Made by a program: the position numbers and the translations under genes. From Variovorax sp. RA8 (GTDB lineage Bacteria; Pseudomonadota; Gammaproteobacteria; Burkholderiales; Burkholderiaceae_C), in the NCBI RefSeq assembly GCF_901827175.1, contig NZ_LR594662.1, positions 3,782,001 to 3,846,000 on the forward strand: DNA of 64,000 nucleotides, read 5' to 3'. Of this stretch, positions 1 to 64,000 are shown one piece after another. The notes below the pieces were generated by a model. That model was not told the DNA's origin and ran no database searches. It was given only the letters and a program-made list of their open reading frames with translations. The stretch's first letter is position 1. Every line of letters begins with the position of its first letter.

Positions 1-528
1 CACGAGTTCGCGCGTGCGCTCGACGTAGTAGTCATCGGTGTGCACCGGCGACAGCGTGTAGACCAGCATCGCGTTGACCTGCATGCCGAACTCGTGCGCC
101 GACAGGACGGACGACTCGATGTTGCGCATGTCGTTCAGTGCGTCGTACACGGTCAGCACCTTCAGCCCGCGCGCGGCGAGCACCTTCGAGTTGAGCCGGA
201 CCACGTCATCCGGAAACAGTTCGAAGGTGTAGAGGCTCTGGCCGCGCGTGAGCCCGTCGCAGGGCGTGCGCAGGCGGTTGCAGAGGATGCCGATGCGCTC
301 CCAGGGGTTCTCCTTAAGAAAGCGCACCTGCACGTCGAACACCGCGCCGCCGAGGATGTTGATGAACTCGTAGCCGACGTCATCGATGCGCGACAGGATG
401 GGCGTCATCATCGGCGTGGTCATTCGGGTCGACCACAGGCATTGGTGCGCATCGCGCAAGGTCACGTCCACCAGGCCGTATGAACGGGCGGCAGCCGTAT
501 CGGGTCGTTCGCGTCGGGAGGGATTCAT
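1..528 (-). CDS. Carboxyltransferase subunit of a biotin-dependent carboxylase (PycB/OadA-like), partial
   Basis: Reading the minus strand from ATG at 528 gives 176 open codons that run off the left edge, so only the N-terminal third is visible. Near residue 25 is the segment LRDAHQCLWSTRM, which matches the metal-binding RDxHQSLxATRM motif of the HMGL-like carboxyltransferase domain of pyruvate carboxylase, oxaloacetate decarboxylase and transcarboxylase 5S. The start overlaps the biotin carboxylase stop (ATGA at 525-528), so the two are probably translationally coupled. With separate carrier and biotin carboxylase genes upstream, this looks like the acceptor subunit of a three-part carboxylase. 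The acceptor (pyruvate or another 2-oxo acid) is not readable from this fragment. Confidence 0.85.
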   Translation of the reverse strand, partial: MNPSRRERPDTAAARSYGLVDVTLRDAHQCLWSTRMTTPMMTPILSRIDDVGYEFINILGGAVFDVQVRFLKENPWERIGILCNRLRTPCDGLTRGQSLYTFELFPDDVVRLNSKVLAARGLKVLTVYDALNDMRNIESSVLSAHEFGMQVNAMLVYTLSPVHTDDYYVERTRELV

Positions 529-1913
529 GAGCTGGTTTCCTGGATGAAGGATTCGACGAAGCGGGTGTGCACTGCCCCCTGCCGGAAAGCCGCGCTGTCG
601 ATCAGCCGAAGGAGGAACGGCGCGGTCGTGTGCACGCCGTCCACGCGCAGCTCGGTCAGCGCCCGGCGCATGCGCGCGAGGGCTTCTTCGCGGTCTCGCC
701 CCCAGCAGATCAGCTTGGCGATGAGCGAGTCGTAGTCCGGCGGAATCACGTAGCCGGAGAACACGTGCGAATCCACGCGCACGCCGGGGCCGCCCGGCAC
801 CCGAAAGGCATCCACGCGCCCGGGGCTGGGCATGAAGTTGCGCGCTGGATCTTCCGCGTTGATCCGGCATTCGATCGCATGGCCGGAGAGCTGCACCTGC
901 GACTGCCGGATCACGAGCGGTTCGCCCTGCGCGATCCGGATCTGCTCCTTCACGACGTCGATGCCCGTCACGCATTCGGTCACCGGGTGCTCGACCTGCA
1001 CGCGCGTGTTCATCTCCATGAAGTAAAAGCGTTGCGCGGCCGGATCGACGATGCACTCGATGGTGCCGGCGCTACGGTAGCCCACGTGCCGGCACAGCCG
1101 CACTGCCGCCTCGCCCATGGCGTCGCGCAACGCCGTCGACAAGGCGGGAGACGGGCTTTCCTCGACCAGTTTCTGGTTGCGCCGCTGCGAAGAGCAATCG
1201 CGTTCGCCGAGGTGCAATACGTTGTCGCCGTCCGACAGGATCTGGATCTCGACATGGCGGATGTTGACCAGGTACTTCTCGACGTACATCGTGCCGTCGC
1301 CGAAGGCCGCGGTGGCCTCGCGTGATGCCGATTCGAAGCTCGCGGCGAGGTCGGCCTCGCGCTCGACCACGCGCATGCCACGGCCGCCGCCGCCGGCCAC
1401 CGCCTTGAGGATCACCGGATACCCGAGGTCGGCCGCGATCGCCTTCGCCTCGGCGGGCGAGCTCACGGTGCCGGAGGACCCCGGCGTCACCGGCACGCCG
1501 GCCGCGACGGCCATCGCCCGCGCCGATGCCTTGTCGCCCATGAGGGCGATCACGTCGCCCGGCGGGCCGATGAAGCGCACGCCTTCGCTCTCGCACAGGC
1601 GCGCGAAGGCGGCGTTCTCCGACAGAAAGCCGTAGCCGGGATGGATCGCGTCGGCACGCAGCGCCTTGGCCGCTTCCACCACACGCTCGCCCAGCAGGTA
1701 GCTTTTGCTCGCGCGAGCCGGCCCGATGCAAACCGCGTAGTCGGCCATCTGCACGGCGAGCGAATCGCGGTCGGCCTCCGAATACACCTGCACCACTTCC
1801 AGACCGAGCTCGCGGCACGCGCGCTGCACACGCACGGCAATTTCGCCACGGTTCGCCACCAGCACGCGGCGGATAACCTGGCCGTCGTTCGACGGCGCCA
1901 TCGCCTTGGTCAT
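525..1913 (-). CDS. accC: Biotin carboxylase subunit (AccC family)
   Basis: A 462-residue protein, close to the usual 445-450. It carboxylates carrier-bound biotin using ATP and bicarbonate. Visible are the N-terminal VLVANRGEIAVR segment, the glycine-rich ATP-grasp loop GGGGRGMR, and EMNTRVQVEHPVTE near residue 300, which holds catalytic and metal-binding residues. The start chosen is the ATG overlapping the carrier stop (ATGA, 1910-1913); further upstream the frame loses homology. Because the next gene is a pyruvate-carboxylase-like carboxyltransferase, this copy may belong to a dedicated carboxylase rather than to fatty acid synthesis. The gene symbol reflects the family, not a proven role. 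Confidence 0.9.
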   Translation of the reverse strand: MTKAMAPSNDGQVIRRVLVANRGEIAVRVQRACRELGLEVVQVYSEADRDSLAVQMADYAVCIGPARASKSYLLGERVVEAAKALRADAIHPGYGFLSENAAFARLCESEGVRFIGPPGDVIALMGDKASARAMAVAAGVPVTPGSSGTVSSPAEAKAIAADLGYPVILKAVAGGGGRGMRVVEREADLAASFESASREATAAFGDGTMYVEKYLVNIRHVEIQILSDGDNVLHLGERDCSSQRRNQKLVEESPSPALSTALRDAMGEAAVRLCRHVGYRSAGTIECIVDPAAQRFYFMEMNTRVQVEHPVTECVTGIDVVKEQIRIAQGEPLVIRQSQVQLSGHAIECRINAEDPARNFMPSPGRVDAFRVPGGPGVRVDSHVFSGYVIPPDYDSLIAKLICWGRDREEALARMRRALTELRVDGVHTTAPFLLRLIDSAAFRQGAVHTRFVESFIQETSS

Positions 1914-2419
1914 TGCTTCTCGATCACGAACAGCGCCTGCCCGAAGGCGACCGGTTCGCCATCGGCCACGAGGATCTCGCTGACGATGCCGTCGCAACCG
2001 GCGGGAATGGAATTCATGAGCTTCATCACCTCGACGATGCAGACCTGGTCGCCAGCCGACACCTTCTGCCCTACGGACACGAATGGCTTGGCGCCGGGCT
2101 CCGGGGCGTGATAGACCGTGCCGACCATCGGCGATGTGACCAGCATCGTCCCCTCGCGCGGTGCCCGGCTTGCAACGGGCTGCGCAGCAAGCGCGGGTGC
2201 GGACTGCACCACTTCCTGCAGGGCGGGTGCTGGCTCGGAAGCCGGGGCCGTCTTGACCGCGGGCGCTGCAGGTGGCGTGCCCAACGCAGCGGCACCGTGG
2301 CGCCGCAACTCGACTTCCACGTCACCTGCACGCAAGCGAATCTCGCTGAAGTTGGAAGAAGCCTTGATGAGTTCGACGAGCTGAAGCACGTCCTGGAAAT
2401 CGATTTGCCCGTGGCTCAC
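1910..2419 (-). CDS. accB: Biotin carboxyl carrier protein (AccB family)
   Basis: A 169-residue carrier with the usual plan: an N-terminal recognition segment (about 1-40), an Ala/Pro-rich linker (about 45-90) and a C-terminal biotinyl domain. The biotin attachment motif EVMKLM is present with Lys133 as the acceptor. The best start is GTG at 2419, preceded by AAGGAC as ribosome binding site; no suitable ATG lies nearby. First gene of a tightly overlapping accB-accC-carboxyltransferase operon. It could serve acetyl-CoA carboxylase, but the downstream gene suggests a 2-oxo acid carboxylase. Confidence 0.9.
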   Translation of the reverse strand: MSHGQIDFQDVLQLVELIKASSNFSEIRLRAGDVEVELRRHGAAALGTPPAAPAVKTAPASEPAPALQEVVQSAPALAAQPVASRAPREGTMLVTSPMVGTVYHAPEPGAKPFVSVGQKVSAGDQVCIVEVMKLMNSIPAGCDGIVSEILVADGEPVAFGQALFVIEKQ

Positions 2420-2464
2420 GGCACGTCCTTGTGTTGGGGGAAGAAACAGGCGGCAGCAGAAGAT

Positions 2465-2481
2465 ATTTCGACTGTCGAAAT
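2465..2481. promoter_or_regulatory. 17-bp perfect palindrome, candidate operator
   Basis: ATTTCGAC-T-GTCGAAAT is a perfect 8-bp inverted repeat around one base. It lies in an AT-rich gap between the divergent carboxylase and keto-acid cleavage genes, 46 bp upstream of the accB start. This geometry suits a dimeric repressor controlling one or both units. No regulator gene for it is visible in the window. Confidence 0.45.
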
Positions 2482-2504
2482 TAACAATCCGTCGGAAGAA
2501 ATTC

Positions 2505-2534
2505 TTGCACAACACAAGGCGCGAACGCAATAAT
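2505..2534 (+). promoter_or_regulatory. Candidate sigma-70 promoter for the BKACE-SDR operon
   Basis: TTGCAC (2505-2510) and AATAAT (2529-2534) are separated by 18 bp and lie about 70 bp upstream of the ATG at 2606. Found by eye only; an AT-rich spacer in a GC-rich genome gives chance matches. Confidence 0.35.
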
Positions 2535-2605
2535 GAAATTCCCGACTCTTTGAATGAAATCTTTGCGCCGCAGAGAGAGCGCGCAATCACAGGAGACCGT
2601 CAGAC

Positions 2606-3435
2606 ATGAGCGAACCCGTCATCATCACCGTCGCGATCACAGGCGCACTGCCGCGAAAGAAGGACACGCCCGCCGTGCCCGTCACGCCGCAGGAGCAGAT
2701 CGAGTCGACGCACGAGGCCTTCGAGGCGGGCGCCTCGCTCGTGCACGTGCATGTGCGCGCCGAGGACGAGAGTCCGAGCTCCGACCCTGAGCTGTTCGCA
2801 CGCGTGCAGGAAGGCGTGCGCAAGCACTGCCCGGGGATGATCGTGCAGTTCTCCACCGGTGGGCGTGGCCGCGACCAGGCGGCGCGCGGATCGATGCTGC
2901 ACTTGCGCCCGGACATGGCTTCGCTCGCGACCGGGTCGGTCAACTTTCCCACCAGCATCTACGAGAACCCGCCTGATTTCGTCGAAGGACTGGCAAGGAC
3001 CATGCTCGACCACGACATCAAGCCGGAGATCGAGGTGTTCGACCTCGCGATGCTCTACAACGCTGCGAACCTGGTGAAGAAGGGCCTTCTCAAGGAGCGC
3101 CCGCACGTGCAGTTCGTGCTTGGCATTGCCAACGCGATGCCTGCGCGGCGCAGCGTGTTCGACTTCCTGCGCTCGGAACTCGCGCAGGTTCTTCCGGACG
3201 CGACCTGGGTGGCTGCGGGTACCGGCCGCTTCCAGTGGGAAGTGAACCAGTGGTGCCTGGAAGCCGGCGGGCACGTTCGCACCGGCCTGGAGGACAACAT
3301 CAAGTTCGACCCGACCCGTCTGGCGACGAGCAACGCGGAACTGGTGCGCAAGGTGGTGGAAGCCTGCGATCGGTACGACCGTCGCCCCGCTACGGCCGCC
3401 GAGGCGCGCTCGATCCTCGGCCTCCCGCTCGCAGC

Positions 3436-3439
<4 letters not shown>
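2606..3439 (+). CDS. Beta-keto acid cleavage enzyme (BKACE, DUF849 family)
   Basis: A 277-residue protein of the BKACE family, whose members condense a beta-keto acid with acetyl-CoA and split it to acetoacetate and a new CoA ester; the founding member is Kce of lysine fermentation. The metal-binding HVHVR motif is visible, with His47 and His49 as zinc ligands. The start has AGGAGA upstream. Its 3' end overlaps the SDR gene by ATGA. The substrate cannot be read from sequence. The neighbouring SDR (which could make the keto acid by oxidising a hydroxy acid) and the divergent carboxylase suggest a small catabolic module for a hydroxy or keto acid. Confidence 0.85.
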
Positions 3440-4206
<767 letters not shown>

Positions 4207-4252
4207 GCGGACTTGCGGGCCTGCGTGGCGGAGGTCGAGCCTGAAAACGAAG

Positions 4253-4614
4253 TCACGGCTGCCAAGGGTTGATGACTGCCACGCTGGCCGCTTTAAATGG
4301 GCCGGCGTCTCGTGAAGCAACCGCAAAGCCGTTGGCGGCGGCGATGGCTGCGATGTAACCGTCGGCCGTGGCAATAGTGAGCCCACCAGCACGCGCCTTC
4401 GCCATCAGTTGTGCATACGCTTGGGTGCAGGCCAGGTCGAAGGGCAACACACGGCCGGCGAGCAATGGAAGCACGCGCTTTCCAGGCCTTGCTGCAAGCC
4501 GGTCCGCCGCTTGCCAGCGGGCAGCAGCGCCACGCCGGCCCGCAGTTCAGCAACGGTGATGGAGGACAGGAAGAGCGTTTCCAGCGGCTGAGCGTCGATC
4601 CACTCGAGATGCAT
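4253..4614 (-). pseudogene. Decayed vapC-type PIN-domain toxin
   Basis: Two frames together resemble a VapC/FitB-like PIN RNase. The upstream part (4614 to about 4480) reads WIDAQPLETLFLSSITVAEL, and the downstream part (about 4480 to 4253) reads GRVLPFDLACTQ then IATADGYIAAIAAANG and ends INPWQP. A frameshift near 4480 (around GGLESAC versus GKRVLP) breaks the frame. The N-terminal strand with the first catalytic Asp (typically LDTNVxSE) is missing. No antitoxin is recognisable upstream. This is a dead remnant, most likely left by a transferred toxin-antitoxin pair. Confidence 0.7.
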
Positions 4615-4965
4615 GCATCGATTGCATGCAAATGGCAGGGCGTGATCAGAGCCACGGCCTACAACAACACGCCGCTCACCACACCGAGCAAGCACTTCCG
4701 GCTCAAGGTCCGTCTGGATCAGCGATGCCTATCGGGATCTGAGCAAGGGCCGACCGATCCCAACAGGAAGGCCGGTAAAGAACCGACTCGGCTGAGCTGG
4801 CTCCTGCAAATCAATGCCGACGAGCCATCCCGTCTGGCTGCAATCAAGTGGTTGCGTCAAGCAGTTGGGAGTCGCGCTGAAGTTCTGGCAAAAATCGACA
4901 GGCACAGGCAAGAAAAAAGCACCTACCGCGCGCCACCGCCGTAAGTGCTTGATTCATTCATTCTT
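4615..4965. other. Gene-poor stretch between vapC remnant and tRNA-Lys
   Basis: No supportable gene. Short open frames exist on both strands (for example one on the plus strand reading ISDAYRDLSKGRP near 4715), but none has a credible start, ribosome site or recognised family. Base composition is visibly lower in GC than the neighbours. Together with the broken toxin and the tRNA gene, it may be scar tissue from an integrated element. Confidence 0.4.
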
Positions 4966-5041
4966 TGGTAGGACGTACAAGATTCGAACTTGTGACCAAC
5001 GGATTAAAAGTCCGCTGCTCTACCAACTGAGCTAACGTCCC
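4966..5041 (-). tRNA. tRNA-Lys (anticodon TTT)
   Basis: A 76-nt tRNA including encoded CCA. The minus strand shows the acceptor arm GGGACGT pairing with ACGTCCT (first pair G-U), the D-arm TAGCTCAGTTGGTAGAGCA, the anticodon loop CTTTTAA, and the T-arm with GTTCGAAT. The anticodon TTT reads AAA/AAG. tcdA lies just downstream on the same strand. Confidence 0.95.
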
Positions 5042-5086
5042 ACACTTCTTTCTTCCACCGAACGTCGAATCCGGCAAAGCCCGAAA

Positions 5087-5908
5087 TTATAGCGTCCCGC
5101 TTCGAGCGATCCGATCCAGCACCCAGCCCGCCGCGCACTGCCCGAAGGTGGCCGTCACGCTGACCACGGAGCCATAGCCATGGCAGTTGAGCGAACCGTC
5201 GCCTGCCTCTTCGATGGCGCACGAGGCATCGGGCGGCGCGACGCTTTCGCGGCTGAAGACGCAGGTCACGCCGATCTTGCGGCCCTCGCGCGGCGCACCA
5301 TGTTCCTTCCTCAGCCGTTGTCGCAGTTGCGCCAGCAGCGGATCGTGCGTCACCGCGGCGAGATCGTCGATGTCGACCTTGTGCGCGAGCCGCTTGCCGC
5401 CGGCCGCCCCCACGGTGATGAAGCCGGCGCCGGTCTCGCGCGCCCATGCGGCCATCGCCAGCTTGGCTCGCACCTGGTCACAGGCATCGACGACGGCGGC
5501 CACCGGGCCGTTCGCGGCCTGCGCGCTCGCAAGCAACGCCTGCCAGTTGCCGGGCTCGACGAAGTCGTCGATGGCCAGCACCTCGCAGGCAGGATGGATG
5601 TGCGCGATGCGCTCGCGCATGGCCTCGACCTTGGCCTGCCCGATGGTGCTGTCGAGCGCGTGGATCTGGCGGTTGATGTTCGACTCGGCGATGTGGTCGA
5701 GGTCGATCAGCGTCAGCCGCCCGACGCCGCTGCGCGCGAGCGCCTCGACAGCCCAGGAGCCGACGCCGCCGATACCGGCGACCAGCACATGGGCGTCGCG
5801 GATGCGAGCCGCGCCCGGCACGCCATAGAGCCGCTCCAGGCCGCCGAAGCGGCGGGCCAGGTCGGCGTCGTCCAGTTCGACGACAGGCGCAGGCTCGACG
5901 GTGCTCAC
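5087..5908 (-). CDS. tcdA: tRNA threonylcarbamoyladenosine dehydratase
   Basis: A 273-residue E1-like enzyme that cyclises t6A37 of ANN-decoding tRNAs to ct6A in an ATP-dependent step. The nucleotide-binding VLVAGIGGVGSWAVEAL segment lies near residues 41-57, with the family pattern LIDLDHIAESNINRQ after it and VDACDQVRAK at about 140. The C-terminal NCHGYGSVVSVTATFG is typical of the family. It follows cpoB by 16 bp at the end of the tolB-pal-cpoB run. Confidence 0.93.
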   Translation of the reverse strand: MSTVEPAPVVELDDADLARRFGGLERLYGVPGAARIRDAHVLVAGIGGVGSWAVEALARSGVGRLTLIDLDHIAESNINRQIHALDSTIGQAKVEAMRERIAHIHPACEVLAIDDFVEPGNWQALLASAQAANGPVAAVVDACDQVRAKLAMAAWARETGAGFITVGAAGGKRLAHKVDIDDLAAVTHDPLLAQLRQRLRKEHGAPREGRKIGVTCVFSRESVAPPDASCAIEEAGDGSLNCHGYGSVVSVTATFGQCAAGWVLDRIARSGTL

Positions 5909-5924
5909 GTGCGCGAGCCCCGCT

Positions 5925-6683
5925 TCAACGCAGTCGCGAGAGACGCTCGCGGCCGGCCTGCGCCGCCTCGGACTGCGGGTAGGCCTTGGTCAGGTCTTCC
6001 AGCGTGCGGCGCGCGGCGCGCGTGTCCTTCAATTCGATCTGGCAGTTGGCGATCGACAACACGGCCTCGGGCGCCTTCGCATGGTCGGGCGCCAAGGACA
6101 GCATCGAGCGGAAATTGGCGATCGCCTCGCTGTAGTTGCGCGTGGCGTACTGGGCGTTGCCGAGCCAGAACAGCGCGGAGGCGTTGTAGCCGCTCTGCGG
6201 ATAGCGCTTCACGAACTCGGCGAAGGCCGTCTGCGCCTGCGCGAACTGGCCGCCGCGGAAGATGCCCAGCGCGGCTTCGAAGTCGGCCTTCTCGCGCGGA
6301 TCGGCCGAGAACTCGCGCCCGTCGACCGTCACCTTCGAAGGCTCGCTCTTCCTGAGCCGGTCGTCGATCTCGCCCTGGCGCTGCTGCATCTCGGTGATGG
6401 TGCGCGTGAGCTGCTCGTTCTGGCCGGTCATGCGCTGCAGCTCGCCGCGCATCTGCTCGATCTGCGTCTGCAGCTCGAGCAGGCTGCGTCGCAGCTGCGC
6501 GTTTTCCTCGTTCTGGCGCTGCTCGGCCTGCTGACGCATGGCCTCGACGCGCTGGCGCAGGTCGAGGATGGCGCGCCGCGCCTCGTCGTCCTCGAACAGC
6601 GCGGCCTGCGCGCCGAAGGAGGCGCACAGCAGGGCAGCGGCCAGGGCCGCGCCGCGCAGCGGGGCAACGACTCTTTGCATCAT
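5925..6683 (-). CDS. cpoB: Cell division coordinator CpoB (YbgF), periplasmic
   Basis: A 252-residue protein with a clear signal peptide ending in FGAQA (about residue 27). A Gln/Glu-rich coiled coil follows (about 35-110), which drives trimerisation in this family, then TPR repeats (FEAALGIFRGGQFAQAQ and following). It links Tol-Pal outer-membrane constriction with peptidoglycan synthesis. The ATG at 6683 overlaps the pal stop (ATGA), which decides the start over an upstream out-of-homology extension. Confidence 0.92.
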   Translation of the reverse strand: MMQRVVAPLRGAALAAALLCASFGAQAALFEDDEARRAILDLRQRVEAMRQQAEQRQNEENAQLRRSLLELQTQIEQMRGELQRMTGQNEQLTRTITEMQQRQGEIDDRLRKSEPSKVTVDGREFSADPREKADFEAALGIFRGGQFAQAQTAFAEFVKRYPQSGYNASALFWLGNAQYATRNYSEAIANFRSMLSLAPDHAKAPEAVLSIANCQIELKDTRAARRTLEDLTKAYPQSEAAQAGRERLSRLR

Positions 6684-7201
6684 CGACGGTAGGTGATCTC
6701 GGCGCGGCGGTTCTGCGCCCACGCGTCTTCACCAGTGCCCTGGGCGGCCGGCTTTTCCTTGCCGAAGCTCACGGCTTCGATCTGGTTGTCCGACACGCCG
6801 AGCAGGTTGAGCGCGCGGCGCACGGCCTCGGACCGCTTCTGCCCCAGCGCCAGGTTGTACTCGCGGCCGCCGCGCTCGTCGGTGTGGCCTTCGATCGCGA
6901 TGCGGCGCTGCGGGTTCGCCTTCAGGAAGCGGGCATGGCCGTCGATCAGCGACTGGAATTCGGGCTTGATGGTGTAGCTGTCGAAGTCGAAATAGACGAT
7001 GCGCGCCACGCCGACCGGGCCTTGCGCGGTCTGGGCGTTCGGGTCGATGGTGACCGGCGCCACGCCGCTGGCCGCGCCACCACCCGAACCACCCGTGCCC
7101 CCCGAGCGATCCACCACCGGCGCATCGTTGAGCTTGGTGCCGGACGAGCACCCGGCGATGAGCGCCACGATGGCCAGCGAATAAATCGTACGTCTTAACA
7201 T
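6680..7201 (-). CDS. pal: Peptidoglycan-associated lipoprotein Pal
   Basis: A 173-residue outer-membrane lipoprotein. The lipobox ALIAGC places the lipidated Cys near residue 18. A Gly/Ser-rich linker precedes a C-terminal OmpA-like domain with the peptidoglycan-binding pattern EGHTDERGGREYNLALGQ. The start at 7201 has GAGGAG about 7 bases upstream. Partner of TolB, encoded just upstream. Confidence 0.96.
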   Translation of the reverse strand: MLRRTIYSLAIVALIAGCSSGTKLNDAPVVDRSGGTGGSGGGAASGVAPVTIDPNAQTAQGPVGVARIVYFDFDSYTIKPEFQSLIDGHARFLKANPQRRIAIEGHTDERGGREYNLALGQKRSEAVRRALNLLGVSDNQIEAVSFGKEKPAAQGTGEDAWAQNRRAEITYRR

Positions 7202-7224
7202 TTCGAACTCCTCAGGTTGATCAT

Positions 7225-8541
7225 TCATTGCTTTTGAAACGGACCCCAGTCCGGTTCACGGATATCTCCTGCCTGCCCCGCCAGTCGCGCTTTTATTTTT
7301 CCGTCGAGCGTGGTCGTCATCAGCGCCTCGCGGCCCCCCAGCCGGGTGGCGTAGACGATCAGCTTGCTGTTGGGGGCGAAACTGGGGTTCTCGTCGGCGG
7401 TGGTATCGGTAAGCGCCGTGGCATTGCCGGACGCCAGTTCCATCACATGGAGTTTGAAGGCGCCGCCTACCCGCGAGATGTAGGCCAACCACCGGCCATC
7501 GGCGCTGACGGACGGAGAAATGTTGTAGGTCCCGCTGAAGGTCACGCGCGTCGGGTTGCCGCCGCCGGCGCTCATCTTGTAGATCTGCGGCGCGCCGCCG
7601 CGGTCGCTCACGAAGTAGATGGTGCCGCCGTCGGCAGAGTACACCGGCTCCGTGTCGATGCTGTTGCTCTGCGTGAGCCGGCGCGGCTCGCCGCCGCCGG
7701 AGGGGATGGTGTAGAGCTGCGAGCCGCCGTCGCGGCTCAGCGTGACCGCAAGAGTGTTGCCGTCCGGCGCCCAGGCGGGTGCGCTGTTGGATCCCTTGAA
7801 GTTGGCCACCAGCCGCCGCTGCCCGCTGGCCACGCTGTGCACATAGACCACGGGCTTGCGCGACTCGAAGGAAACGTAGGCCAGTTGCGTCCCGCTCGAG
7901 GACCAGACCGGCGAGATGATCGGCTCCGGGCTGGCGAGCGCGGCTTGCGCGTTCTCGCCGTCGGCGTCGGCCACCCACAGGTTGTAGCGGTTGCCGGCCT
8001 TGGTCACGTAGGCGATACGGGTCGAGAAGATGCCTTTCTCGCCGGTCAGCTTTTCGTAGACGTAGTCGGCGACGCGGTGCGCGGCGAGGCGCAGGTCGCC
8101 CTGCGGCACGGTGTAGCTCTGGCCGCCCAGGTCCTGCCCGCGCACCACGTCCCAGAGTCGGAACTTCACGTCGAAGCGGCCGTCGGCCAGGCGGGTCACG
8201 CTGCCCGCCACCAGCGAATCGGCCGTGCGCTGGCGCCACAGGCTGAGGTCGGGGCGGGAGCTCTCGTCGAGCGACTGGCCGCTGGCATCGACACCGCGGA
8301 ACTGGCCGCTGCGTTCGAGGTCGGCCTGCACGATGGCCGAGATCTTCTGCGGGGACGCGTCTTCACCCCTGAACGGCACGAGCGCGATCGGCAGCTGCGT
8401 CAGGCCCACGCCCGAGACTTCCACCCGGAATTGGGCGAACGCAGGAGCGAAGGGGGAGGCAGCCAGAGCCGCAATCAACGTGCGGCGAACGGAGAACGAT
8501 GAAGAAGGGGTTGGGGAGATTTCTTGCAACGGCTTTTTCAT
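7225..8541 (-). CDS. tolB: Tol-Pal system translocation protein TolB
   Basis: A 438-residue periplasmic protein. The N-terminal signal region contains SVRRTLIAALAASPFAPAFA, with a twin Arg that might use the Tat route. An alpha/beta domain follows, then a six-bladed beta-propeller visible as repeated WSSSGTQLAY, WAPDGNTLAV, YSADGGTIYF and SADGRWLAYIS blades. It binds Pal and helps outer-membrane integrity. The usual tolQRA genes are not upstream; msbA diverges there instead. Confidence 0.95.
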   Translation of the reverse strand: MKKPLQEISPTPSSSFSVRRTLIAALAASPFAPAFAQFRVEVSGVGLTQLPIALVPFRGEDASPQKISAIVQADLERSGQFRGVDASGQSLDESSRPDLSLWRQRTADSLVAGSVTRLADGRFDVKFRLWDVVRGQDLGGQSYTVPQGDLRLAAHRVADYVYEKLTGEKGIFSTRIAYVTKAGNRYNLWVADADGENAQAALASPEPIISPVWSSSGTQLAYVSFESRKPVVYVHSVASGQRRLVANFKGSNSAPAWAPDGNTLAVTLSRDGGSQLYTIPSGGGEPRRLTQSNSIDTEPVYSADGGTIYFVSDRGGAPQIYKMSAGGGNPTRVTFSGTYNISPSVSADGRWLAYISRVGGAFKLHVMELASGNATALTDTTADENPSFAPNSKLIVYATRLGGREALMTTTLDGKIKARLAGQAGDIREPDWGPFQKQ

Positions 8542-8686
8542 GCGGTTCGGAGAACTTTCCGGGAATTAAGTTTCAAGCCCGGATGAAACGAGGCCACATG
8601 GTACACATTGCGATGCCGCAGCCGTCACAAAACGTGTATGTGCCGGCGCGGTCCTACAGGAAGGCGAGAACTTAGAATGCGCCGCC

Positions 8687-10471
8687 ATGCAGCCTTCCCC
8701 CGCCGCCGAGTCCGCGCGCCCTCCTCTCACGCGCCGGCTCGCGCGACTCATGACCTGGTTCGGAGGCTCGCGCCACTGGTGGGCCCTGGGCCTCGTCTGC
8801 GCCCTCATCGCCGCCGTGACCGAACCCCTGATGGCCGCCATGCTGAAGCCGCTGCTCGACCGCGGCTTCACGCGCGGCCAACTCCCGCTCTGGGCCATCC
8901 CGGTCGCAGTCATCCTGCTGTTCGCGGTGCGCGGCCTGGCGCAGTTCGTTTCCCAGTACGCGCTCGCGCGCATCGCCAACGAGGGCATGCAGCGGCTGCG
9001 GCGCGTGCTGTTCGAGCGCCTGCTGGCGGCCGAGCTCGCCCTCTTCTCGCGCCAGTCGGCCAGCACCTTGTCGAACACGGTGGTCTACGAAGTGCAGACC
9101 GGCGCCCTGCTGCTGGTGCAGGCGCTGCTGGGCCTGTCGCGCGACGGCTTCACGCTGATCGCGCTGCTGCTCTACCTGGTGTATCTCAACTGGAAGCTGA
9201 CGCTGATCGTGGGCGTGCTCGCGCCGTGCGTGGCCTGGATCATCAAGGCATTCTCCAAGCGGCTCTACCGGCTCACCCAGCTCGGGCAGCGGGCGACCGA
9301 CGAGCTGGCCTACGTGGTCGAGGAAAACGTGCTGGCCCATCGCATGGTTCGGCTGCACAACGCCGAGGCCGCCCAGATCCAGCGCTTCGACCGCCTGAGC
9401 CACGACCTCCACCGCCTGGCGGTGAAGTCCACCATCGCCTCCGCGGCGACCACGCCCCTGACCCAGATCGTCGCGGCGGTCGCGCTCTCGGCGGTGGTCA
9501 TGATCGCGCTCTGGCAAAGCGGCAAGCAGGGCTTCACGGTGGGCGGCTTCGTCGCCTACATCACGGCCATGCTGATGCTGATCGCGCCGATCCGCCGGCT
9601 CGCGGACATGACGAGCCCGATCACGCGCGGCCTCGCAGCGCTCGAGCGCGGCCTTGCGCTGATCGACGGGGTGCCGCCTGAATCCCAGGGCAGCTTCCAG
9701 GCCCCGCGCGTGGCGGGCCGCATCGAGCTGCGCGCGGTGCGCGTCAACTACCGCGGCGAGGAGGAAGCCCGCGCGCTGGACGGCGTCAGCCTGACGCTGG
9801 CGCCCGGCGAGGTGGTGGCCTTCGTCGGCCCCTCCGGCTCGGGCAAGACCACGCTGGTCAACCTGCTGCCGCGCTTCGTGCTGCCGAGCGCAGGCCAGGT
9901 GCTGCTCGACGGGCACGATGTCGGCGACTGGCAGCTCAAGAACCTGCGGTCGCAGTTCGCGATGGTCAGCCAGGACGTGGTGATGCTCAACGACACGCTG
10001 GCGGCCAACGTGGCGCTGGGCGCCGAGCTCGACCGCGATCGCGTGCTCGCCTGCATCGAGGCAGCGAACCTGTCGGTCCACGTCGATGGCCTGCCCGATG
10101 GCATCGACACGGTGCTGGGCCACAACGCGACCCAGCTTTCGGGCGGCCAGCGGCAGCGCCTCGCCATCGCGCGGGCACTCTACAAGGACGCGCCGGTGCT
10201 GCTGCTGGACGAGGCGACCTCGGCGCTCGACACGGAATCGGAGCGCCTGGTCCAGGAGGCGCTGCAGCGGCTGATGCGCAACCGCACCACGCTCATCGTC
10301 GCGCACCGCCTCTCGACCATCCAGCACGCCGACCGCATCGTGGTAATGGACCATGGACACATCGTCGAGCAAGGCAGCCATGCGCAACTCATGGCGCTGG
10401 ATGGGCTGTATGCGCGGCTTCAGGCAAATGCGGTGCGCTCGGCGCCGGAGGGCAGCGAGCCCAGCCTCTGA
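8687..10471 (+). CDS. msbA: Lipid A export ABC transporter MsbA
   Basis: A 594-residue half-transporter that flips lipid A-core across the inner membrane. Six membrane helices occupy about residues 30-310. The ATPase domain has Walker A GPSGSGKTT at 381-389, the signature LSGGQRQR near 484, and Walker B VLLLDEATSALD shortly after. Length fits the family (about 580-600). It stands alone, divergent from tolB, and is not adjacent to lpxK, which lies at 59983 in this window. Confidence 0.92.
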   Translation: MQPSPAAESARPPLTRRLARLMTWFGGSRHWWALGLVCALIAAVTEPLMAAMLKPLLDRGFTRGQLPLWAIPVAVILLFAVRGLAQFVSQYALARIANEGMQRLRRVLFERLLAAELALFSRQSASTLSNTVVYEVQTGALLLVQALLGLSRDGFTLIALLLYLVYLNWKLTLIVGVLAPCVAWIIKAFSKRLYRLTQLGQRATDELAYVVEENVLAHRMVRLHNAEAAQIQRFDRLSHDLHRLAVKSTIASAATTPLTQIVAAVALSAVVMIALWQSGKQGFTVGGFVAYITAMLMLIAPIRRLADMTSPITRGLAALERGLALIDGVPPESQGSFQAPRVAGRIELRAVRVNYRGEEEARALDGVSLTLAPGEVVAFVGPSGSGKTTLVNLLPRFVLPSAGQVLLDGHDVGDWQLKNLRSQFAMVSQDVVMLNDTLAANVALGAELDRDRVLACIEAANLSVHVDGLPDGIDTVLGHNATQLSGGQRQRLAIARALYKDAPVLLLDEATSALDTESERLVQEALQRLMRNRTTLIVAHRLSTIQHADRIVVMDHGHIVEQGSHAQLMALDGLYARLQANAVRSAPEGSEPSL

Positions 10472-10591
10472 AGCCTTCGGCATATTGCGCCCGCCCCGGC
10501 AGGCGAGCAGAATTTTTCCTTCGACCCGGTCCGGCAAACTCGTCCGGTGGCGCACGCAGCGCCTGCTCGACCTCAGAGAAGGAGGAACGCC

Positions 10592-12403
10592 ATGTCGTTT
10601 CAAGCCCCCTTCCGGCGGCGGCTGCCCGCGCTGGCCGCCTGCACTCTCGCTTCATGTGGCCTGCTCGTTGCCGACAACGTCGGGGCGGGCCGCGACCGGA
10701 CAACGACCTTCGACCCCCTGCTTTCCGAACCGGGCCGTGCCTGCGGGCCGGTGGTGGCCGGTCCGCCAGCCCTGCTGAAAGCGCTGGTGCGCGTCAAGAC
10801 CGAGACCGCCCCCTTCCAGCCGCAGCCGATGAAGGCCGCGGGCGGGGACGTTCCGCTCTACAACAACCTCGGCTCGCTCGCCTTCAGGATCGGCACGCGC
10901 TCGCCCAGGGCCCAGGCCTATTTCAACCAGGGCCTGCGCCTGTCCTTCGGCTTCAACCATGCCGAGGCCCAGCGCGCCTTCCAGGCCGCCCAGAAGCTGG
11001 ACCCCGCGTGCGCGATGTGCTTCTGGGGCGAGGCGCTCGTGCTCGGCCCCAACATCAACGTGCCGATGATGCCGGAGGCCAACGCGCCGGCGTTCGCGGC
11101 ACTCAGCCGCGCAGTCGCACTCAAGGCCGGCGCGACCGCGCGCGAGCAGGCGCTGATCGCCGCCCTCGAAAAGCGCTATGCCGAGCAGCCGCAGGCCGAC
11201 CGCTCCGGGCTGGACGCCGCCTATGCCGACGCGATGAAGGCGGTGGCCGAGCGCTACCCGGCCGAAGACACGATCCAGGCGCTCTACGCCGAGGCCGCCA
11301 TGGACACCCAGCCCTGGGACTACTGGGAGGCCGGCGGCGCCAGGCCGAAGGGGCGCGGCGCGGATATCGTCCGTGCGCTGGAGACCGTGCTCAAGCGCAA
11401 CCCCGCCCATCCCGGTGCGATCCACCTCTACATCCATGCGGTGGAGGCGTCCACGCGGCCCGAGAAGGCCCTGCCCTACGCCAACCGCCTCGCAGCGCAG
11501 ATGCCCGGCGCCGGGCACGTCGTGCACATGCCGGCACACATCTATTACCGCGTCGGCATGTACCGCGAGTCGCTCGCGGCCAATCGCAAGGCGATCCAGG
11601 CCGACGAGAAATACTTCAAGACCTCACCCTCCGACCCGCTGTACAAGACGGCCTACTACCCGCACAACATCCATTTCGTGATGGTGTCGGCGCAGATGGG
11701 CGGTGACGCGAAGACGGCCATCGACGCCGCCTCGAAGCTGGACGCCTCGGTGCCGGCCGAACTGGTCAAGGCCTTCCCGATCCTGCAGCCCATCAAGGCC
11801 TCACCCTTCACCACGCATGCGCAGTTCAGCGATGCCGACACGATCCTCAAGCTCGCCGCGCCGCCCGACGACGCGGTGATCGTGACCACCATGTACCACT
11901 ATGCGCGCGCTGTCGCCTTTGCGTCGCGCAACGACAGGGCCGGCGCGCAGCAGGAGATCGACGCCATCGCGAAGATCGAGCGCGACGCGGACTTCAAGCC
12001 CTTCGAAGCGTGGCAACTGCCCGCCAAGGCGATCGTGCGCACCGCCGGCCTGGTGGCGACCGGCCGGCTTGCCGATGCGAGCGGCGACCTCGACGCCGCC
12101 GCCAAGGCCTACGAGGAGGCCATCGCGGTCGAGGACAGCCTCAGCTACACCGAGCCGCCCTACTGGTACTACCCCGTGCGCCAGTCGCTCGGCTCGGTGC
12201 GTCTGCGCCAAGGGCAGCTCGATGCGGCGCAGAAGGCCTTCAGGGACTCGCTGGTCCGCGTACGCAACAACGGCTGGGCGCTCGCCGGGCTGGCCGAGGT
12301 CGAGCGCAAGCGAGGCGATGCGAAGGCCGAGCGTGCAGCGCGGCAGGCCTACCAGCGTGCATGGTTCGGCGCCCGCAGCGGGCCGGAGCTGGCACGGCTC
12401 TGA
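10592..12403 (+). CDS. Large TPR-repeat protein, function unknown
   Basis: A 603-residue protein with a hydrophobic N-terminus (LPALAACTLASCGLLVA) that could be a signal or lipoprotein signal. TPR-like repeats follow: YFNQGLRLSFGFNHAEAQRAF near 110, then further pairs. Histidine-rich pairs such as HLYIHAVE and HMPAHIYYRVG lie in the middle, a pattern I have seen in tetratricopeptide proteins from many proteobacteria annotated only as hypothetical. The ATG has GAAGGAGG just upstream. The stop abuts the convergent rng stop with no spacer. No function can be assigned. Confidence 0.75.
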   Translation: MSFQAPFRRRLPALAACTLASCGLLVADNVGAGRDRTTTFDPLLSEPGRACGPVVAGPPALLKALVRVKTETAPFQPQPMKAAGGDVPLYNNLGSLAFRIGTRSPRAQAYFNQGLRLSFGFNHAEAQRAFQAAQKLDPACAMCFWGEALVLGPNINVPMMPEANAPAFAALSRAVALKAGATAREQALIAALEKRYAEQPQADRSGLDAAYADAMKAVAERYPAEDTIQALYAEAAMDTQPWDYWEAGGARPKGRGADIVRALETVLKRNPAHPGAIHLYIHAVEASTRPEKALPYANRLAAQMPGAGHVVHMPAHIYYRVGMYRESLAANRKAIQADEKYFKTSPSDPLYKTAYYPHNIHFVMVSAQMGGDAKTAIDAASKLDASVPAELVKAFPILQPIKASPFTTHAQFSDADTILKLAAPPDDAVIVTTMYHYARAVAFASRNDRAGAQQEIDAIAKIERDADFKPFEAWQLPAKAIVRTAGLVATGRLADASGDLDAAAKAYEEAIAVEDSLSYTEPPYWYYPVRQSLGSVRLRQGQLDAAQKAFRDSLVRVRNNGWALAGLAEVERKRGDAKAERAARQAYQRAWFGARSGPELARL

Positions 12404-13927
12404 TCAAAGCAACACGATGTCGTACTGCCCCTGCCCCATTGCCGGCTCCGCCTGCAGCGAGATCGGCTTGCCGATGAAGTCGCTCAGCCCCGCCAGGTGC
12501 TGGCTCTCCTCGTCGAGGAACAGTTCGATCACCTGCGGCGACGAGACGATGCGGAACTCGCGCGGCGTGAACTGGCGCGCCTCGCGCAGGATCTCGCGCA
12601 GCACGTCGTAGGCCACGCTGCGCGCGGTCTTCACGATGCCTTGGCCATTGCAGGCCAGGCACGGCTCGCACAGCATGTGGGCCAGCGACTCGCGGGTGCG
12701 CTTGCGCGTCATCTCGACCAGGCCCAGCTGCGAGAAGCCGCCGGCCGTGGTCTTCACGCGGTCGCGCGCCAGCTGCTTGCGGAACTCGGCCAGCACCTGC
12801 TCGCGGTGGTCGTCGCGCACCATGTCGATGAAGTCGACGATGATGATCCCGCCCAGGTTGCGCAGGCGCAGTTGCCGCGCGATGGCCTGCGCGGCCTCCA
12901 GGTTGGTCTTGAAGATGGTGTCGTCGAAGTTGCGCGCGCCGACGTACCCGCCGGTGTTGACGTCGATGGTGGTGAGCGCCTCGGTCTGGTCCACCACCAG
13001 GTAGCCGCCGGACTTCAGCTCCACGCGCCGCCCCAGGGCCTTGGCGATTTCCTCGTCGATCGAATAGAGGTCGAAGATCGGCCGCTCGCCCTTGTAGAGC
13101 TGCAGCTTGCCCGCGGCCTGCGGCATGAACTCGAGGCCGAACTTGAGCAGCACATCGAACTGCTCGCGCGAGTCGATGCGGATGGTCTGCGTATCCTCGG
13201 TGGTCATGTCGCGCAGCACGCGCTGCAGCAGGCTCAGGTCCTGGTGCAGCAGCGACATCGCCGGCATGCGCGTGGACAGCTCGCGGATGCGCGACCAGGT
13301 CTTGCGCAGGTAGGCGATGTCTTCGGCCAGCTCGGCATCGCTCGAATCCTCGCCGTTGGTGCGCAGGATGAAGCCGCCGGTCGCCTCCGGCACCACGCCG
13401 CCGCTGCCGGCCGCGGCGGCCGCCTCGATCAGCACCTGCATGCGGGCCCGTAGCGCATTGCGCAGGTCGGACGGAATCTTCTGCGACACGCCCACATGGT
13501 TGTCCTGCGGCAGGAAGACCAGCAGCCGGCCCGCGATGCTGATCTGGGTCGACAGCCGCGCGCCCTTGGTGCCGATCGGGTCCTTGATCACCTGCACCAG
13601 CAGCGACTGGCCCTCGAACACCTGCTTTTCGATGGGCACCACCGCGCCGTTGCGACCGTCGCGATCGAGCGCCGCGGCGCTCGGCCGCGAGCCGGGCGTG
13701 AAGGGCGCCACGATGTCGGCCACATGCAGGAAGGCCGTGCGGTCCAGGCCGATGTCGATGAAGGCCGACTGCATGCCGGGCAGCACGCGCGAGACCTTGC
13801 CGAGGTAGATGTTGCCGACCAGCCCGCGCTCCAGCGTGCGCTCCACGTGGAGCTCCTGCACGGCGCCGTGCTCCACCAGCGCGACGCGGGTCTCCTGCGG
13901 AGACCAGTTGATCAGGATGTCTTGCAT
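12404..13927 (-). CDS. rng: Ribonuclease G
   Basis: A 507-residue RNase E/G family endonuclease, matching RNase G length and lacking the long RNase E tail. The start MQDILINWSPQETRVALVE is typical. An S1 domain spans about 38-125, the catalytic core includes TIDVNTGGYVG and IIIVDFIDM, and the zinc-link appears as CEPCLAC. It matures 16S rRNA 5' ends and decays some mRNAs. Last gene of the minus-strand yebC-to-rng run, downstream of maf. Confidence 0.94.
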   Translation of the reverse strand: MQDILINWSPQETRVALVEHGAVQELHVERTLERGLVGNIYLGKVSRVLPGMQSAFIDIGLDRTAFLHVADIVAPFTPGSRPSAAALDRDGRNGAVVPIEKQVFEGQSLLVQVIKDPIGTKGARLSTQISIAGRLLVFLPQDNHVGVSQKIPSDLRNALRARMQVLIEAAAAAGSGGVVPEATGGFILRTNGEDSSDAELAEDIAYLRKTWSRIRELSTRMPAMSLLHQDLSLLQRVLRDMTTEDTQTIRIDSREQFDVLLKFGLEFMPQAAGKLQLYKGERPIFDLYSIDEEIAKALGRRVELKSGGYLVVDQTEALTTIDVNTGGYVGARNFDDTIFKTNLEAAQAIARQLRLRNLGGIIIVDFIDMVRDDHREQVLAEFRKQLARDRVKTTAGGFSQLGLVEMTRKRTRESLAHMLCEPCLACNGQGIVKTARSVAYDVLREILREARQFTPREFRIVSSPQVIELFLDEESQHLAGLSDFIGKPISLQAEPAMGQGQYDIVLL

Positions 13928-13942
13928 CTTTTTTCTACCGCC

Positions 13943-14548
13943 CTAGAGCGCGAACCCGGCCTGGCGCAGCAACTGGGCAGTCTCGAACATCGGGAGCCCC
14001 ATGATGCCCGAATGCGAGCCGCTGATGTGCTCGACGAAGGCCGCCGCCCGCCCCTGGATGGCATAGGCTCCGGCCTTGCCGTCGGGCTCGCCGCTGGCGA
14101 CATAGGCAGCGATGCGGCGCTTTTCGATGGCGGCGAAGCGCACCCGCGACACGCTGAGCGCCGCATGCCGGCGCCGGCCGTGCTGCAGCGCCACTGCGGT
14201 CAGCACGCGGTGCGTGCGGCCGGAGAGCAGCGCCAGCATGCGCTGCGCGTCCTGCGCATCCTCGGGCTTGCCCAGGATGATGCGGCCGAAGGCGACCGTG
14301 GTGTCGGCGCACAGCACCGGCGCCGGCGGCAGGCCCAGGCGGCGATGGCGCGCCACCGCCGCATCCAGCTTGAGCGCGGTAACGCGCTGCACGTAGGCGC
14401 TCGGCGATTCGCCCGGCTGCACATGCTCCAGCGCCTCGGCGTCTTCCTCGGGGCCGGCCAGCAGCAGCTCGTGGCGAACGCCGAGCTGGCCCAGCAGCTG
14501 CGCACGGCGCGGGCTCTGCGAGGCGAGATAGATGAAGGGCTCCGTCAT
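13943..14548 (-). CDS. Maf-family nucleoside triphosphate pyrophosphatase
   Basis: A 201-residue Maf protein that hydrolyses non-canonical or pyrimidine NTPs to NMPs. The N-terminal [10 protein letters not shown] and the CADTTVAFG motif with the catalytic Asp are present, plus [25 protein letters not shown] near the C-terminus. The ATG overlaps the rlmH stop (ATGA). Subfamily (YhdE dTTP/UTP versus YceF m7GTP) is probably YhdE given the IQGRAAAF segment and the rng neighbour, as in E. coli. Confidence 0.9.
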
Positions 14549-15012
14549 TCGCGGTGGTAAGGATGGCCTGCGTTGACCGACCAGGCCCGGTAGAGCTGCT
14601 CGACCAGCAGCACGCGGGCCATCGCATGGGGCAAGGTCAGGTCGGAAAGGCGGATGCGCTCGTGCGCTGCGGCCTTGAAGGCCGGGTCGAGCCCGTCGGG
14701 GCCGCCGATGACCAGCGCGACGTCGTCGCCCTCGCCTTGCCACGCCTGCAGCCGAGCCGCGAGCGCCTTGGTGGTGAGCGCCGTGCCGCGCTCGTCCAAC
14801 ACCACGATGCGCATGCCCTTGGCAATGGCCGCTTCGATGCGCTCTCGCTCCGCGGCATACAGGGTTTCGAGCGTCTTGGAGCCGCGCGGCTCGGTCTTGA
14901 CGGCGCGCAGCTCGAGCTTCAGCTCGGGCGGGAAGCGCTTGGCATAGTCGTCCCAGGCGGTCTGAGCCCAGTCGGGCACACGCTGCCCGACCGCGACCAC
15001 CAGCAGCTTCAT
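14545..15012 (-). CDS. rlmH: 23S rRNA pseudouridine-1915 N3-methyltransferase RlmH
   Basis: A 155-residue SPOUT methyltransferase, the family's normal size. The AdoMet-binding knot shows VIGGPDGLD near residue 105, and the C-terminus [22 protein letters not shown] is diagnostic. It acts on assembled 70S ribosomes. It overlaps both rsfS and maf by ATGA, so translation is likely coupled. Confidence 0.95.
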
Positions 15013-15656
15013 GTGCGCGCCGTGGTCTTGCGCGGCGCCTTCTTCGCCGGAGCCGCCTTCTTGGCCGCGGCCTTCCTGGCCGGCGCCTTGTTCACGACGA
15101 CGGTCTTGACCGGCGCCTTGCTCGCGGGCGCCTTCCTGGCCGACGTCTTCCTGGGCGCCGGCTTCGGCTTGGCGGCCGCGTCCGCCGCGCGCTGCGCGGT
15201 CTTGGCGGCGCTGGAGCGCCTCAGCGAAGGGGTCTTGGCGGCGGCGGGCGGTTTCTCCTCGGCCGACCGCGCCGCCACCGGCTTCGCGGCACCGAGCTTG
15301 GTGCGCACCGGCTTGTCGCCCCAGATCTCCTCGAGGTGGTAGTACTGGCGGATGGCCGGTTGCATGATGTGCGCCACCGCGGCACCGCAGTCGACGATGA
15401 TCCACTCGCCGTTCTCCTCGCCCTCCACGCGCGGCTTGTTGAAGCCCGCATCGCGCACCGCGTCGCGCACGCTGGCGGCCAGCGCCTTGGTCTGGCGGTT
15501 GGAGGTGCCCGAGGCGACGATCACGCGCTCGAACAGCGGCGAGAGGTGCTCGGTGTCGAAGACCTGGATGTTCTGCGCCTTGACGTCCTCAAGGCCATCG
15601 ATGATGGCCCTCTGGAGTTTCTGGGTGTCTTTCTTGGCGGCGGCTTCAGTACTCAT
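15009..15656 (-). CDS. rsfS: Ribosomal silencing factor RsfS with a long basic C-terminal tail
   Basis: A 215-residue protein, whereas typical RsfS is about 105-130. Residues 10-113 form the DUF143/RsfS domain, with [27 protein letters not shown] and the end marker [10 protein letters not shown]. It binds L14 (uL14) and blocks subunit joining in stationary phase. Residues about 114-215 are a low-complexity Lys/Ala/Pro tail with repeated KKA, RKA and SKAP units like histone H1. The tail is in frame and ends at the rlmH overlap, so it is translated unless truncated. See finding. Confidence 0.92.
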
Positions 15657-16273
15657 CAGGTGGAACGGTAGAGGTGGTGTTGGTCAATATAGCGTGCAAC
15701 CGCCGGCGGAACCAGATGAAAGAAGTCCTGGCCCTGCGCAGCGCGCGTGCGGACTTCGGTGGCACTGGTGTCCATTGGGGCGAGCATGAGGTTCTCGAAG
15801 CGTGCGCCGGGCGGAAGATCCGGCAGCCCATGGGGATCGAAGGGGTTTCCGTCTATTGCGCCGGGACGGCGGGCGACCGCGACGACGGCCATTTCCAGGA
15901 TCTCGCGCCAGCCGTGCCACTGCGGCAGCCAGGCGGCCTGGTCGGCACCCATGATCAGCACGAGTTCGGCCGCAGGCTGCTCCTGCTGCAGCTCGCGCAG
16001 GGTATCCAGCGTGTAGGTGGGCCCGGCGCGCCGCAGCTCGCGCGCGTCGACGACGGCCCCCGGCAGCGCCTCGAAGGCCAGTTGCGCCATCGCGAGGCGG
16101 TGTTCGCCGCCGCTCAGCGCGCGCGTCTTGTGCCAGGCATCGCCGGTCGGGAAGATGCGCAGCTCGGCCAGGCCCAGCTGCGCCAGCGCAGCCTGCACCA
16201 GCGCGACATGCGCGTTGTGCGGCGGATCGAAGGCTCCACCGAACACGCCGATGCGGAGCCGGTTCAGAGCCAT
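15656..16273 (-). CDS. nadD: Nicotinate-nucleotide adenylyltransferase
   Basis: A 205-residue nucleotidyltransferase converting nicotinate mononucleotide to deamido-NAD. The signature [14 protein letters not shown] is at the N-terminus and SATEVR near the C-terminus. The start at 16273 overlaps the 3' end of hemF by 10 bp, and the stop overlaps the rsfS start (TGATG). The nadD-rsfS-rlmH order is widespread in bacteria. Confidence 0.95.
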
Positions 16274-17178
16274 TCGCGGCGCACGATGAAGTCGCTGTAG
16301 AGCGCCGCTTCGGGCGTGCCCGGCTCCGGCTCGCGGCGGTAGGCCCAGCTGGCCTGCGGCGGCATCGACAGCAGGATCGATTCGGTGCGCCCGCCCGACT
16401 GCAGCCCGAAATGCGTGCCGCGGTCCCAGACCAGGTTGAACTCCACGTAACGTCCGCGCCGGTAGAGCTGGAAGGCACGTTCGCGCTCGCCATGGGGCAT
16501 GGCGCGACGGCGCTCGACAATCGGCAGGTAGGCCGGCAGGAAGGCGTCGCCCACCGCGCGCAGCATGGCGAAGCTGCGCTCGAAGCCCAGTTCGGCGAAG
16601 TCGTCGAAGAAGATGCCCCCTATGCCGCGCTGCTCGTTGCGGTGCTTGAGGAAGAAATACTCGTCGCACCAGGTCTTGAAGCGCGGGTACTTGTCCTCGC
16701 CGAAGGGCGCCAGCGCATCGCGGCAGCTGCGGTGGAAATGCACCGCGTCTTCCTCGAAGCCGTAGTACGGCGTGAGGTCCATGCCGCCGCCGAACCAGCA
16801 CACGGGCTCGCCCTGCGCGGGCAGCGCGGCCAGCATGCGCACGTTCATGTGCACCGTGGGCACGTAGGGGTTGCGCGGGTGGAACACCAGCGAGACGCCC
16901 ATGGCCTCGAAAGGCGCGCCGGCCAGCTCGGGCCGGTGCTGGGTGGCCGAAGGCGGCAACTTGGGGCCGCTGACCTGGGAGAAGCCGCAGCCGGCGCGCT
17001 CGAACAGGACGCCGTCCTCCAGGATGCAGGTCAGGCCGCTGCCCTGCAACGGCTCCCCGGGCGCCTTCTGCCAGGGATCGCGCAAGCAAGCCTTGCCGTC
17101 GGCCGCCTCTACCGCGGCCATGATGCGCTGCTGCAGCTCCCGCAGGTAGTCGCCGACGGCTTGGCGGTAATCAGGCAT
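16264..17178 (-). CDS. hemF: Oxygen-dependent coproporphyrinogen III oxidase
   Basis: A 304-residue enzyme that decarboxylates coproporphyrinogen III to protoporphyrinogen IX with O2. Recognisable segments include [31 protein letters not shown] and [21 protein letters not shown], all highly conserved in HemF. The start overlaps the purD stop (TGATG at 17178). Presence implies aerobic heme synthesis. Confidence 0.97.
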
Positions 17179-18473
17179 CAGCCGTGGGGCGTGCGCGCCT
17201 GGACGGCGCGGTGCCCGATGTCCTTGCGGTATTGCGCCCCATCGAAATGGACGCGCGCCGCCACGGCGTAGGCGCGCTGCTGCGCCTGCTTCACGCTGTC
17301 GGCCAGCACGGTGACGCAGAGCACGCGCCCGCCGCTGGTCTTGAGCTCGCCGCCTTCGAACGTGGTGCCGGCGTGGAAGACCACGGCGTCAGGTGCCTCG
17401 GCCGGGATGCCGTGAATGGCATCGCCCTTGCGCGGCGACAACGGATAGCCGTGCGCCGCCATCACCACGCCCAGTGCGACGCGGCGGTCCCAGTCGAGCT
17501 CGATCTGGTCCAGCGTGCCGTCGGTGGCGTGCCAGAACACCTCGAACAGGTCGGACTTGAGCCGCATCATGATCGGCTGGGTCTCGGGGTCGCCCATGCG
17601 GCAGTTGAACTCCAGCGTCTTGGGATGGCCGGCAGCATCGATCATCAGGCCGGCGTAGAGGAAGCCGGTGTAGGGGATGCCGTCCTTCTCCATGCCGCGG
17701 ATGGTGGGCAGGATGATCTCGCGCATGGCGCGCGCATGCACCTCGGCCGTGACCACCGGGGCCGGCGAATAGGCACCCATGCCGCCGGTGTTGGGACCCT
17801 GGTCGCCGTCCTGCAGGCGCTTGTGATCCTGGCTGGTGGCGAGCGCGGTGACGTTCACACCGTCGCACAGCACGATGAAACTGGCCTCCTCGCCCTGCAG
17901 GAACTCCTCGATCACGACACGCGCGCCGCCCTCGTTGTGCGAGATGCCGAGCTTGTTGTCCACCAGCATGAAGTCGATCGCCTCGTGCGCTTCCTCCAGC
18001 GTCGTCGCCACAACCACACCCTTGCCGGCCGCCAGGCCGTCGGCCTTGATCACGATCGGCACGCCCTTGGCGTCCACATAGGCATGGGCCGCCGCGGGGT
18101 GGGTGAAGGCCTCGTACTCGGCCGTGGGAATCTTGTGCCGCTTCATGAAAGCCTTGGAGAAGGCCTTGGAGCTTTCCAGCTGGGCCGCCGCCTTGGTCGG
18201 CCCGAAGATGCGCAGCCCGTGCGCGCGGAACTCGTCGACCACGCCGGCCGCCAGCGGGGCCTCGGGGCCGACCACCGTGAGCGCGATCTTTTCCTGCAGC
18301 GCCCAGGCCCGCAGCGCCGCGGGCTCCGTGATGTCGATGCATTCGTAGCGCGAATCCGCGCGCGTGCCGCCGTTGCCCGGCGCCACATAGACGCGGCTCA
18401 CGCGCGCGGCCTGGGCCAGTCGCCACGCCAGTGCGTGCTCGCGGCCCCCTCCCCCGATCACCAGTACCTTCAT
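17178..18473 (-). CDS. purD: Phosphoribosylamine-glycine ligase
   Basis: A 431-residue ATP-grasp enzyme (GAR synthetase) for step two of purine synthesis. It starts [17 protein letters not shown] and contains the phosphate-binding and metal segments [32 protein letters not shown] and [12 protein letters not shown]. Length is normal. Downstream of yebC and overlapping hemF by one base. Confidence 0.97.
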
Positions 18474-18497
18474 TCGCGGGCTTTCATGGGCGCTTCC

Positions 18498-19223
18498 TCA
18501 CTCGGAAAGCGCCGCGTTGTGATAGACATCCTGCACGTCGTCGAGGTCTTCGAGGGCATCGAGCAGCTTCTGCATCTTCGCTGCATCCTCGCCGGCGATC
18601 TCGATGGTGTTCTCGGCGCGCATCGTGACCTCGGCCACTTCGGGCTTGAGGCCGGCCGCCTCCAGGGCGTTGCGCACCGCCTCGAAATCTCCGGGCGCCG
18701 TCAGCACCTCGATCGCGCCGTCCTCGTCGGCCAGCACGTCCTGGGCGCCGGCTTCGAGCGCGACTTCCATCACCTTGTCCTCGCTGGTGCCGGGCGCGAA
18801 GACCAGTTGCCCGCAATGCTTGAACTGGAAGGCGACCGAGCCTTCGGTACCCATGTTGCCGCCGTGCTTGCCGAAGGCATGGCGCACCTCGGCCACGGTG
18901 CGAACGCGGTTGTCGGTCATGGTGTCGACGATGATCGCGGCGCCGCCGATGCCGTAGCCCTCGTAACGGATCTCCTCGTAGCTCACGCCTTCGAGGTTGC
19001 CGGTGGCCTTGTCGATGTTTCGCTTGATCGTGTCGGCAGGAAGGTTGACCGCCTTGGCCTTGTCGACCGCCAGCCGCAGGCGCGGGTTGGCGCTCAGGTC
19101 ACCGCCGCCGGCCTTCGCCGCGACCATGATTTCACGGATCGCACGGGTCCAGAGCTTGCCGCGCTTCTCGTCCTGCCGGCCCTTCCTGTGCTGAATGTTC
19201 GCCCATTTGCTGTGTCCGGCCAT
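18498..19223 (-). CDS. YebC/PmpR family protein (translation or transcription factor)
   Basis: A 241-residue protein opening [15 protein letters not shown], the invariant YebC start. The family has been described as DNA-binding regulators and, more recently, as helpers of ribosomes at proline-rich stretches; which applies here cannot be decided. First gene of the minus-strand run ending with rng; its promoter would lie in the 169-bp divergent gap before the pigment cluster. Confidence 0.93.
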
Positions 19224-19392
19224 GGCAGTCGTTCTCGCTATCTCGTGTTTCTAAGCAGGTAGGGAGTTTACTGTCGGGCGCGTACGACGGCCCCGCGTCC
19301 TACAGCGGAAGCATCGATCCTTTTTGGGATAATCCGCCGCTGATGCGCCAGGTCAGTACGGGCATCTCCCGGTTTCCATCCCCTCACAGCGC

Positions 19393-20754
19393 ATGAATAT
19401 TCCTCCAACAACGAATGCCGAAGCCGCAGCACCCGCGCACCAGACCTGCGACGTCCTCGTGATCGGCGGCGGTCCCGCAGGCTCCACGGCCGCGGCGCTG
19501 TTGGCGCAGCAGGGCCGCAAGGTGGTGCTGCTCGAGAAGGCGCACCATCCGCGCTTCCACATCGGCGAATCGCTCCTGCCGGCGAACGTGCAGCTGTTCG
19601 ACCGGCTGGGCCTGCGCGAGGAGATCGAGCGCATCGGCATGCCCAAGTGGGGCGTCGAATTCGTCTCGCCCGACCATGAGCACACCGCGATGGTCGAGTT
19701 CGCCGACGCCTGGGACAAGAGCATGCCCTACGCCTGGCAGGTCCGGCGCTCGGAAATGGACGAGATCCTGTTCCGCAACGCCGGCGCCCGCGGCGCGCAG
19801 ACCATCGAAGGCTGCCGCGTGCGCGACGTCCAGTTCGACGCCGAGGGCGCCACCGTGACCGCCCACCTCGACGACGGCGCCGCGCGCAGCTGGCGTGCCC
19901 GCTTCGTGCTCGACGCATCCGGGCGCGACACCTTCCTGTCGAACAAGTTCAAGGCCAAGCAGAAGAACCCGAAGCACAACAGCTCGGCCCTCTTCGGCCA
20001 TTTCCGCAACGCCGACCGGCTGCCGGGCAAGCTCGAGGGCAACATCACCATCTTCTGGTTCGCGCACGGCTGGTTCTGGTACATCCCGCTGGCCGACGGC
20101 ACCACCAGCATCGGCGCCGTCTGCTGGCCTTACTACCTCAAGTCGCGCAGCAAGCCCGTCAAGGATTTCTTCGCCGACACCATCGCGCTGTGCCCGCAGC
20201 TGGCCGCGCGCCTGTCGCAGGCCACGCTGGTCGACGATGCGGTCTACGCCACCGGTAACTATTCGTACACCAGCACGCATTGCAGCGGCGAGCGCTACCT
20301 GATGCTGGGCGACGCCTACAGCTTCATCGACCCGGTGTTCTCATCGGGCGTGTACCTCGCCATGTACAGTGCCTTCGAGAGCGCCGAGGTGGTGACCGCC
20401 GTGCTCGATCGGCCGGCCGAGGCTGCCAAGGCGCGGCAGCGCTTCGAGCGCGACATGCGCAAGGGCCCGCGCGAGTTTTCCTGGTTCATCTTCCGCGTGA
20501 CCAACCCGACCATCCGTGAATTCTTCATGTACCCGCAAAACCCGTTCCGTGTGAAGGAAGCGCTGCTCTCGCTCCTGGCCGGCGACATCTACGGCAAGAC
20601 GCCGATCTGGCGCTCGCTGCGGGTGCTCAAGGCCCTGTACTACCTGGTGTCGGCCGGCCATCCGCGCCGCACCTGGCAGTCCTGGCAGCGGCGGCGCCGG
20701 AACATCCGCGACCTCGGGCCGCTTGCCGGCGAAAACGTGGTCGAGGCCCGGTGA
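19393..20754 (+). CDS. Flavin-dependent halogenase-like oxidoreductase of the pigment cluster
   Basis: A 453-residue FAD protein. The dinucleotide motif GGGPAG is at 25-30, followed by HIGESLLPANV near 58, typical of the halogenase/oxidoreductase family. W227-F-W229-Y-I-P232 matches the WxWxIP motif that marks flavin-dependent halogenases and blocks monooxygenase chemistry. The C-terminal GDAYSFIDPVFSSGVYLAM is the second FAD motif. It opens the plus arm of the cluster. Because xanthomonadins are brominated aryl polyenes, halogenation of the aryl head is a reasonable guess. A related saturase or hydroxylase role is the alternative. A reductase partner is not seen nearby. Confidence 0.75.
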   Translation: MNIPPTTNAEAAAPAHQTCDVLVIGGGPAGSTAAALLAQQGRKVVLLEKAHHPRFHIGESLLPANVQLFDRLGLREEIERIGMPKWGVEFVSPDHEHTAMVEFADAWDKSMPYAWQVRRSEMDEILFRNAGARGAQTIEGCRVRDVQFDAEGATVTAHLDDGAARSWRARFVLDASGRDTFLSNKFKAKQKNPKHNSSALFGHFRNADRLPGKLEGNITIFWFAHGWFWYIPLADGTTSIGAVCWPYYLKSRSKPVKDFFADTIALCPQLAARLSQATLVDDAVYATGNYSYTSTHCSGERYLMLGDAYSFIDPVFSSGVYLAMYSAFESAEVVTAVLDRPAEAAKARQRFERDMRKGPREFSWFIFRVTNPTIREFFMYPQNPFRVKEALLSLLAGDIYGKTPIWRSLRVLKALYYLVSAGHPRRTWQSWQRRRRNIRDLGPLAGENVVEAR

Positions 20755-20829
20755 GCGCCGCCCGGCCGCCCGAAGGCGCGAAGGCCCCCTCGGGGGGCAG
20801 CGCAGTACACGAAGTGACGAGCCTGGGGG
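20753..20829 (+). repeat. Dispersed intergenic repeat, copy A (tandem with copy B)
   Basis: A 77-nt unit that starts at the halogenase stop codon. It contains the stem GCCCCC-TC-GGGGGGC and the motif TACACGAAGTG, then ends in a G-run. Copy B repeats it 84 bp later with two differences. Related copies are at 41979, 44662 and 59479. Confidence 0.85.
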
Positions 20830-20836
20830 CACTATC

Positions 20837-20913
20837 GAGCGCCGCCCGGCCGCCCGAAGGCGCGAAGGCCCCCTCGGGGGGCAGCGCAGTACACGAAGTG
20901 ACAAGCGTGGGGG
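20837..20913 (+). repeat. Dispersed intergenic repeat, copy B
   Basis: A near-exact tandem copy of the 20753 unit (75 of 77 positions by eye), separated from it by CACTATC. It ends 10 bp before the chorismatase ATG, so the final GGGGGAGG may double as ribosome binding site. See copy A and the finding. Confidence 0.85.
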
Positions 20914-20923
20914 AGGTTGGCTT

Positions 20924-21955
20924 ATGAGCGCGAGGGACTTCAATGGGGTGCCGCCGCTGCGCGTCGAGCGGCTGTCGCTGTCCGAAAGCCTGGCATTGTC
21001 CTCAGGGGGACATCCGCCCTTCGGCGCGCTGGGGTACGGCACCCCCGATCACCTGTCGTGGATGCCCACGGTCAACGCCCGCGTGCTCTCTGACGCCGGG
21101 GCGATGGCCGATGTGTGGCATGCCAGCGAACACATCGAGTCCGGCACCACCGGGGTGGTGCGCTGGCGCTGCGACGGACACTGGATGCTGGGCGCCATCG
21201 ACCTCGACGAGGCGCGCGAAGGGGCCGGCCTCACCGAGCTGGCCCACTGGGCCTACCGCGACCTGTTCCAGTCGCTCGCGCAGACGGGTTGCACCCACGT
21301 GCTGCGCATCTGGAACTACCTGCCGCGCATCAATGCCGACGGCGGCGGCCTCGAGCGCTACCGCCAGTTCAACCTGGGCCGCCAGCAGGCCTTCGTCGAG
21401 GCCGGCCAGGCCGCCTTCGAAGGCGCGCCGGCCGCCTGCGCCCTGGGCATCCACCAGGGCGCCCTGTGCATCCGCTTCCTGGCAGGCCGGGTGGCACCGC
21501 TGCCTGTGGAGAACCCGCGGCAGGTGTCGGCCTACCACTACCCGCCCGCCTACGGCCCGCGCTCCCCCACCTTCTCGCGCGCAGCGCTGGCTGCGATCGG
21601 CGGCGGCGACGTGGCGCTGTTCATCTCGGGCACGGCCAGCATCCTCGGGCACGAGACGGTGCATCTGGGCGATGTGCGGGCCCAGACCGAGGAGACGCTG
21701 CGCAACCTCGAAGCCGTGATCGCCGCCGCCAACGAACGCAGCTCCGCACGCTTCGCTCTGGACACGATCGATGCCGTGGTCTACGTGCGCCACGTCGCCG
21801 ACACGCCGGTCGTGCGCGAGGTGCTCGAACGGAAGCTGGGCGCGCATTCCCACACACTGCGCCACGCGGTCTACCTGGAGGCGGACATCTGCCGGCAGGA
21901 CCTGCTGGTGGAGATCGAGGCCCACGCCGTCGCCGGCGGGTCACTGGACGCCTAG
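20924..21955 (+). CDS. Chorismatase, XanB2/Hyg5 type (hydroxybenzoate starter synthesis)
   Basis: A 343-residue protein of the FkbO/Hyg5/XanB2 chorismatase family, which hydrolyses chorismate to 3-hydroxybenzoate and/or 4-hydroxybenzoate or a dihydroxy acid. Visible family segments are LRIWNYLPRIN near 127, the RidA-like fold segment GTASILGHETVHLGD near 228, and CRQDLLVEIE at the C-terminus, where the catalytic Glu is expected. In Xanthomonas, XanB2 supplies the 3-HBA starter for xanthomonadin and 4-HBA for ubiquinone. Placement beside a polyene cluster with no ammonia-lyase fits the same job. Start ATG follows AGGTTGG. Product regiochemistry cannot be read. Confidence 0.8.
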   Translation: MSARDFNGVPPLRVERLSLSESLALSSGGHPPFGALGYGTPDHLSWMPTVNARVLSDAGAMADVWHASEHIESGTTGVVRWRCDGHWMLGAIDLDEAREGAGLTELAHWAYRDLFQSLAQTGCTHVLRIWNYLPRINADGGGLERYRQFNLGRQQAFVEAGQAAFEGAPAACALGIHQGALCIRFLAGRVAPLPVENPRQVSAYHYPPAYGPRSPTFSRAALAAIGGGDVALFISGTASILGHETVHLGDVRAQTEETLRNLEAVIAAANERSSARFALDTIDAVVYVRHVADTPVVREVLERKLGAHSHTLRHAVYLEADICRQDLLVEIEAHAVAGGSLDA

Positions 21956-21981
21956 AAGGTGTGGACGAACCCGGGCTCACC

Positions 21982-22779
21982 ATGAAGCGCCTGCTGCGCT
22001 CGATCTTCTCCCTCCCACTCGCCCTGCTGCTGTACGCCCTGCTGGCGCTGCTGGGCATCATCTCGCTGGTCTGGAACCTGGCCGCGATGCTGCTCTACCC
22101 GGTGCTGCCCGCGCGCACCGGCCGCGCGCTGGGCCGGCGCGTGATCGCGCTGGCCTACCGCGCCTTCTGGGCCACCGCCTCGGCCGCCGGGATGATGCGC
22201 ATCGACGCCGCCTGCCTCGACGCGTTGCGCGAGGAGCGCGGGGTGATCTTCGTCGCCAACCACCCCACCATGCTCGATGCCCTGCTGCTGGTGGCGCGCC
22301 TGCCGCGCAGCGCCTGCATCATGAAGGCCGACCTGATGCGCAACGTCTTCCTCGGCGCCGGAGCGCGGCTCGCGCGCTATATCCGCAACGATTCGGCGCG
22401 CACCATGGTCCGGCTCGCGGTCGAGGACCTGAAGGCAGGCGGCCAGCTGGTGATCTTCCCCGAGGGCACTCGCACCGTGACGCCGCCGCTCAACCCATTT
22501 CGCCCCGGCGTCACGCTGATCGCCAAGCTGGCGCAGGCGCCGATCCAGACCGTGTTCATCGATACCGACTCGCCCTACCTCGGCAAGGGTTGGCCGCTAT
22601 GGCGGGTGCCGCCTCTGCCGATCGTCTTCACGCTCCGCCTGGGCCGGCGCTTCGCGCCCCAGCAGGACAGCGACAGGCTGCTGCGCGAGATCGAACAGTA
22701 TTTCAGACACCCCACGGAACAGCGCGCCACCGACGCGCAGCCCGAATGCCAGCAGTCTCGCGCACCCACCTTGTCCTGA
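21982..22779 (+). CDS. 1-acyl-sn-glycerol-3-phosphate acyltransferase-like (PlsC) protein
   Basis: A 265-residue membrane acyltransferase. A long hydrophobic helix pair lies at about 8-40. The catalytic NHPTMLD (HX4D, His94 and Asp99) and the FPEGTR block are intact. In aryl-polyene clusters such enzymes are thought to attach the polyene acyl chain to a lipid or sugar head. An in-frame GTG at 21961 is an alternative start; neither start has a strong ribosome site. The 3' end overlaps the glycosyltransferase by 34 bp. Confidence 0.82.
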   Translation: MKRLLRSIFSLPLALLLYALLALLGIISLVWNLAAMLLYPVLPARTGRALGRRVIALAYRAFWATASAAGMMRIDAACLDALREERGVIFVANHPTMLDALLLVARLPRSACIMKADLMRNVFLGAGARLARYIRNDSARTMVRLAVEDLKAGGQLVIFPEGTRTVTPPLNPFRPGVTLIAKLAQAPIQTVFIDTDSPYLGKGWPLWRVPPLPIVFTLRLGRRFAPQQDSDRLLREIEQYFRHPTEQRATDAQPECQQSRAPTLS

Positions 22780-23522
22780 TCCCCAGCTACAACACCGGCG
22801 AGCGCCTGTTCTCCACCGTCAGCGCGGCCCGCGCGCAATGGAATCCGGTCTGGGTGGTGGTCGACGGCAGCACCGACGGCACCGGCGAGCGGCTGCAGCA
22901 AATGGCCGCGGCCGACCCTGGCCTGCGCGTCTGGCTGCTGCCGCACAACCAGGGCAAGGGCGCGGCCGTGCTGCACGGACTGCGCGCGGCGCAGGAGGCC
23001 GGCTACACGCATGCGCTCACCATGGATTCGGACGGCCAGCATCCGGCCGACCTGATCCCCGCCTTCATGCAGGCCTCGCAGGCGCGGCCCGAGACGATGG
23101 TGCTGGGTCGCCCGGTCTTCGACGCCTCGGCGCCGCTGCTGCGCGTGCGCGGGCGCAAGGTCTCCAACAGCTGGACCCAGCTCGAGACGCTGTTCGCCGG
23201 CATCGGCGATTCGCTCTACGGCTTCCGCGTCTACCCGGTGGCGGCGCTGATCGCGACCATGGAGCACCAGCCCTGGATGCGCCGCTTCGACTTCGACACC
23301 GAGGCCGTGGTGCGCCTGGCCTGGCGCGGCGTCAAGCCGGTCAACATCGATGCGCCGGTCAAGTACCTCACCGCCGAGGAAGGCGGGGTTTCGCACTTCC
23401 GCTATTTGCGCGACAACGCGCTGCTGACGTGGATGCACACGCGGCTGATGGTTGAGTTCGTGCTGCGCTTGCCGGGTCTGCTGTGGCGCCGGCTGCGCGG
23501 GGCGCCGCCGTTTCAGCGCTGA
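22746..23522 (+). CDS. Glycosyltransferase family 2 (dolichyl-phosphate mannose synthase-like)
   Basis: A 258-residue GT-A glycosyltransferase. The N-terminal LVLIPSYNTGERL is followed by VVVDGSTDGTGERL and TMDSDGQHPADLI, in which the DSD triad binds metal and sugar nucleotide. A short hydrophobic C-terminus suggests membrane association. It probably modifies the lipid anchor or head of the pigment. It ends the plus arm and meets the minus arm ketoreductase tail to tail, 25 bp apart. Confidence 0.82.
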   Translation: MPAVSRTHLVLIPSYNTGERLFSTVSAARAQWNPVWVVVDGSTDGTGERLQQMAAADPGLRVWLLPHNQGKGAAVLHGLRAAQEAGYTHALTMDSDGQHPADLIPAFMQASQARPETMVLGRPVFDASAPLLRVRGRKVSNSWTQLETLFAGIGDSLYGFRVYPVAALIATMEHQPWMRRFDFDTEAVVRLAWRGVKPVNIDAPVKYLTAEEGGVSHFRYLRDNALLTWMHTRLMVEFVLRLPGLLWRRLRGAPPFQR

Positions 23523-23547
23523 CGAATAGGGGGTCGGCTGTCCGCTT

Positions 23548-24279
23548 TCAGATCATCCCGCCGTTGATCGAGATGATCTGCCCCGTGATGTAAGCCGCCT
23601 CATCGCTCGCCAGGAAGCCCGCCAGGGCCGCCACTTCCTCCGGCCTGCCGGCGCGCTTCACAGGCACCAGTTGGTCGATCATCGCCTTGTCGAAGGCGCC
23701 GTCGGCCATTGGCGAGGCGATGATGCCGGGAGCGATCGCATTCACCGTGATGCCGCGCGCCGCGACCTCGAGCGACAGCGCCTTGGTCGCGCTGTTGAGC
23801 GCGCCCTTCGCCGCTGCATAGTTGACCTGGCCGCGGTTGCCCGTGAGGGACGCCACGGACGACATGTTGATGATCCGCCCCCAGCGCGTGCGCAGCATGG
23901 GCAGCAGCAAGGGCTGCGTGACGCGGAAGAAGCCGTTGAGCGAGACGTCGATCACCTTGTGCCACTGCGCCGCGCTCATGCCGGGCAGCACCGCATCGTC
24001 GTGCACGCCGGCGTTGTTGACGAGGATCTGCACGGGCCCGCCCGCCAGGATGCGCTCGCAGGCGGCGCGCGAGGCTTCGTCGCTGGTGAGGTCGAACACA
24101 TGGCATTCGGCCTGGCCGCCAGCGGACCTGATGGCGGCGGCCAACTGCTCGATCGCCTCGGGCTTGCTGTTGGCATGCAGCAGCACCGCGGCGCCATCGC
24201 GCGCCAGGCGCTGTGCGACGGCCGCGCCGAGGGCGCCGCTGGCGCCGGTGATCAATGCACGTTTTCCGTTGAGGCTCAT
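23548..24279 (-). CDS. 3-oxoacyl-ACP reductase, FabG-like (ApeQ-type)
   Basis: A 243-residue SDR, FabG length. TGASGALG at 11-18 binds NADPH, VNNAGVHDD follows, and NYAAAKGAL carries the Tyr-x-x-x-Lys pair. It starts MSLNGKRALITG, which is typical; longer upstream frames lack homology. In the cluster it would reduce the 3-keto group at each elongation. Last gene of the minus arm, after the hotdog dehydratase. Confidence 0.87.
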   Translation of the reverse strand: MSLNGKRALITGASGALGAAVAQRLARDGAAVLLHANSKPEAIEQLAAAIRSAGGQAECHVFDLTSDEASRAACERILAGGPVQILVNNAGVHDDAVLPGMSAAQWHKVIDVSLNGFFRVTQPLLLPMLRTRWGRIINMSSVASLTGNRGQVNYAAAKGALNSATKALSLEVAARGITVNAIAPGIIASPMADGAFDKAMIDQLVPVKRAGRPEEVAALAGFLASDEAAYITGQIISINGGMI

Positions 24280-24295
24280 GATGAGGTCCGCCTGT

Positions 24296-24757
24296 TCAGG
24301 TTTCCATGGCAAGCGGCGTGTTGAGCACGACCACCGCGCGGCCTTCGGCCAGCGCGCGCCCTGCTTCGTCCTTCACCGCGAATTCGTAGAGGATCTGGCT
24401 CGCATCGCCCGAGACGCGTTGCGCATGCACATGCAGCACGCCTTCGATCTCGTCGAGCCGCGCGATGGCCAGGCGCACGTTGCGCGCGCTGGCCAGGAAG
24501 CCGGCAGAAGGCTCGCTGCCCTCCGGCGCGATGAGGCCGCCGTGCAGGGCCATGGCCTGCGCCGCGTACTCGATGGCATTGGGGGCTAGCAGGCCGCCGG
24601 CCGTGCGCAGGGGGTTGTCGGCGTGCCGGTGCGTGCCGGTCGTGCAATGGATGTTGTGGGCGTCCCAGGACTCCAGCCGCTCCAGCAGGCACATGCTGCC
24701 GCTGTGGGGGATCAGGCGCGCGATGCCGGCGCGGTCGAGCTGTTGTGGAGCACTCAT
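24296..24757 (-). CDS. Hotdog-fold 3-hydroxyacyl-ACP dehydratase-like protein (ApeP-type)
   Basis: A 153-residue protein of the FabZ-like/ApeP family. Segments IPHSGSMCLLERLESWD and PNAIEYAAQAMALHGG match the family, with the N-terminal PHSGSMCLL being especially characteristic of polyene-cluster dehydratases. It would form the double bonds. The start overlaps the methyltransferase stop (ATGA). A second dehydratase domain is fused to the AMP ligase at 30357, as expected for a pair acting together. Confidence 0.82.
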   Translation of the reverse strand: MSAPQQLDRAGIARLIPHSGSMCLLERLESWDAHNIHCTTGTHRHADNPLRTAGGLLAPNAIEYAAQAMALHGGLIAPEGSEPSAGFLASARNVRLAIARLDEIEGVLHVHAQRVSGDASQILYEFAVKDEAGRALAEGRAVVVLNTPLAMET

Positions 24758-25512
24758 GACGACGAAGACTCCTTGGCACGGTCTGCGACCAGCAGCACAT
24801 TGGCGAACGGCGTGCCCGCGCTCATCGGGATGCCCTGCACCGGCGAGAAGCCCAGGCCTTGGAGCAGCGTCGTCCATTCGGACAGCGTCCGCCCCCAGGT
24901 CGGCGAGACGCGGTGCCCGCGGATGCGGGTGACGGTGCGATCCACCCACTGGCTGATCGCGAAGCCGCGCCGGCTCGCCGCATCGCCCACGCGCAGCAGC
25001 AGCCTGCCACCCGGTTGCAGCGCCCCGTGCACACGGCGCAGCACGCCTTCCTGCGCGGCGTGGTCCACGTAGTGCAGCACGTCGAGGATCACGACCAGGT
25101 CGCAGGCTGGCATCGCAGCCTTGCACATGTCCTCGCAGACGAAGCGCGGCGCCGGCTCCAGGTGGCCGATGGAGGCCTTCGCACGCGCCACGTCCTTGGG
25201 CATCAGCTCGATGCCCGTGTACTGGGCCGCGGCCGGCGTGGCAGCCCAGGCAGCGGGCCAGCGGCCAGGCTGCGCCTGCATGCCGGCCATGGCCGAGAGC
25301 AGGCTGGCGAACAGGCCCTGGCCGCAGCCGATGTCCACCACGCGGCGGCGCTCGCCGATCAGGCCGCGCTCGATCAACCCGCGGAACACGGGGTCGCGGC
25401 CCAACTTGCCACGGGCGAAGTGCCAGGCGAAGTTGCCGGCCTTCTTGTACGGCGCGGTGGCCGCTTCATGCAGTTGACGCCAGGCGGCGTCGGTCGAGAG
25501 GCTGTCGTTCAT
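24754..25512 (-). CDS. Class I SAM-dependent methyltransferase
   Basis: A 252-residue methyltransferase. VVDIGCGQGLFASLL near residue 60 is motif I, and LVVILDVLHYVDH near 140 is motif IV/post-I. Aryl-polyene clusters often carry a methyltransferase that decorates the aryl ring (ApeB-like). O- or C-methylation of the hydroxybenzoate-derived head is the likely use, but not provable here. It sits between the deacetylase and the dehydratase. Confidence 0.83.
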   Translation of the reverse strand: MNDSLSTDAAWRQLHEAATAPYKKAGNFAWHFARGKLGRDPVFRGLIERGLIGERRRVVDIGCGQGLFASLLSAMAGMQAQPGRWPAAWAATPAAAQYTGIELMPKDVARAKASIGHLEPAPRFVCEDMCKAAMPACDLVVILDVLHYVDHAAQEGVLRRVHGALQPGGRLLLRVGDAASRRGFAISQWVDRTVTRIRGHRVSPTWGRTLSEWTTLLQGLGFSPVQGIPMSAGTPFANVLLVADRAKESSSS

Positions 25513-25519
25513 GCAGGGG

Positions 25520-26359
25520 TCAGGGGGTGAGGGCTTGCGGCAGCGTCACTGCGCGCAAGCCATCGGTGCGAAGGCGCTCGAGCAGAAGAGGCAGGACCTC
25601 GAGCACCACCGGGCGTCCGCCGGCCGTGCGCGCGGCATGGCCGTCGTGCAGCAGCAGGATGTCGCCCGCCCTCAGGTCTTTGGTGAGGCGCGCAAGCACA
25701 GTGGCCGCATCGCGCTCGCGCGTGTCGAAACCGCGGCGCGTCCAGCTCACCAGCACCAGGCCCAGGCGGTGCAGCACCGGCGCGAGAAAAGGGTTGCGCA
25801 GCCCGGCCGGCGCGCGGAAGCAGATCGGGCGCTGGCCCGTCACTTCCTGCAGCAGCCGCTGCGCGCGTTCGATCTCGGTATGGAAGCCGCGCGGCCCGAG
25901 GAAGGAGAAGTTGTGGCGATGCCGCGCCGTGTGGTTCTGGATGCTGTGGCCGCGCGCGACGATCTCGCGTGCCAAGGCCGGGTGCTCTCGCACGCGCTCG
26001 GCGATGCAGAAGAAAGTGGCGCGCTGGCCCTCGGCGTCGAGCAGGTCCAGCACCTGCGGCGTGACTGCGGGATCGGGGCCGTCATCGATGGTGATCGCGA
26101 CCTCGCCGCGCGCCGCCGAGGCCGCCGGCAGCCGCGTGATGTTCGGCCCCAGCAGGCTGCTGCGCGGCGTCAGGCCCGCGGCGGTGATCAGCACATGGTT
26201 CAGCACCACCGCACCGATGGCCCAGGGCACCGCCCCCGGCACGAAAAGCGCCGCCGCGAGCGCCAGCAGGTGCCAGCCGACACTGGCGCGCACGACGGGC
26301 GGCCAACGCCACGATCCGGAGGCAGGAAGGGCTTGGGACATCGGCGCCGATTCTCCCAT
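25520..26359 (-). CDS. Polysaccharide deacetylase (NodB-homology, carbohydrate esterase 4)
   Basis: A 279-residue protein with two N-terminal hydrophobic helices (about 22-50), so the catalytic domain is probably membrane tethered. NodB motif 1 is AITIDDGPDP, motif 2 is HSIQNHTARH (the metal His pair), and motif 3 is RAPAG. The start ATG overlaps the MMPL stop as TGATG (26357-26361), favouring this over an inner ATG at 26341. It may trim an acetyl or acyl group from a sugar anchor or cell-wall glycan. Its role in pigment display is unknown. Confidence 0.82.
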   Translation of the reverse strand: MGESAPMSQALPASGSWRWPPVVRASVGWHLLALAAALFVPGAVPWAIGAVVLNHVLITAAGLTPRSSLLGPNITRLPAASAARGEVAITIDDGPDPAVTPQVLDLLDAEGQRATFFCIAERVREHPALAREIVARGHSIQNHTARHRHNFSFLGPRGFHTEIERAQRLLQEVTGQRPICFRAPAGLRNPFLAPVLHRLGLVLVSWTRRGFDTRERDAATVLARLTKDLRAGDILLLHDGHAARTAGGRPVVLEVLPLLLERLRTDGLRAVTLPQALTP

Positions 26360-28752
26360 CAGCGATGTGGCGCGGAGGCACCCGCCGGCCCGCGCGCGAA
26401 GGCGGCCGACAGCAGCAGCGCCAGCAGCGCACCGGGCGCGACCACGCGGCCGATGGCCGACAGCGCCGGGATGTCGGAGATCGCGATCAGCGTGAAGGAC
26501 ACCACGGTCGTCAGGTTGGCCAGCAGCAGCGAGGCCAAGGTGTCCTCGTCGGCACGGCCGGTCTCGCGCAGCTGGTCGAAGAAGAGCGCGTAGTTCGAGC
26601 CCACCGCCACCACCAGCAGCAGGCCCACCAGGTGCAGGATGCCGAGCGGCACCTGCAGCACGGCCAGCCCGCCCAGCGTGAGCAGCACCGCGACCAGCAA
26701 CGGCTCGCACACTGCCAGCAGCCGGCGCCCCGAGCGCAGCCAGGCGCCCAGCAGCAAGACCACCGCGAGCGCGCCCAGCATGACCTGCACGAAGGCCTCG
26801 TGCAGATAGCGCCGGTAGAGGCTGCGCAACTCGTCGCCCACGTTGACCACCTGCACCTCGGGCACCTCGGCGAGCGCGGCCTCGAGCCGCTTCGCGTCGA
26901 AGCGCTCGCCGGGATGCAGCGCGACCAGCGTCGACCAACCGCCGCCGGGGCGCTCGAACATCAGTGCGCTGACCACCGCGTCCAGCGGCCCGCCCGCCAG
27001 ATCGGAGCGGCGGATCATGGGCTGGCCGCGCGCCTTCTCCACATCGGCCAGGAAGGGCGCGAGCCGGCTCGCCGGCAGGGGCAGGCCCTGGGTGGCTTCG
27101 GCCAGCCGCGCCTTCAAGGTCGCGGCATCGGGCAGGCTGGCGATGCGCGCCGCCTGAGCGGCCTCGCTGGGCAGCATGCGGGTGACGCTCTCGAAGCCGG
27201 CGAGCTCGCCCTGGCCTACCAGCGTCTCGAGCTTCGCGGAGGCGGCCTCGGTGTTGCGCAGGGCCGCCTGCTCGTCCGCGCCGCGCACCACCACGAGCGT
27301 GCCACCATCGCTGGCGCCGATGTCGGCGCGCAGCTCCTCGTCGAGCTGCTGCGCCGCCTTGGGCACCGGGCTCATCGCGCTCAGGTCGGCGCGCCACAGG
27401 TGGCCGCCCTGCCAGAGCACCAGGCCCAGCGCCGCAATGCCGAGGCCGGCGAAGACCAGGCGCAGCCGTGGCAGCGCCCGCACGATCAGGCCCGCGATGC
27501 GCGCCATCTGCCGCCGCATGCCCATGCCGGCTGCGCCGTCTGGCGCCAGCACCGGCAGCACGAAGCGAGCGACCAGCGCCGCGGCGACCAGTCCGGCCAG
27601 CGAGAACACGCCCAGCTGCGCCAGGCCCGGGAAGCCTGAGAACACCAGCGCCGCGAAGCCGCAGACCGAGGTCAGCAGGCCCAGCCGCACCGTTGGCCAA
27701 TGGATTTCGCGCCAGCGCATCCACCCGGTGCCCGGCACGGCGGCGCCGCGCGCCTGGATCAGGTAGTAGATCGCGTAGTCCACGGTCTCGCCGATCAGCG
27801 TACTGCCGAAGCCCATGGTGAGGCCGTGCACCTCGCCGAACACCAGGCTCACCGCCGCCGTGCCGCCGACCACGCCGGTGGCCACCGGCAGCAGCGCCAC
27901 CACCAGCGCGCGCGGCGAGGCGAAGGCCAGCAGCAGCAAGGCGCCCATCACGATGCCGCCGACGGTGGCGAGCTGGATGGCCTCGTGCTTGATTTGGTCG
28001 CGGCTCTGCACCGAGAACACGGGCGCGCCGGTCAGCTGCAAGCGCGGGCCGGCGCCGTTCATCTCGCGCGTGGCGGCGTCGAACGCCTGCTGGACGCGCG
28101 CGATCGCTTGCGCCTGCGCGTCCAGGTCGCTGCCCGCTGCATGGGTGGTGGCCAGGATCAGCGCCCGCGGCGCGCTGCGCGAGACCCACACGCCCTCCTC
28201 GCTGCGCGGCGAGCTAGCCGGGATCAGGCCCTCGGCGATGCGCTGGGTCTCGCCGGTGGGATCGCGCTCCAGCAGCGGCTTGACCAGGTTGCCGGCCGGC
28301 GTGCCCAGCAGCGACAGCGTGTCGCCGATGGCATCGCGCAGGCCCGCCGCCGTGAAGCGCTCGGGCGCGATGTCGGGCGCCAGCTGGTAGCGATGCTCGA
28401 AGAGCCAGGTGCCCGCCTCCTTCCAGTCGCCGGTCTCGCCGTTCTGCACCTGGTCGAAGAGCTTGCTCTCGCGCATCGATGCCGCGACGGCGCGCGACAC
28501 AGCCCCGCGCTGCCCGGCATCCTTGCCGCCTTCGATGCCGATGAAGACGGTGCGCGAGGCGATGCCGCTTTGCAGCTGCTCGATCAGCACGCGCTGCCGC
28601 TCGTCCGGGCTCGCGGGCAGGAAGGCCGAGAGGTCGGCGCTGAAATGCGTGCGCGCGATGAGCGCGATGCCGGCCGCCAGCGCCAGCAGCCAGATGACGA
28701 TGGCCAGCGCGTGGCGCCCCCGGCCGGACGCTGCTGCCTCGGGCCGGCTCAC
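26359..28752 (-). CDS. MMPL/RND-family exporter (ApeN-type)
   Basis: A 797-residue protein with the RND/MMPL plan: helix at about 15-35, a large periplasmic domain, a helix cluster near 250-420, a second helix and periplasmic domain, then a C-terminal helix cluster. The segment VDYAIYYLIQARG is typical of MMPL proteins. The start is GTG at 28752, which overlaps the LolA-like stop (GTGA). Homologues in aryl-polyene and xanthomonadin clusters (XanF) move the polyene product toward the outer membrane. Confidence 0.85.
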   Translation of the reverse strand: MSRPEAAASGRGRHALAIVIWLLALAAGIALIARTHFSADLSAFLPASPDERQRVLIEQLQSGIASRTVFIGIEGGKDAGQRGAVSRAVAASMRESKLFDQVQNGETGDWKEAGTWLFEHRYQLAPDIAPERFTAAGLRDAIGDTLSLLGTPAGNLVKPLLERDPTGETQRIAEGLIPASSPRSEEGVWVSRSAPRALILATTHAAGSDLDAQAQAIARVQQAFDAATREMNGAGPRLQLTGAPVFSVQSRDQIKHEAIQLATVGGIVMGALLLLAFASPRALVVALLPVATGVVGGTAAVSLVFGEVHGLTMGFGSTLIGETVDYAIYYLIQARGAAVPGTGWMRWREIHWPTVRLGLLTSVCGFAALVFSGFPGLAQLGVFSLAGLVAAALVARFVLPVLAPDGAAGMGMRRQMARIAGLIVRALPRLRLVFAGLGIAALGLVLWQGGHLWRADLSAMSPVPKAAQQLDEELRADIGASDGGTLVVVRGADEQAALRNTEAASAKLETLVGQGELAGFESVTRMLPSEAAQAARIASLPDAATLKARLAEATQGLPLPASRLAPFLADVEKARGQPMIRRSDLAGGPLDAVVSALMFERPGGGWSTLVALHPGERFDAKRLEAALAEVPEVQVVNVGDELRSLYRRYLHEAFVQVMLGALAVVLLLGAWLRSGRRLLAVCEPLLVAVLLTLGGLAVLQVPLGILHLVGLLLVVAVGSNYALFFDQLRETGRADEDTLASLLLANLTTVVSFTLIAISDIPALSAIGRVVAPGALLALLLSAAFARGPAGASAPHR

Positions 28753-29345
28753 GATGCGCCGCGCACCGGCGTGATGGCCATGACAGAGCGGTCGCCGCCG
28801 ATGAACTCCATCTCGACGCCGAGCACCTCGCCCGCGCGGCCGGTCAGGCGCAGCGAGCGCACCTGGGCAGCCAGCCTCTCGTCGATGGGCACCAGATCCA
28901 GCGCCCACTTGTCGGCCGTGCCCGTGAGCGTGCTGCGGAAGTAGCGCCGAAGGGTCTGCGCATTGCCGTTCAAGGTGCTGCGCATGGCTTCGACCATGCC
29001 CAGCAGCTCGGGCATGCTGTCCAGCGTCATCGTGCGGGTGCGACCGCTGCGCGACAGGGTGAGGGTGTTGCCGTCGACCGACATGGTCTCGGGCCGGGGC
29101 GTGAGCGTTCGCCGCGTCAGCCGGTCGGGCGCCTGGAAGCTCAGCGTGCCGCTCGCGTCCAGCGGCCCTTCGATGCCGCGCACGAAGCGCTGCTCGGTAA
29201 AGCGCGCCTCGCCGTTCTTCTGCCGGGCGAGCAGGCCCATCAGCTCGGGCAGGTCGAAGGCCCACGCGGAGGATGCCGTGAAAGCCAGCGCCGCCACCAC
29301 CCAGCGGCACCAGCGCTCAATCCGAATCTTCGAGCCAGAAGTCAT
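28749..29345 (-). CDS. LolA-like outer membrane lipoprotein carrier protein (ApeM-type)
   Basis: A 198-residue periplasmic protein. A signal peptide ends in SSAWA (about residue 29). The mature part begins FDLPELMGLLARQKNGEARFTEQRF, matching the LolA-like fold seen in polyene clusters. The start at 29345 overlaps the 3' end of the acyltransferase gene by 29 bp. It likely shuttles the hydrophobic product across the periplasm together with the MMPL protein encoded next. Confidence 0.82.
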   Translation of the reverse strand: MTSGSKIRIERWCRWVVAALAFTASSAWAFDLPELMGLLARQKNGEARFTEQRFVRGIEGPLDASGTLSFQAPDRLTRRTLTPRPETMSVDGNTLTLSRSGRTRTMTLDSMPELLGMVEAMRSTLNGNAQTLRRYFRSTLTGTADKWALDLVPIDERLAAQVRSLRLTGRAGEVLGVEMEFIGGDRSVMAITPVRGAS

Positions 29346-30360
29346 GAAAATTGAACCAGTTGTACGGGTAGGCGCGGCACAGGGCTTCGAGCCGCGCGAC
29401 ATAGCTTTCGAGCGCGGCGCGGATGCGACGTTCGCGCTCGGCCGGATCCGACACGCGATCGCTGAAGTCGGCCAGCGGCTCGAAATGGACATCGTAGCGC
29501 GCGCCCCCCACATAAAGGCCCGCCATGAAGAACACCTTGCGCCGCAGCAGCGCGGCCAGCCGGAACGGACCGTCGTTGATCAGGGCCGGATGCCCGAGAA
29601 ACGGCAGCGTGATGCTGTTGCCGCGCTGCTGGCCCGCCTCCTCCGGGCCCGGCAGCGTGCGGTCGGCCAGCAGGCCCGCGAGCCCGCCGCCGTCCAGCCA
29701 GTCGCGCAGGTCCAGCATCGAATGAGGCCGGCCGAGGGCGATGATGTGCGGCCGCAGGCCGGGCTGCGCAATGGCATCGAGCACCGCGGTGATCTGCTGT
29801 GCGTTGTCCTGGTACATCAGCATCGCGAGCCGCAGGTCCTTGGGACGGCCGCTCTGGTGCTTGCAGGCGCCCATGGCCTCGAAGCTGCCGATGTGCGCGC
29901 CGAGCATGAAGGCGCCGCGTCCCGCGGCCACCTCGGCTTCGACCGGCACGTTGCCATGCACGCGCACGTCGAACAGGTCCATGCGCCCCCGCAGGAAATA
30001 GATGCGGTCGAGCACGGTGGACGCAAAGGCGTGCAGCAGCCGGTACCCATCGGACCAGCCCGCGCGCGGCCCGATGGCCCGGAACAGGTAGCGCTTGATG
30101 TGCCGGCGCGGGGCGGGAGAGAACAGCAGGAAGTACAGGCAGATCGGATGCAGCACCAGCCGCGCCAGCGGGCGGCCGCAGCGGATCGCGATCCAGCAGA
30201 TCACGCGCAGCGCCAGCATGTTGCTGCGCTCCGGCGTGCGTGACCAGTCGGCTCGGCGCGATTTCGCATCGCCGGCCTCGGGTGGCTGTGCCACGCTCAC
30301 CGGAATGTCCTCGCCTTCGGCGACGGTGCTGTTCGCCTTCGGAGCGGCGGTGCGGCTCAT
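29317..30360 (-). CDS. LpxL-like lysophospholipid/lipid A acyltransferase
   Basis: A 347-residue acyltransferase of the HtrB/LpxL family with a membrane helix near 65-85. The catalytic His-x4-Glu is in GAHIGSFEAMG near residue 155. A Pro/Ala-rich N-terminal 45 residues look disordered. In the cluster it probably joins the polyene chain to its lipid carrier rather than acting in lipid A synthesis. Its ATG overlaps the stop of the AMP-ligase gene (ATGA, 30357-30360). Confidence 0.82.
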   Translation of the reverse strand: MSRTAAPKANSTVAEGEDIPVSVAQPPEAGDAKSRRADWSRTPERSNMLALRVICWIAIRCGRPLARLVLHPICLYFLLFSPAPRRHIKRYLFRAIGPRAGWSDGYRLLHAFASTVLDRIYFLRGRMDLFDVRVHGNVPVEAEVAAGRGAFMLGAHIGSFEAMGACKHQSGRPKDLRLAMLMYQDNAQQITAVLDAIAQPGLRPHIIALGRPHSMLDLRDWLDGGGLAGLLADRTLPGPEEAGQQRGNSITLPFLGHPALINDGPFRLAALLRRKVFFMAGLYVGGARYDVHFEPLADFSDRVSDPAERERRIRAALESYVARLEALCRAYPYNWFNFHDFWLEDSD

Positions 30361-32060
30361 GACGCTCCGCCGGGGGTCCAGCGGCCGCTCGCGGCGACCA
30401 CCTCCGCCACCCGCACCTCGAAGCGCAGCCCGCGCGAGGCGCCGGTCTCGGGGCTGAGGTCGATGCGCAGCGTGCTGCCCGGGCGCACCGGCGCCAGGAA
30501 CTTGGCCGCGGCCAGCGTCGGCCGCGGGCCCAGGCGGGCCGCCAGTGCGGGTACGCGTTGGGCGGCCTCCAGCACCTCCGACAGCAGCAAGGCGCCGGGC
30601 AGCAGCGGCTGGCCCGGGAAGTGGCCCGCGAAAACCGGGTGGTCTGCCGGTACCTCGTGCGTGAGCTGCACCGGCGCGCCGTCCGGGGCGAGCTGCGCCA
30701 GCGCGAACTCGCGCAGGGCACGCGCCGTCAGCTTGCCGGTGCCTTCGCGCGGGAAGGCGTTCACATGCACCACGCGGCGCGGCACGAAGACCGCCTCGAG
30801 ACGCTCGCGCAGCGCCGCGACGATGGCGTGGGCATCGAGCTTGGGCGCAACCACGAAGGCGACCGGGCGCACCACGCCGTCGGTCACGTCGTCGGGCAGC
30901 CAGAAGGCGCCATCCTCCACGCCCGGAATGCTGTTGAGGTGATGGTTGAGGTAGCCCAGCGAGCTGCGCCGGCCGGCGACGTGGATCAGGTCGTTGGCGC
31001 GCCCGAGCAGGCGGAAACGGCGGTCGTCGAGCAGCTCCAGCACGTCGGCCATCGGCGTCGGCTCGGGCACGAAGTCGCCGGCGAAGACGAAGCGCTCCGC
31101 GCCCGCGGCGTCACGCTCGGCATGCACGCGGATCTCGCCGAAGGTCTCCCAGACCTCGCTGCGCGTCGGCCGCCGCGTCGCGACCTGGCCTGATTCGGTG
31201 CTGCCGTAGATCTCGATCAGCTGGCCGCCCATGGCCTGCTCGGCCTGCGCAGCGAGCTGAGGCGAGAGCGGCGCGGTGGCCGAGAGGATCAAGTCCACCG
31301 GCGGCAGCGCAATGCCGGAGAGCAGCAGCGTCTTGAGGTGGAAGGGCGTGGTGACCAGCGCGCGGGGCTGCGGCACCGAGGCCAGCGCCTGGGCGACGTC
31401 CGCCGGGAAGAAGGGCCGGCCGCTGTCGAAGGCGGCACCGCCGAGCATCGCCAGCAGGGCCGAGGATTCGAGGCCGTAGCTGTGCTGCACCGGCACGGTA
31501 GCCACCAGCGTCAGGCCGGCCAGCGAGGGGCGCCCGAGCAGTTCCGCCAGCCGGGCTACCGCGGCAGCCACATCACCCACCAGCGTCTTCCAGGACTTGG
31601 CATGGGGCTGCGGCACGCCGGTGGAGCCGGAAGTCAGCAGGCTCACGGCATGCAGGCCGCCGCCGATCTCCGGCACCGGCTGCGCACTCGCGCCGCCCGG
31701 CGGCGGCCGGTGCTCGACGAGGGTGCGCGACATGCCTGGGGTGGCGACCTCCGGGTCGTCCACCAGCGCATAGGTGCGGCCGCCCGGCTCGACCAGCCGC
31801 GCCAGCGTGTCGGGCCGCGCATCCGGAGGCAGCAGGCTGGCCTGGCCGCGCACCAGCGCCGCTGCGAGCCCCAGCGCGAAGGCATAGCGATCGCTGCAGA
31901 GGTTCACCACCGGGCCACCCTCCGGCAGTTGCAGCGCCAGGCGCGCCACGTCGGCCAGGAACTCGCGTGCGCTGACCGGCACGCCGGCGCGCCAGGCGAG
32001 GGGCGCGTCCGGATCGCGCTCGCTCAGAAGCGGAAGAAGGTCGAGGCCAGTCACATTCAT
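30357..32060 (-). CDS. Acyl-AMP ligase fused to a FabA/FabZ-like dehydratase (ApeH-ApeI fusion)
   Basis: A 567-residue two-domain protein. Residues 1 to about 450 are an adenylate-forming ligase with LTSGSTGVPQP (A3), EIYGSTESGQV (A5) and the C-terminal catalytic Lys segment REGTGKLTA. Residues about 460-567 are a hotdog dehydratase with ADHPVFAGHFPGQPLLPG, the FabA/Z active-site His segment. The ligase would load the hydroxybenzoate starter onto the ACP; the second domain would dehydrate. In many clusters these are separate genes. The start overlaps the COG4648 stop (ATGA). Confidence 0.87.
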   Translation of the reverse strand: MNVTGLDLLPLLSERDPDAPLAWRAGVPVSAREFLADVARLALQLPEGGPVVNLCSDRYAFALGLAAALVRGQASLLPPDARPDTLARLVEPGGRTYALVDDPEVATPGMSRTLVEHRPPPGGASAQPVPEIGGGLHAVSLLTSGSTGVPQPHAKSWKTLVGDVAAAVARLAELLGRPSLAGLTLVATVPVQHSYGLESSALLAMLGGAAFDSGRPFFPADVAQALASVPQPRALVTTPFHLKTLLLSGIALPPVDLILSATAPLSPQLAAQAEQAMGGQLIEIYGSTESGQVATRRPTRSEVWETFGEIRVHAERDAAGAERFVFAGDFVPEPTPMADVLELLDDRRFRLLGRANDLIHVAGRRSSLGYLNHHLNSIPGVEDGAFWLPDDVTDGVVRPVAFVVAPKLDAHAIVAALRERLEAVFVPRRVVHVNAFPREGTGKLTARALREFALAQLAPDGAPVQLTHEVPADHPVFAGHFPGQPLLPGALLLSEVLEAAQRVPALAARLGPRPTLAAAKFLAPVRPGSTLRIDLSPETGASRGLRFEVRVAEVVAASGRWTPGGAS

Positions 32061-32695
32061 TGCCGTGCCGCCGGGTCGACCGGCGCGCTGTAGAAGGCGC
32101 GCACCGTGTCGATCAGGCGGGTGCGCTCGAATTCGGGATGCAGCCGGTAGCGCAGCAGATACTCGCCCACGAAGAGGATTCCAACCATCAGGGGCGTGAG
32201 CAGGTTGGCGAGCACCGACCAGGCAGCGAAGGACATCGTGGCATACACCATCACCGAGGCCAGCACCAGCAGCGCGAAGTACACGGTCCAGACCCGGGTC
32301 ACGCGCCAGGTGTACTCGCGCATCCCGGGCGACAGCGGGTGGATGCGTGCGGCGAACTGGCCGATCAGCGACAGCCGGTCGCGCCGCAGCGTGCCGCCGA
32401 ACCAGCCGCACAGCAGCGCATTGATGCCCACGTGCTGCAGCATGTAGAGCCGGTTGGGGTCGCCCGCATCGCCGCGCAGCACCAGCGCGAATCCGAGCAC
32501 GCCCACCGCCGCCGCGATCGCCAGGCCCCAGCCGCCGAAACGGCTACCCGCCAGCCCCAGCGCCGTCAGCCACAGCGGACCGAGCAGCACCCCCACCGCC
32601 CAGGGCTCGGCGGCATGGAAGAGCATCATCCAATGGGAGACACCGGCATAGGCCACCCCCGCCAACAGCAGGAGCGCCATGCGCCATCGAGACAT
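32057..32695 (-). CDS. COG4648 membrane protein of aryl-polyene clusters (ApeG-type)
   Basis: A 212-residue integral membrane protein with about six hydrophobic segments (6-25, 33-50, 57-75, 85-100, 130-150, 157-175). The segment QHVGINALLCGWFGGTLR is characteristic of the COG4648 family that recurs in polyene pigment clusters. No catalytic role is known to me. It lies between the ACP and the ligase fusion in a tight operon. Confidence 0.8.
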   Translation of the reverse strand: MSRWRMALLLLAGVAYAGVSHWMMLFHAAEPWAVGVLLGPLWLTALGLAGSRFGGWGLAIAAAVGVLGFALVLRGDAGDPNRLYMLQHVGINALLCGWFGGTLRRDRLSLIGQFAARIHPLSPGMREYTWRVTRVWTVYFALLVLASVMVYATMSFAAWSVLANLLTPLMVGILFVGEYLLRYRLHPEFERTRLIDTVRAFYSAPVDPAARQ

Positions 32696-32705
32696 GGATC
32701 AGGCG

Positions 32706-33014
32706 TCAGGAATCGCCGCGATTCTGGGCGACGTGGGCTGCGAGGCTGCGCAGGGACTGGAAGATCTGCTGGTTGCGCTCGTCGTCCGAGCGCAGCTGGA
32801 AGCCGTACTTGCGCGAGACCTCGAGCGCGACCTCGAGGATGTCGATCGAATCGAGCCCCAGTCCTTCACCGTACAACGGCGCCGTCGGCGCGATCTCGGA
32901 GGGTGCGATCTCGAGATTCAGCGACTCCACCAGAAGCACGGCCAGCTCGTTCTCCAGAGTGGACTGTTCGGGTGCATCGCCAAGGGCGGAAATGGGGGGC
33001 TGGGTCGATGACAA
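32706..33014 (-). CDS. Acyl carrier protein
   Basis: A 102-residue acidic carrier protein. The attachment motif GLDSIDIL puts the phosphopantetheine on Ser56. The sequence is longer than primary ACP (about 78) because of an N-terminal extension rich in Pro/Ser/Glu. Many aryl-polyene clusters have two ACPs; only one is seen here. First gene of the minus arm, so the arm's promoter should lie in the 110-bp gap to the divergent ATPase gene. Confidence 0.87.
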   Translation of the reverse strand: MSSTQPPISALGDAPEQSTLENELAVLLVESLNLEIAPSEIAPTAPLYGEGLGLDSIDILEVALEVSRKYGFQLRSDDERNQQIFQSLRSLAAHVAQNRGDS

Positions 33015-33124
33015 GAGGGACTCCGAGAACTTTTGAATGAACTATCGCACGGGGTCGGAATTATAGAAGGCGCCCCCGGGCGCCTTGGATAGACTGCGGC
33101 CAGTCCCCAACCCCGGAGCACCCC

Positions 33125-34645
33125 ATGGCCGCCCCCCTCCTGATCGCCCGCCACGACACCATCGAATGCAACCTTCTGCCGGGGCTCGCCAATCGCCACG
33201 GCTTGATCACCGGCGCCACCGGCACCGGCAAGACCGTCACCCTGCAGACGATCGCCGAAAAGCTCTCGGCCATCGGCGTGCCGGTCTTCATGGCCGACGT
33301 CAAGGGCGACCTGACCGGCGCCAGCCAGGCCGGCAGCATCGGCGAGAAGATGGCCGCCACCCTGAAGGAGCGCGGCATCGAGCTGCCCCAGCCGCTGGCC
33401 TGCCCGGTCACCCTGTGGGACGTGTTCGGCGAACAGGGCCACCCGGTGCGCGCTACGGTCTCCGACATGGGGCCCCTGCTGCTGGGCCGCATGCTCAACC
33501 TCAACGAGACCCAGGCCGGCGTGCTGAACCTGGTGTTCAAGATCGCCGACGACAACGGCTTGCTGCTGCTGGACCTCAAGGACCTGCGCGCCATGCTGCA
33601 GCACGTGGGCGAGAACGCCAGCCAGTTCACCACCGAGTACGGCAACATCAGCGCCGCCAGTGTCGGCGCGATCCAGCGCGGGCTGCTGCAGATCGAGAGC
33701 CAGGGCGGCGACAACTTCTTCGGCGAGCCGATGCTCAACATCTCGGACTTCATGCAGACCGAGGGCGGCAAGGGCGTGGTCAACATCCTGGCGGCCGACA
33801 AGCTGATGAACTCGCCGCGGCTCTATGCCACCTTCCTGCTGTGGCTGCTGTCGGAGCTGTTCGAGCAGTTGCCCGAGATCGGCGACCCGGAGCAGCCCAA
33901 GCTGGTCTTCTTCTTCGACGAGGCGCACCTGCTCTTCAACGAAGCGCCCAAGGCCCTGGTCGAGCGCATCGAACTGGTGGTGCGGCTGGTGCGCTCCAAG
34001 GGCGTGGGCGTGTTCTTCGTGACGCAGAACCCGCTGGACATTCCGGACACAGTGCTGGCGCAGTTGGGCAACCGTGTGCAGCACGCGTTGCGCGCCTTCA
34101 CACCGCGCGACCAGAAGGCGGTGAAGGCCACCGCCACGACGATGCGGCAGAAGCCGGGCCTGGACATCGAGACGGCGATCACCGAGCTGGCGGTGGGCGA
34201 GGCGCTGGTGAGCTTCCTCGATGCCAAGGGGCGGCCCAGCATCACCGAGCGCGTCTACGTGCTGCCGCCGGGCAGCCAGATCGGGCCGATCACCCCGGCG
34301 CAACGGCAGGCGCTGATCGCGAACTCGCTGGTGGCGGGCGTCTACGAGAAGGCGGAGGACCGGGAATCCGCCTACGAGAAGCTCAAGGGGCGAGCCGAGA
34401 CGGCGCCGGGTGCTCCGCCTGCGTCTGCCGGCAAGCCGGGCGCCGCGGCGCCGGCCGAATCGGGCGGCGTCATGGGCAGCTTGAACGAGATCCTGTTCGG
34501 CTCGACAGGGCCGCGCGGCGGCAAGCGCGACGGTCTGGCGCAGACCATGGCCAAGTCGGCGATGCGGACGATGGGCACGCAGGTTGGCAAGGAGATCCTG
34601 CGAGGGGTGCTGGGGGGGATCTTCGGGGCCAAGACACGGCGGTAA
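33125..34645 (+). CDS. HerA/DUF853-family ATPase (YjgR-like)
   Basis: A 506-residue P-loop ATPase of the FtsK/HerA clade. Walker A GATGTGKT is at 30-37, Walker B is [12 protein letters not shown] near 260, and [10 protein letters not shown] follows as a sensor region. The C-terminal part (about 420-506) is Gly/Ala-rich with [14 protein letters not shown]. coli YjgR has no settled function; an ATP-driven DNA-related role is presumed from the fold. It marks the right boundary of the pigment cluster. Confidence 0.88.
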
Positions 34646-34711
34646 GGCTGGGGACGATGCCCAAATCGGGCATGATCCGACCCAATCTGGGTACTGTTCG
34701 TCCGCCCGGAC

Positions 34712-35353
34712 TCACCACCTCAGCAGCCGGTGCCCGATAAGCGCCCCCGCGAGCACCGGCACACCCATCCCCATCACATACCAGATCGCCAGGAACGGCG
34801 CCGCCAGTTCGGGGCAGTGCAAGGCGTACACCGCAGCCCCCGCCCCGGCCGACATCGCCCCGGCCGCCGCGCCGGCCAGCGCAGGCTGCGTCGGCGCGAG
34901 GCTCTTCAGTGCCGCCAGCGCAGCCACGAACACCGGCAGCGAGATCAGCGCGATGTTGAAGACACAGGTCCGCCAGGTCTGCCCCCACACCATCGCCGCG
35001 CGTTCGTCGACCGGCGCCATCAGCCACGCCGCCAGTCCCATCGCCCACACCAGCAGCACCGGCACGGCCAGGCCCAGCCAGGCCGCACGCACGCGCACAC
35101 CGGGCCGCGCCAGCCGCTGCACGATCACGAAGCCGGCGACCGCAATACAGGCAGGGAACAGCAGCTTGACCCAGAACATCGGCCAGAACATGGTCTGCAC
35201 CAGGTCGCGACGCGCCCCGAACTCGATCGCCATCACGGCGATCGACAGGGGCAGCCCGACCGCGAGGGCGACTGCGAAGCGCCGTGCGGCGGCGTGCCGC
35301 GGTACCGGCTCCGCGCGCGCCGCAAGCAAGGCCACAAGCTCGTCTGTTTTCAT
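34712..35353 (-). CDS. nrsF: NrsF-family (DUF1109) membrane anti-sigma factor
   Basis: A 213-residue protein with six hydrophobic segments. The DUF1109 family includes NrsF of Caulobacter crescentus, which holds SigF inactive and senses heavy metals through conserved cysteines. Two cysteines sit in comparable places here (WRTCVFN near 122 and HCPELAAP near 176). The start overlaps the sigma factor stop (ATGA), as expected for a sigma/anti-sigma pair. Its role in sensing is inferred from homology and context. Confidence 0.87.
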
Positions 35354-35904
35354 GATGAGGACTTTCCGATCTTCACTGCCAACGCCTTGAGCCCGCGATG
35401 GATGCCGACCTTGACCGCCGATTCCGACATGCCGGTCAAGCGCGCGGTCTCGGCCACCGAGAGGCCTTCCAGCTTGACGTGCACGATCGGCAGCCGATGC
35501 CGGTCGGGCAGGCTGTCGAGCAGGCCCGCCAGGTCACGCCGCGCATCGCTGGCTTCGGTCGCCGACTCTGCGAACACGGCGAGCTCGTCATCCAGAGGGT
35601 CGTGCAGTGCCTCTCGACCTGACTTGGCGCGCAACAGGTCGATCATCTTGTAGCGCGCGATCGCATGCACCCAGGCCGTCAGCGGCTGGTCGCTCTGGTA
35701 GGTGTGGCGCTGGTTGTGCATGGCGAGCAGGCATTCCTGGACAAGGTCCTCGACTTCATCGGGCCAGCCGAACAGGCGCCTGGCCAGAAAGGCGCGCAGG
35801 TGTGCGCTGAGCTTCTGCAGGAAGGCGTGATAGGCCTGGGCGTCGCCGTTCAGGCCGCGCACGAACAGGTCGTGCAGCACCGTCTCCGCATCGCTCTTTG
35901 CCAT
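35350..35904 (-). CDS. sigF: ECF sigma factor, SigF type
   Basis: A 184-residue ECF sigma factor. Region 2 is [31 protein letters not shown], and region 4 is [25 protein letters not shown], a helix-turn-helix. An in-frame ATG at 35922 gives six more residues (MTSGSP), but a SigF-type -10 element overlaps that ATG. A transcript from it would start downstream, so the ATG at 35904, with GGGAG upstream, is preferred. Pairs with nrsF and faces the bufferin operon. Confidence 0.88.
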
Positions 35905-35921
35905 CGGGCTCCCACTGGTCA

Positions 35922-35947
35922 TTCGTGCTTTCGGCTCCGCCGGTTAC
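35922..35947 (-). promoter_or_regulatory. SigF-type promoter of sigF-nrsF
   Basis: On the minus strand GTAACC (35947-35942) is followed by a 16-bp spacer and CGAA (35925-35922). This equals the element upstream of the bufferin gene and, as I recall it, the Caulobacter SigF consensus GTAACC-N16-CGAA. It suggests autoregulation. Confidence 0.7.
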
Positions 35948-35990
35948 AGCCGGCGCAAAAAAAGAAATCGGGCGGATTGTGCCGCGCGCT

Positions 35991-36018
35991 GTAACCCGGC
36001 TCGCGCAGGCCGCGAAGT
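35991..36018 (+). promoter_or_regulatory. SigF-type promoter of the bufferin operon
   Basis: GTAACC (35991-35996), a 16-bp spacer and CGAAGT (36013-36018), about 60 bp upstream of the precursor ATG at 36080. Same two boxes and same spacing as the sigF promoter on the other strand. Confidence 0.75.
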
Positions 36019-36079
36019 AGAAACCGACTGCGCCAGACGGTGCGGTTGCAATCTTCACTCAACCACTGGAGCACATTCC

Positions 36080-36370
36080 ATGATCACTCGTCCCCTCGCC
36101 ATCACCGCCCTCGCCCTCGGCGCCCTCGCCGCCGGTTCCGCCATGGCCCAGGACACGAAGCCGATGGCAGACAAGATGGCCGCGATGGAAAAATGCTACG
36201 GCGTCTCGATGGCCGGCAAGAACGACTGCGCCGCCGGCCCAGGCACCACCTGCGCGGGCACCTCGAAGGTCGACTACCAGGGCAACGCCTGGAAGAACGT
36301 GCCGGCCGGCACCTGCGCCACGATCAAGACGCCCAAGGGCATGGGCTCGCTGACGCCGATCAAGTCCTGA
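36080..36370 (+). CDS. bufA: Bufferin precursor peptide (DUF2282)
   Basis: A 96-residue precursor of the DUF2282 family. A signal peptide ends at SAMA (residues 1-23). The mature part has four cysteines: Cys39 (EKCYGV), Cys50 (GKNDC), Cys58 (TTCAG) and Cys79 (GTCATI), the classic bufferin spacing. In characterised bufferins the MNIO enzyme converts cysteines (two central ones in the best-studied case) to thiooxazoles, and the exported peptide chelates copper. Unlike most RiPPs it carries a Sec signal instead of a cleaved leader. It opens a SigF-controlled operon. Confidence 0.9.
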
Positions 36371-36395
36371 TCGACCCCGCGGCCGCGTCCACCCC

Positions 36396-37247
36396 ATGTC
36401 CTCCCCCGCGCTCACGGCCGGCCTCGGCCTCAAGGCCGAACACTACGACGCCGCCGTGTCGGCCCGGGTCGAGGGGCTGTGGTTCGAGGTGCATCCCGAG
36501 AACTACATGGTGGCAGGCGGGCCGCGGCTCGGCTGGCTCGAGGCCGTGCGCGAACGGCATCCCGTCTCGCTGCACGGCGTCTCGCTCTCCTTCGCCGGAG
36601 AGAACGAGCCCGATGCCGCGCACCTGCGCCGGCTGGCAGTGCTTGCCGAGCGCATCCGGCCCGCGCTGATCTCCGAACACCTCGCCTGGTCGGCCTGGAA
36701 CGGCCACTACTTTCCCGATCTGCTTCCCTTCGCGCGCACGACCGAGGCCCTGCACCGCATCGCCGCGAACGTCGGCCGGGCGCAGGACGCGCTGGCCACG
36801 CCGATCGCCATCGAGAACCCCTCCCACTACCTGCGCTTCGACGGCCACGCCTGGGACGAGATCGACTTCCTTGCCGAGCTGGCGCGCCGCACCGGCTGCA
36901 CGCTGCTGCTGGACATCAACAACGCCCATGTGTCGGCACGCAACCTGGGCTACTCGGCCGAGGCCTGGCTGGACCGCTTTCCGGCGGCGCTGGTCAGCGA
37001 GATCCATCTCGCCGGCCATTCGCACGACCCGGCGCTGGGCGAGGCCCTGCTGATCGACTCGCACGATGCGCCGGTCGCGCCCGAGGTCTGGCGTCTCTAT
37101 GGCCGCTTCATCGAGCGCGCCGGCGCGCGGCCCACGCTGATCGAGCGCGACGGCAACGTGCCGTCTTTCGACACGCTGATGACGGAGCGCAACGTCGCCG
37201 AAGTTGCGCTGCGCGAAGGCACGAGCGCACTGGAGGCCCAGTCATGA
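36396..37247 (+). CDS. bufB: MNIO-family (DUF692) bufferin-modifying enzyme
   Basis: A 283-residue TIM-barrel multinuclear non-heme iron oxidase. Putative iron ligands are visible in SLHGVSLSF, ISEHLAW, IENPSHY, LLDINNAHV, SEIHLAGHSHD and the C-terminal ERDGN. These enzymes oxidise peptide cysteines using O2. It starts 26 bp after the precursor stop and overlaps the DUF2063 gene by ATGA, as in described buf operons. Confidence 0.93.
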   Translation: MSSPALTAGLGLKAEHYDAAVSARVEGLWFEVHPENYMVAGGPRLGWLEAVRERHPVSLHGVSLSFAGENEPDAAHLRRLAVLAERIRPALISEHLAWSAWNGHYFPDLLPFARTTEALHRIAANVGRAQDALATPIAIENPSHYLRFDGHAWDEIDFLAELARRTGCTLLLDINNAHVSARNLGYSAEAWLDRFPAALVSEIHLAGHSHDPALGEALLIDSHDAPVAPEVWRLYGRFIERAGARPTLIERDGNVPSFDTLMTERNVAEVALREGTSALEAQS

Positions 37248-38014
37248 GCTTCCACGACGCTTTCGCCCAGGCCCTGTTCGCGCCCGAGGCGGTCACGGAC
37301 GCCGCGGTGCGGCGGCTCGCCGCGCAGCCTGCATTCGCGGTCTACCGCAACACGGTGATGAAGAGCTGCATCGATGCGCTCGAAGCCAATTTCCCTGCTG
37401 TCGCACGACTGGTGGGCAGCGAATGGTTCCGTGCCGCGGCCGCGCTGCATGCGGCGGCGAGCCCGCCGCGCGACGGACGGCTGCTGCACTACGGCGAGGG
37501 CTTCGCCGACTTTCTCCGGCACTTCGAGCCGGCCGCCGCGCTGCCTTACCTGCCCGATGTCGCACGCCTCGATGCGCTGTGGCGCGAGGTCCACGCGGCC
37601 GGGAATGCGCCAGTGCTCAATGCGGCATGGCTGGCGCGCCGTGCGCCCGATCGCCTCGCGGCCCTGGTGTTGCGCCTCCATTCGGCGGCGCGCTGGGCCT
37701 GGTTCGACGAGCAACCGATCTACAGCATCTGGGCGCGCAACCGCGGCGATGGCCACGATGGAGACGAAGAACTCTCCTGGCGTGGGGAAGGCGCACTCCT
37801 CACACGCCCCGCCGATGCCGTGACCTGGCGCGCCATCGGCCGGACCGGCTGCGCTTTCCTCGATGCCTGCGCCGCCGGCCTGCCCTTGGGCGAGGCCGCC
37901 GAGCAGGCCCTGGCCCTCGATGCCGATTGCGACCTCGCGGCGCTGCTCGAAGTCCTGCTGCGCGCCGGCGCCTTCACCACCACGCCTGACCCTTCTACCG
38001 AAAGCACGCCATGA
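37244..38014 (+). CDS. bufC: DUF2063 partner protein of the MNIO enzyme
   Basis: A 256-residue protein. The N-terminal DUF2063 domain (about 5-95) includes [23 protein letters not shown], the family hallmark, and probably serves as the peptide-recognition module. The C-terminal half is less conserved. Its gene follows the MNIO gene in nearly all bufferin operons. Both ends overlap neighbours by ATGA, so the three products are likely made in balance. Confidence 0.92.
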
Positions 38015-38496
38015 GTTCGAACACCGCCGGATCTGCCCCCTTCGCAACCGAAGACACGCACAGCCTTCGCGCACGCTGGAATCGGATGGCCGAGCTGCTC
38101 ACGCGCCTCGTCCCGCACGACCTGCTGGCGCTGGCCACGCGCGTGGGCATCGCCGCCATCTTCTTTCTCTCGGGGCGCACGAAGGTCGAAGGCTTCCTGA
38201 TGCTGACGCCCAGCGCCTACGAGCTGTTCCGCACCGAGTACAGGCTGCCGCTGCTGCCGCCCGAGCTCGCCGCTCATCTCGCGGCCTACGCCGAGCACCT
38301 GTTCCCGGTGCTGCTGGTGCTGGGCCTGTTCACCCGCCTCTCGGCGCTCGCACTGCTGGGCATGACGCTGGTGATCCAGGTCTTCGTGTATCCCGATGCC
38401 TGGCCGACGCATCTCTCGTGGGCGGCGCTGCTGCTCTACCTCGTAGGACGCGGCGGCGGCGCGCTGGCGCTCGACCGGGTGTTGCGCATCGCCTAA
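38011..38496 (+). CDS. DoxX-family membrane protein
   Basis: A 161-residue protein with four predicted membrane helices (about 35-52, 78-97, 102-125, 132-152). [19 protein letters not shown] matches the DoxX start. Such genes often follow bufA-bufB-bufC; the function is unknown and could relate to redox or quinone handling at the membrane. Last gene of the operon; the ATG overlaps the bufC stop. Confidence 0.88.
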
Positions 38497-38562
38497 GCCC
38501 CGCAGCACGCGGCTTGCCAGCCGCGGAAGCCCTCGCTACATTGTGTTTTTTGAGGGCCTGCA

Positions 38563-39902
<1,340 letters not shown>

Positions 39903-39906
<4 letters not shown>

Positions 39907-41312
39907 GCAAGAACATCTATGGGCTCGATCCCGATCGGCCCACTTCCAACGCCGCCGTGCGCCATGCCGATGCCGACGGCCATGTCGACCCGGCGCTCGA
40001 GTTCGTGGAAGACACCGGCCATCCCGCCGGTGCAGTCGCCTTCCTGCGCACCACGCGTGCGATCCGCATTCGCGCAGAGGCGCTGCTGGCGCGCGCGCGG
40101 CGCGGCGAATCGGAATGGTTCACCATCGGCGACGAGGCGGCGCTCGACGAGACCGCGCGCACCGTCGCGGCGGTGACGCACGAGCGCTATCCCTCCGGCC
40201 CGATCCCCTTCCACAGCCGCTGGCGCCACTTCGAGGCCGGCGAAGTGAACCGGCTCGAGGAGCTCGACCGGCTGCTGGGCGAGGTCGACCCGACGGAGCG
40301 CGCCCGCGCCCATGTCGACCTGGTGCTGGTGAGCGTGCTGCTCGATGCCGGCGCCGGACCCTATTGGCACTACACCGAGCCTGCCACCGGCAAGCGCTTC
40401 GCGCGCTCCGAGGGACTGGGCATTGCGAGCTTCCATGCCTTCACCAGCGGCCTGTTCTCCTCCAACCCCGATCGCCCCCTGCAGGCAGACGCCGCAGGGC
40501 TGCGCGGCCTGGTGACCGACCGGCTGGGCGATGCCTTCCAGGTCAGCGACACGAATCCGCTCGTGGGTCTCGCCGGCCGCGCCACGCTGCTGCGTCGCCT
40601 GGGCGAGGCGATGAGCGAGCAGCCCGAGACCTTCGGCGACGACGGCCGCCCGGGCGGCATGTTCAATGCGCTGGTCAGCCCCCTCGGCCCCAGCGCGCCG
40701 CCGACAGCGGAGGTCACGGCGCACCAGATTCTCTCGCTGCTGCTCGATTCGCTGTCGTGCATCTGGCCCTCCGCCAACCACGTCGACAGCCTCACCGCGG
40801 ACGGCAGCGATGCAGCAGGCGGCATCCCTTCGGGCGATCCCGCACTGGCCCTGGGCGACTGCTGGCGTCATCGCGCCGTACACGGGCCCGGGCTCACCAA
40901 CGGCTGGATGCCCTTCCACAAGCTCTCGCAGTGGCTCACCTATTCGCTCATCGAGCCCTTCGAATGGGCCGGCGTCAGGGTGCGCCACCTGGAGGCGCTG
41001 ACCGCCTTGCCCGAGTACCGCAACGGCGGCCTGCTGATCGACAGCGGTGTCATCGTGCCGCGGGACAAGGCCATGCTGGAGCTCACCTGGAAGACGGGCG
41101 ACGAGTTCATCGTCGAATGGCGCGCGCTGACCATCGCGCTGCTCGACGAGCTGGCGCCGCGCGTGCGCAAGGTGCTGGACCGCAGCGAGGAAGAGCTGCC
41201 GCTCGCCCGCGTGCTCGAAGGCGGCACCTGGGCCGCGGGCCGCGTACTGGCACAGCGCTTGCGTGGAGGAACGCCGCCCCTGCGCATCGAGAGCGACGGC
41301 ACGGTCTTCTAG
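39903..41312 (+). CDS. urc4: URC4 (DUF1688) protein of uracil catabolism
   Basis: A 469-residue DUF1688 protein, one of the core URC genes with unknown biochemistry. Recognisable segments are [17 protein letters not shown] ([17 protein letters not shown]), [16 protein letters not shown] and the C-terminal [25 protein letters not shown]. The ATG overlaps urc1 by ATGA. The genetic link to uracil use was made in yeast (Lachancea kluyveri) and in bacteria; the exact reaction remains open. Confidence 0.88.
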
Positions 41313-41346
41313 ACTCCCCACTTTCGAAACGCATTCAAGCCCACCC

Positions 41347-41976
<630 letters not shown>

Positions 41977-41978
41977 CG

Positions 41979-42065
41979 CTCGCCCCCAGGTTGGCTCACT
42001 TCGTGTAGCCGCCCACCCCCTACCGGGGGCAACACCAGCGGCCCGGCGAAGCCGGTTCCGCGGTG
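41979..42065 (-). repeat. Dispersed intergenic repeat, copy C (inverted)
   Basis: Lies just after the upp stop. On the plus strand it reads CCCCCAGG, then CACTTCGTGTAG, then a CCCCCTACCGGGGG stem, the reverse complement order of copies A and B. More diverged than A/B. Confidence 0.65.
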
Positions 42066-42099
42066 TTTCCCGAATGAATTGCAACCTGAGGAGAAGCCT

Positions 42100-43101
42100 G
42101 TGTCCTTACGCCGTCATCTGATCGCCCGTTCAGTCGCCCTAGCCGCAGCGCTCGTGGTGTGCACACCCGGCCTTGCGCTTGCGCAGGCCAAGCTCAAGGT
42201 GGCCGCCGTCTACACGGTGCCCTTCGAGCAGCAATGGGTCGGCCGCATCCACAAGGCGCTGAAAGCGGCGGAAGCGCGCGGCGAGATCGAGTACAAGGCG
42301 ACCGAGAACGTCGCCAACGCCGACTACGAGCGCGTGATGCGCGAGTATGCGCAGGCCGGCAACCAGCTGATCCTGGGCGAGGTCTTCGGCGTCGAGGCAG
42401 CGGCGCGCAAGGTCGCCAAGGACTTCCCGAAGACGGCCTTCCTGATGGGCTCGTCGCTGAAGCCGCAGGCGCCCAACTTCTCGGTCTTCGACAACTACAT
42501 CCAGGAGCCGGCCTATCTCTCCGGGATGGTCGCCGGCGGCATGACCAAGACCAACAAGATCGGCATGGTGGGCGGCTTCCCCATTCCCGAGGTCAACCGG
42601 CTGATGAATGCCTTCATGGCAGGTGCGAGGGAGACCAACCCGAAGGTGGAGTTCAGCGTGAGCTTCATCAACAGCTGGTTCGATCCGCCCAAGGCCAAGG
42701 AGGCCGCCTTCGCGATGATCGACAAGGGCGCCGACGTGATGTACGCGGAGCGCTTCGGCGTCAGCGACGCGGCCAAGGAAAAGGGCAAGCTCGCCATCGG
42801 CAACGTGATCGATACGCAGGACAAGTACCCCGACACCGTGGTGGCCTCGGCGCTCTGGAACTTCGAGCCGTCGGCCGACCGGGCGATCAAGCTGGTGAAG
42901 GAAGGCAAGTTCACCGCCGAGGACTACGGCCCCTATTCGATGATGAAGCACAAGGGCTCCGAGCTGGCGCCGCTGGGCACCTTCGAGAAGAAGGTGCCGG
43001 CCGGGATCGTCGCCAAGGTCAAGGCCAAGGAGGCCGACATCCTGTCGGGCAAGTTCACGGTGAAGGTGGACGACAGCCAGCCGAAGTCCACCGCGAAATA
43101 G
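42100..43101 (+). CDS. BMP-family nucleoside/nucleobase-binding protein (ABC importer)
   Basis: A 333-residue periplasmic binding protein of the Bmp/Med/PnrA family. A signal peptide ends around LALAQA (residue 27). Segments VGRIHKALKAAEARG, NYIQEPAYLSGMVAG and FDPPKAKEAAFAMIDKGADV are typical. The start is GTG at 42100, with GAGGAG 6 bases upstream; an upstream in-frame TTG lacks a site. With two permeases and a fused ATPase downstream it forms a complete importer, likely for uracil, cytosine or a pyrimidine nucleoside. Confidence 0.88.
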   Translation: MSLRRHLIARSVALAAALVVCTPGLALAQAKLKVAAVYTVPFEQQWVGRIHKALKAAEARGEIEYKATENVANADYERVMREYAQAGNQLILGEVFGVEAAARKVAKDFPKTAFLMGSSLKPQAPNFSVFDNYIQEPAYLSGMVAGGMTKTNKIGMVGGFPIPEVNRLMNAFMAGARETNPKVEFSVSFINSWFDPPKAKEAAFAMIDKGADVMYAERFGVSDAAKEKGKLAIGNVIDTQDKYPDTVVASALWNFEPSADRAIKLVKEGKFTAEDYGPYSMMKHKGSELAPLGTFEKKVPAGIVAKVKAKEADILSGKFTVKVDDSQPKSTAK

Positions 43102-43106
43102 GCGAG

Positions 43107-44661
<1,555 letters not shown>

Positions 44662-44663
<2 letters not shown>

Positions 44664-44740
44664 GCGCAGCGCCGGGCCGCCCCAAGCAAGCGCGCGCCCC
44701 CTCGGGCGCAGCGAGGACACGAATTGCCCAGCGCGGGGGG
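44662..44740 (+). repeat. Dispersed intergenic repeat, copy D
   Basis: Begins at the ATPase stop codon like copy A begins at the halogenase stop. Contains CGCCCCCTCGGGCG, then GGACACGAATTG and a terminal G-run, in the same orientation as A and B. It separates the ATPase from the first permease. Confidence 0.65.
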
Positions 44741-44748
44741 CCACATCC

Positions 44749-45810
44749 GTGAGGCTGGAGCGCCGCCACCAGACCTCGCGCGCCGCGCTGCTGCTGGCGC
44801 CCGTGGGCGCGGTCGGCTTCACGCTGCTGGTCAGCGCGCTGCTGGTGCTGTGGGCCGGAGCGCCGGTGGGCCGAACCTATGCGCTGCTGCTGCAGGGCGG
44901 CTTCGGCTCGGTCTTCGCCTGGAGCGAGACGCTGACGCGCGCCACGCCGCTGATCCTCACCGGCCTCGCGGCCACCGTGGCTTTCAAGGCCCGGCTCTTC
45001 AACATCGGTGCGGAGGGGCAGTTCTATGGCGGCGCGCTGGCCGCGGTGGCGGTGGGCGGACTGCATGGCGGCACCGGCTTCGCGTTGCCGGGCTGGCTGC
45101 TGTTCCCACTGATGATGGCGGCCGCCGCCTGCGTCGGCGCGCTGCTGCTGCTCGGGCCCGCGCTGATGAAGAACAGGCTGGGCGTGGACGAGGTGGTGAC
45201 TACGCTGCTGATGAACTTCATCGTGCTGCTCGGGGTCTCGGCCCTGCTCGACGGTCCGATGAAGGACCCGACGGCGATGGGCTGGCCGCAGAGCGTGTCG
45301 TTGCAGCCGGAGCTCGAGCTGAGCAGGATGGTCGCGCAGACCCGCGTCCACACCGGCCTGCTGTGGGCCGGCGCGCTGGCGGTCCTGGCCTGGGTCCTGT
45401 TCAAGTACACGGTGGCTGGCTTCGACATCCGCGCACTGGGCGCCAACGCGCGTGCCGCAGCCTTTGCCGGCGTGCCCGTCACGCGCACCGTGGTACTGGT
45501 GGCCTTGATCTCCGGCGCGCTGGCCGGGCTGGCCGGCGCGATCGAGGTCGCGGGCCGCACCAGCTATGTCACGCTGGACCTGTCGCCGGGCTACGGCTAC
45601 AGCGGCATCGTGATCGCGATGCTGGCGGGATTGCATCCCCTGGGCGTGCTCGCCGCGGGCGTCTTCGTGGCCGGCGTGCAGGTGGGGGCCGACACCATGA
45701 GCCGTGCGATCGGGGTACCCACCTACATCGCGGACGTGATCGTTGCGGCCTCGCTGATCGCGGTGCTGGTGGCCACACTGCTGACCCAATACAAGCTGCG
45801 ATGGAAATAG
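44749..45810 (+). CDS. ABC transporter permease (nucleoside-type)
   Basis: A 353-residue permease of the BPD_transp_2 family with about nine hydrophobic segments. FNIGAEGQFYGGA near 84 and KNRLGVDEVVTTLLMNFI near 140 are the family hallmarks. The start is GTG at 44749; no ATG lies between the repeat and the first helix. The 3' end overlaps permease two by 10 bp. Confidence 0.88.
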   Translation: MRLERRHQTSRAALLLAPVGAVGFTLLVSALLVLWAGAPVGRTYALLLQGGFGSVFAWSETLTRATPLILTGLAATVAFKARLFNIGAEGQFYGGALAAVAVGGLHGGTGFALPGWLLFPLMMAAAACVGALLLLGPALMKNRLGVDEVVTTLLMNFIVLLGVSALLDGPMKDPTAMGWPQSVSLQPELELSRMVAQTRVHTGLLWAGALAVLAWVLFKYTVAGFDIRALGANARAAAFAGVPVTRTVVLVALISGALAGLAGAIEVAGRTSYVTLDLSPGYGYSGIVIAMLAGLHPLGVLAAGVFVAGVQVGADTMSRAIGVPTYIADVIVAASLIAVLVATLLTQYKLRWK

Positions 45811-46721
45811 CCGAGATCCTTGGCAACCAGGCCTTCTGGGTGGCGGTGCTGCGCATCGCCACGCCCTTGATCTTCGGCACTCTGGGGGTGCTGCTGTGCG
45901 AGCGCGCCGGCGTGCTGAACCTCGGCATCGAGGGGATCATGGTCGCCGGCGCCTTTGCCGGCTGGCTCGCAGTCTATGCGGGCGCGCCGTTGTGGTTGGG
46001 CGTCGCGGTGGCAGCGCTCACCGGCGCGGTGTTCGGCCTGCTTCATGCCTTGCTGACCGTGGGCCTCGCACTGTCGCAGCACGTGTCGGGCCTGGGCATC
46101 ACGCTGCTGGCGACGGCGCTCAGCTACTACGGCTACCGGGTGAGCTTCCCGAAGGTCAGCACGCCACCCACGGTCTCCCCCTTCGCACCGATGGCGTGGC
46201 TGCCCATCCCGGTGCTCGACGCGCAGACCCCGCTCACGCTGCTGGCGCTGCTGCTGGTGCCGCTGCTCGCCTATGTGCTCCACCGAACGCCGCTGGGGCT
46301 GGCGTTGCGGATGGTCGGCGAGAACCCGCAGGCGGCCGAGGGCCAGGGCGTGTCGGTGGCGGCGGTGCGCACGGGCGCGATCGTCGCCGGATCGGCGCTG
46401 ATGGGCGTGGCGGGCTCCTTCCTCACGCTTTCGGCCTTCAACGCCTTCTTCTTCAACATGGTCAACGGCCGCGGCTGGATCTGCGTGGCGCTGGTGGTCT
46501 TCGCCTCGTGGCGGCCGGGCAAGGCCCTGCTGGGCGCCCTGCTGTTCGCCTTCTTCGACGCGCTGCAGCTGCGGCTGCAACAATCGGGCGACGCGCTGCT
46601 GCCCTATCAGCTGTACCTGATGCTGCCCTATGTGCTGTCGATCGTGGCGCTGGTGCTGGTGGCGCGCAAGGCCGGGTATCCGCAAGCCCTGATGAAGCCC
46701 TACCGCAAGGGAGAACGTTGA
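45801..46721 (+). CDS. ABC transporter permease 2 (nucleoside-type)
   Basis: A 306-residue partner permease. LCERAGVLNLGIEGIMVAGAF near 33 is the hallmark of the second subunit in BMP-type importers, and GLALRMVGENPQAAEGQGV lies in the conserved cytoplasmic loop. The ATG overlaps the first permease gene. Together they form the membrane channel. Confidence 0.9.
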   Translation: MEIAEILGNQAFWVAVLRIATPLIFGTLGVLLCERAGVLNLGIEGIMVAGAFAGWLAVYAGAPLWLGVAVAALTGAVFGLLHALLTVGLALSQHVSGLGITLLATALSYYGYRVSFPKVSTPPTVSPFAPMAWLPIPVLDAQTPLTLLALLLVPLLAYVLHRTPLGLALRMVGENPQAAEGQGVSVAAVRTGAIVAGSALMGVAGSFLTLSAFNAFFFNMVNGRGWICVALVVFASWRPGKALLGALLFAFFDALQLRLQQSGDALLPYQLYLMLPYVLSIVALVLVARKAGYPQALMKPYRKGER

Positions 46722-46723
46722 AC

Positions 46724-48004
46724 ATGCTCGATCTGCTGATCCACAACGCCACGCTGCCCGACGGGCGCGGCGGCATGTCCATCGCCGTGCAGGACGGCCG
46801 CATCGCCGAAGTAACGGCGGGCCTGGATGCACCGGCGCACGAGAAGCTCGACGCCCAGGGCCTGCTGGTCGCACCGCATTTCGTCGATCCGCATTTCCAC
46901 ATGGACGCCGCACTGAGCTACGGCTTGCCGCGGGTCAACGATAGCGGCACGCTGCTCGAAGGCATCGCGCTGTGGGGCGAGCTCAAGCCGCTGCTCACCG
47001 CCGAGGCGCTGGTCGACCGCGCCATGGCCTACTGCGACTGGGCGGTGGCCAAGGGCCTGCTCGCGATCCGCAGCCATGTGGACACCAGCGACCCGAGCCT
47101 GCTCGCGGTGGACGCGCTGCTCGATGTCAAGAAGCGCGTCGCACCGTACCTGACGCTGCAGCTGGTCGCCTTTCCGCAGGACGGCGTCCTGCGCACGGCG
47201 GGCGGCGTCGACAACCTGAAGCGTGCCCTGGACAAGGGCGTGGACGTGGTCGGCGGCATCCCGCACTTCGAGCGCACCATGGCCGATGGCGCCGCCAGTG
47301 TGAAGCTGCTGTGCGAGCTGGCCGCCGAACGCGGGCTGCCGGTGGACATGCACTGCGACGAGTCGGACGACCCGCTCTCGCGCCACATCGAGACCCTGGC
47401 CTTCGAGGCGCAGCGGCTCGGGCTGCAAGGGCGCGTGACGGGCTCGCACTGCACCTCCATGCATTCGATGGACAACTACTACGTGAGCAAGCTGCTCCCC
47501 CTGATCGCCGAGGCCGGCGTCGGCGTGGTCGCCAACCCGCTGATCAACATCACGCTGCAGGGCCGCCACGACACCTATCCCAAGCGCCGCGGCATGACCC
47601 GCGTGCCCGAGCTGATGGCGCAGGGCGTGAACGTGGCCTTCGGCCACGACTGTGTGATGGACCCGTGGTACGGCATGGGCTCGGGCGACATGCTGGAGGT
47701 CGCGCACATGGGCCTGCACGTGGCGCAGATGACCAGCCAGCAGGGCATCCGCCGGTGCTTCGACGCGGTGACGGCGAATGCCGCGAAGGTGCTCGGGCTC
47801 TCGGGCTACGGCGTGGAGTCGGGCTGCGACGCGAGCTTCGTGCTGCTGCAGGCGAGCGATCCCGTCGAGGCGATCCGGCTGCGTGCGCCGCGGCTCAAGG
47901 TCTGGCGCCGGGGCCGGCTGCTGGCGGAGACGCCGGCGGCGACGGCAGCGCTGCATCTGCCGGACCGGCCCGCCGCGACGAGTTGGATGGCTTCGCGGAC
48001 CTGA
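46724..48004 (+). CDS. Cytosine deaminase-like amidohydrolase (CodA family)
   Basis: A 426-residue metal-dependent hydrolase. The HFHMDAAL metal site is near 56, SHVDTSD near 118, HCDESDD near 208, GSHCTSMH near 239 and FGHDCVMDPWYGMGSGDML near 305, all in register with E. coli CodA. It probably deaminates cytosine to uracil, which Upp and Urc1/Urc4 then process. Related isoguanine or creatinine deaminases share the motifs, so the substrate rests on operon context. Two bases separate it from the upstream permease stop. Confidence 0.85.
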   Translation: MLDLLIHNATLPDGRGGMSIAVQDGRIAEVTAGLDAPAHEKLDAQGLLVAPHFVDPHFHMDAALSYGLPRVNDSGTLLEGIALWGELKPLLTAEALVDRAMAYCDWAVAKGLLAIRSHVDTSDPSLLAVDALLDVKKRVAPYLTLQLVAFPQDGVLRTAGGVDNLKRALDKGVDVVGGIPHFERTMADGAASVKLLCELAAERGLPVDMHCDESDDPLSRHIETLAFEAQRLGLQGRVTGSHCTSMHSMDNYYVSKLLPLIAEAGVGVVANPLINITLQGRHDTYPKRRGMTRVPELMAQGVNVAFGHDCVMDPWYGMGSGDMLEVAHMGLHVAQMTSQQGIRRCFDAVTANAAKVLGLSGYGVESGCDASFVLLQASDPVEAIRLRAPRLKVWRRGRLLAETPAATAALHLPDRPAATSWMASRT

Positions 48005-48085
48005 GCGCTCGCACCGTCGTCGTCATCGTCATTTGAGCGGGACACCGGGCCGCACGCGTGCGAGTCGCCCGCGTGCGCCCTTGCT

Positions 48086-49531
48086 TCAGGTCGAAGGCGC
48101 GATGGCCTCGGCATATTCGTAGAGGGCGCCGAGGATCTCCTCGCCGCGCTGGTCGGCCGTCTCGGCCAGCGCATCGATCTCGGCGAAGAGCTGATCGACG
48201 TTGCGCGCGCCGCCCTCGCCTTCGAGCAGACGCACCGCGCGGTGCGCTTCCCAGCGCGCCGCCTGCTCGGCATCGAGCGTCTCGGGAAAGTTGCGCGCGC
48301 GGTAGCGGAACACCAGTTCCTCCAGCCGCGGGTCGTCGAAACCGGTGCGCGCGCGCGCCAGCTCGGCTGGCGACAGGCCGCGCAGTTGCGTCAGCCGACG
48401 CCGGTCGTCGTTGCCGACGAAACCACCATACAGGTCCTCGTCGACATCGGGCGTCTCTTCGCGCGGCCGCTCGTAGACCTGCGGCCAGATCGCGCTCATG
48501 TCGGGCAGGGCCGCCGCCCGCGCAGCGTGGCGCATCGCCGTATCCAGATCGATGCCCCAGCGCGTCGCCATGGCCGGCGCGAGCGTCTTGAGGTTGCCGA
48601 CCACCATCGGCGACTTGTTGAGGTGCACACCCTTCAGCGGCAGGCGCAGCACGCCTTCCGGCAGATCGGCACTGCGCGTGAAGAGGCGCAAGCGCAGGGT
48701 CGCAACGTCGAGGTCGCGCAACTCGCTCGGGTCGTGCGCGAGGTCCCAGGCAAGCAGCTCGTTCTTGTTGGTCGGATGGCTCGCCAGCGGCCACATCACG
48801 GCCAGGCAGCCTCGTTCGGCCGGGAACATGCCCGAGACGTGCAGGAAGGGCCGCGCCGTCTCCCGCATGGCCGGCAGCCCAAGCTCAGCAGCGACACGGT
48901 CCTTCTTGCGCAGTCCCAGCGCGAAGTCGAAGAGCTTGGGCTGGCGCGTGCGGATGAGGCGCGCCAGCGCGATGGTGGCGCGCACATCCGACAGCGCATC
49001 GTGGGCCGCCTCGTGCAGCAGCCCGTTGGCGCGCGCCAGGTCTTCCAGCTTGAAGCTCTGCGACGCGTCTTCCTTCTTGGGCCACTCGATGCCCTCGGGG
49101 CGAAGCGCATAGCACAGCCGCACGACATCGAGCAGGTCCCAGCGACCGCAGTCGTTCTGCCACTCGCGCGCGTAGGGGTCGATGAGATTGCGCCAGAACA
49201 GGAAGCGCGTCACCTCGTCGTCGAAGCGGATGGTGTTGTAGCCCACGCCGATGGTGCCGGGCTGCGAGAACGCGGTTTCGATCTGCGCGGCGAACTCGTG
49301 CTCGGGCAGCCCGCGCTCGAGGCATAGCTGCGGCGTGATGCCGGTGATCAGGCAGGCCTGCGGGCTCGGCAGGTAGTCCGGCGCAGGCTTGCAGTAGATC
49401 ATCAACGCATCGCCGATCTCGTTGAGCTCGGCATCGGTGCGGATAGCGGCGAACTGCGCCGGCCGGTCACGCCGCGGCACCGCCCCGAAGGTCTCGTAGT
49501 CGTGCCAAAGAAAAGTCTGCTTCGTCATCAA
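48086..49531 (-). CDS. sbcB: Exodeoxyribonuclease I
   Basis: A 481-residue 3'-5' single-strand exonuclease. The DnaQ-like exo I motif WHDYETFG is at the N-terminus, GVGYNTIRFDDEVTRF gives exo II, and HDALSDVRATIALA gives exo III. The C-terminal SH3-like and helical domains follow. It acts in mismatch repair and recombination. Stands between the URC operon (convergent) and cardiolipin synthase (same strand). Confidence 0.95.
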   Translation of the reverse strand: MMTKQTFLWHDYETFGAVPRRDRPAQFAAIRTDAELNEIGDALMIYCKPAPDYLPSPQACLITGITPQLCLERGLPEHEFAAQIETAFSQPGTIGVGYNTIRFDDEVTRFLFWRNLIDPYAREWQNDCGRWDLLDVVRLCYALRPEGIEWPKKEDASQSFKLEDLARANGLLHEAAHDALSDVRATIALARLIRTRQPKLFDFALGLRKKDRVAAELGLPAMRETARPFLHVSGMFPAERGCLAVMWPLASHPTNKNELLAWDLAHDPSELRDLDVATLRLRLFTRSADLPEGVLRLPLKGVHLNKSPMVVGNLKTLAPAMATRWGIDLDTAMRHAARAAALPDMSAIWPQVYERPREETPDVDEDLYGGFVGNDDRRRLTQLRGLSPAELARARTGFDDPRLEELVFRYRARNFPETLDAEQAARWEAHRAVRLLEGEGGARNVDQLFAEIDALAETADQRGEEILGALYEYAEAIAPST

Positions 49532-49613
49532 GGTGATTTTTCTCCCTCTTTCTTACTTTTGCGCGTCCGCGAAACCTTCGCGTCCTCTCTCCGGCAATCC
49601 ATCGCGCTCCCTG

Positions 49614-51071
49614 CTAGAGAAGCGGCGAGAACAGCCGGGCAGTGGCATCGCCAAGACGGCGCAGAAAACTCTGGCGCCGCTGCCCACGGACCACGGAGGC
49701 GCTGTGCAGGTCGGTCTCGAACTGCGCAGCGAGCGGCGCGGCGAGCGCCGGGCCGTAGATCACGGCACACACCTCGAAATTGAGCCGAAAGCTGCGATTG
49801 TCGAAGTTGGCGGTGCCGATCATCGCGCAGTTGTCGTCCACCACCAGCGTCTTGGAATGCAGCATGCGGGCCTTGTACTCCCAGATCTTGACGCCGGCGG
49901 CGATCAGCTCGTCATAGTAGGAGCGGGCAGCGGCGCTCACGATCAACGAATCGCTGCGGCGCGGCACCAGCAGGCGAACATCCACGCCGCGCAGCGCAGC
50001 GCTGGTCAGCGCCATCAGGCCCGGTTCGCCGGGCACGAAGTACGGCGTGGTGAGCCACGCGCGATGCGTGGCCGAATGGATGGCCGCGAGATGGATGCGA
50101 TGGATGGCTTCGAGGGTGCTGTCGGGACCGCTGGTGACGATCTGCACGGGAATGTCAGCCGCGCCGTCCTGGCGCGGCAGGCGCGGCAGCAGGACGTCAA
50201 GGGCCTTGATGATGCGGCGCGGATCTTCGCCGGTCGCGTAGGTCCAATCCTCGAGGAAGGTGGTCTGCAGCCAGCGCACCGCGCTGCCTTCGATACGCAG
50301 GTGGGCGTCATGGTAGGCGTCGGCCCTGATGCGGCGGTCTTCCTCGTCGGTGATGTTGACGCCCCCGGTGAAGCCGACGCGCCCGTCGCACACCACGATC
50401 TTGCGGTGGGTGCGGTAGTTGGTGACGGGCCGCAGCCGCCGGCCGATGCGGGTATCGTGGAACAGCGCGACTTCGATACCGGCCTCGAGCATGGGTGCCA
50501 TGAAGCGGCGCCCGATGCGCTTGGAGCCCAGCGCATCGAGCAGCAGGCGGACGGTAACGCCATGGCGCGCCCGCTCGATCAGCAGGTCGCGCAGCGTCGT
50601 GCCGGTCTTGTCGGGTTCGAAGATGTAGTACTCGAGGTGGATGTGGTCGCGCGCCTGGCGGATCGCCTCGAAGATAGCATCGAAGGTGCGTGCACCACCC
50701 GACAGCAGCTCGGCGGCCGTCGCGCTCGATACCGGCAGGCCGCAGGCCGCCGTGCCGAGCGCGGCCATCTGGCGCAGCGCCGGCGGCGCCCGCTCGGCCG
50801 CCGCGCGCAGGCTCGCCACATCGGCCGGCGCCTGGGCGATGGCGCGGCTGCGCAGCCGCTTGAGGCGCTGCTTCTTCAGCCGCTGCGGCCCGAGGAAGTA
50901 GTAGATGAGAAATCCCGCGAAAGGCAGCAGCGCCAGCGAGAGGATCCAGCTCATCGTCGAGACCGGCGCGCGCTTCTGCATCACGATCCAGACGGAAAGC
51001 ACCGCGATGTAGCCGCTCCACGCGAGGGAGAGGCCGGTCTTCCATTCCTGGCTGAGCTCGGGGAGTATCAA
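49614..51071 (-). CDS. cls: Cardiolipin synthase (phospholipase D family)
   Basis: A 485-residue protein with two N-terminal membrane helices (about 15-30 and 42-62) and two HKD motifs: HRKIVVCDGRVGFTGG near 225 and HSKTLVVDDNCAMIGT near 405. It joins two phosphatidylglycerols, or PG and PE in ClsC-type enzymes. Length and the PLDc_N-terminal helices favour the ClsA type. Confidence 0.92.
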   Translation of the reverse strand: MILPELSQEWKTGLSLAWSGYIAVLSVWIVMQKRAPVSTMSWILSLALLPFAGFLIYYFLGPQRLKKQRLKRLRSRAIAQAPADVASLRAAAERAPPALRQMAALGTAACGLPVSSATAAELLSGGARTFDAIFEAIRQARDHIHLEYYIFEPDKTGTTLRDLLIERARHGVTVRLLLDALGSKRIGRRFMAPMLEAGIEVALFHDTRIGRRLRPVTNYRTHRKIVVCDGRVGFTGGVNITDEEDRRIRADAYHDAHLRIEGSAVRWLQTTFLEDWTYATGEDPRRIIKALDVLLPRLPRQDGAADIPVQIVTSGPDSTLEAIHRIHLAAIHSATHRAWLTTPYFVPGEPGLMALTSAALRGVDVRLLVPRRSDSLIVSAAARSYYDELIAAGVKIWEYKARMLHSKTLVVDDNCAMIGTANFDNRSFRLNFEVCAVIYGPALAAPLAAQFETDLHSASVVRGQRRQSFLRRLGDATARLFSPLL

Positions 51072-51092
51072 AGGGCGAAGGGTTCGTGCAAC

Positions 51093-51126
51093 AAAAAAGG
51101 CCGGTAGCGCGAATGCTACCGGCCTT
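51093..51126 (-). terminator. Rho-independent terminator of clpS-clpA
   Basis: A perfect 12-bp stem (AAGGCCGGTAGC with GCTACCGGCCTT) around a 6-nt loop, followed on the minus strand by a T-run. It lies 26 bp after the clpA stop. Confidence 0.9.
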
Positions 51127-51151
51127 GGGACTCAGTCCCTCGGATCTCTGA

Positions 51152-53470
51152 TCAGCCCGTGGCAGCCTCTTCGGCTTCGGGCTTGGCCCGCCCTTCCTTC
51201 TTCGGCAGCGGCTGGATGTCCAGCTGGACCTCTTCCTTGTCGTCGAGGTCGACGGTGAGACGGCCGCCTTCCTGCAGGCGTCCGAACAGCAGCTCGTCGG
51301 CCAGGGCGCGGCGGATCGTGTCCTGGATCAGGCGCTGCATCGGGCGTGCGCCCATCAGCGGATCGAAGCCCTTCTTGGCCAGGTGCTTGCGCAGCACGTC
51401 GGTGAAGGTGACATCGACCTTCTTCTCGGCCAGCTGCGTCTCGAGCTGCAGCAGGAACTTGTCGACCACGCGCAGGATGATCTGCTCGTCCAGCGCCTTG
51501 AAGCTAACGATCGCGTCCAGGCGGTTGCGGAATTCCGGCGTGAACAGGCGCTTGATGTCGCCCATCTCGTCGCCCGACTGGCGCGGGTTGGTGAAGCCGA
51601 TGGTCGCCTTGTTCATGGTCTCGGCGCCCGCGTTGGTGGTCATCACGATGATCACGTTGCGGAAGTCGGCCTTGCGCCCGTTGTTGTCCGTCAGGGTGCC
51701 GTGGTCCATCACCTGCAGCAGCACGTTGAAGATGTCCGGGTGCGCCTTCTCGATCTCGTCGAGCAGCAGCACGGCGTGCGGCTTCTTCGTGATGGCCTCG
51801 GTCAGGAGGCCGCCCTGGTCGAAACCGACGTAGCCCGGAGGCGCGCCGATCAGCCGGCTCACCGCGTGGCGCTCCATGTACTCCGACATGTCGAAGCGGA
51901 TCAGCTCGATGCCCATGATGTAGGCCAGTTGCTTCGCCGCCTCGGTCTTTCCGACGCCGGTGGGGCCGCTGAACAGGAAGGAGCCGATCGGCTTGTCGTC
52001 GCGGCCCAGGCCGGAACGCGCCATCTTGACGGACGAGGCCAGCACCTCGAGCGCCTTGTCCTGGCCGAACACCACGCTCTTGAGGTCGCGCTCGATGTTC
52101 TGCAGCTTGCCGCGGTCGTCGTTCGAGACGTTGGCCGGGGGAATGCGCGCGATCTTGGCGACGATTTCCTCGACCTCGCTCTTGCTGATGGTCTTCTTGC
52201 GCTTGTTCGCGGGCAGGATGCGCTGGGCGGCGCCGGCCTCGTCGATCACGTCGATCGCCTTGTCAGGCAGGTGACGGTCGTTGATGTACTTGGCGCTCAG
52301 CTCCGCCGCGGCCTGCAGCGCGGCTACGCCGTACTTCACGCCGTGATGCTCCTCGAAGCGCGACTTCAGGCCCTTCAGGATGTCGACCGTTTCCTGCACG
52401 GTCGGCTCGACCACATCGACCTTCTGGAAGCGACGCGACAGGGCCGCATCCTTCTCGAAGATGCCGCGGTACTCGGTGAAGGTGGTGGCGCCGATGCACT
52501 TGAGCGCACCGCTGGACAGGGCGGGCTTCAGCAGGTTCGACGCGTCCAGCGTTCCGCCCGAGGCCGCGCCGGCACCGATCAGCGTGTGGATCTCGTCGAT
52601 GAAGAGGATCGCGTTCGGCTTGTCCTTGAGCGACTTGAGCACGCCCTTCAGGCGCTGCTCGAAGTCTCCGCGGTACTTGGTGCCGGCCAGCAGCGCGCCC
52701 ATGTCGAGCGAGTACACGTGGGACTCGGCCAGGATCTCCGGCACGTCGCCCTGCGTGATGCGCCACGCCAGGCCCTCGGCGATGGCGGTCTTGCCGACGC
52801 CGGCCTCGCCGACCAGCAGCGGGTTGTTCTTGCGGCGGCGGCACAGGATCTGGATCACGCGCTCGACCTCGTACTCGCGGCCGATCAGCGGATCGATCTT
52901 GCCGTCCTTGGCCATCTGGTTGAGGTTCTGGGTGAACTGCTCGAGGGGGGACGACTTCTCGTTCTTCTCGCCGCCGCCTTCTTCGCCCTCGGATGCGGAT
53001 TCGCCGCTGCTCTTGGTGGCCTCAGGCGGGTCGCTCTTCTTGATGCCGTGGGCGATGAAGTTCACCACGTCCAGGCGCGTCACTCCCTGCTGGTGCAGGT
53101 AGTAGACGGCGTGCGAGTCCTTCTCGCCGAAAATCGCGACCAGCACGTTGGCGCCGGTGACTTCCTTCTTGCCGTTGCCCGTGGACTGGACATGCATGAT
53201 GGCACGCTGGATCACGCGCTGGAAGCCGAGCGTGGGCTGGGTGTCCACGTCGTCGGTACCCGCCACCTGCGGCGTGTTGTCCTTGATGAAATTGGTGAGC
53301 GACGCGCGCAGGTCGTCGACGTTGGCCGAGCACGCTCGCAGAACTTCCGCGGCACTCGGGTTGTCCAGCAAAGCGAGCAGAAGATGCTCCACCGTGATGA
53401 ACTCGTGGCGCTGCTGCCTGGCTTCCACAAAAGCCATGTGCAAGCTGACTTCCAGTTCCTGGGCAATCAT
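51152..53470 (-). CDS. clpA: ATP-dependent Clp protease ATP-binding subunit ClpA
   Basis: A 772-residue AAA+ unfoldase. An N-terminal Clp repeat domain (about 1-145) docks ClpS, an acidic linker (about 150-180) follows, then D1 with Walker [14 protein letters not shown] and D2 with [13 protein letters not shown]. It feeds substrates to ClpP (not in the window). Preceded by clpS, the usual proteobacterial pair, and ended by a strong hairpin. Confidence 0.96.
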
Positions 53471-53524
53471 GTGATTTCCTTTTTGCCTTGCTGTAAATAA
53501 ATCTCAGATGGGTTGGAGCGCGAT

Positions 53525-53884
53525 TTATTCAACCGGTTCACTGACGCATTGCAGCGGATGCCCCGCCTGGTGCGCCGCCTCCATCACCTGATTGACCTTG
53601 GTGGCCGCCATGTCGCGAGAATAAACGCCACAGACACCGCGCCCGTCGAGATGGATCTTGAGCATGATCTGGGTAGCGGTCTCGCGGTCCTTGTTGAAGA
53701 ACTCCTGGATCACGACGATCACGAACTCCATGGGCGTGTAGTCGTCATTGAGCATCACGACCTGATACATCTGTGGCGGCGCGGTCTTCTGCGGGCGCCG
53801 CTCGATCACGACCGCATCGCCATCATCCCGCCCCGGCGTCACGGCCGGGGGCTTGGGAGGAGTCGAGGGGATTTTGGTAGCCAT
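53525..53884 (-). CDS. clpS: ClpS adaptor protein
   Basis: A 119-residue N-degron adaptor that delivers substrates to ClpA. The core has [16 protein letters not shown] (binding pocket with Asn-Asp) and the Met/His residues of the pocket at [19 protein letters not shown]. The N-terminal 40 residues are Pro/Thr-rich and probably disordered. An ATG at 53893 (MIFMATK) is an alternative start; neither has a clear ribosome site. Confidence 0.94.
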
Positions 53885-54037
53885 GAAAATCATTTTATCG
53901 AGCCGCCCGCTGCTTGCAGTGCCCGTGTTGGCACAACTGGTGCCAGCTTTGTGACATTCAAGACGCGGGCGCCTGGATTGCCCCAAAAACGCATGCAAGC
54001 AGCGTGCCCTTCCGGCAATTTTCGGGGTCAAGCAAAG

Positions 54038-54070
54038 AAAAAAAAGCCCCGGCGCCTTGCGGGCCGGGGC
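54038..54070 (-). terminator. Rho-independent terminator of icd
   Basis: A stem of 8 bp (GCCCCGGC with GCCGGGGC) around a 9-nt loop, followed on the minus strand by eight T. It lies 34 bp past the icd stop. Confidence 0.85.
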
Positions 54071-54104
54071 CGGGCTGCCAGCGCCATCGCGCTGCGCGAC
54101 CGCT

Positions 54105-55364
54105 TTACATGTTGTCGATCATGACCTGCCCGAAGCCCGAGCAGCTCACCTGGGTAGCCCCGTCCATCAGGCGGGCGAAGTCGTAGGTGACTTTCTTGCT
54201 GGCGATGGACTTTTCCATGGAGCGGATGATCAGGTCGGCGGCCTCGGTCCAGCCCATGTGGCGCAGCATCATCTCGGCCGACAGGATTTCGGAGCCGGGG
54301 TTGACGTAGTCCTTGCCGGCGTACTTGGGCGCCGTTCCGTGGGTGGCTTCGAACATGGCGACCGTGTCGCTCAGGTTGGCGCCCGGGGCGATGCCGATCC
54401 CGCCGACCTGGGCCGCCAGCGCGTCGGAGACGTAGTCGCCGTTCAGGTTCAGGGTGGCAATGACGCTGTACTCGGCCGGGCGCAGCAGGATCTGTTGCAG
54501 GAAGGCGTCGGCAATCGAGTCCTTGACGATGATTTCCTTGCCGGTCCTGGGGTTCTTGAACTTCATCCAGGGGCCGCCGTCGATCAGCTCGGCGCCGAAC
54601 TCCTTGGCCGCCAGGCCGTAGGCCCAGTCGCGGAAGCCACCCTCGGTGAACTTCATGATGTTGCCCTTGTGCACGATCGTCACGCTGGGCTTGTCGTTGT
54701 CGATTGCGTACTGGATGGCCTTGCGCACCAGGCGCTCCGTGCCCTCGCGCGAGACCGGCTTGATGCCGATGCCCGAGGTGTTGGGGAAACGGATCTTCTT
54801 GACCCCGAACTCGTCCTGCAGGATCTTGATGAGCTTCTTGGCCTTCTCGCTTTCAGCCTCGAATTCGATGCCGGCGTAGATGTCCTCCGAGTTCTCGCGG
54901 AAGATCACCATGTTGGTCTTGTGCGGCTCCTTGACCGGGCTGGGCACGCCTTCGAAATACTGGATGGGACGCAGGCAGACGTACAGGTCGAGTTCCTGGC
55001 GCAATGCGACGTTCAGGGAGCGGATACCACCGCCCACCGGGGTGGTCAGCGGGCCCTTGATGGAGACCACGTAGTCGCGCACCGCATGCAGGGTTTCCTC
55101 CGGGAGCCAGACGTCGGGACCGTAGACCTTGGTCGACTTCTCGCCGGCATAGACCTCCATCCACTGGATCTTCTTCTTGCCCCCGTAGGTCTTGGCCACC
55201 GCCGCATCAACCACCTTGATCATCACAGGCGTGATGTCCAGGCCGGTGCCGTCCCCTTCGATGAAGGGGATGATCGGCTGGTCAGGCACATTGAGGGAGT
55301 TGTCGGCGTTGACCGTGATCTTCTGGCCTTCGGCCGGGACTTTGATGTGCTGATAGCTGGACAT
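54105..55364 (-). CDS. icd: NADP-dependent isocitrate dehydrogenase
   Basis: A 419-residue TCA cycle enzyme converting isocitrate to 2-oxoglutarate. Segments [40 protein letters not shown] and the nucleotide-binding [17 protein letters not shown] are typical of the prokaryotic dimeric NADP form. Single gene with its own terminator. The divergent gap to the small secreted gene should hold its promoter. Confidence 0.96.
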
Positions 55365-55560
55365 GAGAGTAAGAACTCCGGGGGATGAATTGAAGGCAGG
55401 AAGACACTATGTTTCCAGCCGGCTGAATAGCCGTAGAATTTTAGACGCAACCTGAGGAGCTGGAAGGCTTGTCAACCGTGGCCTTATAGCCCTCGTTGTT
55501 GACGGACCTTCTGCTGGACGGGAGGCGTTTTCAAACCATTTCCACACAGAGGAACCTGTA

Positions 55561-55878
55561 ATGAGCAAAGTTCTCGCAGTCATGATGGCCGGCTTGTTCG
55601 CCACCGCCGCATTCGCGCAGACCCAACCCGCCGAGATCAACCCCCAGGGTCAGGGCAAGGCCGCTGAGCGCGCCGAAACCCGGAAGGCTGCAAAGCCTGC
55701 CGGCCAAGTCAAGGCTCCTGGTGGAGATCAATCCAAGGTTGCAGAAGGCAGCGGCGGCGTGACCGCCACCGGCGCCGACAAGGCCGCCCAAGCCCGCCGC
55801 GATTCGCGCGATACGCGCCGTCCCGCCAAGGGCGGCGGCAAGAAGCCGGTTCCCGCGCAAGGCGGTACGCCACAGTAA
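55561..55878 (+). CDS. Small secreted Lys/Ala/Gly-rich protein, function unknown
   Basis: A 105-residue protein. The signal peptide MSKVLAVMMAGLFATAAFAQ (cleavage near 19) is clear. The mature part has no cysteine, is strongly basic and low in complexity, with segments such as KAAERAETRKAAKPAG and RRPAKGGGKKPVPAQGG. GAGGAACC upstream supplies a ribosome site. Followed by a UUCG-loop terminator, so it is a monocistronic gene. Relatives in Comamonadaceae carry no function. It may bind nucleic acid, peptidoglycan or LPS by charge, but nothing proves it. Confidence 0.75.
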   Translation: MSKVLAVMMAGLFATAAFAQTQPAEINPQGQGKAAERAETRKAAKPAGQVKAPGGDQSKVAEGSGGVTATGADKAAQARRDSRDTRRPAKGGGKKPVPAQGGTPQ

Positions 55879-55902
55879 GCCATCCGGATATGGATCAAGA
55901 AG

Positions 55903-55926
55903 GCGTTCTTCGGAGCGCTTTTTTTT
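55903..55926 (+). terminator. UUCG-tetraloop terminator
   Basis: GCGTTC-TTCG-GAGCGC followed by eight T: a 6-bp stem (one G-U pair) closed by the very stable C(UUCG)G loop. Located 25 bp after the small secreted gene. Confidence 0.88.
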
Positions 55927-56071
55927 GGCGCACGGCAGGCCTTCAACGGCGATTCCCGAGTTGTTGAACGCGGGCGCATGCCCACAGGAAGGTGTAAGCT
56001 CCGTTACCCATTCACCCATGCCCGCCGCCGCGGGCATTTTTGTTTGCGCCGCTTTCCTCCCAGGACTTCCC

Positions 56072-56524
56072 ATGTTCCAGCGCCTTTCCGTCCTGCTCGC
56101 ACTCTCCGCCGCGTTGCTCGCACCAGCCCACGCCCAGCAACCACAGACCGGTCTCCAGCGTGTCAGGCTGACCGCGGGCATGTACCAGATTGACGCCCAG
56201 GTCGCCGAGACACCGGCACAGCGGCAGATCGGCCTGATGTTCCGCAAGGAAATGCCCCAGAGCGAGGGCATGATCTTCGTCTTCGAGCAGCCGGCCACCC
56301 AGTGCTTCTGGATGCGAAACACCCTGCTGCCGCTGACCGCTGCCTTCGTGGCCGACGACGGGCGCATCGTCAATCTGGCGGATATGAAGCCGCAGACCGA
56401 CGATTCCCATTGCTCCGAGGAGCCCGTGCGCTTCGTGCTCGAGATGAACCAGGGCTGGTTCGCCCACAAGAACATCAAGAAGGGCGCGAAGCTGAACGGT
56501 GAACTGTTCTCGAACAAGCGCTGA
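56072..56524 (+). CDS. DUF192 family secreted protein
   Basis: A 150-residue protein. A signal peptide ends at APAHA (about residue 22). The DUF192 domain shows AQVAETPAQRQIGLMFRKEMP, GMIFVFEQPATQCFWMRNTLLPL and a C-terminal LEMNQGWFAHKNIKKGA. The family is common in bacteria and archaea with no settled function. Start at 56072 is chosen because it gives a complete signal peptide; an upstream ATG at 56018 adds a poor leader. Confidence 0.85.
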   Translation: MFQRLSVLLALSAALLAPAHAQQPQTGLQRVRLTAGMYQIDAQVAETPAQRQIGLMFRKEMPQSEGMIFVFEQPATQCFWMRNTLLPLTAAFVADDGRIVNLADMKPQTDDSHCSEEPVRFVLEMNQGWFAHKNIKKGAKLNGELFSNKR

Positions 56525-56537
56525 GCCGCACGGGCCG

Positions 56538-56581
56538 GCCACAAGAAAAAGCCGACCCATGGGTCGGCTTTTTCTTGTGGC
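56538..56581. terminator. Bidirectional terminator, perfect 44-bp palindrome
   Basis: Two perfect 22-bp half-sites centred on CCCATGGG. The stem carries an A-run on one side and a T-run on the other, so it can stop transcription from both the DUF192 gene (plus) and sodB (minus). Confidence 0.92.
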
Positions 56582-56592
56582 AGCGGGTCGGA

Positions 56593-57174
56593 TCAGCCGA
56601 AGTTCTTCGCCGCGAAGTCCCAGTTCACCAGCTTGGCCAGGAAGGTCTCCACGTACTTCGGACGCAGGTTGCGGTAGTCGATGTAGTAGGCGTGCTCCCA
56701 GACGTCCACCGTCAGCAGCGGCTTGTCGCCCGTGGTCAGGGGCGTGCCTGCAGCGCCCATGTTGACGATGTCCACCGTGCCGTCGGCCTTCTTCACCAGC
56801 CAGGTCCAGCCCGAACCGAAGTTGCCCACCGCCGACTTCACGAAGGCCTCCTTGAAGGCCGTGTAGCTGCCCCACTTCGCGTCGATCGCCTTGGCCAACG
56901 CACCGCCGGGCTCGCCGCCACCAGCGGGCTTCATGCAGTTCCAGAAGAAGGTGTGGTTCCAGATCTGAGCAGCGTTGTTGTAGATGCCGCCGCTGGACTT
57001 CTTGACGATCTCCTCGAGTTCCATGTTTTCGAACTCGGTGCCCTTCTGCAGGTTGTTCAGGTTCACCACATAGGCGTTGTGGTGCTTGCCGTAGTGGTAC
57101 TCCAGCGTTTCCTTGGAGTACTCGGGCGCCAGCGCGTCCATCGGGTATGGCAGAGGTGGGAGGACGTGTTCCAT
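56593..57174 (-). CDS. sodB: Superoxide dismutase, Fe type
   Basis: A 193-residue Fe/Mn superoxide dismutase. Metal ligands are in [11 protein letters not shown] (His), NHTFFWNCM (His) and [13 protein letters not shown] (Asp and His). FSSGWTWLV-like [13 protein letters not shown] and the C-terminal [10 protein letters not shown] support an iron enzyme. Cytoplasmic (no signal). Shares a palindromic terminator with the convergent DUF192 gene. Confidence 0.95.
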
Positions 57175-57221
57175 GTCTTTTCTCGCAGGTTGGTTGTGGG
57201 ATGAAGCATTCTAGAAAGGAA

Positions 57222-58532
57222 TCAGGTGGCTCGCGTCGGACGCGGTCCTGTCGTTTCCGTTCGCACGACCGTCATGTCGGCCGTGCCGTCGGCCAGCCTC
57301 GCCTGGACCGCGTCGCCCGATGCCAACTGCTGCGCGCGGGTGATCGCCCGGCCGTCCGGACCGGTGAGCCAGGCATAGCCGCGCTCGAGGACCAGCGTCG
57401 GATCGAGCAGTTGCAGCCGCAGCGCCGCCCGTTCGAGCCGTTCCCTGCGCTGCATCAGTGCGCGGGCGAAATCGAGAGGCAGCTCGGCTTGCAACCCTTG
57501 CTGTACCTGGGAGAGTCGCTGGATCCGCGCTTGCATGACGTGGCGAAAGCGCTGTGCGTGCTGCGCCAGTCGCAGTTGCTGGCGCAGCACCAGCGTCGAG
57601 GGGCGCGCGAGACGGGTGGCAGCGTCGTCGACACGCTGGCTCAGCGCATCCAGGCGTCCGGAAAGCGCGGTACGCAGGCGCCCTTCGAGCAGCGCCAGCG
57701 CGCCGAGCCACAGCTCGCGCGGCGCGGCCACGAGCTCTGCCGCGGCGGTGGGTGTCGGCGCGCGGAGGTCGGCGCAGAAGTCGGCGATGGTGAAGTCGGT
57801 TTCATGGCCGACGCCGCTGACGACGGGCACCGGGCTCTGCACGATCGTGCGCGCAAGCATCTCGTCGTTGAAAGCCCAGAGGTCCTCCATCGAGCCGCCG
57901 CCGCGCACCAGCAGGATCACGTCGACCCCCGGTCGCAGCGCGTAGAGGGATTGCAGCGAGCGTGCCAGTTCCGCCGGCGCGCCCACGCCCTGCACCGCGG
58001 CGGGCGCCAGCACCACGGGGATGTGCGGCACGCGGCGCCGCAGGGCGGTGACCACGTCATGCAGTGCGGCGGCACCCGGCGAAGTCACGAGACCGATCGC
58101 GCGTGGCATGGTGGGCAACACCCGCTTGCGCGCGGCATCGAACAGCCCCTCGGCCTCCAGACGCGCCTTGCGCTGAAGGAACTGCTCGAACAGCGCGCCC
58201 TGCCCGGCCCGGCGCAGGCTCTCGACCACCAGTTGCAGGTCGCCTCGGGGCTCGTACACGGCGAGGCGCCCGCGGACCTCGACCTGGTCGCCGTCGCGCG
58301 GCTGGAAGTCGAGCAGGCCCGCAGCACGCCTGAACATGGCGCAGCGCAGTTGGCCGCTTTCGTCCTTCAGCGCAAAGTAGCAGTGGCCACTGGCGGCGCG
58401 CGAGAAACCGCTGATCTCGCCGCGCACCGCGACCGGATTGAAACGCGCATCAAGTGCATCCGCGACTGCGCGGCACAGCGCGCCGACGCCCCAAACGCGC
58501 GGGCCGGCAGCCGGCGTTTCAAATTCGCTCAT
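57222..58532 (-). CDS. xseA: Exodeoxyribonuclease VII large subunit
   Basis: A 436-residue protein with an N-terminal OB-fold (about 1-100, with VAVRGEISGFSRAASGHCYFALKDE) and the catalytic core (VTSPGAAALHDVV, VRGGGSMEDLWAFNDE and GVGHETDFTIADF). The C-terminal half is a long helical coiled coil. It degrades single-stranded DNA with XseB, not seen here. The ATG at 58532 (MSEFETPAAG) is preferred over one 33 bp upstream. Confidence 0.94.
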   Translation of the reverse strand: MSEFETPAAGPRVWGVGALCRAVADALDARFNPVAVRGEISGFSRAASGHCYFALKDESGQLRCAMFRRAAGLLDFQPRDGDQVEVRGRLAVYEPRGDLQLVVESLRRAGQGALFEQFLQRKARLEAEGLFDAARKRVLPTMPRAIGLVTSPGAAALHDVVTALRRRVPHIPVVLAPAAVQGVGAPAELARSLQSLYALRPGVDVILLVRGGGSMEDLWAFNDEMLARTIVQSPVPVVSGVGHETDFTIADFCADLRAPTPTAAAELVAAPRELWLGALALLEGRLRTALSGRLDALSQRVDDAATRLARPSTLVLRQQLRLAQHAQRFRHVMQARIQRLSQVQQGLQAELPLDFARALMQRRERLERAALRLQLLDPTLVLERGYAWLTGPDGRAITRAQQLASGDAVQARLADGTADMTVVRTETTGPRPTRAT

Positions 58533-58845
58533 GAACCGACGGGTAACAGGGGGCCAGTCGTCCACAAGCGGCTGAATGGCTCACCGCGCCTTGGGGGCAT
58601 TGGCATCGCATGCACGAGTTCACGTACAAGCCCTTGATTTGATTGGAGAAAGTGCTGCTCAAAATTCAGTCGATCCAGCGCAAGGCCCATGGAATGAGGC
58701 TGGCGGCGGCGTGCCTGGCGGGTTAGCCACAAAGTTATCCACAGAACTTGTGGGTGACGGCTGACAGGCAAATACAAATCGGAACATCTGCTGCTGACGG
58801 TGGATAATCGCCGCGCATTTGCAGTCCACGGGCCGGAGGATTTCT
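58533..58845. promoter_or_regulatory. Divergent control region xseA/exbB with two DnaA-box-like sites
   Basis: A 313-bp non-coding gap. It holds a perfect DnaA-box consensus TTATCCACA at 58735-58743 and an eight-of-nine match (TTATCCACC, minus strand) at 58799-58807. Promoters for xseA (minus) and the exbB-to-adk operon (plus) should be here. No small gene is supportable. Confidence 0.5.
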
Positions 58846-59478
<633 letters not shown>

Positions 59479-59543
59479 ACGCCACCCAGCTTGCCACTTC
59501 GTGTGTTGCACTGCCCGCCGAGGGGCGATTCGGCGGAGGCTGG
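59479..59543 (-). repeat. Dispersed intergenic repeat, copy E (inverted)
   Basis: Fills nearly the whole gap between exbB and exbD. Plus strand shows CCACTTCGTGTG then GCCCGCCGAGGGGCG, so it is inverted relative to copies A, B and D. The weakest match of the family. Confidence 0.55.
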
Positions 59544-59545
59544 CT

Positions 59546-59980
59546 ATGAGGCGGATGCATTTCAGCCACGGCTCCAAGGAAGAGCCCGAGATCAATCTGA
59601 TCCCCTTCATCGACGTGCTGCTGGTCGTGCTGATCTTCCTGATGCTGTCGACCACCTACAGCAAGTTCACGGAGATGCAGCTGCGCCTGCCGGTGGCCGA
59701 TGTGGAGGCCCAGCGCGATTATCCCAAGGAGGTGATCGTCGCTGTCTCCGCCGATGGCCGCTACTCGATCAACAAGACCGTGCTGTCCGATCGCAGCGTG
59801 GAAGCGGTGACCGAGGCCCTGGGTGCCGCTGCCAACGGCGGCAAGGACACCATCGTGATCATCAGCGCCGATGCCAGTGCCGCCCATCAATCGGTGATCA
59901 CGGTGATGGAAGCCGCGCGCCGCGCCGGCCTCATGCAGATCACCTTCGCCACGCAGTCGGCCGCGCGGGCAGGACGTTAG
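59546..59980 (+). CDS. exbD: ExbD/TolR-family biopolymer transport protein
   Basis: A 144-residue protein with a single N-terminal membrane helix ([17 protein letters not shown]) that carries the essential Asp in the helix. The periplasmic domain follows. Partner of ExbB. The exbB-exbD-lpxK-ycaR-kdsB-adk order is common in Burkholderiales. Confidence 0.93.
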
Positions 59981-59982
59981 TC

Positions 59983-60963
59983 TTGGATCTGCAGCGGGCC
60001 TGGCTGCAACGCGGCGCGCTCGCAGGGCTGCTGTGGCCCATTTCCATTGTCTACGGCGCATTGACGGCTGCCCGGCGGGCGCTCTATCGCCTTGGGATCC
60101 TCGACACCGAGCGCGTCGGCGCGGCGGTGATCGTGGTTGGCAACGTGATCGCCGGCGGCTCGGGCAAGACGCCGGTCGTGATGGCCGTGGTACGCCATCT
60201 CCAGGCTCGGGGACTGAAAGTCGGCGTGGTGTCGCGCGGCTACGGCCGGGCAACCGACGACTGCCGGGAAGTGCACGAGGACAGCGACCCACGCGAGGTC
60301 GGCGACGAGCCCGCCTTGATCCGCCGTTCGACCGGGGCGCCGGTCTTCGTGGCGCGCCGCCGCATCGAGGCCGCACGTGCATTGCTGGCGAGGCATCCGG
60401 GCACGCAGTGCATCGTGAGCGACGATGGCCTGCAGCACCTGGCACTGGCACGCGACATCGAGATCTGCGTCTTCGACGACCGCGGCACGGGCAACGGCTG
60501 GCTGCTGCCGGCCGGCCCACTGCGCGAGCGTTGGCCTCGGCGCTGCGACCTGGTGCTCCACACCGGCGCACGCCCTGCTTTCGCCGGCTTCACCGCGCAG
60601 CGTTCGCTGGCCGATGCAGCCTTGCGTCTCGACGGCACGCCGGTCCCGCTCGCATCGCTCGCAGGCCAGCCACTGGTGGCCGTTGCGGGCATCGCAAAGC
60701 CCGAGGCCTTCTTCCAGATGCTGCGCGAATGCGGGCTCGTGCCGCAGCAGTGCATTGCGCTGCCCGACCATCACGATTTCACCGAATGGCAACCGCCGCC
60801 GGGCACAGGCTACGTGCTGCTGTGCACCGAGAAAGATGCGCTCAAACTGTGGCGCCGGGCACCCGATGCGCTCGCACTGCCGCTGGTGTTCCAGCCCGAG
60901 CCGGCCTTCTTCCGCGCACTCGACGCAAAGCTATCATCGCTCGATGGACACCAAGCTGCTTGA
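59983..60963 (+). CDS. lpxK: Tetraacyldisaccharide 4'-kinase
   Basis: A 326-residue lipid A kinase. An N-terminal membrane helix (about 8-30) is followed by the P-loop [12 protein letters not shown] near 50, RGYGR, GDEP and the substrate loop SDDGLQH. It phosphorylates the 4' position of the lipid A precursor. Start is TTG at 59983, three bases after the exbD stop; no ATG fits. The 3' end overlaps ycaR by 20 bp. Confidence 0.93.
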
Positions 60964-61126
60964 ACTGCTCGTCTGCCCCGTGACCAAGGGACCGCTCACC
61001 TGGCATCCCGAGGCGCAGGAACTGCGCTCGCGCAGCGCCCGCCTGGCCTACCCGGTGCGCGACGGCATCCCGGTGCTGCTCGAGACCGAGGCCCGCACGC
61101 TGTCCGACGAGGAACTGGGGCTCTAA
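60944..61126 (+). CDS. ycaR: Trm112/YcaR family small protein
   Basis: A 60-residue protein starting [18 protein letters not shown] and ending with [15 protein letters not shown], the full YcaR/UPF0434 signature. Only one Cys of the usual zinc pairs is visible (VCPVTKG), so the metal site may be absent. It overlaps lpxK and sits two bases before kdsB, as in many proteobacteria. Confidence 0.92.
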
Positions 61127-61128
61127 GC

Positions 61129-62669
<1,541 letters not shown>

Positions 62670-62672
62670 TCG

Positions 62673-63146
62673 TCAGGCGGGGCTGGAACGCAGCCCGTAG
62701 GCCTTGCCGTCGACGAACAGGTATTCGACGCGCATCACGGGCTCTCCCTTTTCTTCCTTGAGCGTGAAGCCCACGGCAGAGACGGCGGTGCCGGGCTTGA
62801 TCTCCGCGACCTTCCACGCCTCCATGCGCGTCAGCGGGGCCAGTTCGAGCTCCCACTGGCGATCGGTGCGGCGAGGCACGACCGCCCGCGCGAGCAAGCC
62901 TGGCCCGTCGACCGGGGCGCTCTGCCCCGGCAGCGCCCGCTTCGCCAGGTCGGCCGGCACCTTGAGCCCCGACGGGACGTCGAGCAACAGTGCCGCATGC
63001 GGGTTCTGCCACCGCACCCGCGCCACCGTCCCTTCGAGATAGATCGGACGGTCCTGGTCGAAGCTGCTCCAGCCATGGTGCGCCCAGGCGACGGGGGTGG
63101 CCAGCGGCAAGGACGCGGCGGCGATGACGATATGGCGACGTTTCAT
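62673..63146 (-). CDS. Small exported protein, DUF6152-like
   Basis: A 157-residue protein with a signal peptide (MKRRHIVIAAASLPLATPVAWA). The mature part opens HHGWSSFDQDRPIYLEGTVARVRWQNPH, typical of the DUF6152 family of proteobacterial periplasmic proteins. ATG at 63146 has GAGGAG upstream and is preferred over an in-frame TTG. Probably cotranscribed with the upstream membrane gene, 16 bp away. Function unknown. Confidence 0.8.
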   Translation of the reverse strand: MKRRHIVIAAASLPLATPVAWAHHGWSSFDQDRPIYLEGTVARVRWQNPHAALLLDVPSGLKVPADLAKRALPGQSAPVDGPGLLARAVVPRRTDRQWELELAPLTRMEAWKVAEIKPGTAVSAVGFTLKEEKGEPVMRVEYLFVDGKAYGLRSSPA

Positions 63147-63161
63147 CGGCAAAGCTCCTCT

Positions 63162-63578
63162 TCAGTAGGCGATCCAGCGGCCACAGAACACGACGGCCAG
63201 CCAGATCGCAGTAGATAACAACATCTGTACCCGCGCCATCGCATCGAGTTTGCGCAGCGAGCCGCGCAGATGGAACCACCCCGCGTTGAAGCCGGCGGCC
63301 ACCAGCAGGCCCATCTTGACCAGGAAAGTCTGGTTCGCCAGGAGTTCCGCCGGCTGGGTGGCGAACATCAGCGAACCGCTGGCCGCCGCGAGTGCGAAGC
63401 CGCCGGCGGCGATCGAGAGCGACAACCTGGCCATGGCCGCCACTGGCAGGACGGCAGCGCGCCCGAACACCCGCATCTCGAGCGCCACCAGATTGCCGAG
63501 CAGCAGCGCGATGCCGACGATGTGGACCACCTCCAGCGCCGGATAGAGCCAGGCGTGCGAGCGCAGAGCCTCGAACAT
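63162..63578 (-). CDS. Small membrane protein, CopD/DUF6644-like
   Basis: A 138-residue protein with four hydrophobic segments (about 12-33, 46-68, 85-100, 115-132). The N-terminal HAWLYPALEVVHIVGIALLLGN resembles the CopD-like and DUF6644 families, with a His that could bind heme or metal. It pairs with the DUF6152 gene downstream, an association I recall from other Burkholderiales. Function unknown. Confidence 0.75.
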   Translation of the reverse strand: MFEALRSHAWLYPALEVVHIVGIALLLGNLVALEMRVFGRAAVLPVAAMARLSLSIAAGGFALAAASGSLMFATQPAELLANQTFLVKMGLLVAAGFNAGWFHLRGSLRKLDAMARVQMLLSTAIWLAVVFCGRWIAY

Positions 63579-63582
63579 GCGC

Positions 63583-64000
63583 TCAGGCGCCGCCAGCCTG
63601 GGTGGCCATCAATTCCAGCACCAGCGCGATGCGCGCCTTCGCCGGCGTCAGTGCGCTGGCGTCGCGCAGCGGCGCACCCGGCGTGGGAAGAATGCGCCCC
63701 TGAGGGCAACGCGTGGCGCGCACGACCGCAATGCCCGCCGACTGCGCCCGCAGCGCGGCCGCTTCCAGCGCCTCATGCAGGGTGCCGTTGCCAGTCGCCG
63801 CGAGCACCAGGCCCTGCACCGGCTCCGCAGTGCCTGCTTGCCGCTCCAGGACCAGCGCGTCGATGATGCTGCCGCGCGCTTCCGCGTGGCTCACCAGGAT
63901 CTCCACCCGCGGCCAGCGGGTGGCCTGCCGCATAAGGTCGAAACACAGGCGTGCCGGCTCCGGCGACGAGGCGGGCCAGTTCCTGAGCTCGCGCAAGCCG
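63583..64000 (-). CDS. L-asparaginase, C-terminal part (runs off right edge)
   Basis: About 138 residues of the C-terminal domain are present; the N-terminal catalytic half lies beyond the window. The segment GLVLAATGNGTLHEALEAA and VVRATRCPQGRILPT match bacterial L-asparaginases, where the equivalent region completes the active site at the dimer interface. LTPAKARIALVLELM is the conserved C-terminus. Type I or II cannot be told apart. Confidence 0.88.
   Translation of the reverse strand, partial: GLRELRNWPASSPEPARLCFDLMRQATRWPRVEILVSHAEARGSIIDALVLERQAGTAEPVQGLVLAATGNGTLHEALEAAALRAQSAGIAVVRATRCPQGRILPTPGAPLRDASALTPAKARIALVLELMATQAGGA

What the first reader, a model, noticed from the sequence alone, without database searches (positions are those of the whole stretch)
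19393..33014. Xanthomonadin/aryl-polyene-type cluster without any ketosynthase
Starter synthase, ligase, ACP, ketoreductase, two dehydratase domains, acyltransferases, MMPL exporter, LolA and COG4648 genes are all here, bounded by yebC on one side and a HerA-like ATPase on the other. Known aryl-polyene and xanthomonadin clusters carry several ketosynthase genes. I checked every gene between 19393 and 33014 and none has a ketosynthase fold or active-site Cys motif. Either the condensing enzymes are at another locus, or the system borrows FabB/FabF, or the product is not a full polyene.
Basis: partly seen in the sequence, partly recalled or inferred. Interest (0 to 1): 0.75.

Follow-up and report, generated by a model that had tools for sequence, protein, structure and literature searches.

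The report
Pigment cluster with its condenser elsewhere
This Variovorax gene cluster for an aryl-polyene pigment really lacks its chain-building enzyme, but the genome keeps one at a second, distant locus, apparently after a spare copy took over and the original copy was lost from the cluster.

Summary
The genome's nearest named relatives are Variovorax. On the same contig, about 3.37 Mb away (C1:427,330-429,449), lie a KS and a half-size chain-length factor (CLF) whose best solved relatives are ApeO and ApeC, followed by a halogenase-like flavoenzyme. A third locus (C1:280,171-282,385) holds a FabF-like KS, a second ACP and a PAP2 protein; in 9 of 77 genus genomes this KS sits beside the chorismatase. 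Relatives explain the gap: other Burkholderiales carry a KS-CLF pair ("A") between the methyltransferase and dehydratase genes, and the window lacks exactly that piece. The distant pair ("B") is not pair A moved, but a separate lineage (100/100 support) that in two relatives still lies in the same cluster as A. Ligase and ApeO-type KS occur in the same 55 of 250 family genomes. So a known kind of pathway, spread over three loci, with its condensing module replaced. Activity and pigment are inferred. Unlinked loci and the Variovorax KS-CLF pair are already in print; the replacement I did not find there.

The parts
19393..20754 (+). flavin-dependent halogenase-like protein (453 aa, start uncertain), with a WFWYIP stretch
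   Evidence: PF04820 117 bits; motif by script; the motif's meaning is recalled
20924..21955 (+). FkbO/Hyg5/XanB2-type chorismatase (start uncertain, 20723-20924): supplies the hydroxybenzoate starter
   Evidence: PF21168 139 bits; TIGR04444 231 bits, below its cut-off of 325
21982..22779 (+). PlsC-type acyltransferase
   Evidence: PF01553 60 bits
22746..23522 (+). family 2 glycosyltransferase
   Evidence: PF00535 67 bits
23548..24279 (-). ketoreductase (FabG-like SDR)
   Evidence: PF13561 176 bits
24296..24757 (-). second dehydratase, ApeP-like by homology
   Evidence: no model reached; 58% identical to the C-terminal part of P0192; ApeP-like only below cut-off in homologues
24754..24757 (-). 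4-base overlap of methyltransferase and dehydratase genes: the junction at which relatives carry the KS-CLF pair A
   Evidence: gene calls, gene-order maps, junction widths
24754..25512 (-). SAM methyltransferase
   Evidence: PF13649 48 bits
25520..26341 (-). polysaccharide-deacetylase-family protein
   Evidence: PF01522 100 bits
26359..28752 (-). MMPL/HAE3-like exporter
   Evidence: PF03176 19.5 bits, just under cut-off; TIGR00921 67 bits, below cut-off
28749..29345 (-). LolA-like carrier
   Evidence: PF19574 65 bits
29317..30360 (-). LpxL/lysophospholipid-acyltransferase-like protein; its 5' end lies on a dispersed repeat
   Evidence: weak NCBIfam matches; repeat
30357..32060 (-). AMP-dependent aryl ligase fused to a hot-dog dehydratase domain
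   Evidence: PF00501, PF13193, PF07977; C-terminal part matches 6qsr_A at E 1.5e-4
   Evidence: syntenic in relatives; no family match
32706..33014 (-). acyl carrier protein
   Evidence: PF00550 32.5 bits; NF006617 130 bits, above cut-off

Best explanation
The interval is the main locus of a hydroxybenzoate-primed type II polyketide pathway for an aryl-polyene (xanthomonadin/arcuflavin-like) pigment; the condensing enzymes are encoded elsewhere in the same genome. Proposed working: the chorismatase makes hydroxybenzoate; the ligase loads it on an ACP; the KS_B:CLF_B heterodimer made at C1:427,330-429,449 extends it with malonyl units; ketoreductase and the two dehydratases make the double bonds; the FabF-like KS with its own ACP at C1:280,171-281,630 is a second condensing unit, in the place that ApeR and the second ACP take in aryl-polyene clusters; methyltransferase, halogenase(s), acyl- and glycosyltransferases finish the product and the MMPL/LolA-type proteins export it. 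History: an ancestral cluster held KS-CLF pair A between methyltransferase and dehydratase; a second, paralogous pair B with a flavoenzyme existed (still in one cluster with A in some relatives); B came to lie elsewhere and A was lost. Shown: absence of a KS here, presence, family and position of the distant genes, intact KS catalytic residues, gene order in relatives, A/B separation, co-occurrence. Inferred: every enzyme activity, joint function of the three loci, the product, and the order of events.
For: Whole-genome KS search: PF02801 finds five, two of them in frames of about 2,470 codons, one beside FabH/FabD/FabG genes, one at 280 kb, one at 428 kb. KS_B best PDB match 6qsp_A (E 2.4e-71), then 7f28_B; it passes the cut-off of NF006618 (506 against 407 bits); CLF_B matches only 6qsp_B and 7f28_A, named ApeO and ApeC. 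KS_B keeps the Cys-His-His pattern (STACSS, HGT, GHT). Pair A between methyltransferase and dehydratase in relatives: 16 of 87 measured junctions are 1.95-2.14 kb wide (15 with the KS between them, and one that I take to be L194), 71 of 87 are closed, -19 to +29 bases. A and B separate with 100/100 support in the KS tree (55 rows) and 100 in the CLF tree (53 rows). A and B in one cluster: L194, L197. Ligase and ApeO-type KS: the same 55 of 250 family genomes. In 8 of 9 named genomes whose cluster shows the closed junction, the one KS match elsewhere is 74-98% identical to KS_B. KS280 travels with ACP and PAP2 and lies 3.5-3.8 kb from the chorismatase in 9 of 77 genus genomes.
Against: No expression, mutant or product data. 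Co-occurrence counts genomes, not independent events. The Polaromonas MAG (L084) has the closed junction but its only KS match is 55% identical, the level of type A. Five further family genomes have ligase and KS not linked for reasons I did not resolve (G133, G159, G174, G254, G284). KS280 is FabF-like, not ApeR-like: its best PDB matches are FabF, AbApeR (7f27_A) scores lower. The second dehydratase and the exporter are below curated cut-offs.
Confidence: 0.83

Rival explanations
1. The pathway borrows the fatty-acid FabF for condensation; the distant KS-CLF pair serves another product.
For: FabF is present (C1:4995k) and the interval has no KS.
Against: The ApeO-type KS and the ligase occur in exactly the same 55 of 250 family genomes. 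In one search, 16 of the 80 named loci carry a related KS and CLF inside the cluster. CLF_B has only ApeC-type matches in the PDB.
Confidence: 0.05
2. The distant pair is the ancestral in-cluster pair (A) that was simply moved, not a paralogue that took over.
For: The gap in the window is exactly the size and place of pair A, and a KS-CLF pair is found elsewhere.
Against: Pair B falls outside all 25 A-type KSs, with 100/100 support, and outside all 24 A-type CLFs; G085, G180 and G280 hold both A (in the cluster) and B (on another contig), and L194 and L197 hold both in one cluster.
Confidence: 0.04
3. The FabF-like KS at C1:280k with its ACP is the main condensing enzyme; pair B is accessory.
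For: KS280 is single-copy in 77 of 81 genus genomes and lies in the cluster in 9 of them; it has Cys and His motifs of an active KS.
Against: No strong KS280 match in G006, G027 (both nearly complete), while KS_B is listed for 80 of 81. In the Acinetobacter system ApeO-ApeC alone makes the full-length polyene and ApeR mainly raises throughput (passages of PMC8358021).
Confidence: 0.05
4. The cluster no longer makes a polyene; the loss of the KS pair is decay.
For: No KS in the locus; no product known for this strain.
Against: All called genes are open and syntenic with relatives at high identity; the pathway's other parts are kept in the genus together with KS_B.
Confidence: 0.03

Closest known systems
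Arcuflavin pathway of Azoarcus sp. BH72 (arc loci; PMC3949708, outline and sections 3, 18, 22 read)
   Same: Chorismatase ArcB, ligase ArcT, KS ArcK with KS-N-domain protein ArcJ, reductase, dehydratases, GT, acyltransferases, LolA, exporter, methyltransferase, deacetylase, ACP, halogenase; genes lie in two loci that are not physically linked and both were needed for pigment. The paper lists Variovorax paradoxus S110 among organisms with such clusters.
   Different: In Azoarcus the KS pair stands with chorismatase, GT and halogenase and the ligase block is the separate part; in the window chorismatase and ligase blocks are together and only the condensing enzymes are away. Whether Figure 2D or Table S2 of that paper shows the Variovorax split I could not see.
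Xanthomonadin-like pigment cluster of Lysobacter enzymogenes, ORF17-ORF16 pair (PMC3691225; abstract passage and section 8 read)
   Same: KS followed by a half-size CLF-like protein needed for pigment; the legend of its Figure 5 names Variovorax paradoxus among the examples, with a halogenase and without the GT, as at locus B.
   Different: It does not, in what I read, say that the Variovorax pair stands apart from the rest of the pathway, nor distinguish two lineages of the pair.
ApeO-ApeC and ApeR of aryl-polyene clusters (Xenorhabdus, Acinetobacter; passages of PMC8358021; PDB 6qsp, 7f28, 7f27)
   Same: KS plus one-thiolase-fold CLF; two KSs and two ACPs per pathway.
   Different: There all are in one cluster and ApeR is FabB-like; here three loci and the second KS is FabF-like.

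Membership tests
Aryl-polyene / xanthomonadin-type type II PKS pathway | Aromatic starter made by a XanB2/FkbO/Hyg5-type chorismatase | tested here: met
   PF21168 139 bits; TIGR04444 231 bits, below its cut-off 325
Aryl-polyene / xanthomonadin-type type II PKS pathway | AMP ligase for the aryl starter, fused to a dehydratase domain | tested here: met
   PF00501, PF13193 and PF07977 in one frame, all above cut-off; 6qsr_A
Aryl-polyene / xanthomonadin-type type II PKS pathway | ApeO:ApeC-type KS plus half-size CLF within the interval | tested here: not met
   no KS match in the window
Aryl-polyene / xanthomonadin-type type II PKS pathway | ApeO:ApeC-type KS plus half-size CLF in the genome | tested here: met
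   C1:427,330-429,449
Aryl-polyene / xanthomonadin-type type II PKS pathway | Second KS (ApeR) and second ACP | tested here: inconclusive
   FabF-like KS and ACP at C1:280k; not ApeR-like by PDB score; joint function inferred from gene order in relatives
Aryl-polyene / xanthomonadin-type type II PKS pathway | Ketoreductase | tested here: met
   PF13561 176 bits
Aryl-polyene / xanthomonadin-type type II PKS pathway | ApeP-type second dehydratase | tested here: inconclusive
   homologues match ApeP-like below cut-off
Aryl-polyene / xanthomonadin-type type II PKS pathway | Polyene product | not testable with these tools
   needs extraction, absorbance and MS
Arcuflavin-type polyene-dialkylresorcinol hybrid | DarA/DarB pair | tested here: inconclusive
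   StlD/DarB-like protein at C1:4018k below NCBIfam cut-offs (294 against 450, 231 against 550); DarA not searched

The most novel reading that the evidence does not exclude
The condensing engine of this pigment pathway is an exchangeable module: in Variovorax and two other genus-level groups the original KS-CLF pair was replaced by a paralogous pair with its own halogenase at its own locus, and the swap changed the chemistry. Pair B's CLF has a cysteine at a position that is serine in nearly all sampled A-type CLFs and that one alignment places opposite the KS nucleophile, so the 'factor' might itself carry or pass on an acyl group or set a different chain length.
Probability: 0.2. Interest if true: 0.6.

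Novelty: new variant of a known kind. Interest (0 to 1): 0.4.

Why it matters
Cluster-based genome mining sees this locus as a polyene cluster without a condensing enzyme, or misses the distant pair; the genus is common in soil and on roots (recalled). The natural series (A only; A and B in one cluster; A in the cluster and B elsewhere; B alone elsewhere) makes the exchange of a KS-CLF module directly testable by comparing products and swapping pairs between laboratory strains.

Tried and rejected
A KS hidden in the interval was looked for with Pfam on ORFs of the interval on both strands and with six-frame whole-genome searches; rejected. 'Pair A was moved' was my first reading after and was dropped. 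The matching N-termini of the acyltransferase (window 29317-30360) and CLF_B first looked like the scar of a rearrangement; one search gave 55 matches across the genome, so it is a dispersed repeat and no such evidence. The cysteine of CLF_B as a nucleophile: MAFFT sets it against the KS cysteine, but profile-profile comparison found no real alignment of the two families (probability 0.8%) and the AlphaFold model of a relative (P0003, mean pLDDT 81, pTM 0.84) has low confidence there, so it is kept only as a speculation. A scan of viral contigs with the chorismatase found no relative. A carotenoid source of yellow colour: CrtI family, no match over the cut-off, 22 weak ones. Dropped before counts: one 248-residue KS fragment (L154) and HSPs under 250 residues (KS) or 120 (CLF) before the trees; columns filled in under 30% of rows. 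The search with handles is not independent: five places coincide (G334/G014, G336/G064, G331/G256, G338/G324, G345/G232).
Full report
What is there. The window is C1:3782001-3846000 of a 7.42-Mb genome in four contigs. Its nearest named relatives are Variovorax (ligase 96% identical in Variovorax sp. WDL1). The interval holds, on the + strand, a halogenase-like flavoprotein, a chorismatase, an acyltransferase and a GT2, and convergent to them on the - strand ketoreductase, dehydratase, methyltransferase, deacetylase, MMPL-like exporter, LolA, a second acyltransferase, ligase-dehydratase, a membrane protein and an ACP.

No KS here, but in the genome. PF02801 finds five KSs in the genome and none in the window; PF00109 finds these five and ten short matches, none in the window. 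Two are in frames of about 2,470 codons, one lies at C1:4995k with FabH, a malonyltransferase-like and a FabG-like gene close by, one at C1:280k and one at C1:428k. The last, KS_B (C1:428,196-429,449, start uncertain), has 6qsp_A as best solved relative and 7f28_B next; it passes the NCBIfam cut-off of NF006618 and keeps STACSS, HGT and GHT motifs. Directly behind it, CLF_B (C1:427,330-428,199) matches PF13723 and, in the PDB, only 6qsp_B and 7f28_A. describes 6qsp as ApeO with its chain length factor ApeC. A profile of 29 CLFs finds the same two chains, and the model of the CLF_B relative P0003 has 6qsp_B as first Foldseek match (TM 0.60 by query, rmsd 7.5). Then follows a flavoprotein with a halogenase-family match and a WVWLIP stretch. 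KS_B and chorismatase are 3.37 Mb apart on C1, 3.13 Mb the other way if C1 is a circle.

A third locus. At C1:280,171-282,385 lie a FabF-like KS (KS280), an ACP and a PAP2 protein. KS280 is found once in 77 of 81 genus genomes; in 9 it lies 3.5-3.8 kb from the chorismatase, in 24 others on the same contig but at least 0.56 Mb away, in the remaining 44 on another contig. In the five fetched loci where it is in the cluster (L042, L050, L051, L111, L112) ACP and PAP2 come with it, and in G133 (L197) the three lie beside a cluster that holds both KS pairs. Aryl-polyene clusters have two KSs and two ACPs (passages of PMC8358021), so this trio is the likely second condensing unit; by sequence it is FabF-like and not an ApeR.

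What relatives show. Gene-order maps of 122 loci and 20 more: in Rubrivivax, Inhella, Azohydromonas, Pseudorhodoferax and others a KS-CLF pair stands between methyltransferase and dehydratase. Of 87 loci in which that junction could be measured, 15 are 1,950-2,135 bases wide with the KS between, one is 2,020 (I take it to be L194, whose better KS match is its other copy), and 71 are closed (-19 to +29 bases). The widths rest on tblastn ends projected to full length.

Two lineages. In a tree of 67 KSs the 28 pairs that stand alone and two in-cluster copies form one group (97), the 25 A-site copies another (77), KS280-type a third (96). Without KS280 types and FabF (55 rows, careful search) A and B part with 100/100; for the CLFs (53 rows) with 100. 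So the Variovorax pair is not pair A moved. States seen: A and B in one cluster (G274, G133; by spacing and identity probably also the Inhella and Rubrivivax genomes G341 and G343); A in the cluster and B on another contig (G085, G180, G280); no A and B elsewhere (G000 and two further genus members, G151, G256, G170, G271). In G133 KS_B and CLF_B are one 711-codon frame.

Co-occurrence. In 250 family genomes the ApeO-type KS (E<=1e-80; A or B) and the ligase (E<=1e-60) are found in the same 55 and in none of the other 195; 43 of the 55 have them within 20 kb, 12 not: seven of the 'B elsewhere' kind and five unresolved (G133, G159, G174, G254, G284). The Fisher value of the script (1e-56) ignores kinship. 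In the genus, a KS_B match is listed for 80 of 81 genomes (the exception, G068, is 58% complete); where chorismatase and KS_B share a contig (23 genomes) they are at least 1.35 Mb apart, and in none are they within 20 kb. Of 20 KS loci fetched, 20 have KS and CLF, 16 the flavoprotein and 19 a response regulator and histidine kinase next to it; one locus is cut by a contig end.

A prediction tested. If a cluster lacks A, its genome should hold B elsewhere. Of nine named genomes whose locus shows the closed junction (Xenophilus azovorans, four Pseudacidovorax, an Aquabacterium MAG, two Variovorax, a Polaromonas MAG) eight have one KS match, 74-98% identical to KS_B; the Polaromonas MAG has one of 55% only, which does not fit or reflects an incomplete bin. 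For Xenophilus sp. L33 (86%) the junction was not in view. Eight genomes with A in the locus each have a 52-56% match, two of them also one of 60 or 66%. Some of these genomes were already.

How it most likely works, and what is in print. See the best explanation. Unlinked loci for such a pigment, both essential, are known from Azoarcus, and V. paradoxus S110 is listed there as a bearer of such clusters (PMC3949708, sections 18 and 22). The KS-CLF pair with a halogenase and without the GT is drawn for V. paradoxus in PMC3691225 (legend and section 8 read; figure not seen). I did not find the replacement of pair A by B, or the three-locus layout, in six searches; supplements and figures were not available to me, and most subscription papers are not in the library.

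The cysteine. At the position that MAFFT sets against the KS nucleophile, the 120 listed B-side CLF relatives all have Cys, the 120 listed A-side ones 114 Ser, 3 Ala, 2 Gly, 1 Cys (each list is the 120 nearest of thousands). In the fetched loci 28 of 29 B rows and 0 of 24 A rows have Cys (counted by eye). hhalign does not support the KS-CLF alignment. The half-size CLF lacks the KS histidines' half, so it cannot condense alone; a role of the cysteine is open.

Confidence. That the condensing enzymes of this pathway lie at the two distant loci: 0.83 for the whole statement, lower for details of product and for the role of KS280.

Noticed in passing
window 30295-30360 (5' end of 29317-30360) and C1:428,118-428,203: A dispersed repeat of about 65 bases, 55 matches in the genome, often in tandem at about 60 bases. 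In 17 of 20 fetched loci my simple gene caller shows no ORF over it, in two it lies inside an ORF and in one opposite an ORF. Copies cover the start of the acyltransferase and of CLF_B, giving both the N-terminus MSRTAAPK.
   Followed up: partly
Variovorax loci L039, L043, L044, L048, L049, L054: In 6 of 20 fetched Variovorax cluster loci the GT2 is not followed by the ketoreductase block within the stretch: the chorismatase half and the ligase half are themselves apart (in G031 109 kb apart, in G044 on different contigs). The window has the two halves together.
   Followed up: partly
window 19393-20754: The in-cluster halogenase is patchy in the genus: seen in 6 of 20 fetched Variovorax loci.
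   Followed up: no
L200 (C1:4018k): StlD/DarB-like beta-ketosynthase in a 616-codon frame, longer than the family model; a hint of a dialkylresorcinol branch as in arcuflavin.
   Followed up: partly
L197:6904-9039: In G133 KS_B and CLF_B are one 711-codon reading frame: a natural fusion, or a missed frameshift.
   Followed up: no
L014:10478-11229: A FitA-like antitoxin with an adjacent small gene (reads like a PIN toxin, not tested) lies directly upstream of KS_B.
   Followed up: no
L014:4638-6547: Response regulator and histidine kinase downstream of pair B, kept in 19 of 20 fetched Variovorax KS loci; Azoarcus also has such a pair (ArcW, ArcX) by its ligase block.
   Followed up: no
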